Positions 1 through 64,000 of a stretch of DNA of 64,000 bases are shown one piece after another. The stretch spans positions 4,005,001 to 4,069,000 of the forward strand of contig NZ_LT907975.1 of NCBI RefSeq assembly GCF_900217235.1, written 5' to 3'. Both the position numbers and the translations under genes were made by a program. Origin of the DNA: Pseudodesulfovibrio profundus (lineage in GTDB: Bacteria > Desulfobacterota > Desulfovibrionia > Desulfovibrionales > Desulfovibrionaceae). Every line of letters starts with the position of its first letter. Position 1 is the first letter of the stretch. Under the pieces are notes generated by a model, which saw only the letters and a list, made by a program, of their open reading frames with translations, had not been told where the DNA came from and did no database searches.

Positions 1-200
1 GCCTCCGGGGATCCCCAGAATTCTTCCTTGTCCCTATCCTCTTCGTCGGTCACGGTATGAATGAATGATTCGTGTGGGTATACAAAATGAAAATTGCAGG
101 ATTCACAGTAGTGAACATGTTGCTCAATATTCGAATGCTTGCCAAAGTAAGTGGTCTGGTTCTTCTTGCACAAGGGGCAGAGCGCCTTGGTCGATGTCAT
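1..200 (-). CDS. 5' part of a zinc-ribbon protein, probably a SAM methyltransferase (cut by window edge)
   Basis: The first 66 codons are in the window. The start ATG at 200 is preceded by AAGAGG at a good distance. The peptide begins with a CPLC pair, then about 20 residues later HYCESCNFHFVYP, giving a CxxC...CxxC zinc ribbon. This layout is common at the N-terminus of class I methyltransferases that act on nucleotide sugars or surface glycans, but the catalytic part lies outside the window, so the function is inferred. It lies 55 bases downstream of another methyltransferase gene on the same strand and is probably co-transcribed with it. Confidence 0.7.
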   Translation of the reverse strand, partial: MTSTKALCPLCKKNQTTYFGKHSNIEQHVHYCESCNFHFVYPHESFIHTVTDEEDRDKEEFWGSPE

Positions 201-255
201 TTCTATAACCTCTTATTCGATGTATATTCAGTGGGTGCCCTATACACAGTGGTAG

Positions 256-921
256 CTAATTGTCCTTTTCGAAGACGTAGAGGGTGTTGAGCCCAAACAT
301 GAAACCTTGTTTGAGGCTGAGCTTGTACCCGCATTCCTTGAAAAGTTGGATGATATACTCTGGAGTCAGGCCCATATCTTCCTCCTCCATGCCCCGCTCG
401 TGCTGGTCTTTGTCCCACCAAGCCAACTTGTGCCGTATGATGCCCACAAAGGGATTGATCATCGTTATCACGATCCTTCCGTCCTCGGTGAGGATTCGTC
501 CGGCTTCCTTTAGAACCGCGTGGCGGATACTGACCGGGACATGATTCAGGCAGGCGACGAATGAGACCGTGTCAAAAGAAGCGTCGTCAAACGGAAGATC
601 GGATGTGTCCTCGACGATCATCGCTCCACCTCCGAAGTCATAAACATCAATGCCAATCGCTTTGTTGCCAGTGGCATTGCTGTATATTGCTGTCATTTCG
701 TTGTCTCCGCAACCGATATCAGCGAGTTTGCCTTTGGTGTTATTGAGTACCATCGTAAAACGTTCGACGAGCATATCCGTCAGACCGAGCACCTTCAGGA
801 TAGACGGGGAAAGAAAGATGCGGGGAATAGTGCCAATAAAGTCATAGATGGTCTGTGCCGTGGACTTCTCCCCGAATACGACTTTTTCTCCGTTGTGGGT
901 GGCGATTTTGGTTATATTCAT
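256..921 (-). CDS. class I SAM-dependent methyltransferase (Methyltransf_11 type)
   Basis: A 221-residue protein starting at the ATG at 921, which has AAGGA nine bases upstream; an in-frame start at 993 has no such site. The glycine-rich SAM-binding motif I, LADIGCGDNE, lies near residue 66. An acidic residue ends the second strand (GIDVYD), and a DLPFDDASFDTV segment matches motifs II/III of UbiE/MetW-like enzymes. The substrate cannot be read from the sequence. Position beside another probable methyltransferase and a glycan operon makes a sugar or lipid substrate plausible. No membrane segment is seen. Confidence 0.8.
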   Translation of the reverse strand: MNITKIATHNGEKVVFGEKSTAQTIYDFIGTIPRIFLSPSILKVLGLTDMLVERFTMVLNNTKGKLADIGCGDNEMTAIYSNATGNKAIGIDVYDFGGGAMIVEDTSDLPFDDASFDTVSFVACLNHVPVSIRHAVLKEAGRILTEDGRIVITMINPFVGIIRHKLAWWDKDQHERGMEEEDMGLTPEYIIQLFKECGYKLSLKQGFMFGLNTLYVFEKDN

Positions 922-1024
922 GCTGCAAGTTCCTTTTGTTGGCTTAGGTGTCATAAATGGTGTCCGCTGAATCGGATACAGACATTGTGACACGGTTATT
1001 GCCCTTTATAATAAAAAAAACAAA

Positions 1025-1330
1025 GGGCTGTAACAGATAATTAGCCCATGTGTTTTTTTACCCACTGTCTCAATGTCCTAAATTAACTTTTCTGGTTACT
1101 GTTGTTGAAACGCCACTCACATTCCTTCAAAAAGAGATGAAAAAGTTTGGGAGGAATACCGTTGATTTTTTTCATGTGGCGTTTGGATTGGTACCAAAAG
1201 TTTTTGATCCCATTAATCTGTTTCTGGCTGCCGGCAAACAGTCTGGAGTGCTTAATCCTGTTGTGGTTCCATTTTCCAACAATGAAAGTAAAAGCCCGTA
1301 TAATTGTATCAATTCCATATCGAATCCTAC
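1025..1330 (-). pseudogene. IS1595-family transposase relic (C-terminal end only)
   Basis: Reading the minus strand from about 1330 to 1040 gives a continuous peptide containing HSRLFAGSQKQINGIKNFW, then KRHMKKINGIPPKLF and FLKECEWRFNN. This is the C-terminal signature of IS1595-family transposases. An in-frame stop follows FNNSNQKS, after which the expected FRTLRQWVKKHMG tail continues. The N-terminal two thirds are missing. GGGCTGTAAC beginning at 1025 sits where the element's terminal inverted repeat should be. This relic fills most of the 454-base gap between the methyltransferase and the gtrA-like gene. Confidence 0.75.
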
Positions 1331-1375
1331 AGGCTATTGATGATGTTTATTCTGTCGTATTCCATTTTTTTGGTG

Positions 1376-1777
1376 TTATCCTGAATGTTCGCTGCAAAAC
1401 ACCCAATACTTAGCCAAAAAATATGAGAGTGTAGTGGTTAAGCAAGCAGAAAGGATTGATGTAAAAACAAAACTAAGATGCGCTACCTCATAAAAAAAGA
1501 ACGTTGTCAGTTGCATGAAAATTATATTTATTAAAGACCGCAAAGCGTATCTCGGGATACTTCGCACATGGCTTATATTTGAGCGAAATGTAAATTTCCT
1601 ATTGAGCACATAAGCTACAACTATCTGAATACAATTGGCTATCAGAGTTGAGACTGAGGGCGTTAATCCTAGATGATACAACACATTGCTAATGACAAAG
1701 AAAATGATAATAAGAATGATCCCAACAAAAATATATCGAACTAATTCATATAAGTTCTTCTTAAGAAACTCTGTCAT
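1376..1777 (-). CDS. GtrA-like membrane protein (polyprenyl-phosphate sugar flippase family)
   Basis: A 133-residue, very hydrophobic protein with four predicted membrane helices (about 12-32, 42-60, 83-101, 108-127). Between helices 2 and 3 it has the conserved GtrA motif YVLNRKFTFR. GtrA-family proteins are thought to flip polyprenyl-phosphate-linked monosaccharides made by GT2 synthases. It is the last gene of the five-gene operon, starting 3 bases after the stop of the GT2 gene. Its partner is therefore probably that GT2, which would load the sugar that this protein moves across the inner membrane. Confidence 0.85.
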   Translation of the reverse strand: MTEFLKKNLYELVRYIFVGIILIIIFFVISNVLYHLGLTPSVSTLIANCIQIVVAYVLNRKFTFRSNISHVRSIPRYALRSLINIIFMQLTTFFFYEVAHLSFVFTSILSACLTTTLSYFLAKYWVFCSEHSG

Positions 1778-1780
1778 TTT

Positions 1781-2818
1781 TTAGCGCAACCAAGTTTTGA
1801 GAACTGTGCGTAGGAAGAATAAACCGTATTTTAGGTCTTTTCCTTTTTTGCTCTCCCCATAACTTCTATTTTTTACGGATATAGGAACTTCTAAAATATA
1901 AGACCCACTTTTTGCGGATTCGATGATCAATTCCGCGGTGTGATACTGACTTTGGAGGAGTTCCCATTCCTGCAATTTATTACATCGAATTGCTCTAAAC
2001 CCAGAAGCGCAGTCTGTGATTTTTGTACCTTGTAAGAAGTTTATCAACCAGTTGAAAACAAACAGTCCTATCGACCGGATAGTACTAACCTTTTCAAAGT
2101 CACCCATATGACGGGATCCAATTACTAGGTCAGCATCCTCTTGTACTATTGCACTTACAAGACTTTCTATATCATTAGGGTTGTGTTGGTTGTCTGCATC
2201 CATTGTTACAACAATGCTCGCATGGTTACGAATTGCCAGTGCAAACCCTGTCAGCAAAGCAACTCCTCCTCCAAAGTTGGTTGGTAACGATGCGAACGAG
2301 GTAGCTTGTGATCTGGCAACGTCCAAAGTGTTGTCTGTGCTGCCATCATCGATAATCACAGGAATAACATCTAAGCCACAAACTTCACTCGGTATTTTAG
2401 GAAGCAATTCTTTAAGGTTATCCTCTTCATTCAGCGCAGGGATAACGACCCAAACGGAATTAGGCTTCAAGTCAACCATTGGACAAAAGTTGTTACATCC
2501 AAGACCGACAGCCAATCTATTCAGGGTTTGCTTAGTTTTGGTATTTTTTGATCGTTCCCAAAAAAAAAGCACAAACAAAATTAGCAGGCCAATAAGCTGG
2601 AGGGCTATTATGCGACCAGCTTCGACATTGTTAAGAGATAGTAGAGTTGCGGGAAGTGTTGTTATTGTTGGTAGTGCCGAGATGGACACAAGTCCGATAC
2701 TGAGTAACATCGGCAAAAACAAACTTCCCCTTACCTGTCTTTTTTGACGTCTTTTTTTCAAAAGAAAAAAGAGTGCAATGACGCCTACTAATAAACCAAA
2801 AAAACGTAACCCAATCAT
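1781..2818 (-). CDS. DUF2304-GT2 membrane-anchored glycosyltransferase
   Basis: 345 residues. The first ~90 hold three hydrophobic helices (about 3-20, 35-58, 70-87), resembling a DUF2304 domain. A GT-A family 2 domain follows, with VVIPALNEEDNL (124-135), DDGSTDNT (157-164) and the DxD-bearing MDADNQHNP (206-214), then SGFRAI near 267. This resembles dolichyl/undecaprenyl-phosphate mannose or glucose synthases. It probably transfers a sugar from a nucleotide donor to a polyprenyl phosphate at the inner membrane. It lies between the GtrA gene and the multispan transferase, with gaps of 3 and 6 bases. Donor identity is not readable. Confidence 0.85.
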   Translation of the reverse strand: MIGLRFFGLLVGVIALFFLLKKRRQKRQVRGSLFLPMLLSIGLVSISALPTITTLPATLLSLNNVEAGRIIALQLIGLLILFVLFFWERSKNTKTKQTLNRLAVGLGCNNFCPMVDLKPNSVWVVIPALNEEDNLKELLPKIPSEVCGLDVIPVIIDDGSTDNTLDVARSQATSFASLPTNFGGGVALLTGFALAIRNHASIVVTMDADNQHNPNDIESLVSAIVQEDADLVIGSRHMGDFEKVSTIRSIGLFVFNWLINFLQGTKITDCASGFRAIRCNKLQEWELLQSQYHTAELIIESAKSGSYILEVPISVKNRSYGESKKGKDLKYGLFFLRTVLKTWLR

Positions 2819-2824
2819 ATTATA

Positions 2825-4327
2825 TCAATCTTGTTGGTGGTTAACACGGTAAAGAGCCAAGCGTAAGCTAGGAGCATCGTCAATAGCAACTAAAGAAAAT
2901 TGATTACCAAAACGATCAACAAATCGTGATGGAAAAAGTTCGTCGAGAGTATTACCAGTTCGCCATACAGCTAAAAAGTCAGCATCTAAAGGAGTCCTCC
3001 TAGCATTAATTATATCGATTGATGCTGAAAAAGGGTCGTTTGTAAACAAATTCTCCATGCGTTGAGGGTGTTCTCTAGGTAACACCTCAAGGACATTATG
3101 TTTTCGTGCTGACAGTTTGGTCCATAGGGACCCGTATGTAGTATCGGTTGCTATCGTAGAAGTTGATGGATATTGATCAAAAACATGGCTTCGATCTATC
3201 TTGTATCTAATTAAAGCTCTTTGGGTATATCCCTCGGTGAGCAGTGCTTTGCCTATACGGCCTAAAGAGGAGTTTGCAACAAGGAATACAGTAAAGCATA
3301 AGAAGGCTATTGCTAGAACGCCCTTTTTTCCCTTCTTCTGGAGACTAATCCAAACGTCATTTTTAATAAAAACAGTGATTAAGAAGGCGTATAAAACAAA
3401 GAATAGTACATAAGTCCCTGGACGTGTCGTCCATCCTTTTTGCAGAATTAAGGCGAGTTGAAGAAAAAAGCCGACAGTTGTGAAGAGATACAAGCGTTTC
3501 GCTTGAAAGCGAACCGAACCGAATAATATCGAAGCAACTCCTAATAAATATACAATTACCGAATTTTGTTTATTCAGTTTGCCGTATTGTTCTGCTAAAA
3601 GATCAGCAAAAGAAGGTATAATTCGCGAGTGTTCTGAATAGAAAAAACCCATACCACCTTGAATACTGAAATAGCTGACTACTCCAAAGGTAAAAGAAGA
3701 AGTGAGCAAGAATCCATTTTTAACGTAGCTTTTTAAGTCTTTTGTACTATTTAAAAGAAGTGGCCAAATCGGAAGGAAAATAACAGTTTGATTGCGTATC
3801 CAAAAAGAGGCACCTAGTATAAGTCCTATCAAAAAGGGGTGCTTATTTTTGACGATAGTTAAGTAAAGGCACCAGGAAATGACTAAAATGAATGGAACCT
3901 CAGACAACGGGCGAGTTAGTGAAGAGGTAAATGTATATGAAGCAGAAAGGAAAAGACATGTTACAGTTGCCCACACTTCTCCTAAGTAGAATTCGAAGAT
4001 TCGAAAGAAAAAATACAAGGTCCCCAAGAAGCAGGGAATCCCTAAAACCAAAGTTATTATATATGGTTCATTAATACCTGATAATTTGGCTATAAGCCCA
4101 ACTAGAATACTAAAACCGTTATTTGCGTATGCTCCAGACAATGCGGCGGAACCGTAATCCCAAAAGTCGAGCCCAACTCGTATGTAGTTTGCTATATCAA
4201 CGCGATCATGTATACCTTTAAGGCATTTACCCCAAAAAGCAACCAAGGAATATACTGCCAACATCATTAGCAAATGACGCCGTTGAAAATTGAAACTCAA
4301 GCTTTTGCAAAAGGGTATTCCTACCAT
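2825..4327 (-). CDS. multispan lipid-sugar-dependent glycosyltransferase (PMT/GT39-GT83-like)
   Basis: 500 residues with roughly eleven hydrophobic segments over the first 370 and a soluble C-terminal ~120 residues. The first outer loop contains the acidic stretch HDRVDIANY, where PMT/ArnT-like GT-C enzymes carry their catalytic Asp. GT-C enzymes use polyprenyl-phosphate sugars on the periplasmic face, which matches the upstream-downstream logic of this operon: GT2 charges the lipid, GtrA flips it, this enzyme uses it. The gene overlaps the stop of the sulfoquinovose-synthase-like gene by 7 bases. Family assignment is by topology and context rather than a diagnostic motif. Confidence 0.65.
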   Translation of the reverse strand: MVGIPFCKSLSFNFQRRHLLMMLAVYSLVAFWGKCLKGIHDRVDIANYIRVGLDFWDYGSAALSGAYANNGFSILVGLIAKLSGINEPYIITLVLGIPCFLGTLYFFFRIFEFYLGEVWATVTCLFLSASYTFTSSLTRPLSEVPFILVISWCLYLTIVKNKHPFLIGLILGASFWIRNQTVIFLPIWPLLLNSTKDLKSYVKNGFLLTSSFTFGVVSYFSIQGGMGFFYSEHSRIIPSFADLLAEQYGKLNKQNSVIVYLLGVASILFGSVRFQAKRLYLFTTVGFFLQLALILQKGWTTRPGTYVLFFVLYAFLITVFIKNDVWISLQKKGKKGVLAIAFLCFTVFLVANSSLGRIGKALLTEGYTQRALIRYKIDRSHVFDQYPSTSTIATDTTYGSLWTKLSARKHNVLEVLPREHPQRMENLFTNDPFSASIDIINARRTPLDADFLAVWRTGNTLDELFPSRFVDRFGNQFSLVAIDDAPSLRLALYRVNHQQD

Positions 4328-5505
4328 TTGCTTTTTCCTAATATTACATCTCGTTTAATTGTATCCGCATGTTCAGCGACAATTTCAAACATCCTGATCA
4401 AGACGTCTTCTGTAAGGTAGTGGGGTTTGACACCAAGTGAGACTAAGGCTTGATAGTTCGGATTATAGTAATGATCCTCTGCTTCAATTCGTGGATTGGG
4501 CACGTTCTGTATTTGTGTGTTGTAGCCTAGCTTTCTTCCTACTGATACAACCATTTCAGCCAATTCATTGACTGAAAATGTTTCCATTATCTGGTTATAA
4601 ATCAGCATTTCTCCAGGCTTGGGTGGGGTCAAGGCGGCTTTTTCTACACATTGAAGTGTATCTTTAATATTAAGATAACCCCGAGTTTGACCACCTTTCC
4701 CATATACAGTCAGTGGGTGCTCGATGACGGCCTGTACTATGAATCTGTTAATTATTGTCCCAAAAAACTCATCGTAATTGAATATTGTTTTTAATCGAGG
4801 ATTGATAATAGTTTGGTCTGTTTCGATGCCATAGACAGGACCTTGCATCAAGTCTGTTACTTTAAGATCCCACATACGGACTCCAAACCAAAGTAAGTCT
4901 GTGTCCAATATTTTTGTTGTGTGATAAAGAGAGCTGGCTTGTCGGGGGAAAAGAAACCGATCCGAACGGCCTTTATGCTGTATGTCGAGCCAACCTTCTT
5001 CAATGTCTATATTAGGTGTGCCATACTCTCCCATAGTGCCGAGCTTTACCAGATGGGTTGATGGTGAGAGATCCCTTATGGCGAACATGAGGTTGTTGGT
5101 GACTCGCAGATTGTTTATCAGCGTTTCATCGGCTGTTTCATAAGTCAACATTGAATAAGGTGCAGAAGGTTGCTCTGCATAGTGAATAACCACATCTGGA
5201 GGCCCATCAAATGAAGAATCAATAGCCCATTGATATTTTACTCTTCCATTGAAAAGAGAACGCATACATTTAGGCTCAGCCAAATCACATATGACTGTTT
5301 TTATTTCATATCCAGATAGTTCATGCCAGATTTGAGCCCGCTGATTAAACGTAGGGACAGGATAAAGCATGCCCACATCCAACCTGTCACAGGTGTGCCT
5401 ACGAAAATAGTTGTCTACAGCTGTGACTTCATGGCCAAGTGATGAAAAAAGGAGCGCTGTCGGCCATCCTAGATAGCCATCTGCCCCAAGGATTAAAACT
5501 CGCAT
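4321..5505 (-). CDS. UDP-sulfoquinovose synthase-like protein (SQD1/Agl3 family)
   Basis: 394 residues, an extended short-chain dehydrogenase with the NAD motif GADGYLGW at 7-14. It shows the family-specific block LGTMGEYGTPNIDIEEGW (155-172), SSLYHTTK (191-198, catalytic Y194 and K198), HPLTVYGKGGQTRGYL and VPNPRIEAEDHYYN, as in plant SQD1 and archaeal Agl3. The known reaction makes UDP-sulfoquinovose from UDP-glucose and sulfite. T157, Y194 and K198 match the catalytic triad. One difference from plant SQD1 is Pro instead of Arg in the EQxSAPYS segment (111-118). It lies second in a glycan operon, so a glycan rather than a sulfolipid use is inferred. Confidence 0.85.
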   Translation of the reverse strand: MRVLILGADGYLGWPTALLFSSLGHEVTAVDNYFRRHTCDRLDVGMLYPVPTFNQRAQIWHELSGYEIKTVICDLAEPKCMRSLFNGRVKYQWAIDSSFDGPPDVVIHYAEQPSAPYSMLTYETADETLINNLRVTNNLMFAIRDLSPSTHLVKLGTMGEYGTPNIDIEEGWLDIQHKGRSDRFLFPRQASSLYHTTKILDTDLLWFGVRMWDLKVTDLMQGPVYGIETDQTIINPRLKTIFNYDEFFGTIINRFIVQAVIEHPLTVYGKGGQTRGYLNIKDTLQCVEKAALTPPKPGEMLIYNQIMETFSVNELAEMVVSVGRKLGYNTQIQNVPNPRIEAEDHYYNPNYQALVSLGVKPHYLTEDVLIRMFEIVAEHADTIKRDVILGKSKW

Positions 5506-5522
5506 TTTTTCTCCGGTACTAA

Positions 5523-6551
5523 CTAATCGATTTGATCTAGCAGACCATTTTCTTCCAAAAAGTGGAGCAACTCGTCATAAGTAAGCTGTTTTTCGTATTC
5601 TGAATTATAGGCATTAGACACAGATTCTGCGATCATGCTACTATAGGTGTAATCAATCTTTTTAAAGTTGCTGAGAATTGCAGGTTTTACAACAAAGTAA
5701 TCTTCCAACTCAATGGTCCTGCGCGTTTCTTCACTGGTCATCAACTCTTCGTAGAGTTTTTCTCCAGGTTTTGATCCAATATTGACAATTTTTATATCAT
5801 TGGGGTGATAGCCATAACGTGGAGCCAAAGCCTCAATCATTACTCTTGCTAGTAGCGCGACACTGATCGTAGGCATCTTGGTTACAAAAACCTCTCCCCC
5901 CCGAGCTAGCCCTATTGAGTTGATAACGAGATTTACGCTTTGTCGGATTGACATTATAAACCTTGTCATCCGCTCATCGGTCAGCGTGACTGGACCACCT
6001 TGCTTAATTTGCTGGTGAAAAAGAGGTATAACTGAGCCATGTGACCCTAGAACATTTCCAAACCGGGTGGAGGCAAACACTGTTTGACTCGAATCAATAT
6101 TTGCAGCTGAAATGAGTCGTTCACCCATGAGTTTAGAAGCACCCATAACGCTGGTCGGGTTAACTGCTTTGTCTGAACTGGTGAATACAACCTTTTTAAC
6201 GTTGTTGTAGATAGCAGCTTTAATTACGTTATTTACACCTATAATGTTTGTTTGGATAGCATCATTAGGAGACTGCTCACACAGGATTACATGTTTGTAA
6301 GCAGCTGTATGAATTACTAGGTCAATTCCTTTGAAGCGACTTTGTAATGTGTCTGCATCGCGCATGTCGCACAAAAAGAATGAAATATCATTTCGGTCGC
6401 GGTACTTCTCTTTGAGCGAAAAGAGTGCACTTTCATTATTATCTAATACAACAAGTTGGTCTATAGAGTGTTCAGTTGAGAATTGTCTTATAAGTTCCCT
6501 GCCGACAGTTCCACATCCCCCAGTCAACAAGATTTTCGTATTTTTGAACAT
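5523..6551 (-). CDS. nucleotide-sugar 4,6-dehydratase, CapD/WbpM C-terminal type
   Basis: 342 residues from the ATG at 6551, which has GGAG five bases upstream; a start at 6572 has no such site. It shows an NAD(P) motif TGGCGTVGRE (10-19), HTAAYKHV, and SSDKAVNPTSVMGASK (125-140). Met stands where typical SDRs have the catalytic Tyr of YxxxK, as in WbpM/CapD-type 4,6-dehydratases. Unlike WbpM there is no N-terminal membrane domain, so it is soluble. It is the first gene of the minus-strand operon. The likely substrate is UDP-GlcNAc or a related sugar, giving a 4-keto-6-deoxy intermediate. Confidence 0.85.
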   Translation of the reverse strand: MFKNTKILLTGGCGTVGRELIRQFSTEHSIDQLVVLDNNESALFSLKEKYRDRNDISFFLCDMRDADTLQSRFKGIDLVIHTAAYKHVILCEQSPNDAIQTNIIGVNNVIKAAIYNNVKKVVFTSSDKAVNPTSVMGASKLMGERLISAANIDSSQTVFASTRFGNVLGSHGSVIPLFHQQIKQGGPVTLTDERMTRFIMSIRQSVNLVINSIGLARGGEVFVTKMPTISVALLARVMIEALAPRYGYHPNDIKIVNIGSKPGEKLYEELMTSEETRRTIELEDYFVVKPAILSNFKKIDYTYSSMIAESVSNAYNSEYEKQLTYDELLHFLEENGLLDQID

Positions 6552-6764
6552 TCTTTCTCCGAAATTAAGCATACAACACCAAGCTGATAGCGCAACGAAT
6601 TACATCTTGTGTAGCTTTTTGATGTTGTCATATTTAGAATAATTGGTGAGTTGACGATATATAGGTGCCTAAACTTACTTTCCTTGAAGTATTTATTAAA
6701 TCCTTAATCCGTGAACAGCATCAATGTTTACAACATTAGCATAGCATTGACAACTTTTCTTTCC

Positions 6765-8364
6765 CCTGGATTTCTGGTATGTTGCGAAAGACAACATCGG
6801 CTGAGAATATTTCACCCGAGAGGTGCGCAGCATGGCCAAAATGTCCTTGAAACTTACCGATGAACCGTTGGTGGGGCACGCCGGCCTTATTTCCATCGGC
6901 GAGATGCTCAGGATCGCGGCGATCGATGAAACATGCCTGCACAGAGAATCCATGGCCAAGCCCATCAAGGAACGCGACATCTTGCGCACCATGTGCGGGC
7001 TGCTCACGCTCGGCAGGACCGACTTCGACCATATCCGGCCCTTTCGCAAAGATGAGTTTTTCGCCCGGTCCCTGGGGTTGCGGCAAGTCCCCTCCGAGGC
7101 CTCGCTCAGGCAGCGTTTTCAGCAAATGAGCGAGGACCGGCGTTTGCTCGACGCCCTGCCGGGCTGCTCCCTGCGGCTGTGGAAGAAACTCGACTTCAAA
7201 CCCCGCATCATCGAACGCGACAATCGCAAATGGGTTCGGGTCGACGTGGACCCCACCATCCTGGACTGCTCGGACGCCCCCAAGCGCGAAGGCGTCGCTT
7301 TCGCGCACAACAACGTCCTGGGGTATCAGCTTGTGTGCGGATTCCTCGAGGGCGGCTTCATGCTCGCCTCGCAGCTGCGCACCGGAAGCGCACACGCCCT
7401 TTGCGAAGGCGGCGTCGACTTTCTCAAGGAAGTCCAGAAGCGGGCGAAAAAGCTCACCGAAACCAGACTCCTCAACGTCCTCGACTGCGCCTTTGATAGC
7501 GCCGAGGCCATCGGTCTGTACCGGCGCGACCCGGAAGCCGACTTCATCATCAAGCACAACCTGCGCAGGGAAAGCGTCACCGGCTGGCTTGAGACGGCCA
7601 AGGCCCATGGCGTCGTCCATTCTCCGCGCCCAGGCAAGACCGTCTGGCGCGGCAGCATCACGCGCGAGGTCAAAGATGTGGGGCCGGTGCGATTGGTCTT
7701 CGAAGTGACCGAGCGAACCGAAAAGCATGGGCAGCTTTTGTTGTCGCCTGAAATCACAGTCTTTTCCGTATGGACAAACCTCGACCTCCCGGAAAAAGAC
7801 GTCTTGAGACTCTACCGCGACCGTGGGACCTGCGAGCAGTATTTTGCTGAACTCAAGAGCGAGCTTGATCTGGAGCGCCCGCCGTCCGGCAAGTTCACTG
7901 CGAACGAATTGTTCTATCAGGTCGGCATGTTGGCCTATAACATGCTGCGAATGATGGGAGATTGGCTTCTCCGCGCCGATGGTCTGGGACTGAAAAAGGC
8001 GAACCGCAGACGGCTTCGCACGGTAATGCGCGGAGTCATGCACATGTGCGGGCGAATGGTGAAGCACGCACGGCGACAATGGCTGAACGTCGTTGGCGGC
8101 AGAGGCTGGGGCGAAGCGCTGATGGCCATGCACGCGCGCCTCTGCTCGGTTTGAGACGAAAGGATTCGAGACAACCAGATAAGGACAGGAGAAGTGCGCC
8201 CAATAACGCTCAAAATCCGGGTCCATGGGCTCGAAAACTTCTCCTGAGAGAAGAGAGCACGAGGGGTGGGATGATCTAAGTCCTACTTTCGGCATTACGG
8301 GTCTCAAAACTGTCTCTCAGGATGAGGTCGGAGCACTGTTCTTGTCCATCTTCACGGATTCAGG
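6765..8364 (+). mobile_element. IS1380-family insertion sequence (ends tentative)
   Basis: A single intact transposase gene sits in a block clearly more GC-rich than its flanks. CCTGGATTTCTGG at 6765 and the reverse complement of CACGGATTCAGG ending at 8364 begin with the same CCTG and agree at 8 of 14 positions. That would make a 1600-base element, the normal size for this family. I could not find a 4-base target duplication at these points, so the ends are a proposal. The element sits just upstream of the glycan operon. Confidence 0.55.
6832..8154 (+). CDS. IS1380-family transposase
   Basis: 440 residues from the ATG at 6832, which has GAGAGG nine bases upstream. The DDE domain ends in YRDRGTCEQYFAELK, an exact Y(2)R(3)E(6)K signature, followed by NELFYQVGMLAYNML. 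Earlier it has VDVDPTILDCSD and LLNVLDCAFDS, carrying probable catalytic Asp residues. The frame is uninterrupted and the length is normal for IS1380, so the enzyme may still be active. Codon usage is much more G+C-rich than the neighbouring glycan genes, indicating a separate origin. Confidence 0.9.
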   Translation: MAKMSLKLTDEPLVGHAGLISIGEMLRIAAIDETCLHRESMAKPIKERDILRTMCGLLTLGRTDFDHIRPFRKDEFFARSLGLRQVPSEASLRQRFQQMSEDRRLLDALPGCSLRLWKKLDFKPRIIERDNRKWVRVDVDPTILDCSDAPKREGVAFAHNNVLGYQLVCGFLEGGFMLASQLRTGSAHALCEGGVDFLKEVQKRAKKLTETRLLNVLDCAFDSAEAIGLYRRDPEADFIIKHNLRRESVTGWLETAKAHGVVHSPRPGKTVWRGSITREVKDVGPVRLVFEVTERTEKHGQLLLSPEITVFSVWTNLDLPEKDVLRLYRDRGTCEQYFAELKSELDLERPPSGKFTANELFYQVGMLAYNMLRMMGDWLLRADGLGLKKANRRRLRTVMRGVMHMCGRMVKHARRQWLNVVGGRGWGEALMAMHARLCSV

Positions 8365-8617
8365 TTAAATGAACACGGGAAAATCCTGTAAGAAAGGTGC
8401 GCTCGGTTGTTCGGACAATTCAGCGGCAGAATTAAGGTAATGGAGTATGGTAATAACTACAACGCCCAACATGCCTCCTCCAAGGATCGGGATATCGATA
8501 TCTCCATTGGTTGCATCCCGTCAAGGACCGAATGCGGACGTTGCTAAGTATAGAACCTTAACCCTCTTGACAATTCAACTAGGGCCTCATTTCTTGTATA
8601 TAGTTCTTGCAAATAAA

Positions 8618-8895
8618 CTCATTAGAATTTCATGCCACGCTATAGCCCCTCGATCATATCGTAATCCAACCAAAACCCCTTGCCATTCATGGGAATATGT
8701 ATGCTCGCTTCCTTAAGCGACCTTGTAAAATCGTAACAGCTAAACAGACTGCCTTGAACCGTGTTGAAGATTCTGGGGACGCCATTAAGGTAGATTGCGT
8801 TCTCCAAAGCAGAAATGCACAAGTCGTTTTCCATCGCATTCAGTAAACGCCAAGACTGCACTCCAGACTTGATTGGGCTTCGAGGGATCTTTGAT
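8618..8895 (-). pseudogene. IS3-family transposase orfB relic (minus strand)
   Basis: The minus strand reads DPSKPNQVWSA and then, in another frame, QSWRLLNAMENDLCISALENA, PRIFNTVQGSLF, GFWLDYDMIEGL and, after a stop, RGMKF. These are consecutive pieces of an IS3-family orfB integrase core. About 30 codons between NQVWSA and SWRL, which normally hold DITYIPM and a catalytic Asp, are deleted, leaving a frameshift. The gene is dead. Nothing recognisable lies in the 253 bases between it and the IS1380 element. Confidence 0.75.
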
Positions 8896-9045
8896 GCCAA
8901 GCAGATGCGAATCAGCTGTACCCAAAGCTTGCCAATGGGATGACCACCGAGCCGTTGGGTGTGAATCCATACATAAGGGGTTTCTTCGGCTGGCTTGGTA
9001 ATATCGTTCGTCTACTTAGCCTAAAGTCCGTAATGCTGGTCAACG

Positions 9046-9834
9046 ATGAAACTCGTTCCAACATTTTCATTCCAGACCAGGTTTCAGCATTCTTAAATCC
9101 GTGGAAAGCGGCTGGACCATCTAGGACGTATACCGTGAACACGGCATTACCAACGCCACCTGCTACATGTGTAAATCTAAATGTGGTGGCATGGAGGTAG
9201 CAGTCATTCGCGGATAAAGGATCTAGAAGTAGAGAACCGCTAGCTCAAAAAGATGTTCGCCGACCTCAGCCTGGAAAACACCGCTCTCAAGGATATCATC
9301 TAAAATACCTCTGAGGGCTGTTGAACTCAAATAGTTTTTTTCGCACTAGGTCAACGTACTTAAGATGTACATTCGCAAGGCGTGCGTTGCTATGAAGGTG
9401 AATCGAAGTTACGCCTACAAGTCGCACCCTCGCGATGAAAGCGAAGTGTTAGCTGCTTTGATAGAACTGACCGAGAAGATGCCAAAATGGGGCTTCAGCC
9501 AGCTTTTCACACTACTTCGCAAGGCTGAGTAGGCCTGGAGTCATAAGCGGGTGTGATGGGTGTATTTTCCTTTGAAGTTGAACATCAGGCGAAAGGTGAA
9601 AAAGCGCTGTCCCCTAAGGACTCAAAAGCTGTAGCACAGCCTTTGAACGCATTTTTTTGGTCGATCGACTTTATGCACGACACGCTTTACATCGGTCGAG
9701 CTTTCAGGACGTTCAACGTGGTTGATGACTACATCCGCGAAGTATTGCCATCGGGGTTGATACCAATCTGCCTGTTGGTCGAGTTGTCAGGAGGGATAAT
9801 GAAGAGCTATTTCATGAATCTCTCGGTTAAGTGA
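9046..9834 (+). pseudogene. IS3-family element relic (orfA plus 5' half of orfB)
   Basis: From the ATG at 9046, shifted frames give pieces of orfA (ILKSVESG, DVYREHGITNAT, KSKCGGMEVA, LKKMFADLSLENTALKDII). Pieces of orfB follow ([74 protein letters not shown]). The last readable piece is [13 protein letters not shown] in a third frame, and the rest of orfB is absent. Several stops and at least four frameshifts show advanced decay. It runs opposite to the minus-strand IS3 relic next to it. Confidence 0.8.
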
Positions 9835-10193
9835 CATATCACCGGCAATTTCAATCAAAATTTTCTAATCTGCTATGGTAATCAATCGCTGAGCTTTCAG
9901 ATATTGCCTTATCCGAAAGCTTTGTCATTGAAAGCTGTGAAATAAGTATACCTTTGTCATCAAGGTGTGTGCTCGAGGGGGGGGCGTATTTTTTTAGCAG
10001 AATGGGAGCGGGAGTCGCTGCTATGAGAAAAAGTTTGAATTTTATGGGGAAAAGTGCCGAAGGATTTTTCGTGCTCAGATTACATTCACCAAGGTCAGCC
10101 TTCCTTCTCTTTTAGTCAAGTTTTGACCCTCCACTTTGTCAAAAGAGTGGAGGAGTGCATTTTTAAGGGGCTACTGGCTGAACTTCTGGACAC
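9835..10193. other. intergenic stretch without recognisable genes
   Basis: About 360 bases between the IS3 relic and the tRNA-Leu terminator. No frame gives a recognisable protein. It holds a run of eight G at about 9977 and a short inverted repeat at 10128-10153. It looks like the decayed border of the accessory region. Confidence 0.6.
10128..10153. repeat. 8-bp inverted repeat
   Basis: CCTCCACT (10128-10135) and AGTGGAGG (10146-10153) form a perfect stem with a 10-base loop. It is followed on the plus strand by GAGTGCATTTTT, so it could act as a weak terminator for leftover transcription from the IS region. No gene nearby clearly needs it. Confidence 0.4.
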
Positions 10194-10232
10194 AAAAAAA
10201 AGAGGCGTCACAACCAGTTGGATGTGACGCCT
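10194..10232 (-). terminator. rho-independent terminator of tRNA-Leu
   Basis: On the minus strand AGGCGTCACA (pairing 10203-10212 with 10223-10232) makes a 10-bp stem, followed by an uninterrupted U-run encoded by the A-tract at 10194-10201. It lies just beyond the CCA end of the tRNA. Confidence 0.9.
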
Positions 10233-10241
10233 TTACTCTCA

Positions 10242-10330
10242 TGGTGCCGAAGAGAAGACTCGAACTTCCACGGGATTGCTCCCACTAGACCCTGAACCTA
10301 GCGTGTCTACCAATTCCACCACTTCGGCAC
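10242..10330 (-). tRNA. tRNA-Leu (anticodon CAG)
   Basis: The minus strand folds as a class II tRNA. It has an acceptor stem GTGCCGA/TCGGCAC, D-arm TGGTAGACAC, anticodon loop GTTCAGG with anticodon CAG, a long variable arm and the T-loop GTTCGAGTC. The 3' CCA is encoded. The length is 89 bases. The 3' end faces the IS-rich glycan region, the usual orientation for island insertion at a tRNA gene, although no integrase or repeated tRNA end was seen. Confidence 0.95.
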
Positions 10331-10463
10331 GTTTCAGGGCGAAAAGGATTATATGTGGGTGACACATGGAAGGCAAGTCTTTTTTGGATTTTTTTTCATA
10401 TTTCGTCTTACCTTGCTGTTGCTATGAAAAAACTCTACCTTCCGGTGTAAACCGGAGCAGGGT

Positions 10464-11369
10464 ATGGATAATTTCATTTTACTTATCATATGTTTCCTTC
10501 TCGGCTCAGCTTTGCGAATGGGAAAAGTGGTGGATGAGAGCGGCCCGGTCGCTTTGAATGCCATCATTATCTATTTTTCGCTGCCTGCGTTGGCAATTTT
10601 GTATGCCCATTCCATTCCCGTAAACATGGCCTTGCTGATACCGGCATCAATGGCCTGGATCGTTTTTGCCATCGGATACCTGTTCTTCAGGTGTGCAGGG
10701 CGTTTCTTGGGGTATTCTGAAAAGACAATTGCCTGCCTGTCCATCTGTTGTGGATTGGGAAACACGTCGTTCATCGGTCTTCCCATGATCGAAGCATTGT
10801 TTGGCCCGGAGTTCATGGGCATCGGTATGCTTTGCGACACGGCTGGTACGTTCATGGTTTTGGCAATTCCGGGGATTGTTATTGCCGCCAAAGCATCCGG
10901 TCAGGCGGTGAGCGGGGCAAACCTCGTAAAAAAGGTCCTTACATTTCCTCCGTTGATTGCCATTGTTCTTGGTTTTTTGATGCAACCGGTTCCTTATCCA
11001 GAGTGGTTTGAGTTGGTTTTGGAGCGAATGGGCAGCACGCTGGCTCCCCTGGCGTTGCTCTCTGTCGGGATGAGCCTCAAGTTTCGCGATTTGAAAGGAA
11101 ATGGGCGAGACATCATGTTGGGACTCGGATATAAAATGTTCATAGCACCCGTGTTGATGGCGCTGTTGTATTTCGGTGTGCTCGGACAAATGGACATGGT
11201 GTCCCGGGTTACAGTTTTTGAGGCGGCCATGGGGCCGATGATAACCGGCGGGACAGTCGCGGTATCCTATGATCTGCGGCCCCGGCTGGCGACATCCGTT
11301 GTGGGAGTGGGAATCGCGCTTTCCTTTGTGACTCTTCCTGTATGGTATTTTGTAATTACAGCCTTGTAA
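10464..11369 (+). CDS. AEC-family transporter (auxin efflux carrier-like permease)
   Basis: 301 residues with about ten hydrophobic segments in two five-helix halves. The diagnostic CGLGNTSFIGLPM lies near residue 94-106, and the second half contains STLAPLALLSVGMSL. AEC members export or import organic anions such as malate, but the substrate is not readable here. The start ATG has GGAGCAGGG upstream. The gene is convergent with nothing and lies 134 bases beyond the tRNA-Leu gene on the opposite strand. nadD follows 11 bases downstream and is probably co-transcribed. Confidence 0.85.
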   Translation: MDNFILLIICFLLGSALRMGKVVDESGPVALNAIIIYFSLPALAILYAHSIPVNMALLIPASMAWIVFAIGYLFFRCAGRFLGYSEKTIACLSICCGLGNTSFIGLPMIEALFGPEFMGIGMLCDTAGTFMVLAIPGIVIAAKASGQAVSGANLVKKVLTFPPLIAIVLGFLMQPVPYPEWFELVLERMGSTLAPLALLSVGMSLKFRDLKGNGRDIMLGLGYKMFIAPVLMALLYFGVLGQMDMVSRVTVFEAAMGPMITGGTVAVSYDLRPRLATSVVGVGIALSFVTLPVWYFVITAL

Positions 11370-11380
11370 GGTGACTTTGT

Positions 11381-12028
11381 ATGCGTATCGGTATTCTTGG
11401 TGGCAGTTTCAATCCCGTTCATATTGGTCATGTGCGTATGGCCATAGAGGTGCGGGAGCAACTCGGGTTGGATCGGGTGGAGATGGTTCCTGCCATGGAG
11501 CCGCCGCATAAGGATGGATCGGGCATTCTTCCATTTGATTTGCGAGTCGATATGGTTCGCCGCGCCGTAGAGGACGTCGATGGCGTGGTCGTGAATACCT
11601 TGGAGGGTGATAGGCCCGGCCCTTCGTATACGTGCGATACATTGGAATGCTACCGGACCCTTGAACCGCAAACGGCTCTGTCATTCATCATGGGAGCGTC
11701 TACATTTCTGGAGTTGACCCGGTGGCGACGCGGCCTTGATTTACCGAAACTCGCGTCGTTAGTAGTGGTCAACAGGTGGGAGGCTCACGACGAGGTCCCG
11801 AAATTCATTGATCAACATTGGGTGGATGCCAAACGGGTAGGGGACGATCAATGGCACTTCCCTGACGGGTATGACATCCATCTGCTGGATATTCCCCGGC
11901 TGGATGTGAAGGGTGGACATATACGTCGTCGCTGGCTCGATGGCAGAAGTCTGCGCTTTCTGGTCCCGCAGGGGGTTGAGGATGTGTTGGACAGCGAACG
12001 CGAGGTGGTCGAAAGCTACTGGAAGTAG
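11381..12028 (+). CDS. nadD: nicotinate-nucleotide adenylyltransferase
   Basis: 215 residues. The N-terminal GGSFNPVHIGH carries the HxGH nucleotidyltransferase motif, followed by VEMVPAMEPPHK and FIMGASTFLEL, as in NadD. NadD makes deamido-NAD from nicotinate mononucleotide and ATP. The usual ISxSxIR motif near the C-terminus is replaced by KGGHIRRR, although the following GRSLRFLVP is normal. AAGGTGA precedes the start. The gene overlaps nothing but ends 2 bases from the stop of the convergent GT9 gene. Confidence 0.88.
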   Translation: MRIGILGGSFNPVHIGHVRMAIEVREQLGLDRVEMVPAMEPPHKDGSGILPFDLRVDMVRRAVEDVDGVVVNTLEGDRPGPSYTCDTLECYRTLEPQTALSFIMGASTFLELTRWRRGLDLPKLASLVVVNRWEAHDEVPKFIDQHWVDAKRVGDDQWHFPDGYDIHLLDIPRLDVKGGHIRRRWLDGRSLRFLVPQGVEDVLDSEREVVESYWK

Positions 12029-12029
12029 C

Positions 12030-13037
12030 CTACCTTTTTATTCGCTGGTTCAATGACTCCATGACATCTGTGGGAGAAATGGCAGCCATGCATTCATGAC
12101 CTTTCTCGCACGATTTGCCTCCATGGAGAGAGCAGGGGCGACAGTCCATGTCGCGTTCCAGCACTTGATCATCAACGCTGGCTGGGAAGAAGCCCCAGGC
12201 TTTGACAGTGGGGCCGAAGATGGCAGTGACCGGAGTATCTACGCCGCTCGCCAGATGCATGGGCCCGGAGTCTCCCGTTACCAGCATGTCAGCCTGTCGG
12301 AGCAAACCACACGTTGCGCGCAGGTCGGTCGCATTGGTGAAGTCACGAGGGTCGCCTGGGAAGAGCGGGATGTCGTTTCTACCGACCACAAACCAATCCA
12401 TGCCTGCTGCATCCAGCAGTGCTGTCAAATCATTCCAATGGGAGACAGGCCATTGTTTCGCTGTATGTGTCGCGTAGGGGTGCAGAGCTATCAGTGGGCG
12501 ATCTGACCGTGGAAGTGTGTTGATTGCCGCTTCCTTTTCCTCTTGCGTGAGGTAGATGCGTGGAGTGATGTCCTGGGCTGGCGGAGGCGTATGCTCCAGG
12601 GCCATGGCATACCGTTGTGGAACGCTCGTTGACTCCAACTTGTCTTTGAAAATATCCATGTGTGTTCGGTCGAACAGGCGACGGTAGAGCCCATACTTCG
12701 GGTATCGTTTGACCGGGCCATTCCATACTATAGATAATATGCGCGAACGAAGCGTTCCATGGAGATCAAGCAAAGTGTGATCACGAAACCTGTTTGCCAA
12801 TTCTCTGGCTCGCTGGATCCATTTGGCTGTTGTTAGATCGGCGTCCGATAATGTGATGGTTTCGGTAATGGCAGGGTGGTTTTTCAGCAGCGGAGCATTG
12901 GCGGCTCGCGTTATGAAAACAAAGGTTTCGCAGTGGGTGTCATGCCGGTGTGCCAAAACCCCTGTTGTCAGTGCTACATCCCCCATATGGCTCAGGCGGA
13001 TGACGACTGTCGGCTTCTTTATTCCATTGGATTGCAT
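12030..13037 (-). CDS. glycosyltransferase family 9 (heptosyltransferase-like)
   Basis: 335 residues. The N-terminus IRLSHMGDVALTTGVL is the GT9 nucleotide-fold start. The C-terminal half has HPYATHTAKQWP, LVTGDSGPMHLASGVDTPVTAIFG and the ADP-heptose-site-like GPT. GT9 enzymes add heptose or related sugars to the LPS inner core on the cytoplasmic face. Four cysteines near the C-terminus (CRPC...C...C) follow the pattern seen in many heptosyltransferase-like proteins. Its stop is 2 bases from the nadD stop, so the two genes converge and share almost no terminator space. Confidence 0.85.
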   Translation of the reverse strand: MQSNGIKKPTVVIRLSHMGDVALTTGVLAHRHDTHCETFVFITRAANAPLLKNHPAITETITLSDADLTTAKWIQRARELANRFRDHTLLDLHGTLRSRILSIVWNGPVKRYPKYGLYRRLFDRTHMDIFKDKLESTSVPQRYAMALEHTPPPAQDITPRIYLTQEEKEAAINTLPRSDRPLIALHPYATHTAKQWPVSHWNDLTALLDAAGMDWFVVGRNDIPLFPGDPRDFTNATDLRATCGLLRQADMLVTGDSGPMHLASGVDTPVTAIFGPTVKAWGFFPASVDDQVLERDMDCRPCSLHGGKSCEKGHECMAAISPTDVMESLNQRIKR

Positions 13038-13167
13038 GGCGAAGATTTTGCCTCAATCATTCCGGAAGTCAAGGGGGATGTGTGTTGCGACATTGGTTTG
13101 ACTCTGTTATATTTTGAAATCCAGACTCCGGCTTGATCCGGACTGGTTCAGGAAGTGAACAGACCAT

Positions 13168-14226
13168 ATGTTTGAACTTATTCTCGCGGTTGGCGTGGCC
13201 GTTTTTGTCTCGATGTTTTGCTCCGTGGCTGAGGCCGCGTTGTACTCAATGAGTTGGGCAGACATTGAAAAGCTCACGACATCCGGTAGTAAATCATCAA
13301 AAATACTACACAAGCTTCGATCAAGCGTCGATGAACCCATCACCGCCATTCTCACACTGAACACGTGCGCCCATACTGCCGGTGCAGCCGTGGCCGGTTG
13401 GGCGTGGGCCAATCTTTATGGCAAAGAAACCCTTTGGGCCTTTACAGCAGGCTTCACAGTAATTATTCTCATCTTCACCGAAATCCTGCCGAAAACGGTA
13501 GGCGTGGTGTACAGCGACAAGATCGCACCGCCGTTGGCACGACCGCTTCAGGGGCTCGTTTGGATTTTCCGTCCGGTTATTGCCATGATGGGAGTGCTTT
13601 CTCGAGCCGTCAGCAAAAAAACCGACGGGCCGGATCACACGGAAGACGATATCCGAGCCATAGTCTCGCTTACGCATCGATCGGGATCGATCAAGCCTTA
13701 TGAAGAGCAGTCGATCCGCAATATTTTGATGTTGGACACCAAGACGGTGGAAGAGATCATGACGCCGAGGACCGTGGTTTATTCGTTGCCCACGGACTTG
13801 ACGGTTGCTGAAGCGCGTGAGCAGCAACGTAACTGGCCGCATAGCCGGATACCTGTTTACGACGAAGACCCGGAGGATATTGTCGGTGTTGTTTTCAGGC
13901 GACAGGTGCTTGAAGCACTGGCAGATGATCTTGATGAATTGAAGCTTGGTGACATCATGCGTCCTGTTCGTTTTGTGCTCAAGACGATCACGCTGGACAA
14001 GCTTCTGGTGAAGTTTCTCGGTAGCCGCCTGCATCTGTGCGTTGTGCTGGATGAATATGGGGGATTGGCGGGTGTCGTGACTCTTGAAGATGTCCTCGAA
14101 GAGATTCTGGGCAGTGAAATTGTTGACGAGACCGACCAAGTGGTTGATATGCGGGAACTGGCCCGTCAGCAGCGAGATGAACTGATTGGATACAAAGCCG
14201 CTAATGGCGAAGATCAAAGCAGTTAA
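13168..14226 (+). CDS. CNNM/DUF21 membrane protein with tandem CBS domains
   Basis: 352 residues. Residues 1-170 form a DUF21 transmembrane domain with about four helices, including FTEILPKTVGV. Two CBS domains follow: one around 195-255 (MTPRTVVYSL, SRIPVYDEDPEDIVGVV), the other around 262-320 (IMRPVRFVL, VVLDEYGGLAGVVTLEDVLEEILG). Relatives are linked to magnesium or cobalt efflux and membrane-damage responses. The usual C-terminal CorC_HlyC domain is absent, the protein ending shortly after the second CBS. Thirty bases downstream begins the ccm operon, so it may be co-transcribed with it. Confidence 0.85.
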   Translation: MFELILAVGVAVFVSMFCSVAEAALYSMSWADIEKLTTSGSKSSKILHKLRSSVDEPITAILTLNTCAHTAGAAVAGWAWANLYGKETLWAFTAGFTVIILIFTEILPKTVGVVYSDKIAPPLARPLQGLVWIFRPVIAMMGVLSRAVSKKTDGPDHTEDDIRAIVSLTHRSGSIKPYEEQSIRNILMLDTKTVEEIMTPRTVVYSLPTDLTVAEAREQQRNWPHSRIPVYDEDPEDIVGVVFRRQVLEALADDLDELKLGDIMRPVRFVLKTITLDKLLVKFLGSRLHLCVVLDEYGGLAGVVTLEDVLEEILGSEIVDETDQVVDMRELARQQRDELIGYKAANGEDQSS

Positions 14227-14256
14227 ACAAATAACAGATTATAGTAAGGGTACATA

Positions 14257-14688
14257 ATGGCGAAAAAGAACAATGCGGCGGTTTACGCCGTTGCTCTCGT
14301 ACTTTTCCTGAGTGGTCTTGGTTACCTCATCTTTTCGGGGCTGACTGAAGACAGTGTGTATTTCCTGAATGTCTCCGAAGCGCTGGCAGAAGATCGCACC
14401 CAGATTAAAAATGCTCGCCTTTTCGGCAAGGTCTCACCTGAGAATCTTGTTATTGTCGATGGCAAGCTTGGTGCTTCATTCGATCTGATTGACAAAATGG
14501 AGACCGGTAAATCCCTTCGCGTAGAATTCAAGGGGGCATTGCCCGATACCTTCAAGGACGATGTGGAAGTCATCGTTGAAGGCACATTTACCCCGGACGG
14601 CAACCTTTTCAAGGCCAGAACCCTCGTTACCAAGTGTCCTTCCAAGTACGAAGAGCAGAGCCAGGATATGGAAAAAATGAAGAGCTGA
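14257..14688 (+). CDS. ccmE: cytochrome c maturation haem chaperone CcmE, CxxxY variant
   Basis: 143 residues. An N-terminal signal anchor (8-28) is followed by a small periplasmic beta-barrel domain with RLFGKVSPENLV and VEVIVEGTFTPDG. CcmE carries haem covalently to CcmF. The usual haem-binding HxxxY is replaced by CPSKY (127-131), so Cys127 takes the place of His. This CxxxY form is known from Desulfovibrio and archaea, where CcmH is missing. It is the first gene of the ccm locus, which here also lacks ccmG and ccmH. Confidence 0.92.
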   Translation: MAKKNNAAVYAVALVLFLSGLGYLIFSGLTEDSVYFLNVSEALAEDRTQIKNARLFGKVSPENLVIVDGKLGASFDLIDKMETGKSLRVEFKGALPDTFKDDVEVIVEGTFTPDGNLFKARTLVTKCPSKYEEQSQDMEKMKS

Positions 14689-14826
14689 TTTTCATAAGTG
14701 AAAATTTGTTCACATGGTTGCCTATCCGCAGCCGGCATTCTATCGACATCCGAATTTGATGTGGATTCCCCGCTTGATGTGTGATCATCCAGCATGTCAG
14801 TACGACGTTTTCTTTAAGGAGCTAGT

Positions 14827-16722
14827 ATGCATTTGACCGGATATGTGAGCCTGCTGTTCGCATTGCTCGCCTTCCTCTTTCTCGCTGTGTGGGCCGGTAT
14901 CGCGGCCTGGACCAAAAAAGACGAATCGCTTGTCTTGATCGAACGGGCGCACCTCCTTGGTGTTTTCGGTATCGTGCTTTCTTCCATCCTGCTGCTGATC
15001 TCACTGGCAACACGAGATTATTCCCTCCAATACGTCTATGAAACCGTCGACAATGCCTTGGGGTTTGTCTACACACTCACGGCATTCTGGGGCGGACGCG
15101 AAGGTTCACTGTTATTCTGGGAGTTGATCATCGCGATTTCCGGGGCCATTTTCCTCTTTACTCCCGGCTATAAAGTTCTGGCTCCGCGGACCAGGCTTTA
15201 CTTCTGGATGTTTTTCCTGATGATTCAGGGGTTCTTCCTGCTTCTGCTGACCTGCTGGTCCAACCCGTTCATTGAAATGGTTCCAGCTCCGATGGATGGA
15301 CGCGGTCTGAATCCATTGCTCCGCAACCCTGGAATGATTTTCCATCCGCCGCTTCTGTTCTTCGGCTTCGCAATGTATGCGATTCCCGCAGCTTGTGCTC
15401 TGGCAGCATCCATCGCCAGTGAAACCAAATCCTGGATCAAGGTCACCCGTAACTGGAACATCCTTTCCTGGCTGTTTCTTACCGCTGGAATCGTTCTTGG
15501 CGGCTGGTGGTCTTACATGGAGCTTGGCTGGGGTGGTTACTGGGCATGGGATCCGGTCGAAAACGCTTCCCTGATTCCCTGGTTTGCCGGAACTGCCGTT
15601 CTGCACACCTCCATCATTGAAGCTCGACGCAATGCCTTGCAGCGTACCAACGTCTTCCTGATGTCTCTGACGTTCCTGCTGTGTATTTTCTCTACATACC
15701 TCACTCGTTCCGGTGTCATTGATTCGCTGCATACTTTCGGTGAATCCCCTGTTGCAGTGCCTCTGTTCTGGGGCCAGATGGCGATCCTCGTCATCACCAT
15801 CATGGTCACCCTCATGAGCGAACGACTGACCCATCGTACTCTTTCCGATTTCCTGAGCCGACAGGGCATGCTGGTCATTACCGCCTGGTTCCTGCTGGCA
15901 CTGGGTATCGTGGTTACCATGGGCACCATGTGGCCTGTTATCAGCCAGATCTGGACACACCAGTCCATGGGCCTGGATGCGAACTTCTATAACCGTGTCT
16001 GCCTGCCGTTCCTGTCGATCCTCGTTCTTCTCTTCTGCTACTGTCCTTGGATGGGATGGAAGGGAGGCCTTCGCGATCGAACCGGCATGATCATCGTCAC
16101 CGGTGCACTTGTGGCCGGTCTCATCGGCTTCTACGCCATGGGTATCACCAAGCCGCTGGCTACGCTGACTGCTGCCGCTTCCGTGGCTGCCATTGTCTCA
16201 ATTGTAGTTCTCTTCATCATGAACCCGGCCATGCGGAAATCCCGTCGGGCATGGGGAGCGTACGGCATCCACTTCGGTATGGTGCTCATGGCTCTCGGAA
16301 TCGCATTCTCCGGACCATACAAGGTTGAGCGCGAGTTCATCATGACTGAAGGTGAAGTCGTTCAGTTGGAAGAGTACGAGATCAAATATGTCACCGTTAC
16401 CGAAGACCGCACCAAGGAGCTGAGGGCGCGTGCTACTGCGACCCTTGAGGTTTCCAAGGATGGTAAGGTCATCGGGGAAATGCGTCCGGACAAACGTATC
16501 TACGTTAACTACGAGCAGCAGCAGTTTGCTGAAGTAGGGACCATTTTCAGCCTTGGTGACGAACTATATTCAACACTGCTTGGCTTTACCGAAGAAGGTA
16601 AGGCAAGCTTCATGATCAGCATCAACCCTCTTGTCAACTGGGTCTGGATTGGCGGTACCATCATGTGCGTCTTGCCGCTCCTGGTACTGACCCGTATTCG
16701 CCGACTTGAGGAGACCAAGTGA
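14827..16722 (+). CDS. ccmF: cytochrome c-haem lyase subunit CcmF
   Basis: 631 residues with about 14 membrane helices. The tryptophan-rich WWD segment WGGYWAWDPVENAS binds haem on the periplasmic side. Nearby are NPGMIFHPPLLFFGF and STYLTRSGVIDSLHTFGE, all typical of CcmF/NrfE. It takes haem from CcmE and attaches it to apocytochromes. The C-terminal periplasmic domain lies at about 500-605. AAGGAG precedes the start. A 138-base gap separates it from ccmE, and the stop overlaps the ccmA start (TGATG). Confidence 0.93.
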   Translation: MHLTGYVSLLFALLAFLFLAVWAGIAAWTKKDESLVLIERAHLLGVFGIVLSSILLLISLATRDYSLQYVYETVDNALGFVYTLTAFWGGREGSLLFWELIIAISGAIFLFTPGYKVLAPRTRLYFWMFFLMIQGFFLLLLTCWSNPFIEMVPAPMDGRGLNPLLRNPGMIFHPPLLFFGFAMYAIPAACALAASIASETKSWIKVTRNWNILSWLFLTAGIVLGGWWSYMELGWGGYWAWDPVENASLIPWFAGTAVLHTSIIEARRNALQRTNVFLMSLTFLLCIFSTYLTRSGVIDSLHTFGESPVAVPLFWGQMAILVITIMVTLMSERLTHRTLSDFLSRQGMLVITAWFLLALGIVVTMGTMWPVISQIWTHQSMGLDANFYNRVCLPFLSILVLLFCYCPWMGWKGGLRDRTGMIIVTGALVAGLIGFYAMGITKPLATLTAAASVAAIVSIVVLFIMNPAMRKSRRAWGAYGIHFGMVLMALGIAFSGPYKVEREFIMTEGEVVQLEEYEIKYVTVTEDRTKELRARATATLEVSKDGKVIGEMRPDKRIYVNYEQQQFAEVGTIFSLGDELYSTLLGFTEEGKASFMISINPLVNWVWIGGTIMCVLPLLVLTRIRRLEETK

Positions 16723-17387
16723 TGCCCGAGGTCGAAGCGGTCCTTACCGTAAAACGGGCGGCCAAATTCTATGGTCAGAAGCTCGTTTTCAAGGACATAT
16801 CCTGTCGTTTGGAACCGGGACAGATAATGCTTGTCGCCGGTCCGAACGGCGCAGGAAAATCGACCTTGATGCGTATCATGGCCGGACTGTCCAAGCCGTC
16901 TGCCGGAGATGTGTCACTTGGAGTCGAAGCGGAAGACATTGTCTACCTCGGACACTCCACGTTCATCTATCCTGGCCTGTCGGCACTGGCGAATCTCAAG
17001 TTCTGGGGGACCATGTATGGTCTTTCCCCGAATCGGGATGAGCTTATGGGGCTTTTGAAGCGGGTCGGATTGGAGCGGGCAGCCGAAGAAAAGGCCGGTG
17101 CTTTTTCTCGCGGCATGGCCCAGCGGCTCAATCTGGCCCGAGTGTATCTTGTCCAACCTAAACTCATCTTTCTGGATGAGCCCGGGACAGGACTCGACCC
17201 AAAATCCCTTGCAACACTGCGAAGGGAAATCGTGGCATTTCGGGACAATGGAACCAGTGTCGTCTGGATCAGTCATCATGTGAGTGAGGATACCGCCCTG
17301 GCGGATCTCGTGCTCGCTATTGGTGGCAAGAAGGTTGAATACTTCGGGCCTGCCGATGCATTCGTTCCAGAGGTGGATGTATGTTAA
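16722..17387 (+). CDS. ccmA: haem exporter/CcmE-release ATPase CcmA
   Basis: 221 residues, an ABC ATPase. Walker A is AGPNGAGKST, the signature is FSRGMAQRLNLA and Walker B is LIFLDEPGTGLDP. CcmA works with CcmB, C and D to release haem-loaded CcmE. The ATG at 16722 overlaps the ccmF stop and has GAGGAG ten bases upstream; a GTG three bases earlier is in frame but less well placed. The gene end overlaps the ccmB start by 7 bases. Confidence 0.9.
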   Translation: MPEVEAVLTVKRAAKFYGQKLVFKDISCRLEPGQIMLVAGPNGAGKSTLMRIMAGLSKPSAGDVSLGVEAEDIVYLGHSTFIYPGLSALANLKFWGTMYGLSPNRDELMGLLKRVGLERAAEEKAGAFSRGMAQRLNLARVYLVQPKLIFLDEPGTGLDPKSLATLRREIVAFRDNGTSVVWISHHVSEDTALADLVLAIGGKKVEYFGPADAFVPEVDVC

Positions 17388-18058
17388 AGCGAACCATAGC
17401 TGTTGCATCCAAAGACCTCACCCTGGCCGTTTCCGGTGGGCAGGGATTGGTTCAGGCTGTTTTGCTCGGACTGTTGCTCATTTTCATGTTTTCCTTATCC
17501 AAACCCCTGGGCGGGGCTATCTCGCCCCAGGCCGCAGGTGCCATCTTCTGGCTTGCCTCCGCGTTTGGTTTGGTGCTGGTCTTCAATGATTTGTTTGCAA
17601 TAGAAGAGGCCAATGGAGCGCGTATAGGCATCCTGTCCTCTCCGGCTCCCGTGCATTCCGTATGGGTTGGTAAAGGGGTTGCCGGGCTGAGCCTGCTTCT
17701 CATCTCCCAACTCGTCTTCCTGCCAGCAACCGTGGCCTTCCTTGGTCAGACGGTCTACGGACCATGGTGGTTGCTGCTGGTGACGCTGATCGCCGCAGAT
17801 ATCGGGCTGGTCGTGATCGGAGCGCTTCTTGGGGCTTTGAGCCAGGGACAGGCTGCTCGCGAATCATTGCTTTCCGTCATTGTTTTCCCGCTATTGCTGC
17901 CGGTGTTGCTCGCCGGAATCACGCTCTTCGGCTTTTGTTTTTCACCGGACGAAGTTGAGGGGCTGGATAAGTGGCTCGGATTGATTTTTGCTTTTGATTG
18001 TTTGTTCTCCGGGGCAGGTCTCTTCTTGTTCCCGTTCGTTTACAGTGGAGAAGAATAG
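17381..18058 (+). CDS. ccmB: CcmB membrane subunit of the Ccm ABC complex
   Basis: 225 residues with six hydrophobic helices. It has the CcmB features VFNDLFAIEEANGARIGIL after helix 2 and LPVLLAGITLFG near helix 5. With CcmA and CcmC it forms the complex that loads haem onto CcmE. The start overlaps the end of ccmA. The next gene, ccmC, starts 2 bases after the stop, so expression is likely coupled. Confidence 0.9.
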   Translation: MLKRTIAVASKDLTLAVSGGQGLVQAVLLGLLLIFMFSLSKPLGGAISPQAAGAIFWLASAFGLVLVFNDLFAIEEANGARIGILSSPAPVHSVWVGKGVAGLSLLLISQLVFLPATVAFLGQTVYGPWWLLLVTLIAADIGLVVIGALLGALSQGQAARESLLSVIVFPLLLPVLLAGITLFGFCFSPDEVEGLDKWLGLIFAFDCLFSGAGLFLFPFVYSGEE

Positions 18059-18060
18059 AA

Positions 18061-18723
18061 ATGAAAGTGAAGCTTCTCGCAGGATTGGCTGTTGCGGCCC
18101 TGCTGGTGCATCAATACATGATCTGGTTCTATGCGCCGATTGCCCAGTCCGGGCCGGTGCAGAAAATATTCTACATGCATCTGCCTTGTTCTTGGTGGGC
18201 GCTCATGAGTTTTTTCGTGGTTTTCGTTGCCTCGATTCTCTACCTGTTCAAGCGAAACGATGTCTTTGATCGTATCGCTGGAGCAGCGGCCGAGATCGGT
18301 GTGCTCTTCGCAACGCTTGCGCTGATTACCGGTTCGGTTTGGGCCAGAGCGGAGTGGGGACACTGGTGGCTTTGGGATCCCAAGCTCACGACAGCACTTA
18401 TCATGTGGTACGTCTACGCGGGGTATCTCGTGTTGCGGTCAACTCCTATGGGGCGTGATCGGAAAGCGCTTGTTTGCGCTGTGCTGGGTATTGTCGCGTT
18501 TCTTGATGTGCCGCTCGTATTCTTTGCTGCCAAGCTCTGGGGTAGCGCACATCCGGATGGCCTGGCCCGAAAGGGATCGGGTATGGAAATCCGCATGTGG
18601 CACACCATATTTGCCGGATTGATTGCCTTTGGTTTTGTGTGGGGAGGTATGCTCCTTGCCCGAATCCGTCAGCTTGGCAAACAGGCCGATCTGGAAGCCC
18701 AGCTGGTCTGGGATGACGAATAA
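18061..18723 (+). CDS. ccmC: CcmC haem-handling membrane protein
   Basis: 220 residues and six helices. The WWD motif is WGHWWLWDPKLTT, flanked by FYMHLPCSWW and by IRMWHT, which supply the haem-ligating histidines. CcmC presents haem to CcmE. I chose the ATG at 18061, which has GGAGAAG upstream inside the end of ccmB; a longer frame from 17998 would duplicate the end of ccmB and lacks CcmC similarity. Confidence 0.92.
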   Translation: MKVKLLAGLAVAALLVHQYMIWFYAPIAQSGPVQKIFYMHLPCSWWALMSFFVVFVASILYLFKRNDVFDRIAGAAAEIGVLFATLALITGSVWARAEWGHWWLWDPKLTTALIMWYVYAGYLVLRSTPMGRDRKALVCAVLGIVAFLDVPLVFFAAKLWGSAHPDGLARKGSGMEIRMWHTIFAGLIAFGFVWGGMLLARIRQLGKQADLEAQLVWDDE

Positions 18724-18746
18724 TATTTATCAACCAAGGAAACAGT

Positions 18747-18893
18747 ATGTCTGCAACTACATATCTCATCATAGCCAATGCAGCTGTGTGGCTCGGAATA
18801 GCCGGGTACATGGGCTTTTTGTACGTCAAGGCTGACGGTTTAAACAAGCGGCAGCGGCAAATTGAACTTCTGGGGGATTCCAATGGCAACTAA
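18747..18893 (+). CDS. ccmD: CcmD-like small membrane protein
   Basis: 48 residues: an N-terminal hydrophobic helix (about 5-26) followed by a basic segment DGLNKRQRQ. This is the normal shape of CcmD, which stabilises the CcmABC-CcmE complex. AAGGA lies six bases before the ATG. It sits right after ccmC and overlaps the next gene by 11 bases. Sequence conservation in this family is poor, so the call rests on size, topology and position. Confidence 0.8.
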   Translation: MSATTYLIIANAAVWLGIAGYMGFLYVKADGLNKRQRQIELLGDSNGN

Positions 18894-19491
18894 CGCAGTC
18901 AATTTCAGCCGTAAAACCATTATTGCAGCAGTTCTACTGTGTGCAGCGGCAATGTTTATCACCAGCTTCGTATATCGTATGAATCATCCCAACCTCTTTG
19001 TGCAGGTTGAGCAGCAACACAGCCCTGATGACGGGCATGATCACAGCACGGATGGAACTGGCGCTCCTGCTGGAATGAGTGAGGGGGCCATGGCCAAGGT
19101 CAAGGAGTTCATGGCTCAGGTCAAAGAGAATCCCAACGATGTAAAGGCGTTGATCAATCTTGGTAACTCGTTCCTCATGATGCGTGCCTGGGACAGGGCT
19201 TTGGAACCGCTTGAAAAGGCCAACTCGCTTGAGCCTGGTAACATCGGTCTCCTGAAGGCCATCGGTATCGCCTATTTCAATAAGGAAAATTTTGACAAGG
19301 CGGCCGAAGCATACAAGCAGATTCTGGCTATCGACCCGAACGATACGCTGGCATTGTTCAATCTCGGAGTCATAAACAAATATTATTTCGAGGATATGGA
19401 TACCGCCAGAACGTATTTCGAAAAGGTTCTGGTCATAGAAAAGGATGATGAAGAAATCATAAAGATGGCCAAGCAGGAACTCGATCATTAA
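18883..19491 (+). CDS. membrane-anchored TPR protein of the ccm operon (CcmI/CycH-like)
   Basis: 202 residues. A membrane helix (about 12-30) is followed by a short His/Asp-rich linker, HSPDDGHDHSTDG (46-58). At least three tetratricopeptide repeats follow (about 84-195, for example AWDRALEPLEKANSLEPGN). CcmI in other bacteria uses a periplasmic TPR domain to present apocytochromes for haem attachment; this smaller protein could play that part. I chose the ATG at 18883, with GGGGGA five bases upstream, over an in-frame ATG at 18862. It is the last gene of the ccm operon. Confidence 0.8.
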   Translation: MATNAVNFSRKTIIAAVLLCAAAMFITSFVYRMNHPNLFVQVEQQHSPDDGHDHSTDGTGAPAGMSEGAMAKVKEFMAQVKENPNDVKALINLGNSFLMMRAWDRALEPLEKANSLEPGNIGLLKAIGIAYFNKENFDKAAEAYKQILAIDPNDTLALFNLGVINKYYFEDMDTARTYFEKVLVIEKDDEEIIKMAKQELDH

Positions 19492-19542
19492 AAAACATGT
19501 AATAACGAGTGGTTGTGCAGTAAGGCTACGAGCCCCATCTTA

Positions 19543-19570
19543 TTGACAAAGTGAACAAATTAAATACAAT
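19543..19570 (+). promoter_or_regulatory. sigma70-type promoter of the liv operon
   Basis: TTGACA (19543-19548) and TACAAT (19565-19570) are separated by 16 bases. It lies 112 bases before the livK start and after the ccm operon, so it is the natural promoter for livKHMGF. Confidence 0.7.
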
Positions 19571-19580
19571 GCTACATTCG

Positions 19581-19643
19581 GTCTGTGGTTCCGTGGGGAG
19601 ACGGAACCACAGACTAGTGTCTACTGTTTGTTAATGAACAGTA
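19581..19643 (+). promoter_or_regulatory. livK leader with two stem-loops
   Basis: GTCTGTGGTTCCGT (19581-19594) pairs perfectly with ACGGAACCACAGAC (19601-19614) around a GGGGAG loop. A second stem pairs TACTGTT (19622-19628) with AACAGTA (19637-19643), followed by TTTTC. The first stem lies only about 10 bases after the promoter -10 box, so it forms at the very 5' end of the message. It may protect the mRNA; the second resembles a weak terminator and could serve attenuation. Confidence 0.6.
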
Positions 19644-19681
19644 TTTTCTGTTGGAACCTTATACATTTAGGAGAGGAAAGT

Positions 19682-20809
19682 ATGAGAAAAGTGCGTCTGA
19701 TCGCTCTGTGCGTCGCCATGGTCGCCATGTTGGTTGCCTGCGGCGGAGAGAGTGAGAAACAAACGGCTTCAAAATTGGTACTTGGTGTTGCTGGTGCTCA
19801 CTCCGGAGACCTTGCTTCCTACGGTCTTCCGACTGTTAACGCTGCCAAGCTCGCCGCTGCCAAGGTTAATGCCGAGGGCGGAATCAACGGCGCCATGGTT
19901 GAAGTTGTTGCTCAGGATGACCAGTGCAAGCCCGAACTGGCTACCAACGCCGCTACCAAAATGGTTTCTGATGACGTGAAAATCGTCCTCGGTCACATTT
20001 GTTCCGGTGCAACCAAAGCTGCACTGCCCATTTACCTGGAGTCCGAGATCGTTCTGATGTCGCCCTCCGCCACCAACCCGCCGCTGACCCAGTCCGGCGA
20101 ATACCCGAATTTCTTCCGCACCATCGCTCCTGACGATGCGCAGGCCGCCCTTGAGGTCTCCTTCGCCAAAGGCCTTGGCCTCAAGAAAATCGCCGTTATC
20201 CACGACAAGGGTGATTACGGTAAAGGTTTTGCTTCCTTCTGCAAGCAGTTCATCGATGAGCAAGACGGTATCGAAGTCGTTCTGTTCGAGGGTGTGACCC
20301 CCGGCGCAGTTGACTATTCTGCCGTTGTTCAGAAAATCAAATCTTCCGGCGCTGAAGGCGTCATCTTCGGTGGTTACCACCCTGAAGCATCCAAGATCGT
20401 TACCGGTATGCGCAAGAAAGGCATGGAATTGCCGTTCCTGTCCGATGACGGTGTAAAGGATGAGACCTTCATCAAGGTTGCTGGAAAGTACGCTGAAGGC
20501 GTCTACGCCACCGGTCCCAAGGACTTCTCCGGCAACGCCATCTACCAGGAAGCCGTCGCTGCTCACAAGGCTGAGTTCGGCGCTGATCCCGGTCCCTTCT
20601 TCCCTGAAGCCTACTCTGCAGCTCTGGCTCTGCTGAATGCAGTCAAGAATGCCGGCAGCACCGACTACGCCAAGGTTACCGAAGCTCTCCGTACCCAATA
20701 CGTTGATACTGCCGTCGGTAAGATCAAGTTTGACGCCAAGGGCGACGCCGAAGGCGTTGGATTTGCCGTCTACCAGGTCCAGAATGGTCAGTACGTGGAA
20801 GTCAAGTAA
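19682..20809 (+). CDS. livK: branched-chain amino-acid ABC transporter substrate-binding lipoprotein
   Basis: 375 residues. The signal sequence ends in the lipobox LVAC (Cys20), so it is a lipoprotein. The mature part is a type I periplasmic binding fold of the LivJ/LivK family: LGVAGAHSGDLASYG, VLGHICSGATKAALPIY and FRTIAPDDAQA. The expected ligand is leucine/isoleucine/valine or a similar amino acid. The start is the ATG at 19682, with AGGAGAGGAAAG upstream. It heads the complete livKHMGF operon. Confidence 0.92.
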   Translation: MRKVRLIALCVAMVAMLVACGGESEKQTASKLVLGVAGAHSGDLASYGLPTVNAAKLAAAKVNAEGGINGAMVEVVAQDDQCKPELATNAATKMVSDDVKIVLGHICSGATKAALPIYLESEIVLMSPSATNPPLTQSGEYPNFFRTIAPDDAQAALEVSFAKGLGLKKIAVIHDKGDYGKGFASFCKQFIDEQDGIEVVLFEGVTPGAVDYSAVVQKIKSSGAEGVIFGGYHPEASKIVTGMRKKGMELPFLSDDGVKDETFIKVAGKYAEGVYATGPKDFSGNAIYQEAVAAHKAEFGADPGPFFPEAYSAALALLNAVKNAGSTDYAKVTEALRTQYVDTAVGKIKFDAKGDAEGVGFAVYQVQNGQYVEVK

Positions 20810-20836
20810 ATCGCTTGATTGTAGAATGACATAATC

Positions 20837-20869
20837 CACCAGGGGACAGGGCGAACCTGTCCCCTGGTG
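20837..20869 (+). terminator. strong intercistronic stem-loop between livK and livH
   Basis: CACCAGGGGACAGG (20837-20850) pairs with CCTGTCCCCTGGTG (20856-20869), a perfect 14-bp stem. There is no T-run after it, so it is probably a partial terminator or an mRNA 3'-end stabiliser. This is a common way to keep the binding protein in excess over the membrane subunits. Confidence 0.7.
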
Positions 20870-20896
20870 CTATTTAAGGTATGGGAATAACATCCT

Positions 20897-21799
20897 ATGG
20901 AATATTTTCTGGAATTGTTCTTCGGGGGATTGACCCGGGGTAGCATATACGCGCTCATTGCTCTGGGCTACACCATGGTCTACGGCATTATTGAGCTTAT
21001 CAACTTCGCTCACGGCGAAATCTACATGATTGGCGCGTTTACCGGGCTGATAGTGGCCGGACTGCTGACCATGCTCGGCTTTCCCGGTTATTCTATTTTG
21101 GCCATCGCAATTGTTTGTGCAGTCATATGGGCTGCTGCCTATGGATTCACAATCGAAAAGGTTGCCTACAAGCCTCTGCGTGGTGCGCAACGTCTTTCTC
21201 CACTCATTTCAGCTATCGGCATGTCCATTTTCCTGCAGAACTACGTCATGCTGGCTCAGACCTCCGACTTCCTTCCGTTCCCTGAACTCGTTCCTGAGTT
21301 CGAGTTCATGAAGTCAATGGGGTCCATGCTCAGTTCTTCTGAACTGGTCATCGTCGGTGCCACCATAGCTGTCTGTGTCGGGCTTACCTTGTTCATCAAG
21401 TTCACCAAGCTCGGCAAAGCCATGCGGGCCACGGCCCAGAATCGCAAGATGGCCATGCTGGTCGGCATTAATGTCGATATGGTCATTTCTGCCACTTTTG
21501 TCATCGGTTCCAGTCTTGCCGCTGTCGGTGGTGTGTTGATCGCGTCCCATATCGGGCAAATCAACTACTTCATCGGATTCATCGCAGGCATCAAGGCATT
21601 TACTGCTGCAGTTCTCGGTGGAATCGGCTCCATCCCTGGTGCGATGCTCGGTGCGTTGGTGCTCGGTCTTACCGAAGCCTTTGCCACCGGATATGTCTCT
21701 TCCGACTATGAAGACGTTTTCGCATTCTGCCTGCTGGTGCTCATCCTGATTTTCAGGCCGTCCGGCATCATGGGTAAGGAAAAGATACAGAAGGTTTAA
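20897..21799 (+). CDS. livH: branched-chain amino-acid ABC transporter permease LivH
   Basis: 300 residues, about eight helices. The family start GSIYALIALGYTMVYGIIELINFAHGE is split here as GSIYALIALGYTMVYG and NFAHGEIYMIGA. The C-terminal part has AAVLGGIGSIPGAMLGALVLG, the coupling-helix region. It pairs with LivM to form the membrane channel. It lies 87 bases after livK and 49 before livM. Confidence 0.93.
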   Translation: MEYFLELFFGGLTRGSIYALIALGYTMVYGIIELINFAHGEIYMIGAFTGLIVAGLLTMLGFPGYSILAIAIVCAVIWAAAYGFTIEKVAYKPLRGAQRLSPLISAIGMSIFLQNYVMLAQTSDFLPFPELVPEFEFMKSMGSMLSSSELVIVGATIAVCVGLTLFIKFTKLGKAMRATAQNRKMAMLVGINVDMVISATFVIGSSLAAVGGVLIASHIGQINYFIGFIAGIKAFTAAVLGGIGSIPGAMLGALVLGLTEAFATGYVSSDYEDVFAFCLLVLILIFRPSGIMGKEKIQKV

Positions 21800-21848
21800 C
21801 ATTGATAGAAAAGCGGCTTTACGCCGTTCTTCCTGCAAGGAATATATC

Positions 21849-23135
21849 GTGAGTACTGATAGCAAAACAATGAATCAGGGGTTCCTGCAGTTCTTCCTGA
21901 CCGCCGGGTGCGATAGTTTCGCCCATGCGGTCGGAAAATCTCTGCTGGTTGCCGCATGGTTCGTTTTCCTCACCTTCCCGATTATGGTGATCAAGGTGAA
22001 TACCATAGAGCAGACGGTGGTGTGGCGGTGGGAAAACGTCGCTTACATTGCCGTAAGCGTCTTCTTCGGTTCCTTTTTGTGGCGCTGGCTTCTGGCGCGT
22101 AAGGAACTGATGAAGGATGCAACGAAAAAAGAATCAAAAGTAGAAGCACTGCTGACTAAGGTCCAGTCCAATACCGTGCTGAAGTTTGTTGCTCTGGGTG
22201 CAATTGCACTCATAGCCATAGGCTTTCCGCAAGTCGGTAATCTGTATCAGACAAACATCATGATCTCTTGTCTGGTGTATGTCGTTCTCGGACTGGGGCT
22301 GAATATCGTTGTCGGTTTGGCTGGCTTGCTCGACTTGGGCTATGTGGCTTTTTATGCCGTCGGTGCGTACGCGTACGCACTGTGCAACATGCACTGGGAT
22401 ATCGGTTTCTGGTACATGTTGCCCATCGGGGCCGTGCTTGGAGCCATCCTGGGCATCATTCTTGGTTTTCCCGTACTTCGACTGCGCGGTGACTACCTTG
22501 CCATCGTCACTCTCGGTTTTGGAGAGATCATTCGATTGGTCCTTGAAAACTGGGGCGAAGTGACCATGGGGCCTTCCGGTATTTCCGGTATTGATCGTCC
22601 TGAATTCTTCGGAATGGACCTTGGCGTGATCGGATCAACGACCTACATGTATTACATCATGATCGGGCTGCTTGTTTTGACCATCTTCTGCGTCAACAGG
22701 TTGCAACATTCTCGTATCGGGCGAGCGTGGCTCGCTCTCAGGGAAGATGAAATAGCCTGCCAGGCGATGGGAATCGACAAGATGAAGACCAAGCTCATGG
22801 CATTTGCTCTTGGAGCAACATGGGCAGGTATGGCTGGTGTCGTTTTTGCGGCCAAGACCACCTTCATCAACCCGGCATCATTCACCTTCTGGGAATCTGC
22901 CATCATTCTGTCCATCGTCGTTATCGGTGGTATGGGCTCCATTCGCGGGGTTATCGCCGGCGCAATCATTCTGATTCTTGTTCCGGAATTCCTTCGTGAT
23001 TTTGCAGAGTTCAGAATGCTGCTGTTCGGTGCGATCATGGTTCTGGTCATGGTGTTCCGACCACAGGGCCTGATCAGCGCCAAGCGCAAGATCTACGAGT
23101 ACAAAGCTAATACTGCGAGTGCGGCAAATGAGTAA
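21849..23135 (+). CDS. livM: branched-chain amino-acid ABC transporter permease LivM
   Basis: 428 residues. The N-terminal ~115 residues hold two or three extra helices and a charged segment, as in long LivM proteins. The core has GLNIVVGLAGLLDLGYVAFYAVGAY and VVIGGMGSIRGVIAGA. The start is a GTG with AAGGA eight bases upstream; an ATG eight codons later is possible. The stop overlaps the livG start. Confidence 0.9.
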   Translation: MSTDSKTMNQGFLQFFLTAGCDSFAHAVGKSLLVAAWFVFLTFPIMVIKVNTIEQTVVWRWENVAYIAVSVFFGSFLWRWLLARKELMKDATKKESKVEALLTKVQSNTVLKFVALGAIALIAIGFPQVGNLYQTNIMISCLVYVVLGLGLNIVVGLAGLLDLGYVAFYAVGAYAYALCNMHWDIGFWYMLPIGAVLGAILGIILGFPVLRLRGDYLAIVTLGFGEIIRLVLENWGEVTMGPSGISGIDRPEFFGMDLGVIGSTTYMYYIMIGLLVLTIFCVNRLQHSRIGRAWLALREDEIACQAMGIDKMKTKLMAFALGATWAGMAGVVFAAKTTFINPASFTFWESAIILSIVVIGGMGSIRGVIAGAIILILVPEFLRDFAEFRMLLFGAIMVLVMVFRPQGLISAKRKIYEYKANTASAANE

Positions 23136-23922
23136 TCCAGTCTTAAATGTCAACGCCGTGAGCAAGGACTTCGGGGGTATTCGTGCCCTGGATGAAGTCG
23201 ATCTCGTGGTTAATGATAAAGAAATCGTGGCCCTTATCGGGCCGAACGGTGCAGGGAAGACCACGTTCTTCAACTGCATTACAGGTATATATACGCCGAC
23301 ATCCGGTGATGTTCTCATTGACCCAGAGGCTAATGGGAATACTAATCGGATCAATGGCAAGAAACCGAATATCGTTACCGAACTGGGCATGGCGCGGACA
23401 TTCCAGAATATCCGACTGTTCCCGTCCATGACGGCTTTGGAAAACGTGATGATCGGTACTCACTGCAGAACCAAATCTTCTGTATGGGGAGCCATATCGC
23501 GCAACAAGAGAACGAGAAACGAAGAGCAGGCTGTAATCCAGCGAAGCTATGAACTGCTGGAGTTGGTCGGTCTTGGCAAGTACGTCAATGAACTCGCTTC
23601 CAATATAGCTTACGGTAAACAGCGTCGTCTTGAAATCGCACGAGCTCTCGCCACTGATCCATTTTTGCTGCTGCTGGATGAGCCTGCTGCAGGTATGAAT
23701 CCGCAGGAGACCTTGGATCTTGAGAAACTCATTGTTGATATCCGCGAGCAATTCAATATCTCCATTATGCTGATTGAGCATGATATGAAAATGGTCATGT
23801 CCATGTCTGATCGCATTTATGTATTGGATTATGGTCGAATGATTGCCGAGGGAACACCGCAGGAAATTGCGGAAAACCCGGATGTCATCAAGGCCTACCT
23901 TGGGGAGGGTGATGATGAGTAG
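23128..23922 (+). CDS. livG: branched-chain amino-acid ABC transporter ATPase LivG
   Basis: 264 residues. It has Walker A GPNGAGKTT, the LivG-type GMARTFQNIRLF, and a signature region NIAYGKQRRLEIARAL, with YGKQR replacing the usual SGGQ, as is normal for LivG. Walker B is LLLLDEPAAGMNP. It supplies ATP hydrolysis together with LivF. The ATG at 23128 overlaps the livM stop by 8 bases; the in-frame GTG at 23119 is less likely. Confidence 0.92.
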   Translation: MSNPVLNVNAVSKDFGGIRALDEVDLVVNDKEIVALIGPNGAGKTTFFNCITGIYTPTSGDVLIDPEANGNTNRINGKKPNIVTELGMARTFQNIRLFPSMTALENVMIGTHCRTKSSVWGAISRNKRTRNEEQAVIQRSYELLELVGLGKYVNELASNIAYGKQRRLEIARALATDPFLLLLDEPAAGMNPQETLDLEKLIVDIREQFNISIMLIEHDMKMVMSMSDRIYVLDYGRMIAEGTPQEIAENPDVIKAYLGEGDDE

Positions 23923-24631
23923 AATCCTGGAACTCACGAAGGTCAATAGTTTCTACGGCAACATTCAGGCGTTGTACGATGTTGATCTGCATATTGATAC
24001 TGGCGAAATCATTACCCTGATCGGCGCTAATGGCGCGGGAAAGTCTACAACCCTCATGACCGTGTGTGGTGTGGTTCAGGCTCGTAGCGGAAGTGTCGAA
24101 TACCAGGGATTGGATATCACCAAGGAATCGCCCAACAAGATTGTTGGCCAGGGAATCTGTCAGGTTCCCGAAGGTCGGTTGATCTTTCCTGAACTGACGG
24201 TTCAGGAAAATCTCGATATGGGCGCATTCATGCGTAATGATAAAAGTGGTATCGCTCGCGACCTCGAATATAGTTATGATCTCTTCCCCATCCTGGCCGA
24301 GCGGCGCAGGCAGCCTGGCGGTAACTTGTCAGGTGGTGAACAGCAGATGTTGGCCATTGCCCGGGCGCTTATGGCAAGGCCGAAGTTGCTGCTTCTGGAC
24401 GAACCGTCCATGGGGCTGGCTCCTTTGGTTGTTCGGCAGATCTTCGATATCATTCAGAAAGTCAACAGGGAGGCCGGCACCACGATATTCCTCGTGGAGC
24501 AGAACGCCAACCTCGCTCTGAAAATTGGGCATCGAGGATATGTCATGGAAAACGGGCGAATAGTGCTCACTGACACCTGCGACAAGCTCTTGGCAGATGA
24601 GCAGGTTAAAAAGGCCTACTTGGGCCTCTAA
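23915..24631 (+). CDS. livF: branched-chain amino-acid ABC transporter ATPase LivF
   Basis: 238 residues. It has Walker A GANGAGKST, the LivF-type VPEGRLIFPELTVQENL, signature NLSGGEQQMLAIARAL and Walker B LLLLDEPSMGLAP. GGGGAGGG lies before two adjacent ATGs (23912, 23915); I took the second for spacing, and the difference is one residue. The gene overlaps the livG stop and is followed by a strong terminator, so it ends the operon. Confidence 0.92.
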   Translation: MSRILELTKVNSFYGNIQALYDVDLHIDTGEIITLIGANGAGKSTTLMTVCGVVQARSGSVEYQGLDITKESPNKIVGQGICQVPEGRLIFPELTVQENLDMGAFMRNDKSGIARDLEYSYDLFPILAERRRQPGGNLSGGEQQMLAIARALMARPKLLLLDEPSMGLAPLVVRQIFDIIQKVNREAGTTIFLVEQNANLALKIGHRGYVMENGRIVLTDTCDKLLADEQVKKAYLGL

Positions 24632-24641
24632 TGAAAGCACA

Positions 24642-24672
24642 AGGCCGGACGGAAACGTCCGGCCTTCTTCTT
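24642..24672 (+). terminator. rho-independent terminator of the liv operon
   Basis: AGGCCGGACG (24642-24651) and CGTCCGGCCT (24656-24665) form a 10-bp stem with a GAAA loop, followed by TCTTCTT. Confidence 0.9.
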
Positions 24673-24751
24673 AGGGGTGTTGTTTAGGGGTAGACGATTG
24701 GCGAATAGTCGCTTACAAGGCACCACCCAGATGCTAAAGGACAGCGTGATA

Positions 24752-24757
24752 TATAAT
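24752..24757 (+). promoter_or_regulatory. possible -10 box for guaB
   Basis: A perfect TATAAT 60 bases before the guaB start. No good -35 hexamer is found at 16-18 bases upstream, so the promoter is either activator-dependent or the match is chance. Confidence 0.3.
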
Positions 24758-24798
24758 CGAATCGCGCTGAGTGATCCTATATAGATGTACGAACCTAA

Positions 24799-26271
<1,473 letters not shown>

Positions 26272-26280
26272 GTTGTTATT

Positions 26281-26311
26281 GCGAGGGGGACCGCTTGGCG
26301 GTCCTCCTCGT
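26281..26311 (+). terminator. stem-loop terminator after guaB
   Basis: GGGACCGC pairs with GCGGTCC, extended by CGAGG and CCTCG with a small bulge, followed by TTCATT. The U-run is weak, so some read-through to guaA is likely. Confidence 0.65.
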
Positions 26312-26472
26312 TCATTCCAGCCAGTGGAAAGTTCACTGGTGTCGGAACGAACATAAAGGTAGAGTATTTCCTTTCGGGCTACTTGTCTGGTATGTAATCG
26401 GACGTGGCCTATTCGTCTTTATGGCCCTATTTGTTCTTTTCATTTTGGACTTTGTGAATTAGAGACAATATC

Positions 26473-28017
26473 ATGCATGACAATAGAGTACTCATTTTAG
26501 ATTTTGGCAGTCAGTTCACCCAGCTCATCGCACGTCGCGTGCGTGAAGCAGGCGTGTATTCCGAAATTCACCCCTGTAATGTCGACCCCGAACGGGTCAA
26601 GGCGTTCAAACCGTCCGCGTTGATCTTGTCCGGCGGCCCGTCCAGTGTTCTGGAAGGCGGCTGTCCTGACCTCAACATGGACTATCTTGAGATGGGTGTT
26701 CCGGTTCTCGGCATCTGCTACGGAATGCAGCTCCTGGCACACAAGCTCGGAGGCAAAGTGGTAGCATCCACTGATCGGGAATACGGACGTGCGCAGTTCT
26801 CTGCGCAAAACGACTGCGTGTTGTTTGACGGCATTGAGAACAAAGAGGACCTCACGGTCTGGATGTCTCATGGTGACCGCGTGGAGGGCTTGCCTGAAGG
26901 GTTCGTCCCCATGGGTAAAACCGACTCCATCGAGTTCGGCGCCATGGGTAACCCGGAAAAGAAAATGTACGCGTTGCAGTTTCATCCGGAAGTTGCTCAC
27001 ACCGTCAGCGGCGATACCATTATTCAGAACTTTCTTTTCAAGGTTGCCGGCCTGGAGCCTTCCTGGTCCATGGCATCCTTTGTTGATTCCTGCATTGAAG
27101 ACCTGAAGAAGCAGGTCGGCGATGACAAGGTCGTGCTTGGCCTTTCCGGCGGAATCGACTCAACCGTGGCTGCGGTACTGCTGCACAAGGCCATCGGTAA
27201 GAATCTGCATTGTATTTTTGTTGATAACGGCTTGCTCCGCATGGGCGAAAAAGAAGAAGTTATCGGATTCCTTGCTGAACACTTCGATCTGAACGTCAAG
27301 TTCGTGGGTGCTGCCCAGGAGTTTCTCGATGACCTCAAGGGCGTCGAAGATCCTGAGAGGAAGCGCAAACTTATCGGCTACAAATTCATCGAAGTCTTTG
27401 ACCGGGAAGCCAAGGCCATTGATGGCGTGAAGTTCCTCGGACAGGGTACCTTGTATCCTGACGTGATCGAGTCCGAATCATTCAAAGGCCCCTCCGCAGT
27501 AATCAAGTCCCACCACAACGTAGGTGGCCTGCCGGAAAAGATGAATCTCAAGCTGGTGGAACCCCTGCGCGAACTGTTCAAGGACGAGGTTCGCAGAGCA
27601 GCCTATGAGCTTGGTTTGCCCGAGCATATCATCTGGCGTCAGCCTTTCCCCGGCCCGGGGCTTTCCATCCGCATTATCGGCGAAGTAACCGAAGAGCGTC
27701 TGGAAATTCTGCGACTTGCAGACAAGATCGTTCAAAATGAAATGGTTGCCTCTGACTGGTACCGTAAGGTATGGCAGGGCTTTGCCGTGTTGTTGCCCCT
27801 CAAAACTGTTGGAGTCATGGGCGACGATCGTACTTACGAGAACGTTATTGCCCTTCGTGTTGTGGACTCCCTGGATGCCATGACCGCTGACTGGTCCAGA
27901 CTGCCGAGTGAACTGCTCGCTCGTATGTCCAACCGGATCATCAACGAGGTGAAAGGTGTTAACCGCGTGGTTTTGGATATTTCGTCCAAGCCGCCGAGCA
28001 CCATTGAGTGGGAATAA
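26473..28017 (+). CDS. guaA: GMP synthase (glutamine-hydrolysing)
   Basis: 514 residues. The N-terminal class I glutamine amidotransferase domain (to about 190) has the nucleophile elbow GICYGMQ and [11 protein letters not shown]. The ATP-pyrophosphatase domain has [14 protein letters not shown], and the C-terminal dimerisation domain ends in PPSTIEWE, as in all GuaA. It converts XMP to GMP. tatB begins 30 bases after the stop. Confidence 0.97.
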
Positions 28018-28047
28018 GCTTGAACTCCTTCTGAAAGGATAAGTGAT

Positions 28048-28389
28048 ATGTTTGGAATAGGCGGACCGGAACTGTTGATCATCTGCGTGGTTGCGCTGAT
28101 TGTTATCGGACCTCAGAAGCTGCCGGAGATGCTCAGGTCCTTGGGCAAAGGCGTGGCTGAGTTTAAGCGAGTAGGCAACGACGTCAAATCCACATTGGAT
28201 GACGAGGTCAGCAAGGCCGAAGCTGAAGCGCGTAAACGTGAAGTCGATCAGGAAATGGCAAAGCGGAAGGCTGAGAAAGAGGCTGCCGCAGCCTCAACTC
28301 CTGAAGATGAGCCAGCCGGAAATGACGTGGATGAAACCAAGGCCCAAGCGCCCAAGGAATCTACTGAGACCGCTAACGACAAGGCCTAG
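28048..28389 (+). CDS. tatB: Sec-independent translocase subunit TatB (TatA/B family)
   Basis: 113 residues. One N-terminal helix, [20 protein letters not shown], is followed by the hinge GPQKLPE, an amphipathic helix and a long charged, Glu/Lys-rich tail. The glutamate in the helix and the GPxxLP hinge fit TatB better than TatA. It is directly followed by tatC (6-base gap). No separate tatA gene is in the window. Confidence 0.85.
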
Positions 28390-28395
28390 ATTCGC

Positions 28396-29622
28396 ATGAG
28401 TGCAAAAGACGATGTGAAGAAGGTCGACGGTGAAGAGCCGGTCGACGTGGTAGAGAATTCCTCAAGTGATGACCCTTCACTTGAAGAGGACGATCAGGCA
28501 GTAGCGACAGAATCCGAGTTGGCAGAAGCCGAGACCGCACTCAGTGAGTCAGGTGGCGGTGACGGGGCAGAGCCTCCGGCCAATTCCGGGGATGCTGACG
28601 GGTATCCCGACACCGACGATGAAGGTGATGAAGAAGAGGTGGAAGAGGAAGGCAATATGTCGCTCCTCGACCATCTTGCCGAACTCCGTATTCGGTTGAC
28701 GCGCAGCTTTATTGCTGTGGCTGTCGGTATGGTTGCCTGTTACGGCTTTGCCGACAAAATGTTCAACATCCTCATGGAACCGATGATCAAGGTGTTTCAG
28801 GATCGGATGGCGGACAAGCCCATGTTGCCTGTTGGATTCTTTGATGACTTGCGCCAGGCTTTGGGGCAGGTTCTCGCTGAAAAAGGATTCCAGCATAGCG
28901 AGCAGGTCGACCTTTTTGTCAATGCGCTCCAACAGTCGCTGATGCAAGTGGCCCAGGAAGGGCACTTTCAGTACACGTATCCGGCAGAAGCCTTTTTCTC
29001 GCATATCAAGATTGCCATCGTGGCCGGACTGTTTTTAGTCAGTCCGTATGTTTTTGCTCAGATTTGGGGATTCATTGCGCCAGGGCTCTACGCACATGAG
29101 CGCAAGTGGATGATACCCATGGCCATCATTTCGGCGTTGTTTTTTACTGCCGGTGCCATGTTCGGTTATTTCATCGTCTTCCCATATGGTTTCGAGTTCT
29201 TTGCCAGCTTCTCGACGGACGGTATTCAGTTCACTCCGAAGCTTAATGAGTATCTGAGTTTCTGTTTGAAGCTACTATTCGCTTTCGGGTTTGTTTTTGA
29301 ACTGCCCCTGTTTATATTCTTCCTGGCAAGAATGGGGATGGTTTCTTCCTCTGGCCTGCGCAAAAAGCGCAAGTATGCTATCCTGATCGGATTTGTCATG
29401 GCGGCAATACTCACACCGCCGGATCCGTTTACCCAGTGCCTTATGGCCGGGCCGCTGATCATCTTGTATGAGGTCGGCATTTGGGTGGCTTATTTCTTTG
29501 GCAAGAAGGAAGAAAGACACCTTCAACGCCAGGCTGAAGAAGAGGCGGCCAGACAGGCTGAGATGGATGCCGCAGCCGAAGAAGGTGAAGAGGAATCCGA
29601 GCCGGAAGCCAAAAAGGCATAA
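28396..29622 (+). CDS. tatC: Sec-independent translocase TatC with long acidic N-terminal extension
   Basis: 408 residues. The TatC core starts at residue 88 (MSLLDHLAELRIRL) and has six helices with FVMAAILTPPDPFTQ near the end. Residues 1-87 are almost wholly acidic and unlike normal TatC. The ATG at 28396 has no clear ribosome site, whereas the internal ATG at 28657, exactly at the canonical TatC start, has GAGGAAGG five bases upstream. The first periplasmic loop also carries an extra ~50 residues (about 138-193). TatC recognises twin-arginine signal peptides. Confidence 0.88.
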   Translation: MSAKDDVKKVDGEEPVDVVENSSSDDPSLEEDDQAVATESELAEAETALSESGGGDGAEPPANSGDADGYPDTDDEGDEEEVEEEGNMSLLDHLAELRIRLTRSFIAVAVGMVACYGFADKMFNILMEPMIKVFQDRMADKPMLPVGFFDDLRQALGQVLAEKGFQHSEQVDLFVNALQQSLMQVAQEGHFQYTYPAEAFFSHIKIAIVAGLFLVSPYVFAQIWGFIAPGLYAHERKWMIPMAIISALFFTAGAMFGYFIVFPYGFEFFASFSTDGIQFTPKLNEYLSFCLKLLFAFGFVFELPLFIFFLARMGMVSSSGLRKKRKYAILIGFVMAAILTPPDPFTQCLMAGPLIILYEVGIWVAYFFGKKEERHLQRQAEEEAARQAEMDAAAEEGEEESEPEAKKA

Positions 29623-29632
29623 TGTCAATTAT

Positions 29633-29676
29633 CCGGGCAGGAAAGCTGAAAGGCTGTTTCTGCCCGGTTTTCTTTT
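29633..29676 (+). terminator. terminator after tatBC
   Basis: CCGGGCAG (29633-29640) pairs with CTGCCCGG (29660-29667), followed by TTTTCTTTT. Confidence 0.85.
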
Positions 29677-29736
29677 CTAGAGATTTGCTATACAGTCGCC
29701 ATCAAAGAATAATCGATTATTGAAAGGAGTCGGGCC

Positions 29737-30321
29737 ATGGTGCGCCAAGCTACGGTGGAACGGACCACGAATGAAACGGACATAAAACTTACTCTGACAC
29801 TGGAAGGCGAAGGCAACGTCAACGTTGATACCGGTGTTGGGTTTGCTGATCACATGCTGACCCTGTGTGCTTTCTGGGCTGGCTTTGATCTTGATCTTTC
29901 ATGCAAGGGCGACCTGCATATTGATAGTCATCATACGTTGGAAGATGTTGGCTTATGTCTTGGACAGGCGCTTGGTGAAGCCTTGGGCGACAAGAAGGGC
30001 ATTGTTCGTGTGGCCTCGGCAAAAGTCCCCATGGACGAAGCCATGGCCGAAGTCATTGTTGATATTTCCGGACGCCCTTACATCGTGTATGAAGACTCAC
30101 TATTGCCGGATATCATAGCCGGTGACGAGAAAGACATCTGGCGTGAGTTCCTCAAGTCGTTTGCTTTCAAGGCGGGGATGAATCTGCATGTGAACTATGC
30201 ATATGGACTGAACGGCCACCATTTGCTTGAGGCAGCATTCAAGGCGCTTGGAATAGCGCTTGCCCAGGCTGTTCAGGTAGGTCGTAAAGGGGTGTCCAGC
30301 ACCAAAGGGAGTCTTGATTGA
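29737..30321 (+). CDS. hisB: imidazoleglycerol-phosphate dehydratase
   Basis: 194 residues, monofunctional. Manganese-binding motifs are HHTLEDV (65-71) and [11 protein letters not shown] near 165. GFADHML near 35-41 replaces the more usual GFLDHML. It performs the sixth step of histidine synthesis. GAAAGGAG precedes the ATG. Its stop overlaps the start of a lipoprotein gene (TGATG), and hisA follows that gene. Confidence 0.95.
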
Positions 30322-30971
30322 TGCGCCGTATTATCTCTTATGCACTTATAGCAGCTTTTTGTCTGTCCCTGCTCATCATGGGCGGTTGCGGGAAATCTCG
30401 AACTGCAGCCGTTCCGCGTCCTGAAGGTACGCTTGGGGTGGCTGGTTTCACCAACCCCATCTACAATTGGCAAATTCTTGCTGGTTATCTTCAGGAAGAG
30501 GGCAACCCTGCGCCCGATGGGACTGTGGAAACCCTTGATCAACTGCTGTTGAACACGTTGCATAAGCATCAGGTGTTTGATTTTGTAACTCCGCTCGCCG
30601 TCGAGCAGTGTGAGAAAGTTGTCGTTTTTGAAGAAGATGGGATGCCCAAGGTTTCTGCGATCAAGTATTGGCTTGAAGTCGGGAAATGCGCGCAGGTTGA
30701 CTTTTTGCTGGTACCCCAGATTACCTATTGGCGTGAACGTGTCGGTGGCGAGGGCGGGGTTCAGACTCCGGCCGCTATCGGTTTGGATTTTTATTTGATT
30801 GATGTGAAGAACGAGGCCATTAAGCGGGCTCGTTATGAAGAAGAACAGGTCTCCCTGCTCGAAAATCTCTTTACGGCCCGCAAATTTGCTGACCGTGACG
30901 GGAAGTGGGTGACCGCTAGCCGTTTGGCCTCCGAAGGCATCGAAGAAAAATTAATGGAACTTGGATTATGA
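30321..30971 (+). CDS. uncharacterised lipoprotein between hisB and hisA
   Basis: 216 residues. A signal peptide ends in the lipobox MGGC (Cys about 23), so the protein should be exported and lipidated. The mature domain starts with LGVAGFTNP and contains [16 protein letters not shown] and [12 protein letters not shown]. The alternating strands recall the small alpha/beta domains of LpoB or the TolB N-terminus, but this is only an impression. It overlaps both neighbours (1 base with hisB, 4 with hisA), so it is translated with the his genes. No histidine-related function can be named. Confidence 0.8.
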
Positions 30972-31696
30972 TTCTTTTCCCTGCAGTAGATATTAAAAAT
31001 GGTGAATGCGTCCGGCTTGCACAGGGCAAGGAGGATCAGGTCACGGTATTTGGTTCTGATCCCGTTGCTCAGGCCAGACATTGGGCCAATCTTGGTGCCC
31101 GCTATCTCCATGTAGTTGATCTGGATGGTGCTTTTTCCGGTGTGCCGCGCAATTTCGATCTCATCAAGACGATCTGTACTGAAATCGATATTCCTGTCCA
31201 GTTGGGCGGCGGAATTCGTGATATCGCGACCGCTGAAAAATATATTGAAGCGGGTGTGCATCGGTTGATCATCGGAACCATGGCCCTTGAAGATCCTGAT
31301 CTTTTTTCCGAGCTGTGCAAGGCTCTTCCTGGTCGAATTGGTGTTTCGCTGGATGCAGTGGACGGGAAATTGAAGACAAAAGGGTGGGTTGAAGACGCCG
31401 GATTGATGATCGAAGACGTCCTGCCTCGCCTTGAGAAAGATGGCATCCGGTTTATCGTTTACACGGATATTTCCCGTGACGGCATGCAGACGGGCGTGAA
31501 TGTTCTTGGTCTGGAAGCTCTGTGCGCCAAAACCTCTATTCCGGTCATCGCGGCCGGTGGTGTCCACACCATGGACGACATCAAGAATCTCTACCCCCTG
31601 TCCAAAAAAGGGTTGGAGGGTGCGATCTCCGGGCGTGCAATTTATGTAGGCACCCTTGATGTCAAGGAAGCCAACGACTGGATTGACGCTCAGTAG
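30968..31696 (+). CDS. hisA: phosphoribosylformimino-5-aminoimidazole carboxamide ribotide isomerase
   Basis: 242 residues, a (beta/alpha)8 barrel. Catalytic Asp8 lies in FPAVDIKNG and a second Asp in YTDISRDGM. The phosphate sites are QLGGGIRD and [10 protein letters not shown]. It catalyses the fourth step of histidine synthesis. The start overlaps the lipoprotein stop by 4 bases and a terminator follows, so it ends the operon. Confidence 0.95.
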
Positions 31697-31724
31697 CCAT
31701 CACAATCATAGATTACCCGAAAGT

Positions 31725-31757
31725 CCCGCCATCAGTTTGATGGCGGGGCTTTCTTTT
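31725..31757 (+). terminator. terminator after hisA
   Basis: CCCGCCATCA (31725-31734) pairs with TGATGGCGGG (31738-31747), a perfect 10-bp stem with a GTT loop, followed by GCTTTCTTTT. Confidence 0.9.
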
Positions 31758-32114
31758 ATGGGGAACCAGGGAGAGGTGAGGTACTATGTAGAAATTTTGT
31801 TGTTCGTGGGTTTGCGTATTGAAGCAAGGTGGATTTGAATGAGCATATTACTCCCTTGCTCACACCGGAATCGAACCCTGCAGAGCCAACATTTACTCGC
31901 TTTAATCTCACTAGATTGATCTCTGCCAGCACTACAGAGAGCGCAACTGGTGTTGGAGTGCGTTCTTCTCTGTGGTTGGTAGCGAGTATTCATGTGCGTC
32001 TTATGACATGCATGAGTCACTAATAAGTGTCGGGAGAGTCGAGATTGGGAAACAAAGAAGTTGGAGCTATGAATTTATCGACGCAGCATAACTCAATGCG
32101 AGGGGGAGAAATGA
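31758..32114. other. intergenic stretch between hisA and mscS terminators
   Basis: About 355 bases bounded by two facing terminators. The longest frame here (64 codons, plus, 31829-32023) has no recognisable family and no convincing ribosome site. A T-loop-like GGTTCGATTCC occurs on the minus strand at 31867-31877, without the rest of a tRNA. I see nothing else. Confidence 0.5.
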
Positions 32115-32145
32115 AAAAGGGGAGCTGCTGGGCAACTCCCCTTTT
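32115..32145 (-). terminator. terminator of the mscS gene
   Basis: AAAAGGGGAG (32115-32124) pairs with CTCCCCTTTT (32136-32145). On the minus strand the stem is followed by TTTTTCATT. It lies 4 bases beyond the mscS stop and is symmetric enough to work in both directions. Confidence 0.85.
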
Positions 32146-32148
32146 GGA

Positions 32149-32982
32149 CTATTTTTCGGTCTGGTAGATGTGCACATCGCGTTGTGGATACGGGATGCTG
32201 ATACCTTCCTGATCAAACAGGAGCTTGACCCGTTCGGTAATGGCAAAATACACGCCCCAGTAGTCGCTTGTTTTGACCCACGGACGAACAGCGAAGTTGA
32301 CGGAGGAGTCTCCCAGTTCGAGAACTTCAACTACGGGTGCCGGTTCATTGAGTATTCGTGGTTCTTCAGAGCAAATCTTTACAAGCAGTTCTTTGGCCTT
32401 GAGCAGGTCATCGTCATAACCGATTCCCATCACCAGGTCGACACGGCGAGTATCATTTGCCGTCACGTTGACAATGGTGTTGGAGAGGACCGACGAGTTG
32501 GGAACGACGACAATGCGGTTATCAGGCGTGGTCAATATGGTGTTGAAGATATTGACGGCAGTGACAGTGCCGGATTCGCCGGCAACAGTTACATAATCTC
32601 CCTTCTTGAAAAACTTCAGGAGGATGAGCATGACACCGGCTGCGAAATTCGACAGGGAGTCTTTCAGGGCAAGACCGACTGCGAGGCCTGCGGCACCAAG
32701 TACAGCGAGGAACGAGGTGACGTTGAGCCCAGCCTGTCCGAGAGCGGCAATGACAACGGCCGCCAGCATGACATAGTAGGCGATGTTTTTGAGAAATGTG
32801 AGCAGCGTTTGTTCAACATTGCCCTTGATCAGTACGCGCTGAAGTACGCCGGTGATGCTTTTGGCGATCATGCGACCAACGACGAATATGAGAAGGGCCA
32901 AAAGGATATTCAGGCCGTGTACCGATGCGAGCGTGATGCCTTTTTCTATCAACTGTTGGATGGTATCCGGATCAAGGTTCAT
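32149..32982 (-). CDS. small-conductance mechanosensitive channel, MscS family
   Basis: 277 residues, the size of E. coli MscS. Three helices, the third being the pore-lining FLAVLGAAGLAVGLALKDSL (residues about 92-111), are rich in Gly/Ala. The beta domain follows, with VVPNSSVLSNTIVN, and the C-terminal alpha/beta domain. It opens under membrane tension to release solutes during osmotic downshock. GGGAGG precedes the ATG. It is a single-gene unit with its own terminator. Confidence 0.92.
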   Translation of the reverse strand: MNLDPDTIQQLIEKGITLASVHGLNILLALLIFVVGRMIAKSITGVLQRVLIKGNVEQTLLTFLKNIAYYVMLAAVVIAALGQAGLNVTSFLAVLGAAGLAVGLALKDSLSNFAAGVMLILLKFFKKGDYVTVAGESGTVTAVNIFNTILTTPDNRIVVVPNSSVLSNTIVNVTANDTRRVDLVMGIGYDDDLLKAKELLVKICSEEPRILNEPAPVVEVLELGDSSVNFAVRPWVKTSDYWGVYFAITERVKLLFDQEGISIPYPQRDVHIYQTEK

Positions 32983-33062
32983 AGTGCCTCCCTGGGTGGT
33001 TTATCAATACGGTAGTTCATAGCACGGTCTCAAAGGTTGAGGGAAGAGCGATTATGCGGAGC

Positions 33063-33818
33063 TTACTCCCCCCATTTTTTTGTCTCTTCCACGCGAATGT
33101 ATTTTTGAAACGTGTAGAAAAATCCTGCCACTGCATTATAGAACCCGGCCTTGCCATCAAGAAGCCCAGCCTTCAGGAAGTAGATTTTTATGAATTTCAT
33201 CCACCCATGCAGCAACGCACGTGTTAATCCGCCTTTACGCCCCTTGGCTCGAAGGTCTTCAGCACCCACTTCTGCATAATAATTGATCTTTGTGATGTGC
33301 TCCATGAATGATTCATAGGTGTAATGCATGATGTCACCCGTGAGCTTTTCGCTTTTCCCCGTGGGGGCGAAATGTTGATGCGGCCCTGAAGCGGTTATCT
33401 TTACTTGGCCATTCCTGAATACCCGGTAGAGATAGTCGGGGTACCAGCCGGAATGCTTCATGAATCTGTCGAAGTAGAAGGAACTGCGCGGTACGTAGTA
33501 ACCGGAAACAGGCTCATTGGCTGAAAGCTTTTTGATGATATTGTCGCGCAGTTCGTCAGAAAGGTACTCGTCCTGATCAATGCATACCAGCCAGTCGTTT
33601 TTGATTTGGGGCAGGACAAAGGCATATTGTTTTACAGGACCGGGCCAGGGGTTGACCAAAACCCGTGCGCCGTGTTTTTCCGCTATCTCAACCGTGCTGT
33701 CAGTCGATCCGGAATCCACAACGATGATCTCATCGCAAAAGTCCAACGACTGAAGACATTTATCCAGTATCCTTTCACCATTATATGTCAGGACCAAGCC
33801 GGTCGCTGTTTCTCGCAT
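33063..33818 (-). CDS. family 2 glycosyltransferase, WaaE/KdtX-like
   Basis: 251 residues. The N-terminal GT-A fold has LVLTYNGERILDKCLQSL, EIIVVDSGSTDSTVEIAEKHGA and CIDQDEYLS, the last being the DxD region. WaaE-type enzymes add glucose or another sugar to the LPS inner core from the cytoplasm. A short hydrophobic segment near the C-terminus (AGFYNAVAGFFYTF) may touch the membrane. AAGGAG precedes the ATG. It follows no other glycan gene closely, so it seems to be transcribed alone. Confidence 0.85.
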   Translation of the reverse strand: MRETATGLVLTYNGERILDKCLQSLDFCDEIIVVDSGSTDSTVEIAEKHGARVLVNPWPGPVKQYAFVLPQIKNDWLVCIDQDEYLSDELRDNIIKKLSANEPVSGYYVPRSSFYFDRFMKHSGWYPDYLYRVFRNGQVKITASGPHQHFAPTGKSEKLTGDIMHYTYESFMEHITKINYYAEVGAEDLRAKGRKGGLTRALLHGWMKFIKIYFLKAGLLDGKAGFYNAVAGFFYTFQKYIRVEETKKWGE

Positions 33819-33916
33819 AATTACATCTCCTTGATCGGGAAGTATGGTAACCAGTTCATGACGTTCGGTCTATTGAAAGATTGGCTAACATGAGCTCTGA
33901 GCAGGAGAAGCAGAGA

Positions 33917-33947
33917 TAAAAAAAGGCCTCCCGTAAACGGGAGGCCT
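33917..33947 (-). terminator. terminator downstream of uraA
   Basis: AGGCCTCCCGT-AAA-CGGGAGGCCT makes a 10-11-bp stem at 33924-33947. On the minus strand it is followed by seven to eight U from the A-tract at 33917-33924. Confidence 0.9.
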
Positions 33948-33973
33948 GATTGTTGGTAGTGAGACAGAGCTGT

Positions 33974-35326
33974 TTATTCGATTCCGGCTTCCACTTCTTC
34001 AGGGAGCGGGTCGTTGCAGTCTTTGCAAGGGAGGATGAGGTTCAGCACCACACCCACGATACCGGCCAGGCCGATACCGCCCAGCTTGACAATAACCAGA
34101 TCGAAGTTCATGCCGCCAATACCGAAGACAAGGATGATAGCGACGATGGCCAGGTTGCGGGGCAGCATGAGGTCATTGCCTGCGCGGACCAGCGTATTGA
34201 TGCCGATAACCGTGATGGCACCGAAGAGGAGGATCATGATGCCGCCCATGACCGGAACCGGGATGGTGCTCAGGAATGCGCCGACTTTGCCGAAGAAGGC
34301 AAGTCCGATGGCAGTGATGGCTGCCCATGTCATGATGGCGGGGTTGAAGGAGCGGGTCAGTGCCACTGCACCGGAAACTTCCGAATACGTGGTGTTCGGA
34401 GGGCCACCTAACATGGCAGCCAGCGATGTGGCGATGCCATCACCGAGCATGGTGTTCTGGATGCCCGGATCCTTTACGTAATCCTTTTTGGAGATGCTGC
34501 TGATGGCAAGCACGTCGCCGAAGTGTTCAATGGCCGGTGCAAGAGCAATGGGCACAATGAACAGAATTGCTTCAAGATTCCAGGTCGGGAAGGTGAAGTT
34601 CGGGATGGCGAGAATGGGTGCTTCAGCTATAGCTCCAAAACTGATCAGAGCCGGGGCGGTCCAGTTCTGCAACTGGCCCGGATCAAAAGAGGCCTGCATG
34701 GAAGCAGTGATGCCCGTAGCGTCAAGGACGATGGAAGAAACGTAACCGGCGGTGATACCGAGAAGAATGGGAACCAGTTTGAACCATCCCTTGCCAAGCA
34801 GGGAGGTCATGACTGTGGTTACCAGAGAAATACCAGCGATGATCATGGCGGTGTCATTGGGCACTAGCCAGGCAGAACCATCACCGGTTCGACCCATGGC
34901 CATGTGAACCGCAGCCGGAGCCAGGATAAGGCCGATGACCATGATGACCGGACCCGTTACCACGGGGGGTAGCACACGACGAAGCATGCCGGAGCCGTAG
35001 ATGCGAATGAGAAAACTCAAAATAATGTACAGCACGCCAGCACCGACCAGACCACACATGGTGGAAGGAATGCCCCATGTCTGCACCCCGTAAATGATGG
35101 GTGCGATGAAGGCAAAGCTGGATGCCAGAAATACGGGTACTTTGCCTCGTGTGATCACCTGAAACGCCAAAGTACCGGCGCCGGCGGTGAACAGGGCCAC
35201 ATTGGGATCCAGTCCCGTCAGCAGCGGGACCAAAACCAATGCGCCAAATGCTACGAACAGCATTTGCGCCCCAAGCAGGGCGTCTTTCAGTTTAAAGTTA
35301 TACTCAGTGGAATGAATCTCACTCAT
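33974..35326 (-). CDS. uraA: uracil permease (NCS2 family)
   Basis: 450 residues with about 14 membrane segments. The NCS2 motifs VPVFLASSFAFIAP and ALAPAIEHFGDVLAIS are present, the latter with the substrate-binding Glu, and MLGGPPNTTYSEVSGA holds a second. It imports uracil by proton symport. I chose the ATG at 35326, with AGAGGAG nine bases upstream, over an in-frame codon at 35371. It lies downstream of upp, which traps uracil as UMP, but with a terminator between them. Confidence 0.9.
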   Translation of the reverse strand: MSEIHSTEYNFKLKDALLGAQMLFVAFGALVLVPLLTGLDPNVALFTAGAGTLAFQVITRGKVPVFLASSFAFIAPIIYGVQTWGIPSTMCGLVGAGVLYIILSFLIRIYGSGMLRRVLPPVVTGPVIMVIGLILAPAAVHMAMGRTGDGSAWLVPNDTAMIIAGISLVTTVMTSLLGKGWFKLVPILLGITAGYVSSIVLDATGITASMQASFDPGQLQNWTAPALISFGAIAEAPILAIPNFTFPTWNLEAILFIVPIALAPAIEHFGDVLAISSISKKDYVKDPGIQNTMLGDGIATSLAAMLGGPPNTTYSEVSGAVALTRSFNPAIMTWAAITAIGLAFFGKVGAFLSTIPVPVMGGIMILLFGAITVIGINTLVRAGNDLMLPRNLAIVAIILVFGIGGMNFDLVIVKLGGIGLAGIVGVVLNLILPCKDCNDPLPEEVEAGIE

Positions 35327-35403
35327 GCTAACCAACTCCTCTTCTGTTTTGACGACATCCCCCAACCGCACCAGGTTTCGCGGGAGGAGGATGTTTCGTA
35401 GTC

Positions 35404-35415
35404 GGCCACGTGGCC
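35404..35415. repeat. 12-bp perfect palindrome upstream of uraA
   Basis: GGCCACGTGGCC lies in the 5' region of uraA, between the upp terminator and the uraA start. It could be an operator for a dimeric regulator; no regulator is encoded nearby. Confidence 0.4.
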
Positions 35416-35430
35416 TGCGTAAATGCCCCC

Positions 35431-35459
35431 AAAAAAAGGCACGCTGTGAAGCGTGCCTT
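35431..35459 (-). terminator. intercistronic terminator between upp and uraA
   Basis: On the minus strand AAGGCACGCT pairs with AGCGTGCCTT (35436-35445 with 35450-35459, GTGA/TCAC loop), followed by seven U from the A-run at 35431-35437. It directly follows the upp stop. Confidence 0.88.
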
Positions 35460-35464
35460 GCAAC

Positions 35465-36091
35465 CTACTTGGTTCCGAATATCTTATCCCCCGCGTCTCC
35501 GAGACCGGGGATGATGTAGCCGATGTCGTTGAGTCTCTCATCGATAGCGGCAACGTAGATTTCAATATCCGGGTGTTTGCTCAATATCCTTTCAACGCCC
35601 TCTGGAGCAGCACAGAGGAACAGTCCCTTGATGGATTTGCAACCGGACTCCTTAAGGAGTTCGATGGTTGCTTCCAGCGTGCCGCCGGTAGCGAGCATGG
35701 GATCGAGGATAAGTGCAGTTCGCTCTTCCATCTGGCTGGCGAGCTTTACATAGTACTGAACCGGCTGCAGAGTCTCTTCGTCGCGGTAAAAGCCGACAAC
35801 GGAAGCCTTGGCGCCGGGGATCATGTCGAATACGCCGTCCATCATGCCGAGACCGGCACGAAGGATGGGAACGACAGTTACTTTTTTTCCTTTGATGGAA
35901 TCGACTTCCACATCTCCGGCCCAGCCCTGAACGGTTGTTTTTTCCGTTTCAAAGTCTTTGGTTGCTTCGTAGGTCAGCAGTCGAGTGATCTCGTTTGCCA
36001 ACTGTCTGAAACGGCTGGTGGAAATGTCGCTTTTACGTAAGATGCCGATTTTATGGCGGATAAGCGGGTGGTCAACCACGTGTAATGCCAC
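35465..36091 (-). CDS. upp: uracil phosphoribosyltransferase
   Basis: 208 residues. The PRPP-binding loop is [12 protein letters not shown] (127-138). The C-terminal [20 protein letters not shown] binds uracil, as in all Upp. It makes UMP from uracil and PRPP. The start is GTG at 36091, with AGGAGG a suitable distance upstream. It is read divergently from the RluA-CoaE fusion, sharing a 178-base intergenic region. Confidence 0.95.
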
Positions 36092-36176
36092 AGGTCTATC
36101 CCTCCTGGGAAAATTGTTGAAGCGTGTATTAATGAAGTATGTTTCAATTGCGTAAACTTCCCTTTTCTATTCTTAT

Positions 36177-36190
36177 GACCGGTTCCGGTC
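36177..36190. repeat. 14-bp inverted repeat in the upp/rluA-coaE divergent region
   Basis: GACCGG-TT-CCGGTC is a perfect inverted repeat about 90 bases from either start. Its place between two divergent promoters fits an operator, but it could be chance. Confidence 0.35.
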
Positions 36191-36269
36191 AAGGATGAAT
36201 TTTCACAATCAGCCATTCGCGCCCAATTTGAAATTTACTTTCCAATGATTCCCGGTATATCCTCCGCGG

Positions 36270-37940
36270 ATGGATAATAAAAACACAGGCAGATGGGAAC
36301 GAACCGTTTCCGCACAGGATATTGGTACGCGGCTCGACAAGTTTTGGGCACGTGAACTGGCGGAGACAGGCGTTTCCAGAGGCAAAGTCAAAAGCTGGAT
36401 TGAATCAGGGCTGGCCACGGTCAATGGTGAAGTCGTTGACAAGGGCAAATATAAACTGGCCGGGTTCGACACGCTTGAGATCGGTGAGCTGCAGTCTTCA
36501 GGAGAAGATACTGCAGAAGCCATCCCCGGTGATCTGAAGATAGTATATGAAGATGACAATATAGTGGTTGTGGATAAAGCCGCCGGTGTCACCACGCATC
36601 CCGCACCGGGTGAACCGGATGCAACACTGGTCAATTATCTGCTTCACAGTTACCCGGATATGGCGTCGGCAGAATCCGGCATGGATGGTCAGCGCCCGGG
36701 AATAGTGCATCGACTGGACAAGGATACATCGGGTCTCATTGTCGTGGCGCGAAACGAAGCTGGCCGCCTTCGACTGTCTGCAGATTTTGCAGAGCGGAGT
36801 GTGGACAAGGTCTACTTGGCCGTGGTTCATGGCCGTCCCAAGAAAGCCGAAGGGGGTATTGATGCTCCCATCGGGCGGCACCCCACTCGCAAGACCCGTA
36901 TGGCCGTGGTCGAAAAAGGGGGCCGAGAGGCGCGTAGCGATTATCGCGTCCTCTGGACCGGACCGCGAGGGCTGGCAAGTCTGGTCGCAGTCCGAATTCA
37001 TACGGGCAGAACTCATCAGATTCGTGTGCATATGGCTCATATCGGACACCCTCTGGTGGGAGATGCCACCTATGGTTCACAGGAAGATGCGGTCTGGAAG
37101 CGACGCGACGACAAACTGGCTCAACTCGGGCCACGACAAATGCTCCATGCATTTCATATTTCTTTCACCCATCCACAGACGAAAGAACGGCTGACCTTCT
37201 GGCAAACACCGCCTGAAGATATTCTGTCGCTCCTCCAGGGGCTGTATCGTGAATGCCTCCGTGTGGGGATTGTCGGGATGCCGGGTTCAGGAAAGTCGAC
37301 GGTGGTCAATTCTCTGCGGAAACAAGCGCATCCGACATTCAGCGCCGATGAATCCGTGGCGAAACTCTACGAAGCCGGAGGCGATGGGGCTGACATGATT
37401 GCCCAGCGCTTTGGCAACCAGTTCAGCCACGAAGACGGCAGCGTTGACAAGGCAAAGCTCTTTTCGGCCATGTGTGATTCTGAGAATCTGCGTCGGGAAG
37501 TCATGGACATGGTCCATCCCATGGTTCGACATGAGTGCGAACTGTTCTTCCGGGCGCACCGTGACACTTCGGTAGCGTATGCCGAAGTGCCTTTGCTACT
37601 GGAAGGGGGGTGGCACAAGACCGGCCAGGTCGATGTGGTTGCAGGTGTTCGTTGCCCAGAGGAAATGCGTACAGGCGACCTGCGGCGTCAACGAGGTCTG
37701 TCGCGTGAAATGCTGGCCGTATTCGATTCATGGCAGTGGCCCGAGCAGGATAAGCTCGCGGCATGTGATATGGTCGTGGAAAATAGCGGCTCACTGGAAG
37801 ACCTTGAACAGGAAACGCGCCGTTTGCACGAGTGGGCGACAGCACGCTTTACCGAGCGCAATGCCGAATTTGCCAAGTGGCTCGATGAACTGTGGCCTCG
37901 GTTGGCCCAGGAATTTGCAGGGGAGGGAGACAAGGCATGA
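36270..37940 (+). CDS. coaE: fusion of RluA-family pseudouridine synthase and dephospho-CoA kinase
   Basis: 556 residues with two complete enzymes in one frame. Residues about 17-75 are an S4 RNA-binding domain. About 88-320 is an RluA/RluD-type pseudouridine synthase, with GIVHRLDKDTSG (144-155) and catalytic Asp150. About 331-530 is a CoaE domain with the P-loop GIVGMPGSGKST (333-344) and AEVPLLLEGG. The first half modifies rRNA or tRNA, the second phosphorylates dephospho-CoA to CoA. I see no stop or frameshift at the junction. No clear ribosome site precedes the ATG. The next gene overlaps its stop. Confidence 0.9.
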   Translation: MDNKNTGRWERTVSAQDIGTRLDKFWARELAETGVSRGKVKSWIESGLATVNGEVVDKGKYKLAGFDTLEIGELQSSGEDTAEAIPGDLKIVYEDDNIVVVDKAAGVTTHPAPGEPDATLVNYLLHSYPDMASAESGMDGQRPGIVHRLDKDTSGLIVVARNEAGRLRLSADFAERSVDKVYLAVVHGRPKKAEGGIDAPIGRHPTRKTRMAVVEKGGREARSDYRVLWTGPRGLASLVAVRIHTGRTHQIRVHMAHIGHPLVGDATYGSQEDAVWKRRDDKLAQLGPRQMLHAFHISFTHPQTKERLTFWQTPPEDILSLLQGLYRECLRVGIVGMPGSGKSTVVNSLRKQAHPTFSADESVAKLYEAGGDGADMIAQRFGNQFSHEDGSVDKAKLFSAMCDSENLRREVMDMVHPMVRHECELFFRAHRDTSVAYAEVPLLLEGGWHKTGQVDVVAGVRCPEEMRTGDLRRQRGLSREMLAVFDSWQWPEQDKLAACDMVVENSGSLEDLEQETRRLHEWATARFTERNAEFAKWLDELWPRLAQEFAGEGDKA

Positions 37941-38683
37941 TTCCACTTCGGGACAATGTGCCGCGTGTGACCATGCCTGTTGCAGTCATGGCGATCATCG
38001 CGATCAATGTCCTTGCATTCATGTACAGCAAATCACTCGATTTTCGGGAGATGGTCTACCTGTATCATCTTTTTGGGGTCGTCCCCGCTCGATTCTTTGA
38101 GCCCGAGTGGGCTCTCTGGGCCGGATATCCGCAGACCATCGGCTGGCCTTTTGTCACGTACATGTTTTTGCACAGTGGATGGATGCACATCATCCTGAAC
38201 ATGTGGATGTTGTGGTTGTTTGGTGACAACATCGAGGATGTCACCGGCCATTGGCAGTTTGTGGTTTTTTATCTGACGTGCGGATTGGCTGCCGTGGCCC
38301 TGCACATGGTATTCGAGCAGGCATCCTCCCTGCCGATCATCGGGGCATCCGGCGCAGTTGGCGGTGTGATGGGTGCCTATGTCATGCTGTATCCGCATGG
38401 GCGTGTGCTGACCCTGGTTCCGATCATCATCATACCGCTGATACTCAGGGTGCCGTCCTACCTCTTTCTTGGAATATGGTTTTTGTCACAGGTGGTGTCG
38501 GGGTTGATGTCGTCAAAAATGCAGGCGGCAAGCGGCGTTGCCTGGTGGGCGCATGTTGGTGGTTTTCTGGCAGGGATGATTCTCATCCATCTGTTTCGAC
38601 GTCCTGGTCATTGCCGGTACTGTTTCAATCCGACAACAGCGGACTACGAGCCGGAAGAGTTGGAAGAAGACAATCGTTTCTGA
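37937..38683 (+). CDS. rhomboid-family intramembrane serine protease
   Basis: 248 residues, about six or seven helices. The catalytic serine is S138 in GASGAVGG and the histidine H206 in WWAHVGGFLAG. The oxyanion-side HIILNMW (84-90) is also present. Rhomboids cut membrane proteins within the bilayer. The C-terminus has a CRYC pair and an acidic tail. I chose the ATG at 37937, which overlaps the coaE stop and has GGGAGGGAG upstream. The last 40 bases overlap the end of the convergent adenylyltransferase gene. Confidence 0.9.
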   Translation: MIPLRDNVPRVTMPVAVMAIIAINVLAFMYSKSLDFREMVYLYHLFGVVPARFFEPEWALWAGYPQTIGWPFVTYMFLHSGWMHIILNMWMLWLFGDNIEDVTGHWQFVVFYLTCGLAAVALHMVFEQASSLPIIGASGAVGGVMGAYVMLYPHGRVLTLVPIIIIPLILRVPSYLFLGIWFLSQVVSGLMSSKMQAASGVAWWAHVGGFLAGMILIHLFRRPGHCRYCFNPTTADYEPEELEEDNRF

Positions 38684-39210
38684 AGATTCCACGCTTCCAC
38701 GAGTTCTGCTACCGCCGGAGGGACCATGGATTGCCAGTCGCGGTCATCTCGTATGGCCTGGCGAACGTCGGTCCCTGAAATGCCTTTTTCGGATGGGGAC
38801 CGTTCCCACATGACGTGCGTTTTCAAACCGAGGTCACGGAGCCGCTGCTCTTTTTCTCGTCCCCAGTCATCATATATAGTCAGGTAGTATATAGCATCGG
38901 CTGGCGCAGTCTCCCGGAGCAGGTCCGGCTTGCATATGGGAAACGGGACCACGGAGTACTCGTGATCCCGCAAACCGACTTCATTGAAAGCTGCAACGAT
39001 CATCGCCTTTCGTTCTTCAAAGGTCAGCGGATTGTTCATCGGTTCAGAGCGTTCCGGGTTGGATGCCTCTTCGTCGATGGTGTCCGGCGTCGGATTGGTG
39101 ATGCCGACAATCAGGTGGTCGCATAACCGTTTTCCGGCCATCAGGTACTTTAGATGGTCATTGTGCAGTACCTGAAATCTTCCGTGTATGAAGCCGATGG
39201 GGTGTTGCAT
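38644..39210 (-). CDS. NadM/NMN adenylyltransferase-like nucleotidyltransferase
   Basis: 188 residues. GFIHGRFQVLHNDHLKYL (6-23) is a nucleotidyltransferase start with HNDH in place of HxGH. ISGTDVRQAI near 143-152 matches the ISxTxIR motif. It resembles archaeal-type NMN adenylyltransferases and relatives, so it probably adenylates NMN or a similar nucleotide. It starts one base after the stop of the phosphoglycerate mutase gene (TAAATG), so translation is coupled. Its 3' end overlaps the rhomboid gene. Confidence 0.75.
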   Translation of the reverse strand: MQHPIGFIHGRFQVLHNDHLKYLMAGKRLCDHLIVGITNPTPDTIDEEASNPERSEPMNNPLTFEERKAMIVAAFNEVGLRDHEYSVVPFPICKPDLLRETAPADAIYYLTIYDDWGREKEQRLRDLGLKTHVMWERSPSEKGISGTDVRQAIRDDRDWQSMVPPAVAELVEAWNLQKRLSSSNSSGS

Positions 39211-40551
39211 TTATTCGTCTTCTTTTTCTTCTTCCCGTGGCTGAATGATGAACGGATCGTAATCTCCAGGCCAGAATTCCTGTGCCAGGGGCGAGTCGTG
39301 GATGCCAGCCAAACGGGCCCGGTCGAGATAGTTGAGTATCATGTGCATGATCTCGTCCTGTCTCAGGCAGCTCAACGCGCCAGCACTCGTGCTCACCTCG
39401 TCGAATTTGTCGATGGTGTCGCGACGCACGCCTTCACCCACAAACATGACCGGCACCGGTTCACCGGAGTGAATCAGCTTGCCGCTGCTGGGTGTGGAGT
39501 GGTCAGCAGTGACTACCAGAAGGACATCATCGTCGTACAGAAGTGGCTCAATGGCCTGGCTCAATCCTTTGTCCAACGATTCGATCGCACGCACTTTGCC
39601 TTTGGGGCTTTTGGTGTGCGCTGCCTGATCCGGGGCCTTGGTGTGAACATGGATGAACTCGTAGTCCTCCAGTCTGGTGGCGGCATATTCGAGGCGCTTG
39701 GCAATATCCTTGCCCGGATCGCGGGTGTCGCGCACCTTGTGGAAATCCATGCCGAGGAATTTCGCCATACCGCCATACATGTGGCCGCTGGCTATGGACA
39801 ACGCCCGCATGCCGTACCTGTTCCCCATGGATACGCGAGGGCACATGCGGCCAGCACGCTGGGTCACGATGCCGTTGATCGGCGGAAGTGTTTGGCGAAC
39901 GCGCAACTTGTTCTGTTCCACGGCGCTCAGGCGGTGGTAGGCCCAGGAGATGTAGTCCGTCAGCACTCTGGCTGTTCTGATGGCATCCGGGTCGTCACGG
40001 TGTGTTGCAAGCGGTCTGACCGCGGAAACGAAGCGGCCATCGACCATCGGGTTGGAGTCGGTGATGTAGGGTGATACGTCACCGTGCATGGTCAGCACAC
40101 TGAACATGCCGCCGGTTTTATGCAGGCGAATGGTTATACCATCCTTTTCATAATGATCGGCAGCGGCATACAGGGCATCGATCTCGTCGGGAGTGCCACA
40201 AATGCGGTCGTATTTGAGAACAAGATAGTTCTCCAGAGTGGTCAGTACGCTGGTGAAGTGGGCCAGCATGGCGATATCGCCATCTTCCAACTCCACGTCA
40301 GCGCCGATGGCTTCGAGCACGCCGCGGCCGGGAAATTCACTTTTCGGGCTGCCGAACATGGCAAAATGTGCGTTTTCACTGGGTAGGGGTTGGCCGAGTT
40401 TGCCTGCATGGTACAAACCGGTGGATCCCATTGCTGCCAGGCGGTCGAGGCATGGTGTTTCAGCAGCCTGGAGTGGTGTCTGATTGTTGAGAAGTGCGTG
40501 CGCCCGGTCTCCCAGGCCATCAAGTAGTATAAGGACACAAGTCTTAGGCAC
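39211..40551 (-). CDS. 2,3-bisphosphoglycerate-independent phosphoglycerate mutase, archaeal (ApgM) type
   Basis: 446 residues, an alkaline-phosphatase-superfamily protein. The N-terminal LILLDGLGDR binds metal through Asp and is followed by QTPLQAAETPCLDRLA and GPSENAHF-like PSENAHFAMFG with the probable nucleophile Ser. HVHTKAPDQAAH and VVTADHSTPS hold the other metal ligands. This pattern fits ApgM rather than GpmI. The start is GTG with GGGAG upstream. It interconverts 3- and 2-phosphoglycerate. Confidence 0.82.
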   Translation of the reverse strand: MPKTCVLILLDGLGDRAHALLNNQTPLQAAETPCLDRLAAMGSTGLYHAGKLGQPLPSENAHFAMFGSPKSEFPGRGVLEAIGADVELEDGDIAMLAHFTSVLTTLENYLVLKYDRICGTPDEIDALYAAADHYEKDGITIRLHKTGGMFSVLTMHGDVSPYITDSNPMVDGRFVSAVRPLATHRDDPDAIRTARVLTDYISWAYHRLSAVEQNKLRVRQTLPPINGIVTQRAGRMCPRVSMGNRYGMRALSIASGHMYGGMAKFLGMDFHKVRDTRDPGKDIAKRLEYAATRLEDYEFIHVHTKAPDQAAHTKSPKGKVRAIESLDKGLSQAIEPLLYDDDVLLVVTADHSTPSSGKLIHSGEPVPVMFVGEGVRRDTIDKFDEVSTSAGALSCLRQDEIMHMILNYLDRARLAGIHDSPLAQEFWPGDYDPFIIQPREEEKEDE

Positions 40552-40614
40552 GTCAGTCTCCCAGCTCGGCGCAACGAATGTCGCGCTGTTTTTTTAAACG
40601 ATCTAGTATTGAGG

Positions 40615-40643
40615 TTGTCAATCGAATGCATAGTGTTTACATA
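40615..40643 (+). promoter_or_regulatory. probable promoter of the PHP gene
   Basis: TTGTCA (40615-40620) and TACATA (40638-40643) with 17-base spacing lie 43 bases before the start of the PHP gene, in the divergent region with apgM. Confidence 0.5.
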
Positions 40644-40685
40644 TACTGTTAACGGCTGTCACAATCAGGAGGAAAGCCCGTCACC

Positions 40686-41297
40686 ATGCTTATCGATACC
40701 CATGTTCATTCCGATGTCTCGGATTGCAGTAGTATGCCCGTAACTCAGATCCTTGCCAATGCCCGTGCGTTGGGTCTGGATGGTGTCTGCATTACGGACC
40801 ACGATTCCACCGATGTTCTGGCACAAATCGACGAAGGTTTCCAGTCCGATGGATTGCTCGTCCTGGTTGGGATGGAGTATACCACGCCCCAGGGTGATTT
40901 TCTGGTGTATGGCGATGTTGAGTCACTGCACCCCGGCATGGCGGCTGGTGCACTCATTGATCATGTTAATAGCATGGGTGGAGCCATCGTGGCCGCGCAT
41001 CCTTATAGAGGATGGCGTCCCTCTGATCCTTCCACCATTATTACGCATCCTCCTACAGCGGTCGAAGTGGTGAATGGCCGCAATACCGAGGCGGAAGACA
41101 CTCTGGCCGAAGCCCTGGCAGCCAAGCATGGATTCGTCCGGGTGTCCGGCTCTGATGCTCATTCACTTGATGAACTTGGCCGTTTCCCGATCCGGTTTAC
41201 TCGCTCCATCTCCTGTCGCAACGACCTTGTGGAGGCACTACGCAGTGGACATTGCGCCCCGGGAGTCGGTCGTCTGGCCTTTGAGTCTGTTTCCTGA
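40686..41297 (+). CDS. PHP-domain phosphoesterase
   Basis: 203 residues. The metal-binding residues are visible in order: DTHVHSDVSDC (HxH), CITDHDS, GMEYTTP, AAHPYRG and SGSDAHS. These define PHP proteins such as 3',5'-nucleoside bisphosphate phosphatases and PolC/histidinol-phosphatase relatives. The substrate cannot be read. AGGAGG lies 13 bases before the ATG, rather far. A terminator follows. Confidence 0.88.
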   Translation: MLIDTHVHSDVSDCSSMPVTQILANARALGLDGVCITDHDSTDVLAQIDEGFQSDGLLVLVGMEYTTPQGDFLVYGDVESLHPGMAAGALIDHVNSMGGAIVAAHPYRGWRPSDPSTIITHPPTAVEVVNGRNTEAEDTLAEALAAKHGFVRVSGSDAHSLDELGRFPIRFTRSISCRNDLVEALRSGHCAPGVGRLAFESVS

Positions 41298-41329
41298 CGC
41301 GTATTATCCTTTTTCGATACCATATGATG

Positions 41330-41358
41330 AAGCACCTTTTCGGAGGTGCTTTTGTTTT
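41330..41358 (+). terminator. terminator after the PHP gene
   Basis: AAGCACCT (41330-41337) pairs with AGGTGCTT (41344-41351), followed by TTGTTTTT. Confidence 0.8.
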
Positions 41359-41527
41359 TGGGTTCTACAATGATAGTATGCGTTTCAGCCTCGAATTCGA
41401 GGAGAGAAGACACAGCCGACAAAAGCGTATATAAAGACAAAGTCTGGTAGTGAATGCCTGAAAGCTGCACGTTTTGGGCCTGTGGAAAAGTCTGTGGAAA
41501 AAGTTGCGCTAAATTGTTTTTGACATC

Positions 41528-41555
41528 TTGACAGTTTGATCAGGCTTCTTACCAT
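41528..41555 (+). promoter_or_regulatory. probable promoter of cbpA-cbpM-clpB
   Basis: CTTGACA with its hexamer at 41528-41533, 16 bases, then TACCAT (41550-41555). The CTTGA and CCAT parts also resemble a sigma32 promoter, as expected for chaperone genes. A second TTGACA lies 8 bases upstream at 41520. Confidence 0.5.
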
Positions 41556-41605
41556 TACACTCGGATTCAATAAAATTTCGTCGTTGATAAAGGAACGTAC
41601 ACTCA

Positions 41606-42583
41606 ATGGAATACAAAGATTATTACAAGCTGCTCGGTGTTTCTCGGTCTGCATCAAAGGATGAGATCGCCAAGGCGTTCAAGAAGCTCGCGCGCAAGTA
41701 TCACCCTGATCTCAATCCCAACGACAGTGTGGCCGAGACCAAGTTCAAGGAAATTAATGAAGCGTACGAGGTCCTGAAGGACGAGAAGAAACGCAAAATG
41801 TATGATCAGTTCGGTTCCAACTGGGAGCATGGACAGAACTTCCAGCCGCCGCCCGGATACGACAACGTCAATTTTGGAGGAGGCGGTTTCTCCCAGGGTG
41901 GCTTCTCGGACTTTTTCGAGACGATCTTTGGTGGTGCAGGTGGAGCCGGATTCAGAAGTGGTTTTTCGCAGGGTGGATACCAGCAGGGCGGATTCGGTGG
42001 CGGTGGCTACCAACAACGCCCCAGACGGGGAGCCGATTCCGAGGCTTCGTATGAGCTGTCTTTGGAGGAAGCATACCGTGGCGGGACTAAGTCCATCACC
42101 CTGCAGGAGCAGGTGAGCGGACCGGAAGGCATCCCTCGCATGACCACCAAGACCCTTGAGGTCAACGTGCCTGCGGGGATCAAGGACGGACAGAAAATCA
42201 GGTTGTCCGGTCAGGGTAATCCCGGTATGGCCGGCGGCTCCAAAGGTGATTTGTACCTGAAGATCAAGCTGATGCCGCACCCCATGTTTAAAGTGAAAGA
42301 CACGGATGTGGTGCTTGATCTGCCTCTTGCCCCTTGGGAGGCGACCCTTGGAACAACGGCCAGAATCCCGACGCTGGACGGTGCCGTTGAGATGAAGATT
42401 CCCCCTGGAATCGGTTCCGGCAAGCGACTTCGCATCAAGGGTAAAGGGCTTGGTAGTGGAGCCAAAAAAGGCGACCAATATGTTCGGATCATGATCCAGG
42501 CACCGGATATTTTATCGAATGAAGAGCGTGAATTGTGGGAAAAGTTGCAGGAAGTATCAACCTTCAAGCCGAGAGAGTTTTAA
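41606..42583 (+). CDS. cbpA: DnaJ-class co-chaperone CbpA
   Basis: 325 residues. The J domain (1-70) has HPD at 33-35. A long Gly/Phe/Gln-rich linker (about 90-140) is followed by two C-terminal substrate-binding domains (about 145-320). The zinc-finger domain of true DnaJ is absent, making it the CbpA type. It delivers misfolded proteins to DnaK. The next gene, cbpM, starts 12 bases later. Confidence 0.93.
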
Positions 42584-42595
42584 AAAGAGGGTAGC

Positions 42596-42931
42596 ATGAC
42601 GACCAGACGACTCAGGGAAATGATGATGCAACTGCCCGGTCTCAACTTGCCGGAGCCTTCCGACTATGTTGCTTGGGCGCAATTGGTGGAATTGACATCC
42701 ATACAACCGGGAGAAGTAGCAGAGCTGATCGAGCTGGGCTGGATCAGTCCGAAAAAGACCAGCGCCGATGAATACCTGTTTCGTTTGCGCGATGTGTACC
42801 GAATCCACAAACTCATGCGGCTCGTCAACGATCTCGACATGTCGTTCAACAGCGGCTCCATTGTTGTTGATCTGCTGGACAGGGTCGAAGAGCTCGAACA
42901 GGAAGTGGAAGAGCTTAAGCGCTTGGTTTAA
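42596..42931 (+). CDS. cbpM: CbpA modulator CbpM (MerR-like)
   Basis: 111 residues. A MerR-like helix-turn-helix region (about 24-75: LVELTSIQPGEVAELIELGWISP, read as two adjacent motifs) is followed by a coiled-coil tail, LLDRVEELEQEVEELKRL. CbpM proteins bind the J domain of CbpA and restrain it. The position between cbpA and clpB supports this over a transcription-regulator role. Ribosome site AGAGGG precedes the ATG. Confidence 0.85.
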   Translation: MTTRRLREMMMQLPGLNLPEPSDYVAWAQLVELTSIQPGEVAELIELGWISPKKTSADEYLFRLRDVYRIHKLMRLVNDLDMSFNSGSIVVDLLDRVEELEQEVEELKRLV

Positions 42932-42964
42932 TTTTTTATAATAATCGCTTAAGGAGGTTCATTA

Positions 42965-45562
42965 ATGGATCCCAATACTTTCACCAAAAAAACGCAGGAT
43001 GCCGTTTCCGAAGCCCAGAGCATGGCTATTCGGAATGGGCATCAGCAAATAGACTGTGAACATCTGCTGCACGCCCTTGTGACGCAGGAGCAGGGACTTG
43101 TCCCGCAAATCCTGCGCAAGCTGGGTGTTGCCGCCGACGCATACCTTGGTGCCGTGGACGCGGAAATCACCAAGATTCCCAAAGTCTCCGGGCCGGGCGC
43201 ACGTCCTGATCAGATTCTGGTAACCCAGCGTCTGCAAAAGGTGCTTGTGGCTGCCGGTGATCAATCCAAGCGCATGAAGGATGAGTTTGTCTCTGTTGAG
43301 CACGTTTTCCTGGCGCTCATGGACGAGCCGTCTTCCACAGGCGTAGGGCGGGTCAACAAGCAGTTCAACATCGACAAGGACAAGGTCCTGGCTGTGTTGA
43401 ACGAGGTGCGCGGCAAGCAGCGTGTGACATCTGACAACCCGGAAGCCACCTATGATTCGCTCAAGAAATACGGGCGTGATCTGGTGGAGGAGGCGAGGTC
43501 GGGCAAGCTCGATCCGGTCATCGGCCGGGATTCGGAGATACGTCGTGTCATTCGCATCCTGTCGAGGCGCACAAAGAACAACCCGGTGCTCATCGGTGAG
43601 GCCGGTGTTGGTAAGACTGCCATTGCCGAAGGACTGGCCCAGCGCATTGTTGCCGAGGACGTGCCCGAAGGTTTGAAGGAAAAGACCGTATTCAGCCTCG
43701 ATATGAGCGCACTCATTGCGGGTGCCAAGTATCGCGGTGAGTTTGAGGAACGCCTCAAGGCGGTACTCAAGGAGGTGCAGGAGTCTGCCGGACAGATCAT
43801 CATGTTCATTGATGAGCTGCACACCATTGTTGGTGCAGGCAAGACCGACGGCGCAATGGATGCGGGTAACATCCTTAAGCCCATGCTGGCCCGTGGAGAA
43901 CTGCACTGCATTGGTGCGACAACCACGGATGAGTATCGTAAATATATTGAAAAGGACCCGGCACTGGAACGGCGTTTCCAGACGGTCTCAGTGGATGAAC
44001 CCACTGTGGAAGATACCATATCGATCCTTCGCGGTTTGCGTGAACGATTCGAGGTGCACCACGGTGTGCGGATTTCCGATGGTGCCGTTGTGGAAGCCGC
44101 CGTCCTGTCGAACCGATACATCACGGATCGTCAACTGCCGGACAAGGCCATCGACCTCATTGATGAGGCCGCGGCCCTGATTCGGACGGAGATCGACTCG
44201 CAGCCGTATGAACTGGATAAGGTCAACCGCCAGATCATGCAGCTTGAAATTGAGCGCGAAGCACTCAAGCGTGAGACGGATGATGCCTCCAAGGAGCGAC
44301 TCCATAAGCTGGAAGTCGACCTGGGAGACTTCAAGGAGAAGCAGGCTGCATTGCTTGCCCAGTGGGAAAACGAGAAATCCGGTATCGAACGCTTGCGTTC
44401 GCTCAAGGAGGAAATCGAATCCACCCGTCGTGAGATAGAGGAAGCCAAGCGGGTGCATGATTACAACCGTGCGGCCGAGTTGGAATACGGTACGCTTGCG
44501 ACACTGGAAAAAGATCTGAATGAACGAAACGCGGCCTTTGAGTCCGGCGATACGCCTCGCATGGTCAAGGAAGAGGTTGGTCCCGATGATGTGGCGCAGG
44601 TTATTGCCCGCTGGACCGGCATTCCCGTCTCCAGACTGCTGGAAGGCGAAAGGGAAAAGCTCCTACGTCTGGCCGATGTGCTCCATGAGCGGGTTATCGG
44701 GCAGGATGCAGCGGTTCAGGCTGTAGCCGATGCAGTGCTGCGCGCCCGTGCCGGTCTGAAAGACCCCTCGCGTCCCATTGGCTCGTTCATTTTCCTCGGG
44801 CCTACGGGCGTGGGTAAGACGGAGCTGTGCAAGACACTTGCTTCAGCGCTCTTTGATTCGAAGGATAACATGATCCGCCTCGACATGTCGGAGTACATGG
44901 AGAAGCATACGGTGGCCCGGCTCATCGGTGCGCCTCCCGGCTATGTCGGCTATGATGAGGGCGGTCAGTTGACGGAAGCGGTTCGCCGCAAGCCGTACTC
45001 GGTGGTGTTGTTTGATGAGATAGAGAAGGCGCACCATGACGTGTTCAACGTCCTGTTGCAGATTCTTGACGACGGGCGTCTGACGGATTCCCACGGGCGT
45101 ACCGTTGACTTCAAGAACACTATCGTCATCATGACATCCAACCTGGGTGCGGAATACATGCTGGATGGCATCGATAACTCAGGCGAGTTCATGGAAGGTG
45201 TGGAGGATAAAGTGCGGGATGTCCTGCGCAGACACTTCCGCCCCGAGTTCCTTAACCGCGTGGATGCCACCGTGCTGTTCCGACCGCTTCTGAAGGATCA
45301 GCTGATCCAGATTATCGATCTGCTTTTGGCCGGACTCAGTTCAAGGCTGGCGGATCGGAAGATAGAGTTGATTTTGACAGACGGTGCTAAGCGTTTCATC
45401 GCCGATGGTGCGTATGATCCGAACTTTGGTGCTCGACCGTTGCATCGCTATCTCCAGTCTCACCTTGAGACGCCGTTGGCCAGGAAGCTGATCGGTGGAG
45501 AGCTAATGGACGGCGACACCGTGACTGTGGATGAGAAAGGTGGCGAACTCGTTTTCGAGTAA
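42965..45562 (+). CDS. clpB: protein disaggregase ClpB
   Basis: 865 residues, full length. It has an N-terminal Clp repeat domain (1-145), NBD1 with Walker A GEAGVGKT (211-218), and a coiled-coil middle domain (about 410-530, [20 protein letters not shown]-type heptads). NBD2 has GPTGVGKTE and [17 protein letters not shown]. It rescues aggregated proteins with DnaK, CbpA and GrpE, all encoded within 10 kb. AAGGAGG precedes the start. A strong terminator ends the operon. Confidence 0.96.
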
Positions 45563-45583
45563 TGCTACTATGTGTAAATGCAA

Positions 45584-45618
45584 AGAGGTGTCCGGTAATT
45601 ACCGGGCACCTCTTTTTT
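45584..45618 (+). terminator. terminator after clpB
   Basis: AGAGGTG-T-CCGGTAATTACCGG-G-CACCTCT forms a long hairpin followed by seven T. Confidence 0.92.
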
Positions 45619-45798
45619 TGTTCTATGGGAGAGCTTTTCCCGTGGATTGAAAATTAATTTTTAAAGGAAATAGTTAAGGATTCCAAAAGTTGTTTTTGAT
45701 TCAGCAAAAGGGCGTGACTTGGGAAAAAAAGAACGCTTGACTTTGTTCCTATGCAGGCAGACCTTGAATGCTTCACTCATACCATTCAAGGATTTTTC

Positions 45799-46944
45799 GT
45801 GCCCAATCTGATTCTACTTTCATTATTGGCGGCGTTTCCGCCGTTGTCGACTGACATGTATCTCCCTGCAATTCCTACTTTGCAAATGACGTGGGGGATT
45901 TCGCTGGCCCAGGCCAATCTGTCGCTTGTCATTTTCTTTGTTGCTTTTAGCGTCTGTCTGCTCATTCACGGTCCATTATCCGATCGGTTTGGACGCCGTC
46001 CTGTTCTGATGGCCGGAATCATCACCTTCATAGTTGGTAGCGGACTTTGTGCGATGGCAGATTCTATTACCATTCTGATTCTGGCTCGTGTGGTCCAGGC
46101 TGCTGGCGCTGCGGGTGCTTCCGCCCTTGCCCTGGCACTGACCAAAGATCTCTATGATGGCGTCCAAAGACAGAAGATGCTCGGTTATATTGGCGTCATC
46201 ATGGCCTTTTGTCCCATGCTGGCACCGACGCTTGGTGGATTGTTGCTCAAGGTCGGCTCCTGGAGGATGATTTTCGTCTTGCAGGGTGTACTCGCACTGG
46301 CGGCACTTTACGGAACCATTCGGCTCAAGGAACCGTTGGAGGAGTTTACCTCCGGTGGATTGCTGTCTGTGGCCGGGCGGTATTTGACCGTTTTGAAAAA
46401 CCGCAATTACATCATTTACGCCATGGCGTTCGCTGTTGTCGTTCTGCCGCACTTCGCCTTTATCGGCGGCTCTCCGGCCATCTATATTACCGGTCTCGGA
46501 TTGTCTGAGCAGACATATGGTATTTATTTCGGACTGAATGCTCTCGGATTTATGCTTGGTTCACTGACGTGTACGCGGTTGTCCGGGGTGTATAAGCCCG
46601 TCCATATGCTCATTGGTGCCTTGATAACAATGCTGCTGGCTGGAAGCGTTCTTATGTATCTGGGCGGAGAAACGCCGCTGAGTGTCATGATCCCCATGTT
46701 CTTCATAACATACGCCGTTGGTGTGTCCCGGCCCATCAGTAACAACCTGATTCTGGATCAGGTGGAGACTGATATCGGTGCCGCCTCGGCTCTCATGACG
46801 TTTTTGATTTTCATGGTGGGTGCTTTTTCCATGGAAATAATCGCTCTGGATCTGGGGAAAAAGATTTACGTCCTTGGCGTTCTGGCGTTTATAGGCGCAC
46901 TCATCCCACTTGTGTCGTTGCTTGGAGTTCGTAAGAAAGCATAG
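45799..46944 (+). CDS. MFS multidrug transporter, Bcr/CflA family
   Basis: 381 residues, 12 membrane helices. LSTDMYLPAIP in helix 1 and the loop motif GPLSDRFGRRPV are typical of Bcr/CflA drug exporters (DHA1 family). I chose the GTG at 45799, with AAGGA six bases upstream, which gives the normal short N-terminus; an ATG at 45751 would add 16 polar residues and has no ribosome site. It is a single-gene unit between two terminators. Confidence 0.87.
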   Translation: MPNLILLSLLAAFPPLSTDMYLPAIPTLQMTWGISLAQANLSLVIFFVAFSVCLLIHGPLSDRFGRRPVLMAGIITFIVGSGLCAMADSITILILARVVQAAGAAGASALALALTKDLYDGVQRQKMLGYIGVIMAFCPMLAPTLGGLLLKVGSWRMIFVLQGVLALAALYGTIRLKEPLEEFTSGGLLSVAGRYLTVLKNRNYIIYAMAFAVVVLPHFAFIGGSPAIYITGLGLSEQTYGIYFGLNALGFMLGSLTCTRLSGVYKPVHMLIGALITMLLAGSVLMYLGGETPLSVMIPMFFITYAVGVSRPISNNLILDQVETDIGAASALMTFLIFMVGAFSMEIIALDLGKKIYVLGVLAFIGALIPLVSLLGVRKKA

Positions 46945-46986
46945 GATGCATCCGAGGAAAGAAACCTTTCACGATGAAAAATATGA

Positions 46987-47032
46987 AGCCCAGCCTGTCT
47001 GAAGTCGATCAGACAGGCTGGGCTTTTCTTTT
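46987..47032 (+). terminator. strong terminator after the MFS gene
   Basis: AGCCCAGCCTGTCTGA (46987-47002) pairs with TCAGACAGGCTGGGCT (47009-47024), a perfect 16-bp stem, followed by TTTCTTTT. It may also stop transcripts arriving from the convergent yheT-like gene. Confidence 0.92.
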
Positions 47033-47093
47033 GGATGATAAAAGCGTGGTGCCGGATGGATCGGCACCGCGCTGATAGTATTTGCTTTGTTGC

Positions 47094-48062
47094 CTACTCA
47101 GCCAGGAATGCCTTGGCTCGTGCTTCCGACCAGTAAATGTTCTCCGGTCCGGCTTGAACGAAACCAACGTGGCCGCCGTACTGCGGAATCTCAAGCATCA
47201 GATTGGCATTGTTGTCCGCTTCCGTGACAGGGAAACAGGCCGGAGCGAGGAAGGGGTCGTTCAATGCCTGCACAAGGAGTGTGGGAACGGTAATGTTCGG
47301 CAGGAACTGTTTGCAACTCGACTTCGCATAATACTCTTCGGCATTGGCAAATCCGTTGTGTGGTGCCGTGTAGATATCATCGAATTGCCGCAGGGAAGTG
47401 ATGCCTTCGAGATGGAAAGAATCCACCTTGTTGGGGAACATGGCCTCCTTGGTGCGGACCTTCTTGCGCAGACCTCGCATGAAGTATTCGAAATAGACAC
47501 GACGGGATGGCTTGGAAATAAGTATTTCCGATTCCGACAGGTCGCAGGGAACGGAAAAGGTGATGGCTTTTTTTACCTGAGCCGGGACGCGGTCCGGATT
47601 TTCACCCAGATACTTGAGAATCTGATTGCCGCCCATGGAAAAGCCGATCAGCGCAACTTCTTCGTAACCACTTTTTAGACAATGGGTGATGACTGTGTGC
47701 AGGTCCTCTGTTTCGCCAGAGTGGTAGGAGCGCAGCAGACGATTGGTCGAAGTGCCGCAGCCACGCTGGTTCCAGCACACTGCATCGTACCCGAAATCAA
47801 GGGCCATCCGGGCCATGCCAAGGACATATTTTTTCCTTGAGTTGCCTTCCAGACCGTGGCTGACGACAACCAGTTTTCGGCTCGTTGTCGTTCCGCATTT
47901 ATGGCGGTCGATATCCAGAAAATCCTTGTCGGGAGTTTCAATGCGTTCACGTCCGGGGAGGAGATTCGGCGTAGGGCGAAACAACGGCGGATACAGAGTC
48001 GCAGCATTACCGGAACGGAACGGGAACGGGGGACGATATTCGGGAATTGGTAGTACAGGCAT
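47094..48062 (-). CDS. alpha/beta hydrolase, YheT family
   Basis: 322 residues if started at the ATG at 48062, which leaves the normal short lead before FPFRSGNAATLYPPLFR. Longer frames reach an ATG at 48137 and a TTG at 48161, none with a good ribosome site. The fold has SHGLEGNSRKKYV, NQRGCGTSTNR and the nucleophile elbow GFSMGGNQILKYLGE; the catalytic His is in GGHVGF near the C-terminus. YheT relatives are esterases of unknown substrate. It is read divergently from the aminopeptidase gene. Confidence 0.87.
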   Translation of the reverse strand: MPVLPIPEYRPPFPFRSGNAATLYPPLFRPTPNLLPGRERIETPDKDFLDIDRHKCGTTTSRKLVVVSHGLEGNSRKKYVLGMARMALDFGYDAVCWNQRGCGTSTNRLLRSYHSGETEDLHTVITHCLKSGYEEVALIGFSMGGNQILKYLGENPDRVPAQVKKAITFSVPCDLSESEILISKPSRRVYFEYFMRGLRKKVRTKEAMFPNKVDSFHLEGITSLRQFDDIYTAPHNGFANAEEYYAKSSCKQFLPNITVPTLLVQALNDPFLAPACFPVTEADNNANLMLEIPQYGGHVGFVQAGPENIYWSEARAKAFLAE

Positions 48063-48189
48063 GCAGTTGATGTACGGACAGTCTGCGAAGATGTCAAAGT
48101 GCGCAGAGGCGGAAAAGTCGTTGCCCCATAGGTGCATCGGGTATATCTTGCAAGAATACAAATGGATATCAATTTACCTAGGAGTCGGT

Positions 48190-49395
48190 GTGTCGTTGTA
48201 CGATCAAGTGGATATGGAGAATTATGCCGAGGTCCTGCTGTGGGCCTTGAATCAGACTCGGACACGTCCTTTGAAAAACCGGGATGTGGTCCTCATCCGG
48301 TACGATATCCCGGGCCTGGCCCTTGCCGAAGCCGTCTATTCCTGTTTGATGGATGCGCACCTGATGCCTGTCCCGGTGGCGCAACCGACACCGTACATGG
48401 AGGTGGAGCGGTATCTCAACTCCAGCTACGGCCAGTTGCTCTTTCAGCCGCCAGGTGTGGCAGAGATGTATGGAAAGGCTGCCGGGATCATCAATATCCT
48501 TGCTCCGGAGGATCTGACTCATTTGCAAACCATCGATCCGCGGATCATAGCCGAGGCCCGCAAGGCCGGTGCGCAAAACAGAAGCATACTGGAGCGCCGC
48601 AAGAATTCACGGGAGCTTGGTGTCACCACTTGCGTCTATCCGACACAGGCGCTGGCCGATGCGTCGGGAATGACCCTGGAAGAGTACGCTTATGCTCTCA
48701 AGCGGGCCTGCTGGCTGAATATGCCGACTCCTGTCAAGGAATGGCGTCGCCTTCAGCGGGAAGTGCAGGAAGTCTGCGACTGGCTCGATTCAATGGATAT
48801 CAAATCGCTCAAGGTGGAGTCGGAAGATATCAATCTTAAAGTGCCGGTCGGTGACAACAGGCGCTTTGTCGGAGTGGGCGGAGCCAATATCCCCGGCTAT
48901 GAAATCTATTTTGCGCCGGACGCCCGTGGTATCAGCGGCACCTATTATGCCGACCAGCCAACGCTTCGATACGGGCATCTCGTCATGGGAGTTTCCATCG
49001 ATTTTTCCGAAGGGATTGCAGCGCGGGTTGAAGCAGGGCGAGGGCAGGTGTTTTTACAAAATCAAATGTATTCAGATTCGGGTGCTCGAAGGGTGGGAGA
49101 GTTCTCATTAACCGACAAGCGGTTTTCGCGAGTGGATCAGTTCATGGCGCATACGCTTCTTGATGAAAATCATGGCGGTGAGAATGGCAACTGCCATATC
49201 GCGCTTGGCGGGTCGGTTCTTGAGAGCTTCACCGGGCCCGTGGAAATGCTGATGCCTGAATTGGAATATGAACTGGGGTTCAACTCCTCTGACATGCATT
49301 GGGATCTGGTTAACACTCAGCCCAAACGTGTTACGGCCTGGTTGAAAACAGGGCAACCCGTGCTCATTTATGAGAATGGAGAGTTCACGCTCTAG
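48190..49395 (+). CDS. M29-family aminopeptidase
   Basis: 401 residues, normal for AmpS/AmpT-type metallopeptidases. The metal-ligand regions are GGANIPGYEIYFAPDA, RRVGEFSLTD, LLDENHGGENGNCHIALGG and SSDMHWDLV (HxD). It removes N-terminal residues from peptides in the cytoplasm using two metal ions. The start is GTG at 48190 with AGGAG five bases upstream. The frame stays open back to 47743, but that part lies antisense to the YheT-like gene and has no similarity. Confidence 0.88.
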   Translation: MSLYDQVDMENYAEVLLWALNQTRTRPLKNRDVVLIRYDIPGLALAEAVYSCLMDAHLMPVPVAQPTPYMEVERYLNSSYGQLLFQPPGVAEMYGKAAGIINILAPEDLTHLQTIDPRIIAEARKAGAQNRSILERRKNSRELGVTTCVYPTQALADASGMTLEEYAYALKRACWLNMPTPVKEWRRLQREVQEVCDWLDSMDIKSLKVESEDINLKVPVGDNRRFVGVGGANIPGYEIYFAPDARGISGTYYADQPTLRYGHLVMGVSIDFSEGIAARVEAGRGQVFLQNQMYSDSGARRVGEFSLTDKRFSRVDQFMAHTLLDENHGGENGNCHIALGGSVLESFTGPVEMLMPELEYELGFNSSDMHWDLVNTQPKRVTAWLKTGQPVLIYENGEFTL

Positions 49396-49653
49396 CCTGA
49401 CAAGTACGTTCTTCATCCGTGTGTCCAGTCGTTTTAGGTCACTGCTGTGTTGAAGAATCGCATTTTGCATTGAATTGAGCCATGTTATTGTCCGCGGGCT
49501 TCTTTTGGATTCAAGAGAAGCCCGTACCATTTTTTCCTTGATTTCTTTCCATCTCATCCATTGACAACCTTTCGGCCATGCTTATTTGACAAACAAGTCT
49601 CGCTCATCGCGGGGCTTTTTCACGATAAAAACAGTTCTGTAAGGAAATAGTTA

Positions 49654-50289
49654 ATGGCCAAGCATAAAGATACGGAAGTTCCCATCAATGGGTTGTACGA
49701 CGAGGAGGGCAAGATGAAAGACGCCTCTGTCGAACAGGACATTCCTGAAGGCGATGTCGCGGAAGGCGCCGAAGAGGTTGAAGGTGAAGAAGCCTTCTCG
49801 TTGAGTCAGGACGAACTGGAAGCGCTGTGCCGCGAATCCGTCTGTCCCGAGTGCGATGTTCACAAGGAAGCCGAAGCCATCAAGTTGCGTTCCCTTGCTG
49901 ATGCGGAGAACCTCAAAAAGCGCTTGTTGCGCGAGACCGAAGAGATGAAGAAGTATGCAGGCGAGTCCATTCTTGCCGACATGCTCCCCATTCTCGATAA
50001 CCTCGATCTCGCACTGGCTCACACTGATGGCCTGGATGCGGCGTGTAAGAATTTTGTCATTGGTGTGGATATGACGCGCAAGCTGTTCCTTGATGCGGTC
50101 AAGAATCATGGCCTTGAACAGGTCGATGCCAAGCGTGGAGTGGATTTCAATCCGGAAATGCACGAAGCCGTCGGTACTGTTGAAGATGGCGAGTTGCAGA
50201 ATAACCAGATAGCCCAGGTCGTTCAGGGCGGGTATTTCCTGAAAGGACGCCTTCTGCGACCGGCCAAGGTTATGGTCAACAAAGCCTAA
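49654..50289 (+). CDS. grpE: nucleotide exchange factor GrpE
   Basis: 211 residues. An acidic, unstructured N-terminus (1-50) is followed by a long helix (about 70-125, DAENLKKRLLRETEEMKKYA) and the C-terminal beta domain ending in GYFLKGRLLRPAKVMVN. It releases ADP from DnaK. Unusually, C59, C64 and C67 form a CxxxxCxxC cluster just before the helix. TAAGGAAAT precedes the ATG. dnaK follows 113 bases later. Confidence 0.94.
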   Translation: MAKHKDTEVPINGLYDEEGKMKDASVEQDIPEGDVAEGAEEVEGEEAFSLSQDELEALCRESVCPECDVHKEAEAIKLRSLADAENLKKRLLRETEEMKKYAGESILADMLPILDNLDLALAHTDGLDAACKNFVIGVDMTRKLFLDAVKNHGLEQVDAKRGVDFNPEMHEAVGTVEDGELQNNQIAQVVQGGYFLKGRLLRPAKVMVNKA

Positions 50290-50402
50290 GACTTTTTGCA
50301 ATGCGGGCCTTTACAACCCGTCTTGCGTGATTATTGAACAAAGAACGAAAACTAGAAACGCTACAAGCGAATTTTTCAATAGCGAATTAGGAGGACACAC
50401 AC

Positions 50403-52325
50403 ATGGGCAAGATCATAGGGATCGACCTTGGAACCACCAACTCCTGTGTTTACGTCATGGAAGGTAAAGACCCGAAATGCGTCAGCAACCCCGAAGGGGG
50501 ACGTACGACGCCGTCTGTTGTCGCCTTCACTGACAAGGAACGTCTGGTTGGTGATATTGCCAAGCGCCAGTCCGTAACCAACCCCGAGAAAACCGTTTTT
50601 GCCATCAAGCGCCTTATGGGTCGCAACGTGGAAGCGCCTGAAGTCAATAAGTGGAAAACACACTGCCCTTACGAAATCGTTGCCGGTAACGGTAATGACG
50701 CGTGGGTAAACATCGACGGCAAGAAGTACAGCCCGCCGGAAGTTTCCGCCATGATCCTTCAGAAGCTCAAGAAGGACGCCGAGTCCTACCTGGGTGAAGA
50801 GGTGACCGAGGCTGTCATCACCGTCCCTGCATATTTCAACGATTCCCAGCGTCAGGCTACAAAGGATGCTGGCAAGATCGCCGGTCTTGAAGTCAAGCGT
50901 ATCATCAACGAGCCTACTGCGGCTTCGCTGGCGTACGGTTTCGACAAGAAGGCCAACGAGAAGATCGCTGTCTTCGACCTCGGCGGTGGTACTTTCGATA
51001 TCTCGATTCTCGAAGTCGGTGACAACGTCGTAGAAGTTCGCGCCACCAATGGTGACACCTTCCTCGGCGGTGAAGATTTCGACCATCGTATCATCGAGTA
51101 CCTTGTTGATGAGTTCAAGAAGGAAAACGGCATCGACCTGTCCAAGGATCGCATGGCTCTGCAGCGCCTGAAGGAAGCAGCAGAGAAGGCAAAGCACGAG
51201 CTTTCCTCTTCCATGGAGTCCGAAGTCAACCTGCCGTTCATCACTGCTGACCAGAACGGTCCCAAGCACCTGATGGTCAAGATTAGCCGCGGCAAGCTGG
51301 AACGCCTTGTCGAGGACCTGGTAGACCGCACCGTTGAGCCCTGCAAAAAGGCGCTCAAGGATGCTGGCCTGTCCGCCTCCGACATTGATGAGGTTATCCT
51401 CGTCGGTGGTATGACCCGTATGCCGCTGGTACAGGAGAAGGTAAAGAGCTTCTTCGGCAAGGAACCCAACCGTTCCGTGAACCCGGACGAAGTTGTCGCC
51501 ATGGGCGCTGCCATTCAGGGTGGTATCCTGGCCGGTGATGTTAAGGATGTACTGCTCCTCGACGTAACCCCGCTTTCCCTTGGTATTGAAACCATGGGTG
51601 GCGTCATGACCCGACTGATTGATCGGAACACAACCATTCCGACCAAGAAGTCTCAGGTGTTCACCACGGCTGCTGATAATCAGCCGTCGGTTTCCATCCG
51701 GGTCTTCCAAGGTGAGCGTCCCATGTCCGCGGACAACAAGCTGCTCGGTAACTTCGAGCTGACCGGCCTGCCGCCGGCACCTCGTGGCGTACCGCAGATT
51801 GAAGTGTCCTTCGACATCGATGCCAACGGTATCGTGCATGTCAACGCCAAGGATATGGGCACCGGACGTGAGCAGTCCATCCAGATTACCGCTTCCTCCG
51901 GTCTCTCTGATGACGAGATCGAGCAGATGGTCAAGGATGCCGAAGCGCATGCCGATGACGATAAGAAGAAGCAGGAGCTCATTGAGACCCGGAACCAGGC
52001 TGATACCTTGATCTACACCTCCGAAAAGTCCATGCGTGACCTCGGAGACAAGGTTGATGCAGAGCTGAAGGCCGACATTGAGACCAAAATCGAAGCTTTG
52101 AAGAAGGCTATGGAGACCGATGACCTTGATGAGATCAAGGCCAAGACCGAAGAGCTCTCCCAGTCTTCCCACAAGCTCGCTGAGCAGCTCTACGCTCAGC
52201 AGTCTGCTGATGGCGCTGACCCGAATATGGGTGCTGCCGGAGCTGCTGGCGCTGCCGGTGCAGACGCTACCGGAGCCAAGGACGATGACGATGTAGTCGA
52301 TGCCGATTACACCGAGGTCAAGTAA
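50403..52325 (+). CDS. dnaK: Hsp70 chaperone DnaK
   Basis: 640 residues. The N-terminal ATPase signature is [11 protein letters not shown], with [14 protein letters not shown] and [13 protein letters not shown]. The linker [13 protein letters not shown] leads to the substrate-binding domain and helical lid. An Ala/Gly-rich tail ends in DADYTEVK, close to the usual EEVK-type end. It folds and protects proteins with CbpA and GrpE. TTAGGAGG precedes the ATG and a terminator follows. Confidence 0.98.
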
Positions 52326-52363
52326 AGCTCCTTGCTTTAGCAGCCCAAGAGAAGTATAGATTA

Positions 52364-52396
52364 CCCGGCCCGTGAAAACGGGCCGGGTTTTTTATT
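52364..52396 (+). terminator. terminator after dnaK
   Basis: CCCGGCCCGT-GAAA-ACGGGCCGGG forms a 10-bp GC-rich stem followed by TTTTTTATT. Confidence 0.95.
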
Positions 52397-52417
52397 GACC
52401 TGCCCCAAAACGCTGAC

Positions 52418-54475
52418 ATGGATTTCCTGATGCGCCGAACATACTTATCCCATATTGTACGAATATCTCTGCTTATAGTCTCGTTGGTTCTTTTTGCCTG
52501 GGGTTGTGCTCCCAAGCAGGCTCCGATGACCAATGTCGACATGCTTGCCACTCCCAATCTGCTGCTTGAGGCCAATGCTGCCTGGGAAGCAAAACGGTTT
52601 GAAGTGGCTGAGTTGTATTATGCCAAGCTGCTTGAGCGTCAGGATTTTCTCCTCGACGACAAGCTTGAGGTATATCCCAAGCTGGCTGATGCTGCCTATC
52701 GCAACGGTCACTACCATCAGGCTCGTATCGCGTTGGAGGATTGGGCAAACGTCCAGACTGACGCCCTTGGTGAGCCGATCTGGGAGCGCCTCTATCTTGA
52801 TACAATGGCCCAGCTGGGTAAAACCGAGCGACTGCGCAATCATCTGGCCTGGGTGCTCCGCAACGATCGTCTTCCCTGGTTGACGAGGGAAGAAGTCGCC
52901 TTGTGGTACGGCCAGTATTATCAGACTCGAGGCTACGTTGAAGAGGGGCTGGATGTCCTCGACAAATTTTACTCCGAAGCACCGGACACAGTCACTAAGG
53001 CTGGGTTTGAAAATGCCTACCTGCAGCGTTTGCAGGAAATGACGGACCGTCAGTTGGATGACTTGAGCGGTGCCATCACGACGGAAAATCTCTGGCGGTT
53101 CCCGTACGCACTTGTGGGCTTCGAGTTTGATGCACGTAAGGCATCCGATGAAGAGGCATGGTCCACTGTCTGGCGCAACATGCGTAGTCTGGTGAAAAAT
53201 GCCGAGCTGGTCGATACCGCTCCGCTGGAAGCCAAACTTTCGGAATTGGAATCCCAGTACGGTGTACCCCGCATCGGTATTGCTTTGGCACTGCCGCTCA
53301 CCGGTCCCTATGGCAAGGTCGGCGTGAAGATATTGCGTGGCGTTGGCCTCGCACAATGGCGACTGGCCCAGCAGGGCGTTGACATCGATATGCGGGTCAT
53401 CAATACCGAGTCTTCTGATTGGAACGAACGGCTTGCAGCGCTCCCATCCCACTATACTGTCGTCGGCGGACCGCTGCGAGTGAGCGCTTTCAAGGAATTG
53501 ACTGCTACCACTGCGGGCAATAGCATTCTTGCAGATCGTGCCTTTTTCACCTTCATGTCCAGTCTTGGCGATCTGAAGGAAGGGCAGGACGCATGGCGGT
53601 TCTTTACCAGTCACAATGATGAGGTCCGCAGTCTTGTTCGGATGACGGTCGAAGAACTGGGTATCAAGGATTTGGCAATTTTCTATCCCGAAGAAAAGTT
53701 TGGCCGTGCCATGGCCGAAACATTCTATAGTGAATCCTATCCACTGGGTGGACGCATCAAGGGAATGCAGTCTTACCCGCCGCGCCAGCTCAAGCAGTGG
53801 GGTGCGCGTATTGGCAAGCTTTTGAATGTTCCTGACGACTTCAGGGATAACAAGGATGCGCCACTTGAACAGCCCGATTTCGGTGCTGTGTTCATCCCAG
53901 ATGGTTGGGGACAGGCACAGACCCTGTTGCCGAACTTCTTCTTTTATGAGGGAGATCAACTGGTCTTCCTTGGCCCCGGGCTCTGGAGTCGTGCCCTGGA
54001 TAATGCCAAGGACATCGATGAGCACTACTACCGTTTGGCGGTGTGCCCCGGAGCATGGTTGGAAGATACTGACGGCGGACGCAACCTTCAGAATGCGTTG
54101 AATGAAGAAGGATTGGGACAGGCTGATTTCTGGGTGGCTCTTGGATACGACTTTCTTCGCTTTGCAGGAAAGCTCGGTGCGGTTTCCCCCTCCTGGGATG
54201 CGGATGACATCAATAAACGTATTGCTCAAGCGGAGAAAATTCCGTTTAGCATGGCACCGATTTCATGGAATTCCGACGGCGTAGCCCACCAGGACTTGTA
54301 CCTGTTCAGCCCGGTTCGTAACGGAAAACAGTTGGTGGATGCCGACAAGATGAAGATACGCATCGAACGGGCCAAGGCTCGTCGTGACAAGCGTATCGAA
54401 GCATATGAGCAGCGGATGGAAGAAGAAGCCAAACAGCAGATCGAGAAGGCCAAATCCGCTCAACAAGGAATGTAA
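52418..54475 (+). CDS. LpoA-like lipoprotein (TPR plus periplasmic-binding fold)
   Basis: 685 residues. A signal peptide ends in the lipobox FAWGC (Cys30), so it is a lipoprotein. About 45-280 is a helical TPR-like region ([28 protein letters not shown]). About 285-640 resembles a type I periplasmic binding fold ([34 protein letters not shown]). The C-terminus is a charged coiled coil. LpoA, built this way, activates penicillin-binding protein 1A. An ATG at 52430 is an alternative start; neither has a strong ribosome site. Confidence 0.75.
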
Positions 54476-54534
54476 TATCCGGGCAGTATACTGTCCGGCA
54501 AGCCGAAAGGCATAGTGAATATAAGGAGAGAGCA

Positions 54535-54819
54535 ATGAAAATCAGCCCTGAAGATGTGGCGAAGATTGCGAACTTGTCGCGACTCGATTTGCCGCAGGAA
54601 AAGCTTGAGATGTTTGCCGGTCAGCTTGGCGACATCCTCGAATATATGGATAAGCTCGGTGAGTTGGATACCGATGCAGTCGAACCGATGTATAGCCCTG
54701 TCGAGCACACCACCGTGCTCCGCAAGGATGAAGCTCGTAAAGACTACAAGCGTGATGAAGTGCTTTCCAATGCCCCCAAGCAGGATGGTCAGTTCTTTAT
54801 CGTTCCCCGTATCGTATAA
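54535..54819 (+). CDS. gatC: Asp-tRNA(Asn)/Glu-tRNA(Gln) amidotransferase subunit C
   Basis: 94 residues. [20 protein letters not shown] starts the protein, and [22 protein letters not shown] is the typical GatC helix and loop. The C-terminal [14 protein letters not shown] is conserved. GatC holds GatA and GatB together. AAGGAGAG precedes the ATG. gatA follows after 21 bases; gatB is not in the window. Confidence 0.95.
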
Positions 54820-54840
54820 CTCGCTTTTTCAGGATATATC

Positions 54841-56298
54841 ATGTCAGAATTGTTTGAAAAAAGTTTAGGCGAGATCGCCGGACTTCTTCAGTCCGGCGAA
54901 GTGAAAGCCGTTGATGCCGTCACCAGCTGCATTGAGCGTATCGAGGCCACCGAACCCCGTGTTCAGGCGCTGCTTACGGTGATGAAGGATGAAGCCCTGC
55001 AACAGGCCGAAGCCATGGATGCCGAAGGGCCTGATGCCGAGAAGGCGTTGTGGGGTGTGCCTATTGTCCTTAAGGACTTGCTCGCCGCTAAAGGCACCAA
55101 GACCACCTGCGCTTCCAAGATTCTTGAAAATTTTGTCCCGTTTTATGATGCCACGGCAGTAACCAAGCTCCGCGAAGCTGGCGCCATTATCATTGGTAAA
55201 GCCAACATGGATGAGTTCGCCATGGGATCATCCACTGAGAACTCGGCTTATATGAAGACGTTGAATCCGTGGGATCTGGATCGGGTTCCTGGTGGTTCTT
55301 CCGGTGGTTCCGGCGCAACCGTCGCAGCAGGGCAGTGCTATGCAGCCCTTGGCACGGATACTGGCGGCTCCATTCGTTTGCCTGCTTCTTTCTGCGGTAT
55401 CGTTGGCCTGAAGCCGACCTATGGGCGTATTTCCCGTTTCGGCCTGATTGCCTACGGTTCCTCACTGGATCAGATCGGTCCCATGACGCGCAACGTCGAG
55501 GATTCCGCTCGTCTTTTGCAGGTCATGGCCGGACACGATCCCAAGGATTCCACTTCCGTTGATGTGCCTGTGCCGGACTATCTGGCTGCACTGGGCAGGG
55601 AATCCCTTGAGGGCGTGACCATTGGTCTGCCCGAAGAGTACTGGGGTGAAGGATTGGATGAAGAAGTTGAGCAGGCTTGCAGGGATGCCGTCAAGAAGAT
55701 GGAGGAACTGGGAGCCAAGACCGTGCCGGTCAAGCTCGCTTTGACCGATTACGCCATCGCCACCTACTACATCATTGCCATGGCCGAAGCTTCCTCCAAC
55801 CTGTCCCGTTTCGATGGCGTTCGTTTCGGACACCGCAACATGGAAGCCGAGGAGTTGATCGACATGTATACCTCCAGCCGTACTGAAGGGTTCGGCGATG
55901 AGGTGCAGCGACGGATCATCATCGGCACATATGTTCTTTCTTCCGGTTACTACGATGCCTACTACAACAAGGCAGCCAAGGTGCGGCGTCTTCTGCGCGA
56001 AGACTTTGAAAAGGCGTTTGAGCAGTGCGATATCATTGCGGGTCCTGTTTGCCCCACCACGGCTTTCAAGGCCGGTGAAAAGGCTGATCCGCTCCAGATG
56101 TACCTGATGGATATTTTCACCATCTCCTGCAACCTTGCTGGCCTGCCGGGCATGAGTCTGCCGGTTGGATTGGGCAAGGATTCCGAGATGCCTGTTGGCC
56201 TTCAATTCATGGGGCCGGCCTTTAGTGAAGATGTCATGCTCTCCGTGGCCGAGTGCCTTGAGCGCAACATCGACCCCATGCCCATGCCGAAACTCTAG
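54841..56298 (+). CDS. gatA: Asp-tRNA(Asn)/Glu-tRNA(Gln) amidotransferase subunit A
   Basis: 485 residues. The amidase signature has the catalytic Lys in [12 protein letters not shown] and the Ser-cis-Ser pair in [14 protein letters not shown], with [15 protein letters not shown]. It frees ammonia from glutamine for converting Glu-tRNA(Gln) or Asp-tRNA(Asn). With gatC it suggests that this organism uses the indirect route for Gln-tRNA or Asn-tRNA. A terminator follows. Confidence 0.96.
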
Positions 56299-56316
56299 AT
56301 TAGCAATGTCCATTTT

Positions 56317-56352
56317 GCCGACTGCACCGTACTGTGTGCAGTCGGCTTTTTT
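56317..56352 (+). terminator. terminator after gatCA
   Basis: GCCGACTGCAC (56317-56327) pairs with GTGCAGTCGGC (56336-56346), followed by TTTTTT. Confidence 0.93.
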
Positions 56353-56415
56353 ATGATATCAGGAAACTATGTGGCATTGATTAAGGCCACGATAACAGAG
56401 CTTGGAGTTCAGTAA

Positions 56416-57459
56416 ATGAAGGTCGCGGTTGCTGTCAGTGGAGGTATGGATAGCCTGCTCTCACTGGTCCTCATGAAGGAGCAGGGATTTGATGTTATGG
56501 CTGTTCACGGCCATTTCCTACCCCCAAGTCCGGCCTGGGGCGAAGTGACCAGTGGGTTGACGGCGGTCTGCGAAAAACTCGATGTGCCATTTCACGCTCT
56601 TGATCTCCATGAAGTCTTTGACCGTGAGGTCATTGCTCCGTTCGTGACGGCATACAAGGCAGGATTGACACCGAATCCGTGCGCCATGTGCAATCCCCGG
56701 ATGAAATTCGGAATCCTTTTCGATGCCGTGCGCTCACTCGGAGCCGATGAAATCGCCACCGGCCATTATGTGCGCATGGAAGAGCGGGGCGAATTGGGCA
56801 GGATGCTTGTTCGCGGCGCTGACAGTTCCAAAGATCAGAGTTACTTCCTTTCACTGGTGCCCTCCGATACGTTGCGACGTGCGCACTTCCCCTTGGCAGA
56901 GATTTTCAAGAAAGACGTAATGGGTCTGCTCGACAAGTACGGACTTGAACCGCCGATCCCTCGTGAAAGTCAGGAAATATGCTTTGTGCCTGACGATGAC
57001 TATCAGGCGTTTCTGTTGAGCCGTGGAAAAATGGGCGGCAAGGGACCGGCTGTTTTGTCGGATGGAACCAAAGTCGGCACGCATAACGGGCTTTGGCGTC
57101 ACACCCAGGGCCAACGGCGCGGCTTGGGGATTGCGTGGAAAGAAGCGCTGTATGTGCTGGACAAGGATGTTTCGCGCAACACGCTTATTGTCGGCACCAA
57201 GGATGAACTCGCCTCAAAAGGGTGCATCGCTGCTCAGGTGAATTGCATGGCTGATCCGGCAGATTGGCCGGAAACCGTCATGATCCAGACCCGTTATCGA
57301 CAAAAGGCAAAGCCGGGAACGGTCACACTTAAAGACGATAAGCTTGTCATCAACTTTCTGGAATCACACTCCCGCCCGACTCCCGGTCAGATCGCAGCCG
57401 TGTACACCGAAGACGGTGTCGTCCTCGGCGGTGGGGTCATCGAGTCTCCGATTCTTTGA
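56416..57459 (+). CDS. mnmA: tRNA 2-thiouridylase MnmA
   Basis: 347 residues. The PP-loop VAVSGGMDSLLS replaces the usual SGGVDS by SGGMDS. The two catalytic cysteines are in NPCAMCNPRMKFG and SQEICFVPDDDY; HTQGQRRGLGI is also conserved. It thiolates U34 of Lys, Glu and Gln tRNAs. The stop adjoins the end of a convergent lipoprotein gene with no spacer. Confidence 0.88.
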   Translation: MKVAVAVSGGMDSLLSLVLMKEQGFDVMAVHGHFLPPSPAWGEVTSGLTAVCEKLDVPFHALDLHEVFDREVIAPFVTAYKAGLTPNPCAMCNPRMKFGILFDAVRSLGADEIATGHYVRMEERGELGRMLVRGADSSKDQSYFLSLVPSDTLRRAHFPLAEIFKKDVMGLLDKYGLEPPIPRESQEICFVPDDDYQAFLLSRGKMGGKGPAVLSDGTKVGTHNGLWRHTQGQRRGLGIAWKEALYVLDKDVSRNTLIVGTKDELASKGCIAAQVNCMADPADWPETVMIQTRYRQKAKPGTVTLKDDKLVINFLESHSRPTPGQIAAVYTEDGVVLGGGVIESPIL

Positions 57460-57990
57460 TCAGCGCCAGAAATCGCGGCGTCGTTCATAGTAGAAGCGCT
57501 CGGTCTCACGATAGGCTTGGGCGCGGTTGCGGGTCATTGTGTGATGAATCTTTTCGGCGGTCATTTCCGGTTTCTTTCGACAATAATCTGCCCACCAGAG
57601 CACTTCCTGTTTGATGCGATTGCTGTAGGAGTCTTCATAGGAAGCCAGCAAATCGAATCCCTGCTCGCGTTCATCAAGGTAGATCATCGTCAGGCCGAGA
57701 TAGAAGGTCGCATCGGAATTGTTGGGGTACGTGTCGAGTGTCGACTGGAAAATCTGTTTTGCCGCAAGATAGTCGGCATCACGAAAGGCGCTCAAACCCC
57801 GTTTGTTGTTGCTGTAGGCTTTGCTGTTCGTGTTATAGAGATAGTCGCCATGGAGGCCGAACTGAATGGTGACACCGGCACGGGCGGAAACACCAGCCAT
57901 GCCGCTGCCGGTCCCAACGGTGACCTGCCCGCCAGCGCAGGAGAAAAGAAGGGGGAGCGTGAGAAGTATGGATGCAATGGTATATTTCAT
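57460..57990 (-). CDS. small TPR lipoprotein A
   Basis: 176 residues from the ATG at 57990, with AAGGGTC upstream; a start at 58038 would precede the signal peptide with 16 charged residues. The signal peptide ends in LFSC, so it is lipidated. A Gly/Val-rich segment follows, then a TPR-like part (GLSAFRDADYLAAKQIFQ; ATFYLGLTMIYLDEREQGF). It is a paralogue of the gene just upstream, sharing the FYLGLT...DERE-GF pattern. The function is unknown. The gene starts 47 bases after its partner ends. Confidence 0.82.
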   Translation of the reverse strand: MKYTIASILLTLPLLFSCAGGQVTVGTGSGMAGVSARAGVTIQFGLHGDYLYNTNSKAYSNNKRGLSAFRDADYLAAKQIFQSTLDTYPNNSDATFYLGLTMIYLDEREQGFDLLASYEDSYSNRIKQEVLWWADYCRKKPEMTAEKIHHTMTRNRAQAYRETERFYYERRRDFWR

Positions 57991-58037
57991 GATTTGACCC
58001 TTTTGCGCTTTTCCATTAGGCCGCTTGTCAGCGCACA

Positions 58038-58544
58038 TTAATTACCGGGACGTGCGGCGTCCTCTTCCATGGCCAGACCGTCGTTCCAGGCGCGGAACAT
58101 CTTGGTAGTAATCTCCTCGGAGGTAGCTGTGGTCTGAGGCTCCAGGTAGTATGCCATGTCGCGTACGGACTTGGTTAAATAACGCTTGCCTGTATACCGG
58201 AAAGCGTGAAGGATGCGAAATCCTTTTTCGCGTTCATCCTTGGCGATATAGGTCAGTCCGAGATAGAATGATGCCAGTGGATACTCTTCTATGTCGAGCG
58301 AGTGTTGAAACGCTTCAATGGCTTCGTCGTATTCGCCCAGATTGTAGTGGGCGCGTCCCAGGCCTGTCAGCAGTGTCACTGAATCCGGGTCGCTTTCAAG
58401 TCCTTTTTGATACTGAACTACGGCCTGCTCATAATCCTTCAGGGCCATGGAAATGTTTCCGGATGTTTGGTGGGGCGGTGGGCAACCGATGAGGATGACG
58501 AGCAGCGAGAGTGAGATCGTTGTCAAATAAACTTTTTTTGTCAT
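58038..58544 (-). CDS. small TPR lipoprotein B
   Basis: 168 residues. A signal peptide ends in the lipobox LIGC (Cys21). At least two tetratricopeptide repeats follow (SMALKDYEQAVVQYQKGLES; YNLGEYDEAIEAFQHSLDI), then ASFYLGLTYIAKDEREKGF, shared with lipoprotein A. Outer-membrane or periplasmic scaffolding is likely. The two genes form a minus-strand pair between mnmA and mtaB, both on the plus strand. Confidence 0.85.
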   Translation of the reverse strand: MTKKVYLTTISLSLLVILIGCPPPHQTSGNISMALKDYEQAVVQYQKGLESDPDSVTLLTGLGRAHYNLGEYDEAIEAFQHSLDIEEYPLASFYLGLTYIAKDEREKGFRILHAFRYTGKRYLTKSVRDMAYYLEPQTTATSEEITTKMFRAWNDGLAMEEDAARPGN

Positions 58545-58601
58545 GAGATTGCATTTACCTTATGGGTTGATGTCGTAACGCATTACCAAATTGAATATAG
58601 C

Positions 58602-59909
58602 ATGATTACTTTCTTCACCGCCACCCTGGGTTGCAAGATTAACCAGTACGAGACCCGTTCCATTGCGGAGGCATGGGTGCGCGATACGTCCGGCATGCAG
58701 GCTCGTGAAGTGGATTCGGCAACAGACGCCGAACTCATACTGGTCAACTCCTGCGCTGTGACCGCCAATGCCGTAGCTGACCTGCGGCAGACCGTGCGCC
58801 GTTTTCATAGGGACAACCCGACTGCGGAAATCATCATTACCGGCTGTGCTGCCCAGGTCATGCCCGAAGAGCTCGCCGAGTTGCCGGGTGTTGTTCGTGT
58901 GATCAAGCAGGAAGACAAATCCGTGCTCCTTGAAGGGCCGGAAGCTAAGCAGCAGTCAAAGGCTGATAAGCCGCACTTCGCTCCTTTTTCCATCTCCGGT
59001 TACGGCCGTTCCAGAGCCGTCGTCAAAGTGCAGGATGGGTGTTCCCACAGGTGTACTTACTGCATTGTCCCGCTGACTCGTGGTAAATCCGTCAGCCGCC
59101 CCATGGACGAAGTTGTCGATGAAATCTCCCGGCTGTTAGTAGCGGGATTCCGTGAGTTTATCCTCAGCGGTATCAATCTGCGCCATTACGGTCGTGGCTT
59201 GGCTGATAAGGTCGATTTTTGGGATCTTGTATCTCACCTTGAGCAGGAGTTCGGGCTCGACTGGGGCGGGCGTGCGCGATTCAGAATCTCTTCGGTGGAA
59301 CCGGGCCAGTTGACGGACAAGGCGTTCGACACACTTGCTGCATCCACCATGGTTTGTCCGCAGCTACATCTTTCCTTACAGAGCGGATCGGCTGAAGTGC
59401 TCAAAAACATGGGACGCGGTCACTATTCTCCGGAACTGGCCGTGGAGTTCATGCAGCGCATGAAGGCCGAGTGGCCTGTCGCAGGTCTGGGCGCGGATTT
59501 GATCGCCGGATTCCCCGGTGAGACCGAGGCTCACTTTGAAGAGACATTGGAGCTGTGCCGGGAACTGCCGCTGACCTATGGTCATGTCTTCCCATATTCA
59601 GAACGCCCCGGAACCAAGGCGCTGGAGTTGGCGGACAGCGTTGATGTGCCGGTTCGTAAAGAACGGGCTGCCCGTCTGCGCTCGTTGATCAACGGGAAGA
59701 AAACCGCATTTCTGGACAAGCTGCTCACTGTAGAGAGCCTCAATGTCCTTCAGCAGGACGACTCCGGTCGCGGCGTCAGTGAATACTATGCTGCGTGCCG
59801 CTTTACAAAAACACTGGATGGCGCGGCCCCTCGTTCACTTGTGCGCGCACGACCTGTTGAGCTTCGTAAAAATGTCATTCTTGCGGAACCGTTTGAGGTG
59901 ATCAAATGA
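58602..59909 (+). CDS. mtaB: tRNA t6A37 methylthiotransferase MtaB
   Basis: 435 residues. The start FFTATLGCKINQYET is diagnostic of MtaB among methylthiotransferases. Cysteines C11, C51 and C82 bind the auxiliary cluster, and C147-x3-C151-x2-C154 (CSHRCTYC) binds the radical-SAM cluster. A TRAM-like domain ends the protein. It adds a methylthio group to t6A at position 37 of tRNAs reading ANN codons. The next gene overlaps the stop by 4 bases. Confidence 0.93.
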   Translation: MITFFTATLGCKINQYETRSIAEAWVRDTSGMQAREVDSATDAELILVNSCAVTANAVADLRQTVRRFHRDNPTAEIIITGCAAQVMPEELAELPGVVRVIKQEDKSVLLEGPEAKQQSKADKPHFAPFSISGYGRSRAVVKVQDGCSHRCTYCIVPLTRGKSVSRPMDEVVDEISRLLVAGFREFILSGINLRHYGRGLADKVDFWDLVSHLEQEFGLDWGGRARFRISSVEPGQLTDKAFDTLAASTMVCPQLHLSLQSGSAEVLKNMGRGHYSPELAVEFMQRMKAEWPVAGLGADLIAGFPGETEAHFEETLELCRELPLTYGHVFPYSERPGTKALELADSVDVPVRKERAARLRSLINGKKTAFLDKLLTVESLNVLQQDDSGRGVSEYYAACRFTKTLDGAAPRSLVRARPVELRKNVILAEPFEVIK

Positions 59910-60442
59910 GTACGCCGATCATTCCCGATCCAGGGCTGCTGATCATCTCCATCCTGAGTTCGAGATGGGATGAATGCTGGCCGGGGTTGCTTGATACGTT
60001 GGAAGAGCGTTTTGGCAAGGCGGACCATGTGTCCGAGGTGTTCGCCTTTGACCAGACGGATTATTATGATCAGGAACTGGGGACGCCCATCACCAGACGA
60101 CTGGTCTCCTTTGCGACACTCCGCCCACTGGATGAACTGGCGGATATTAAGCTGTTCACCAATGAACTTGAGCAATCCCAGGCCAATGAAGGCCAGCGGA
60201 TGTTCAACCTCGATCCGGGGTTCATCACCGTCCAGCGCCTTGTCCTTGCCACCGGCAAAAACTATTCGCATCGAATTTACTTGAAAGATGGCATATGGGC
60301 CGACCTGACGCTCATGTGGCAAAAGAAACAGTGGGTCGAATTTCCATGGACGTTTCCTGACTATGCAGGAGACGATATGAAATCGCGGCTGACAAAAATG
60401 CGTCAGTCGTATAAAAACATGCTGAACAATCCGCAAACGTAG
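59906..60442 (+). CDS. DUF4416 family protein
   Basis: 178 residues, no signal peptide. Conserved parts include FAFDQTDYYDQELGTPITRRLVSF (read as two adjacent motifs), NLDPGFITVQRLVLAT, HRIYLKDGIWADLTL and PWTFPDY, all typical of DUF4416. The function is not known. It is translationally coupled to mtaB (ATGA overlap), which suggests a link to tRNA modification or another nucleic-acid process. Confidence 0.85.
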   Translation: MSTPIIPDPGLLIISILSSRWDECWPGLLDTLEERFGKADHVSEVFAFDQTDYYDQELGTPITRRLVSFATLRPLDELADIKLFTNELEQSQANEGQRMFNLDPGFITVQRLVLATGKNYSHRIYLKDGIWADLTLMWQKKQWVEFPWTFPDYAGDDMKSRLTKMRQSYKNMLNNPQT

Positions 60443-60483
60443 AATCGTCATACAATACGCGGATAGACCAAAAAGGAATATAT

Positions 60484-61365
60484 ATGCCAGTTAGCATGAC
60501 CGGTTTCGGTCGTAATGAGACAAATGATGATGCTTGGACCCACGTATGGGAAATCAAAAGTGTCAATGGCCGCTTTCTTGATGTGAAGTGGCGTATGCCC
60601 GGTTACCTGCGCAGCCTGGAGAATGGCTGGGAAAAGATCGTTCGGACCCATGCCTCTCGCGGGCGGGTGGATATCTCCCTTAATCTTGAAGTACTGGACT
60701 CCGCCATCCTGGGCGTTACGTTCAACGAGACCATGGCCAAAGCCATGTTTGAGCAGATGGAGCAGTTGGCATCGGCCCGCGGTGATTTGTTCAAGCCCGA
60801 TTACAACAAGGTTCTGTCCATGTCTTCCCTGTGGCGCGACAACGGCAGTGAGCCGGACCCCGGCCTGACCGAATCCCTGACTGCAGGGCTCGAAGCCGCC
60901 CTCAAGGATTGGGTGAGCGCCCGTTCTTTGGAAGGCGATGCCATGGTCAAGGATCTGCTGGCTCGCCTTGATGTGCTCAAGGATCTGGCCGACAAGATCG
61001 GCGAGCGCGTGCCGGAGATTCTGGAAGAGAAGAAGAGCAGCCTCAGGCAGCGCATTCAGGAAATGCTGGAGAGCGCCGGAGCTGAATTCTCCGAAGACAG
61101 AATGCTGCAGGAAGTGGCTCACCTCACCGACAAGCTTGACGTGTCGGAAGAGTTGACCCGCCTTGATGCTCACCTCGATCGTCTTCGTGAAGTCCTCAGC
61201 ACCCCCGGTGATGCCGGTAAGAAGCTTGATTTCCTTCTGCAGGAGACCTTCCGCGAGATTAACACCTGCGGCAACAAGGCGCAGGACACCACGGTCAGCC
61301 GTCTGGTCGTTGATTTCAAGGCTGAATTGGAACGGTGCCGCGAACAGGTTCAGAACATCGAATAA
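60484..61365 (+). CDS. yicC: YicC-family endoribonuclease
   Basis: 293 residues. The N-terminus MTGFGRNE and SVNGRFLDVKWRMP match the YicC_N domain, and the C-terminal LDFLLQETFREINTCGNKA matches DUF1732. YicC proteins are RNA endonucleases. AAAGGA lies upstream of the start. The gene order yicC-remA-gmk is widespread in bacteria, supporting the call. Confidence 0.93.
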   Translation: MPVSMTGFGRNETNDDAWTHVWEIKSVNGRFLDVKWRMPGYLRSLENGWEKIVRTHASRGRVDISLNLEVLDSAILGVTFNETMAKAMFEQMEQLASARGDLFKPDYNKVLSMSSLWRDNGSEPDPGLTESLTAGLEAALKDWVSARSLEGDAMVKDLLARLDVLKDLADKIGERVPEILEEKKSSLRQRIQEMLESAGAEFSEDRMLQEVAHLTDKLDVSEELTRLDAHLDRLREVLSTPGDAGKKLDFLLQETFREINTCGNKAQDTTVSRLVVDFKAELERCREQVQNIE

Positions 61366-61389
61366 CCGCCAGTGAGCTAAGGGGATATC

Positions 61390-61644
61390 ATGGCAAAACA
61401 GGGGTTACTCAACATCGGCTTCGGTAACTTCGTGGTGCTGAACAGGGTGGTTTCCATTGCGCTGCCTTCCAGTGCTCCCATGCGTCGTCTTCGTGAAGAC
61501 GCCAGAGCGGAAGGACGGCTCATTGATGCCACCCTCGGACGCAAGACACGAGCAATCATCGTCACCGATTCCAACCACGTTATCTTGTCCGCCATCCAGG
61601 CTGAAACAATTGCACAGCGTTTCAGCGCAGAAGAGGGAGAATAA
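61390..61644 (+). CDS. remA: RemA/DUF370 family DNA-binding regulator
   Basis: 84 residues. [28 protein letters not shown] (read as two adjacent motifs) and [26 protein letters not shown] are the two conserved DUF370 blocks. In Bacillus RemA activates matrix and osmolyte genes. Its target in this organism is unknown. It sits between yicC and gmk, and the gmk start follows its stop directly (TAAATG). Confidence 0.92.
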
Positions 61645-62280
61645 ATGTCTGAAAATGTTTCCCGCCTGGGCCAGATCATTGTGGTCTGTGCGCCGAGCGG
61701 CACCGGTAAATCAACATTAATCAGCAAACTGCGAGAAGAGTTTCCGAATTTCGGCTTCTCCGTTTCCTATACGACCCGCAAGCCCAGAGGGGATGAACAG
61801 AACGGTCGTGAATATCATTTTGTCTCACGTGACACGTTTGTCGCCATGCGCAGTCAGGGTGAGTTCTGCGAGTGGGCTGAAGTCCACGGCAATCTCTATG
61901 GCACGGCGACGCAGCCGGTGGTCAACATGCTTGATCAGGGTAAGGATGTCCTCTTTGATATCGATGTGCAGGGAGCCAAACAGTTGAAAAAGACGTTCTA
62001 CAAGGGAACGTTCATTTTCCTTCTGCCTCCATCCAAGGAAGAGTTGATTCGACGTCTTACCAGCCGGGGAACTGACTCGGAAGAATCCATCAGCAAGCGT
62101 CTGGCCAATGCCGAAGGGGAAATCGCTGAAGCCGGTTTCTTTGACTACTGGATCATCAATGATGATCTGGATAAGGCGTACGAAGAACTGCGTGCCGTTT
62201 TCGTAGCTGGTGCATGCAAACCGGAACTGCGGACAGATGTGGAACAGATCATTAAGAAGGACTGGGGGATCGATGGCTGA
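61645..62280 (+). CDS. gmk: guanylate kinase
   Basis: 211 residues. The P-loop is APSGTGKST (16-24); SVSYTTRKPRGDEQNGREYHF (read as two adjacent motifs) binds GMP, and FDIDVQGAKQLKK follows. It phosphorylates GMP to GDP. The gene is coupled to remA upstream and overlaps pyrF by 8 bases downstream. Confidence 0.96.
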   Translation: MSENVSRLGQIIVVCAPSGTGKSTLISKLREEFPNFGFSVSYTTRKPRGDEQNGREYHFVSRDTFVAMRSQGEFCEWAEVHGNLYGTATQPVVNMLDQGKDVLFDIDVQGAKQLKKTFYKGTFIFLLPPSKEELIRRLTSRGTDSEESISKRLANAEGEIAEAGFFDYWIINDDLDKAYEELRAVFVAGACKPELRTDVEQIIKKDWGIDG

Positions 62281-62974
62281 GCTTGTTCTTGCCCTTGACT
62301 ACAAGGATGCCCGATCAGCACTGGCAATGGCGGATACTGTAACTGGTGTTGTCCCCTGGATGAAGGTTGGTCTTGAGTTGTTCACGGCAGAGGGACCGCT
62401 GGTTGTTTCCGAGTTGAAAAAAAAGGGCTTTAACGTCTTTTTGGACTTGAAATTCTTTGATATTCCCAACACTGTGCAGGGTGCGATCCGCTCGGCTGCC
62501 CGACTGGGGGTGGACATGGTTAACATCCATGCCTTGGGCGGAGAGCGTATGGGGGCAGCAGCCATGCAGGGGGCTCTCGAAGGCACTCCTGATGGCGGAA
62601 CGCCACCCATTGTTCTGGCTGTCACCATGCTGACGTCCATGGCAGAAGGGGATTTGCCGGTGGATAATGCGCCGCCGCCGTCGGAGATGGCCCTTGACCT
62701 TGCTGTAAAAGCCAAGCAATATGGCTTAAATGGGGTTGTCTGTTCCGCTTTGGAAGCGGAACGGATAAAGCAGGCTTGCGGTGATGCATTCATCTGTCTG
62801 ACTCCTGGCATTCGTCTTGCGGACAGTGCCAAGGATGATCAGAGGAGAATTGTGACGCCCGCTCAGGCTGTAATAAACGGGTCGGATTATTTGGTGGTGG
62901 GACGACCCATCACCGGTGCAGCATCGCCCAAAGAGGTGGCCTTGGCCATCATGGAGGAGATGCAGCGCGTATAA
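62273..62974 (+). CDS. pyrF: orotidine 5'-phosphate decarboxylase
   Basis: 233 residues, a TIM barrel. The catalytic block is FLDLKFFDIPNTV (56-68), with D58, K60 and D63. TPGIRL and YLVVGRPITGA bind phosphate. It makes UMP from OMP. I chose the ATG at 62273 inside the end of gmk, with GGGGGA upstream, since a longer frame from 62210 adds 21 residues read from gmk. Confidence 0.95.
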   Translation: MAELVLALDYKDARSALAMADTVTGVVPWMKVGLELFTAEGPLVVSELKKKGFNVFLDLKFFDIPNTVQGAIRSAARLGVDMVNIHALGGERMGAAAMQGALEGTPDGGTPPIVLAVTMLTSMAEGDLPVDNAPPPSEMALDLAVKAKQYGLNGVVCSALEAERIKQACGDAFICLTPGIRLADSAKDDQRRIVTPAQAVINGSDYLVVGRPITGAASPKEVALAIMEEMQRV

Positions 62975-62985
62975 CAGGGGTTACA

Positions 62986-63819
62986 ATGACGAATCAGAGC
63001 GGCAAGAAGCCGCAGGAAAAGGATATCGTCCGTGATGGTGCGGAGAAGATCAAAGGGGTCTTCTCCACACAGTCTGTTTCCAAAGTGGGTACAGGCACAA
63101 CGCAGCGTCGAACCATTCAGAAGACCTACTGGAGTGGTGAAGAACTGGCAGACGGACGTATTGAAATCCAACCCCTCAACCGCAACTACATCCCTTCCGG
63201 TCCGAAGCGGACCATTGATCGCGACGATTTTCTAGCCAAATACAGTCCAGAACCAGAATTCTACATGACCACCGTCTACCCGGCGATCAAGAAGGTGGAC
63301 GACTCCATTGTGCGTGGTGAAAAACATCGGGAGCGTGGGGCTGCCTACAGCGCCGAATTCGAGTTCAAGCAGGTCACAGCCGTCGATGAAGAGAATGTCC
63401 GAGCCAACTTCGGTTTGGGTCTGACGTATCTTGATCGAGGGGATCAGGTCAGAGCCAACGATATCTTTGAACGTATTGTCGGACTGGACGGAGCGTTTCA
63501 CTCGGAACACAAACATCTCTTCAATGACTTTGGTATCAACATGCGGAAAAATCGTATGTTTGATCAGGCGTTGAAATACTATCTCAGAGCGCAGGAGTTG
63601 GTGCGTGATGATGAGCACCTGTTCCACAACATTGCCCGTTGCTACTACGAGAAAGGGGATGTAGAAGAGTGCAAGAAGTATTTGAGAAAGAGTCTGGAGA
63701 TCAATCCGAATCTCAAGGAAAGCAAGATGTTCTGGGCGTTCCTCAAGAGCAAAGGCTTTGTTCGGGATAACGAGGATATCCAGGATGTTGCAGAGACTTC
63801 TGAAGCTGACTCGGAGTGA
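62986..63819 (+). CDS. cytoplasmic TPR protein
   Basis: 277 residues with no signal peptide. A basic, polar N-terminal ~60 residues are followed by three or four tetratricopeptide repeats (about 110-265; RANFGLGLTYLDRGD, QALKYYLRAQELVRDDEHLFHN, CYYEKGDVEECKKYLRKSLEINP, read as separate motifs). The C-terminus is acidic. It begins 11 bases after pyrF, so it belongs to the same operon. The function is unknown; TPRs suggest a protein-binding scaffold. Confidence 0.82.
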   Translation: MTNQSGKKPQEKDIVRDGAEKIKGVFSTQSVSKVGTGTTQRRTIQKTYWSGEELADGRIEIQPLNRNYIPSGPKRTIDRDDFLAKYSPEPEFYMTTVYPAIKKVDDSIVRGEKHRERGAAYSAEFEFKQVTAVDEENVRANFGLGLTYLDRGDQVRANDIFERIVGLDGAFHSEHKHLFNDFGINMRKNRMFDQALKYYLRAQELVRDDEHLFHNIARCYYEKGDVEECKKYLRKSLEINPNLKESKMFWAFLKSKGFVRDNEDIQDVAETSEADSE

Positions 63820-63872
63820 TTGTAGAAACGACACTTATTTGAATTTCAAGCCTGCGCCGACAAGGAGTTTTC

Positions 63873-64000
63873 ATGTACCAGGAGAAGATTAAGGACTTCC
63901 TCCGGGAGCTGTCGAATACTCGAGAAGATCTTCCTTTCTCTCCCGCTCTGCTGCAGCAATTGCACAGTCAGACCGGAGAAAATTCAAACGCCACGATGCA
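63873..64000 (+). CDS. 5' end of a gene, possibly an HDOD-domain signalling protein
   Basis: The ATG at 63873 has AAGGAG five bases upstream. The 42 visible codons give MYQEKIKDFLRELSNTRED followed by LPFSPALLQQLHSQTG. The LPFSPALLQxL pattern recalls the N-terminus of Desulfovibrio HDOD proteins, but too little is in the window to be sure. It is cut by the window edge. Confidence 0.6.
   Translation, partial: MYQEKIKDFLRELSNTREDLPFSPALLQQLHSQTGENSNATM

Follow-up and report, generated by a model that had tools for sequence, protein, structure and literature searches.

Does the SQD1-like gene in a compact glycan operon of Pseudodesulfovibrio profundus encode a true UDP-sulfoquinovose synthase, or does its product work on another sugar together with the dehydratase encoded beside it? 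We addressed this question in a window of 64,000 nucleotides, which is the whole stretch of DNA analysed, and in related genomes and loci. The answer bears on more than one operon: a widespread clade of proteins that a sequence search would name UDP-sulfoquinovose synthase differs at a residue essential in the characterized enzyme Agl3 and has a near-constant partner. Should its product be a different sugar, sulfoquinovose producers are being overcounted in genomes and metagenomes; should it be a sulfonated one, sulfonates on bacterial surfaces occur far more widely than is known.

A foreign-looking operon of five genes

Five minus-strand genes occupy positions 1376-6551 of the window (6572 with an alternative start of the dehydratase gene) in an operon-like arrangement, neighbours being 3-17 bp apart or overlapping by 7 bp. 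An earlier sequence-only reading had described five tightly spaced genes in a probable sulfate reducer. Their order, strand and gaps were confirmed, as were the domains named for the dehydratase, the SQD1-like short-chain dehydrogenase/reductase (SDR), the DUF2304-GT2 protein and the GtrA protein, with the DUF2304 match falling below the Pfam cut-off; dsrA (599 bits) and aprA (1061 bits), both scoring above cut-off in the host genome, bear out the sulfate reducer. No sulfolipid-type GT4 of the SqdX/SQD2 kind is present inside the operon. The same five-gene order, for which a search of genomes had been proposed as a check, was not found in any other genome examined.

The GC content of the operon is ~40%, compared with ~52-53% in its surroundings, and an IS1380 transposase (6823-8154) lies beside it. 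Because it is AT-rich and has transposases nearby, the operon looks acquired from elsewhere. A second transposase-like ORF, IS3-type as judged by eye from its sequence, is located a few kb to the left. Window positions 6720-10240 comprise the IS1380 transposase and then ~2 kb without clear genes, up to a tRNA-Leu (10242-10328) for which no attachment repeat marking an island was found. A scan for promoters and terminators gave signals at about chance level.

An SQD1 fold with proline at an essential arginine

The second enzyme of the operon (4321..5505, minus strand) is an SQD1-like NAD-dependent sugar-nucleotide enzyme. It matches Arabidopsis SQD1 (PDB 1qrr) with 374 bits in phmmer and 45-46% identity over the full length. 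Its AlphaFold model (pLDDT 86.5) superimposes on 1qrr with a TM-score of 0.91, while all other solved folds reach only ~0.66-0.70; Pal (6bwl), for example, is a distant match at 0.68. A structure-based search had been proposed as a check that could have placed the protein with a different sugar epimerase. The assignment withstood it, since SQD1 is nearest and nothing else exceeds ~0.70, and the modelled fold thus indicates a member of the SQD1 family. The score against the NCBIfam equivalog model NF041015 is 414 bits, under the cut-off of 575, which is strict: Synechococcus elongatus and Sulfolobus acidocaldarius both match the model and only one of them passes, S. acidocaldarius being the home of the proven Agl3. 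Like SQD1, SqdB and Agl3, the window protein has the NAD site, the catalytic Thr-Tyr-Lys, His183 and the TMGEYG motif; the active-site residues kept are T157-M158-G159-E-Y, Y194-H195-x-x-K198 and H108.

It differs from these enzymes at one conspicuous position. In Agl3, replacement of His95, Arg101, Met145, Tyr182 or Lys186 by alanine abolishes activity (Zolghadr et al., PMC4388408). The R101A primer in the same paper encodes A-E-Q-[A]-S-A-P, which identifies Arg101 as the arginine of the EQRSAP loop. The corresponding loop of the window protein reads EQ-Pro113-SAP, with the Pro113 codon at 5167..5169 (minus strand). Proline occupies this site in 96/96 members of the protein's own clade, which forms a single branch (SH-aLRT 99) that holds when the trait column is masked. 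Arginine is kept in SQD1, Agl3, the rhizobial pSymB SqdB-type homologue, the SqdB-like proteins of Okeania and a group of paralogues with 37-41% identity in the window's own family. The other fingerprint residues of SQD1 persist in the clade (H96, M146, Y149, Y182, H183 and K186, with E148 in 87/96).

We do not accept the absence of Arg101 alone as proof that the function differs. Proline is found at the same site in other SQD1-like groups that have no dehydratase partner, and in the tree a proline-bearing protein (G721) is sister to an arginine-bearing one (G571). The site is therefore somewhat labile, and we treat Pro113 as a warning rather than as proof. Two Okeania genomes (L014/L018 and L123/L124) have both an Arg-type SqdB-like copy (72% identity to SQD1) and a Pro-type copy, which argues against equal function of the two types.

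In IMG/VR, 48 viral contigs (L192-L239) carry SQD1-like genes, mostly of the Pro-type and almost all without the dehydratase; the search patterns were derived from the Pro clade and are biased toward it. Annotated phage records gave no match.

A near-obligate dehydratase partner

The first gene (5523..6551, minus strand) encodes a nucleotide-sugar 4,6-dehydratase (PF02719, 1e-94). Homologues and a GGAG site favour a start at 6551 over the in-frame upstream ATG at 6572. PglF and WbpM have a membrane domain, whereas the window dehydratase is short, soluble and devoid of it; shared with them are PF02719 and the SDK..M...K motif, seen here as SSDK..(M)GASK. This motif is given as the PglF/WbpM type in the motif table of PMC8987622, and [ST]SDK..M...K is found in 83/83 partner dehydratases. 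The best NCBIfam models, PseB and FnlA, both score below cut-off.

We compared the occurrence of the two enzymes across the window's family (288 genomes), taking at least 54% identity for the SQD1-like clade and at least 53% for the dehydratase subfamily (next best 43%). The clade is present in 19/288 genomes and the dehydratase in exactly the same 19, one of which (G247) has two copies of each; of the family genomes in which the Arg-type paralogue stands alone, 0/12 have the dehydratase. In a phylum sample of 395 genomes, the clade is present in 25 and the dehydratase in 22, each of these 22 also having the clade. The exceptions are a sister pair (G473 and G720) and G733, where the contig ends at that point. 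Both results are given as counts rather than p-values because related genomes are not independent. Among loci drawn from GTDB genomes, 72/80 include such a dehydratase, mostly directly upstream. Arg-type homologues, including the family paralogues, have no such partner, as is borne out by seven Arg-type loci whose flanks are longer. A 2x2 test of dehydratase presence against Arg- or Pro-type on mixed loci gives 1e-11, with the reservation that loci are related and flanks short for some Arg-type loci. Thus, the SQD1-like clade and the dehydratase subfamily co-occur strongly, as near-obligate partners, and a strict one-to-one partnership is weakened by G473 and G720, which have the SQD1-like gene without such a dehydratase.

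The pair is often accompanied by a third SDR (L013:2630-3607 and similar), recognizable by the motif FASSGAP..PIHEE..PHPVSPYGASK. This SDR lies directly downstream of the pair in at least 23 loci and is absent from the window operon.

The clade extends over Pseudomonadota, Thermodesulfobacteriota, Nitrospirota, cyanobacteria, SAR86, Pelagibacteraceae and others, with carriers in Pseudomonas, Halomonas, Marinobacter, Legionella and Okeania. Many organisms other than sulfate reducers have homologues at 63-70% identity. The suggestion that the operon ties surface sulfonation to energy metabolism is not supported by this distribution, nor by the small fraction of family genomes that carry the clade and the low GC content of the operon.

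Presumed genes for loading, flipping and transfer

The remaining genes agree with the earlier proposal that the partners are those of polyprenyl-linked glycan assembly, as GtrA and a GT2 beside a DUF2304-like part bear out. The gene at 1781..2818 (minus strand) encodes a DUF2304-like membrane domain fused to a GT2 (PF00535, 5e-24). The N-terminal DUF2304 match is full-length and sub-threshold (19.7 bits, cut-off 25.5), and the curated models nearest to the GT2 are the polyprenyl-phosphate sugar synthases AglJ and PpgS, both below their cut-offs. It is followed by a GtrA-family presumed polyprenyl-phosphate-sugar flippase (1376..1777, minus strand; PF04138, 7e-15). A GT2 adjoining GtrA is a known load-and-flip pair. 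The third gene of the operon (2825..4327, minus strand) encodes a multi-helix membrane protein whose C-terminal soluble part is small; from its topology we presume a GT-C glycosyltransferase in the role of GtrC. This is a topology guess, since the protein has no significant Pfam or NCBIfam match and its AlphaFold model from one sequence (pLDDT 41) is useless. Its homologues were found only in G252 and, in pieces, in G241. The copy in G252 adjoins a GT2 homologue and shares a region with that genome's SQD1-like gene and dehydratase. A SAM methyltransferase (256..993, minus strand), a possible sixth member of the window operon, also has a homologue in this ~40-kb glycan region. The G241 copy (L166, ~7033-8065; 44% identity) is apparently broken, and that genome has no SQD1-like gene.

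Three-component Gtr glycosylation consists of a GtrA flippase, a GtrB GT2 and a GtrC transferase, and the window operon likewise has GtrA beside a GT2 beside a large membrane protein. It differs in that the membrane part of its GT2 is N-terminal and DUF2304-like rather than C-terminal, and in bringing two sugar enzymes of its own; its transferase role is only presumed.

Two enzymes and one proposed sugar

Around the enzyme pair the glycosyltransferases vary from locus to locus, and a pair that persists while the transferases change suggests a metabolite common to both enzymes. The window operon has one nucleotide-sugar glycosyltransferase, the GT2, and neither an aminotransferase nor a keto-reductase that would consume a 4-keto sugar, hence our inference that the dehydratase hands its product to the SQD1-like protein for completion. 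The operon may accordingly be read as a self-contained unit that makes, loads, flips and transfers one unusual sugar, with the two enzymes acting in sequence, a reading whose chances we put as even. From a UDP-hexose, most likely UDP-GlcNAc in view of the family to which it belongs, the dehydratase would form a 4-keto-6-deoxy or 5,6-ene intermediate, which the SQD1-fold enzyme with its bound NAD would turn into the finished UDP-sugar. The DUF2304-GT2 protein would place this sugar on polyprenyl phosphate, GtrA would flip it outward, and its transfer to a periplasmic acceptor, e.g. LPS or protein, would fall to the membrane protein. The LPS O-chain is a possible acceptor, as the host genome has one Wzy_C-family protein, located far from the operon.

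A comparable two-SDR route, that of Pen and Pal in Bacillus thuringiensis, proceeds via UDP-6-deoxy-GlcNAc-5,6-ene, as cited in PMC8987622. A PseB-like SDR dehydratase and a second extended SDR are common to both systems, along with a 5,6-ene-type intermediate that is only proposed in the window; the second enzyme here is SQD1-type rather than Pal, and the window chemistry is putative. Three observations count against sequential action: G473 and G720 lack the dehydratase, proline also occurs at the arginine site in SQD1-like groups that have no such partner, and the residual SQD1 fingerprint of the clade exceeds the needs of a plain epimerase or reductase.

The sulfoquinovose reaction could also be split between the enzymes, the dehydratase forming a UDP-HexNAc 5,6-ene and the SQD1-like enzyme adding sulfite to yield a UDP-6-sulfo-amino sugar. 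Freed from dehydration, the latter would also be freed from the arginine. We consider this improbable; if true, a sulfonated surface sugar is made by many bacteria. Over all readings together, addition of sulfite to the sugar has somewhat less than an even chance.

The foremost alternative, which we regard as doubtful, is that the 4321-5505 protein is a true UDP-sulfoquinovose synthase, acting on UDP-glucose and sulfite, and that sulfoquinovose goes on a surface glycan. It agrees with the SQD1 family and fold (TM 0.91; 46% full-length identity) and with the conserved catalytic T/Y/K, His183 and TMGEYG, and proline might be tolerated, given the sister relationship of G721 and G571. Against it stand the clade-wide replacement of an arginine that Agl3 needs (PMC4388408) and the score below the equivalog cut-off, strict as this is. 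It also leaves the near-obligate dehydratase unexplained. A stand-alone SQD1 needs no PglF/WbpM-type dehydratase. Hence, of the name SQD1-like UDP-sulfoquinovose synthase given in the sequence-only reading, the family and fold stand, and the synthase activity as stated is not supported, given Pro113 and the PF02719 partner; that the window enzyme makes sulfoquinovose is unproven, with this specific evidence against it. It is unlikely that the two enzymes supply two UDP-sugars (e.g. sulfoquinovose and one of QuiNAc/FucNAc type) that become neighbours in one oligosaccharide, because, although each enzyme is plausible alone and many loci have several glycosyltransferases, it is the pair and not the glycosyltransferases that is conserved, and the window operon offers a single such transferase and no enzyme to consume a 4-keto sugar. 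Sequential action on one sugar thus remains our preferred reading.

A search of a limited set of papers for sulfoquinovose in bacterial O-antigens or exopolysaccharides found nothing useful. In a relative from the same family, a locus (L143 of G042, 2568-15069) has an Arg-type SQD1 homologue among SDRs that resemble GDP-mannose dehydratase and fucose synthase by sequence, with an ABC-2 exporter, a DegT aminotransferase and glycosyltransferases as further neighbours. Of this locus and the window, the former is the stronger candidate for an O-antigen that contains true sulfoquinovose.
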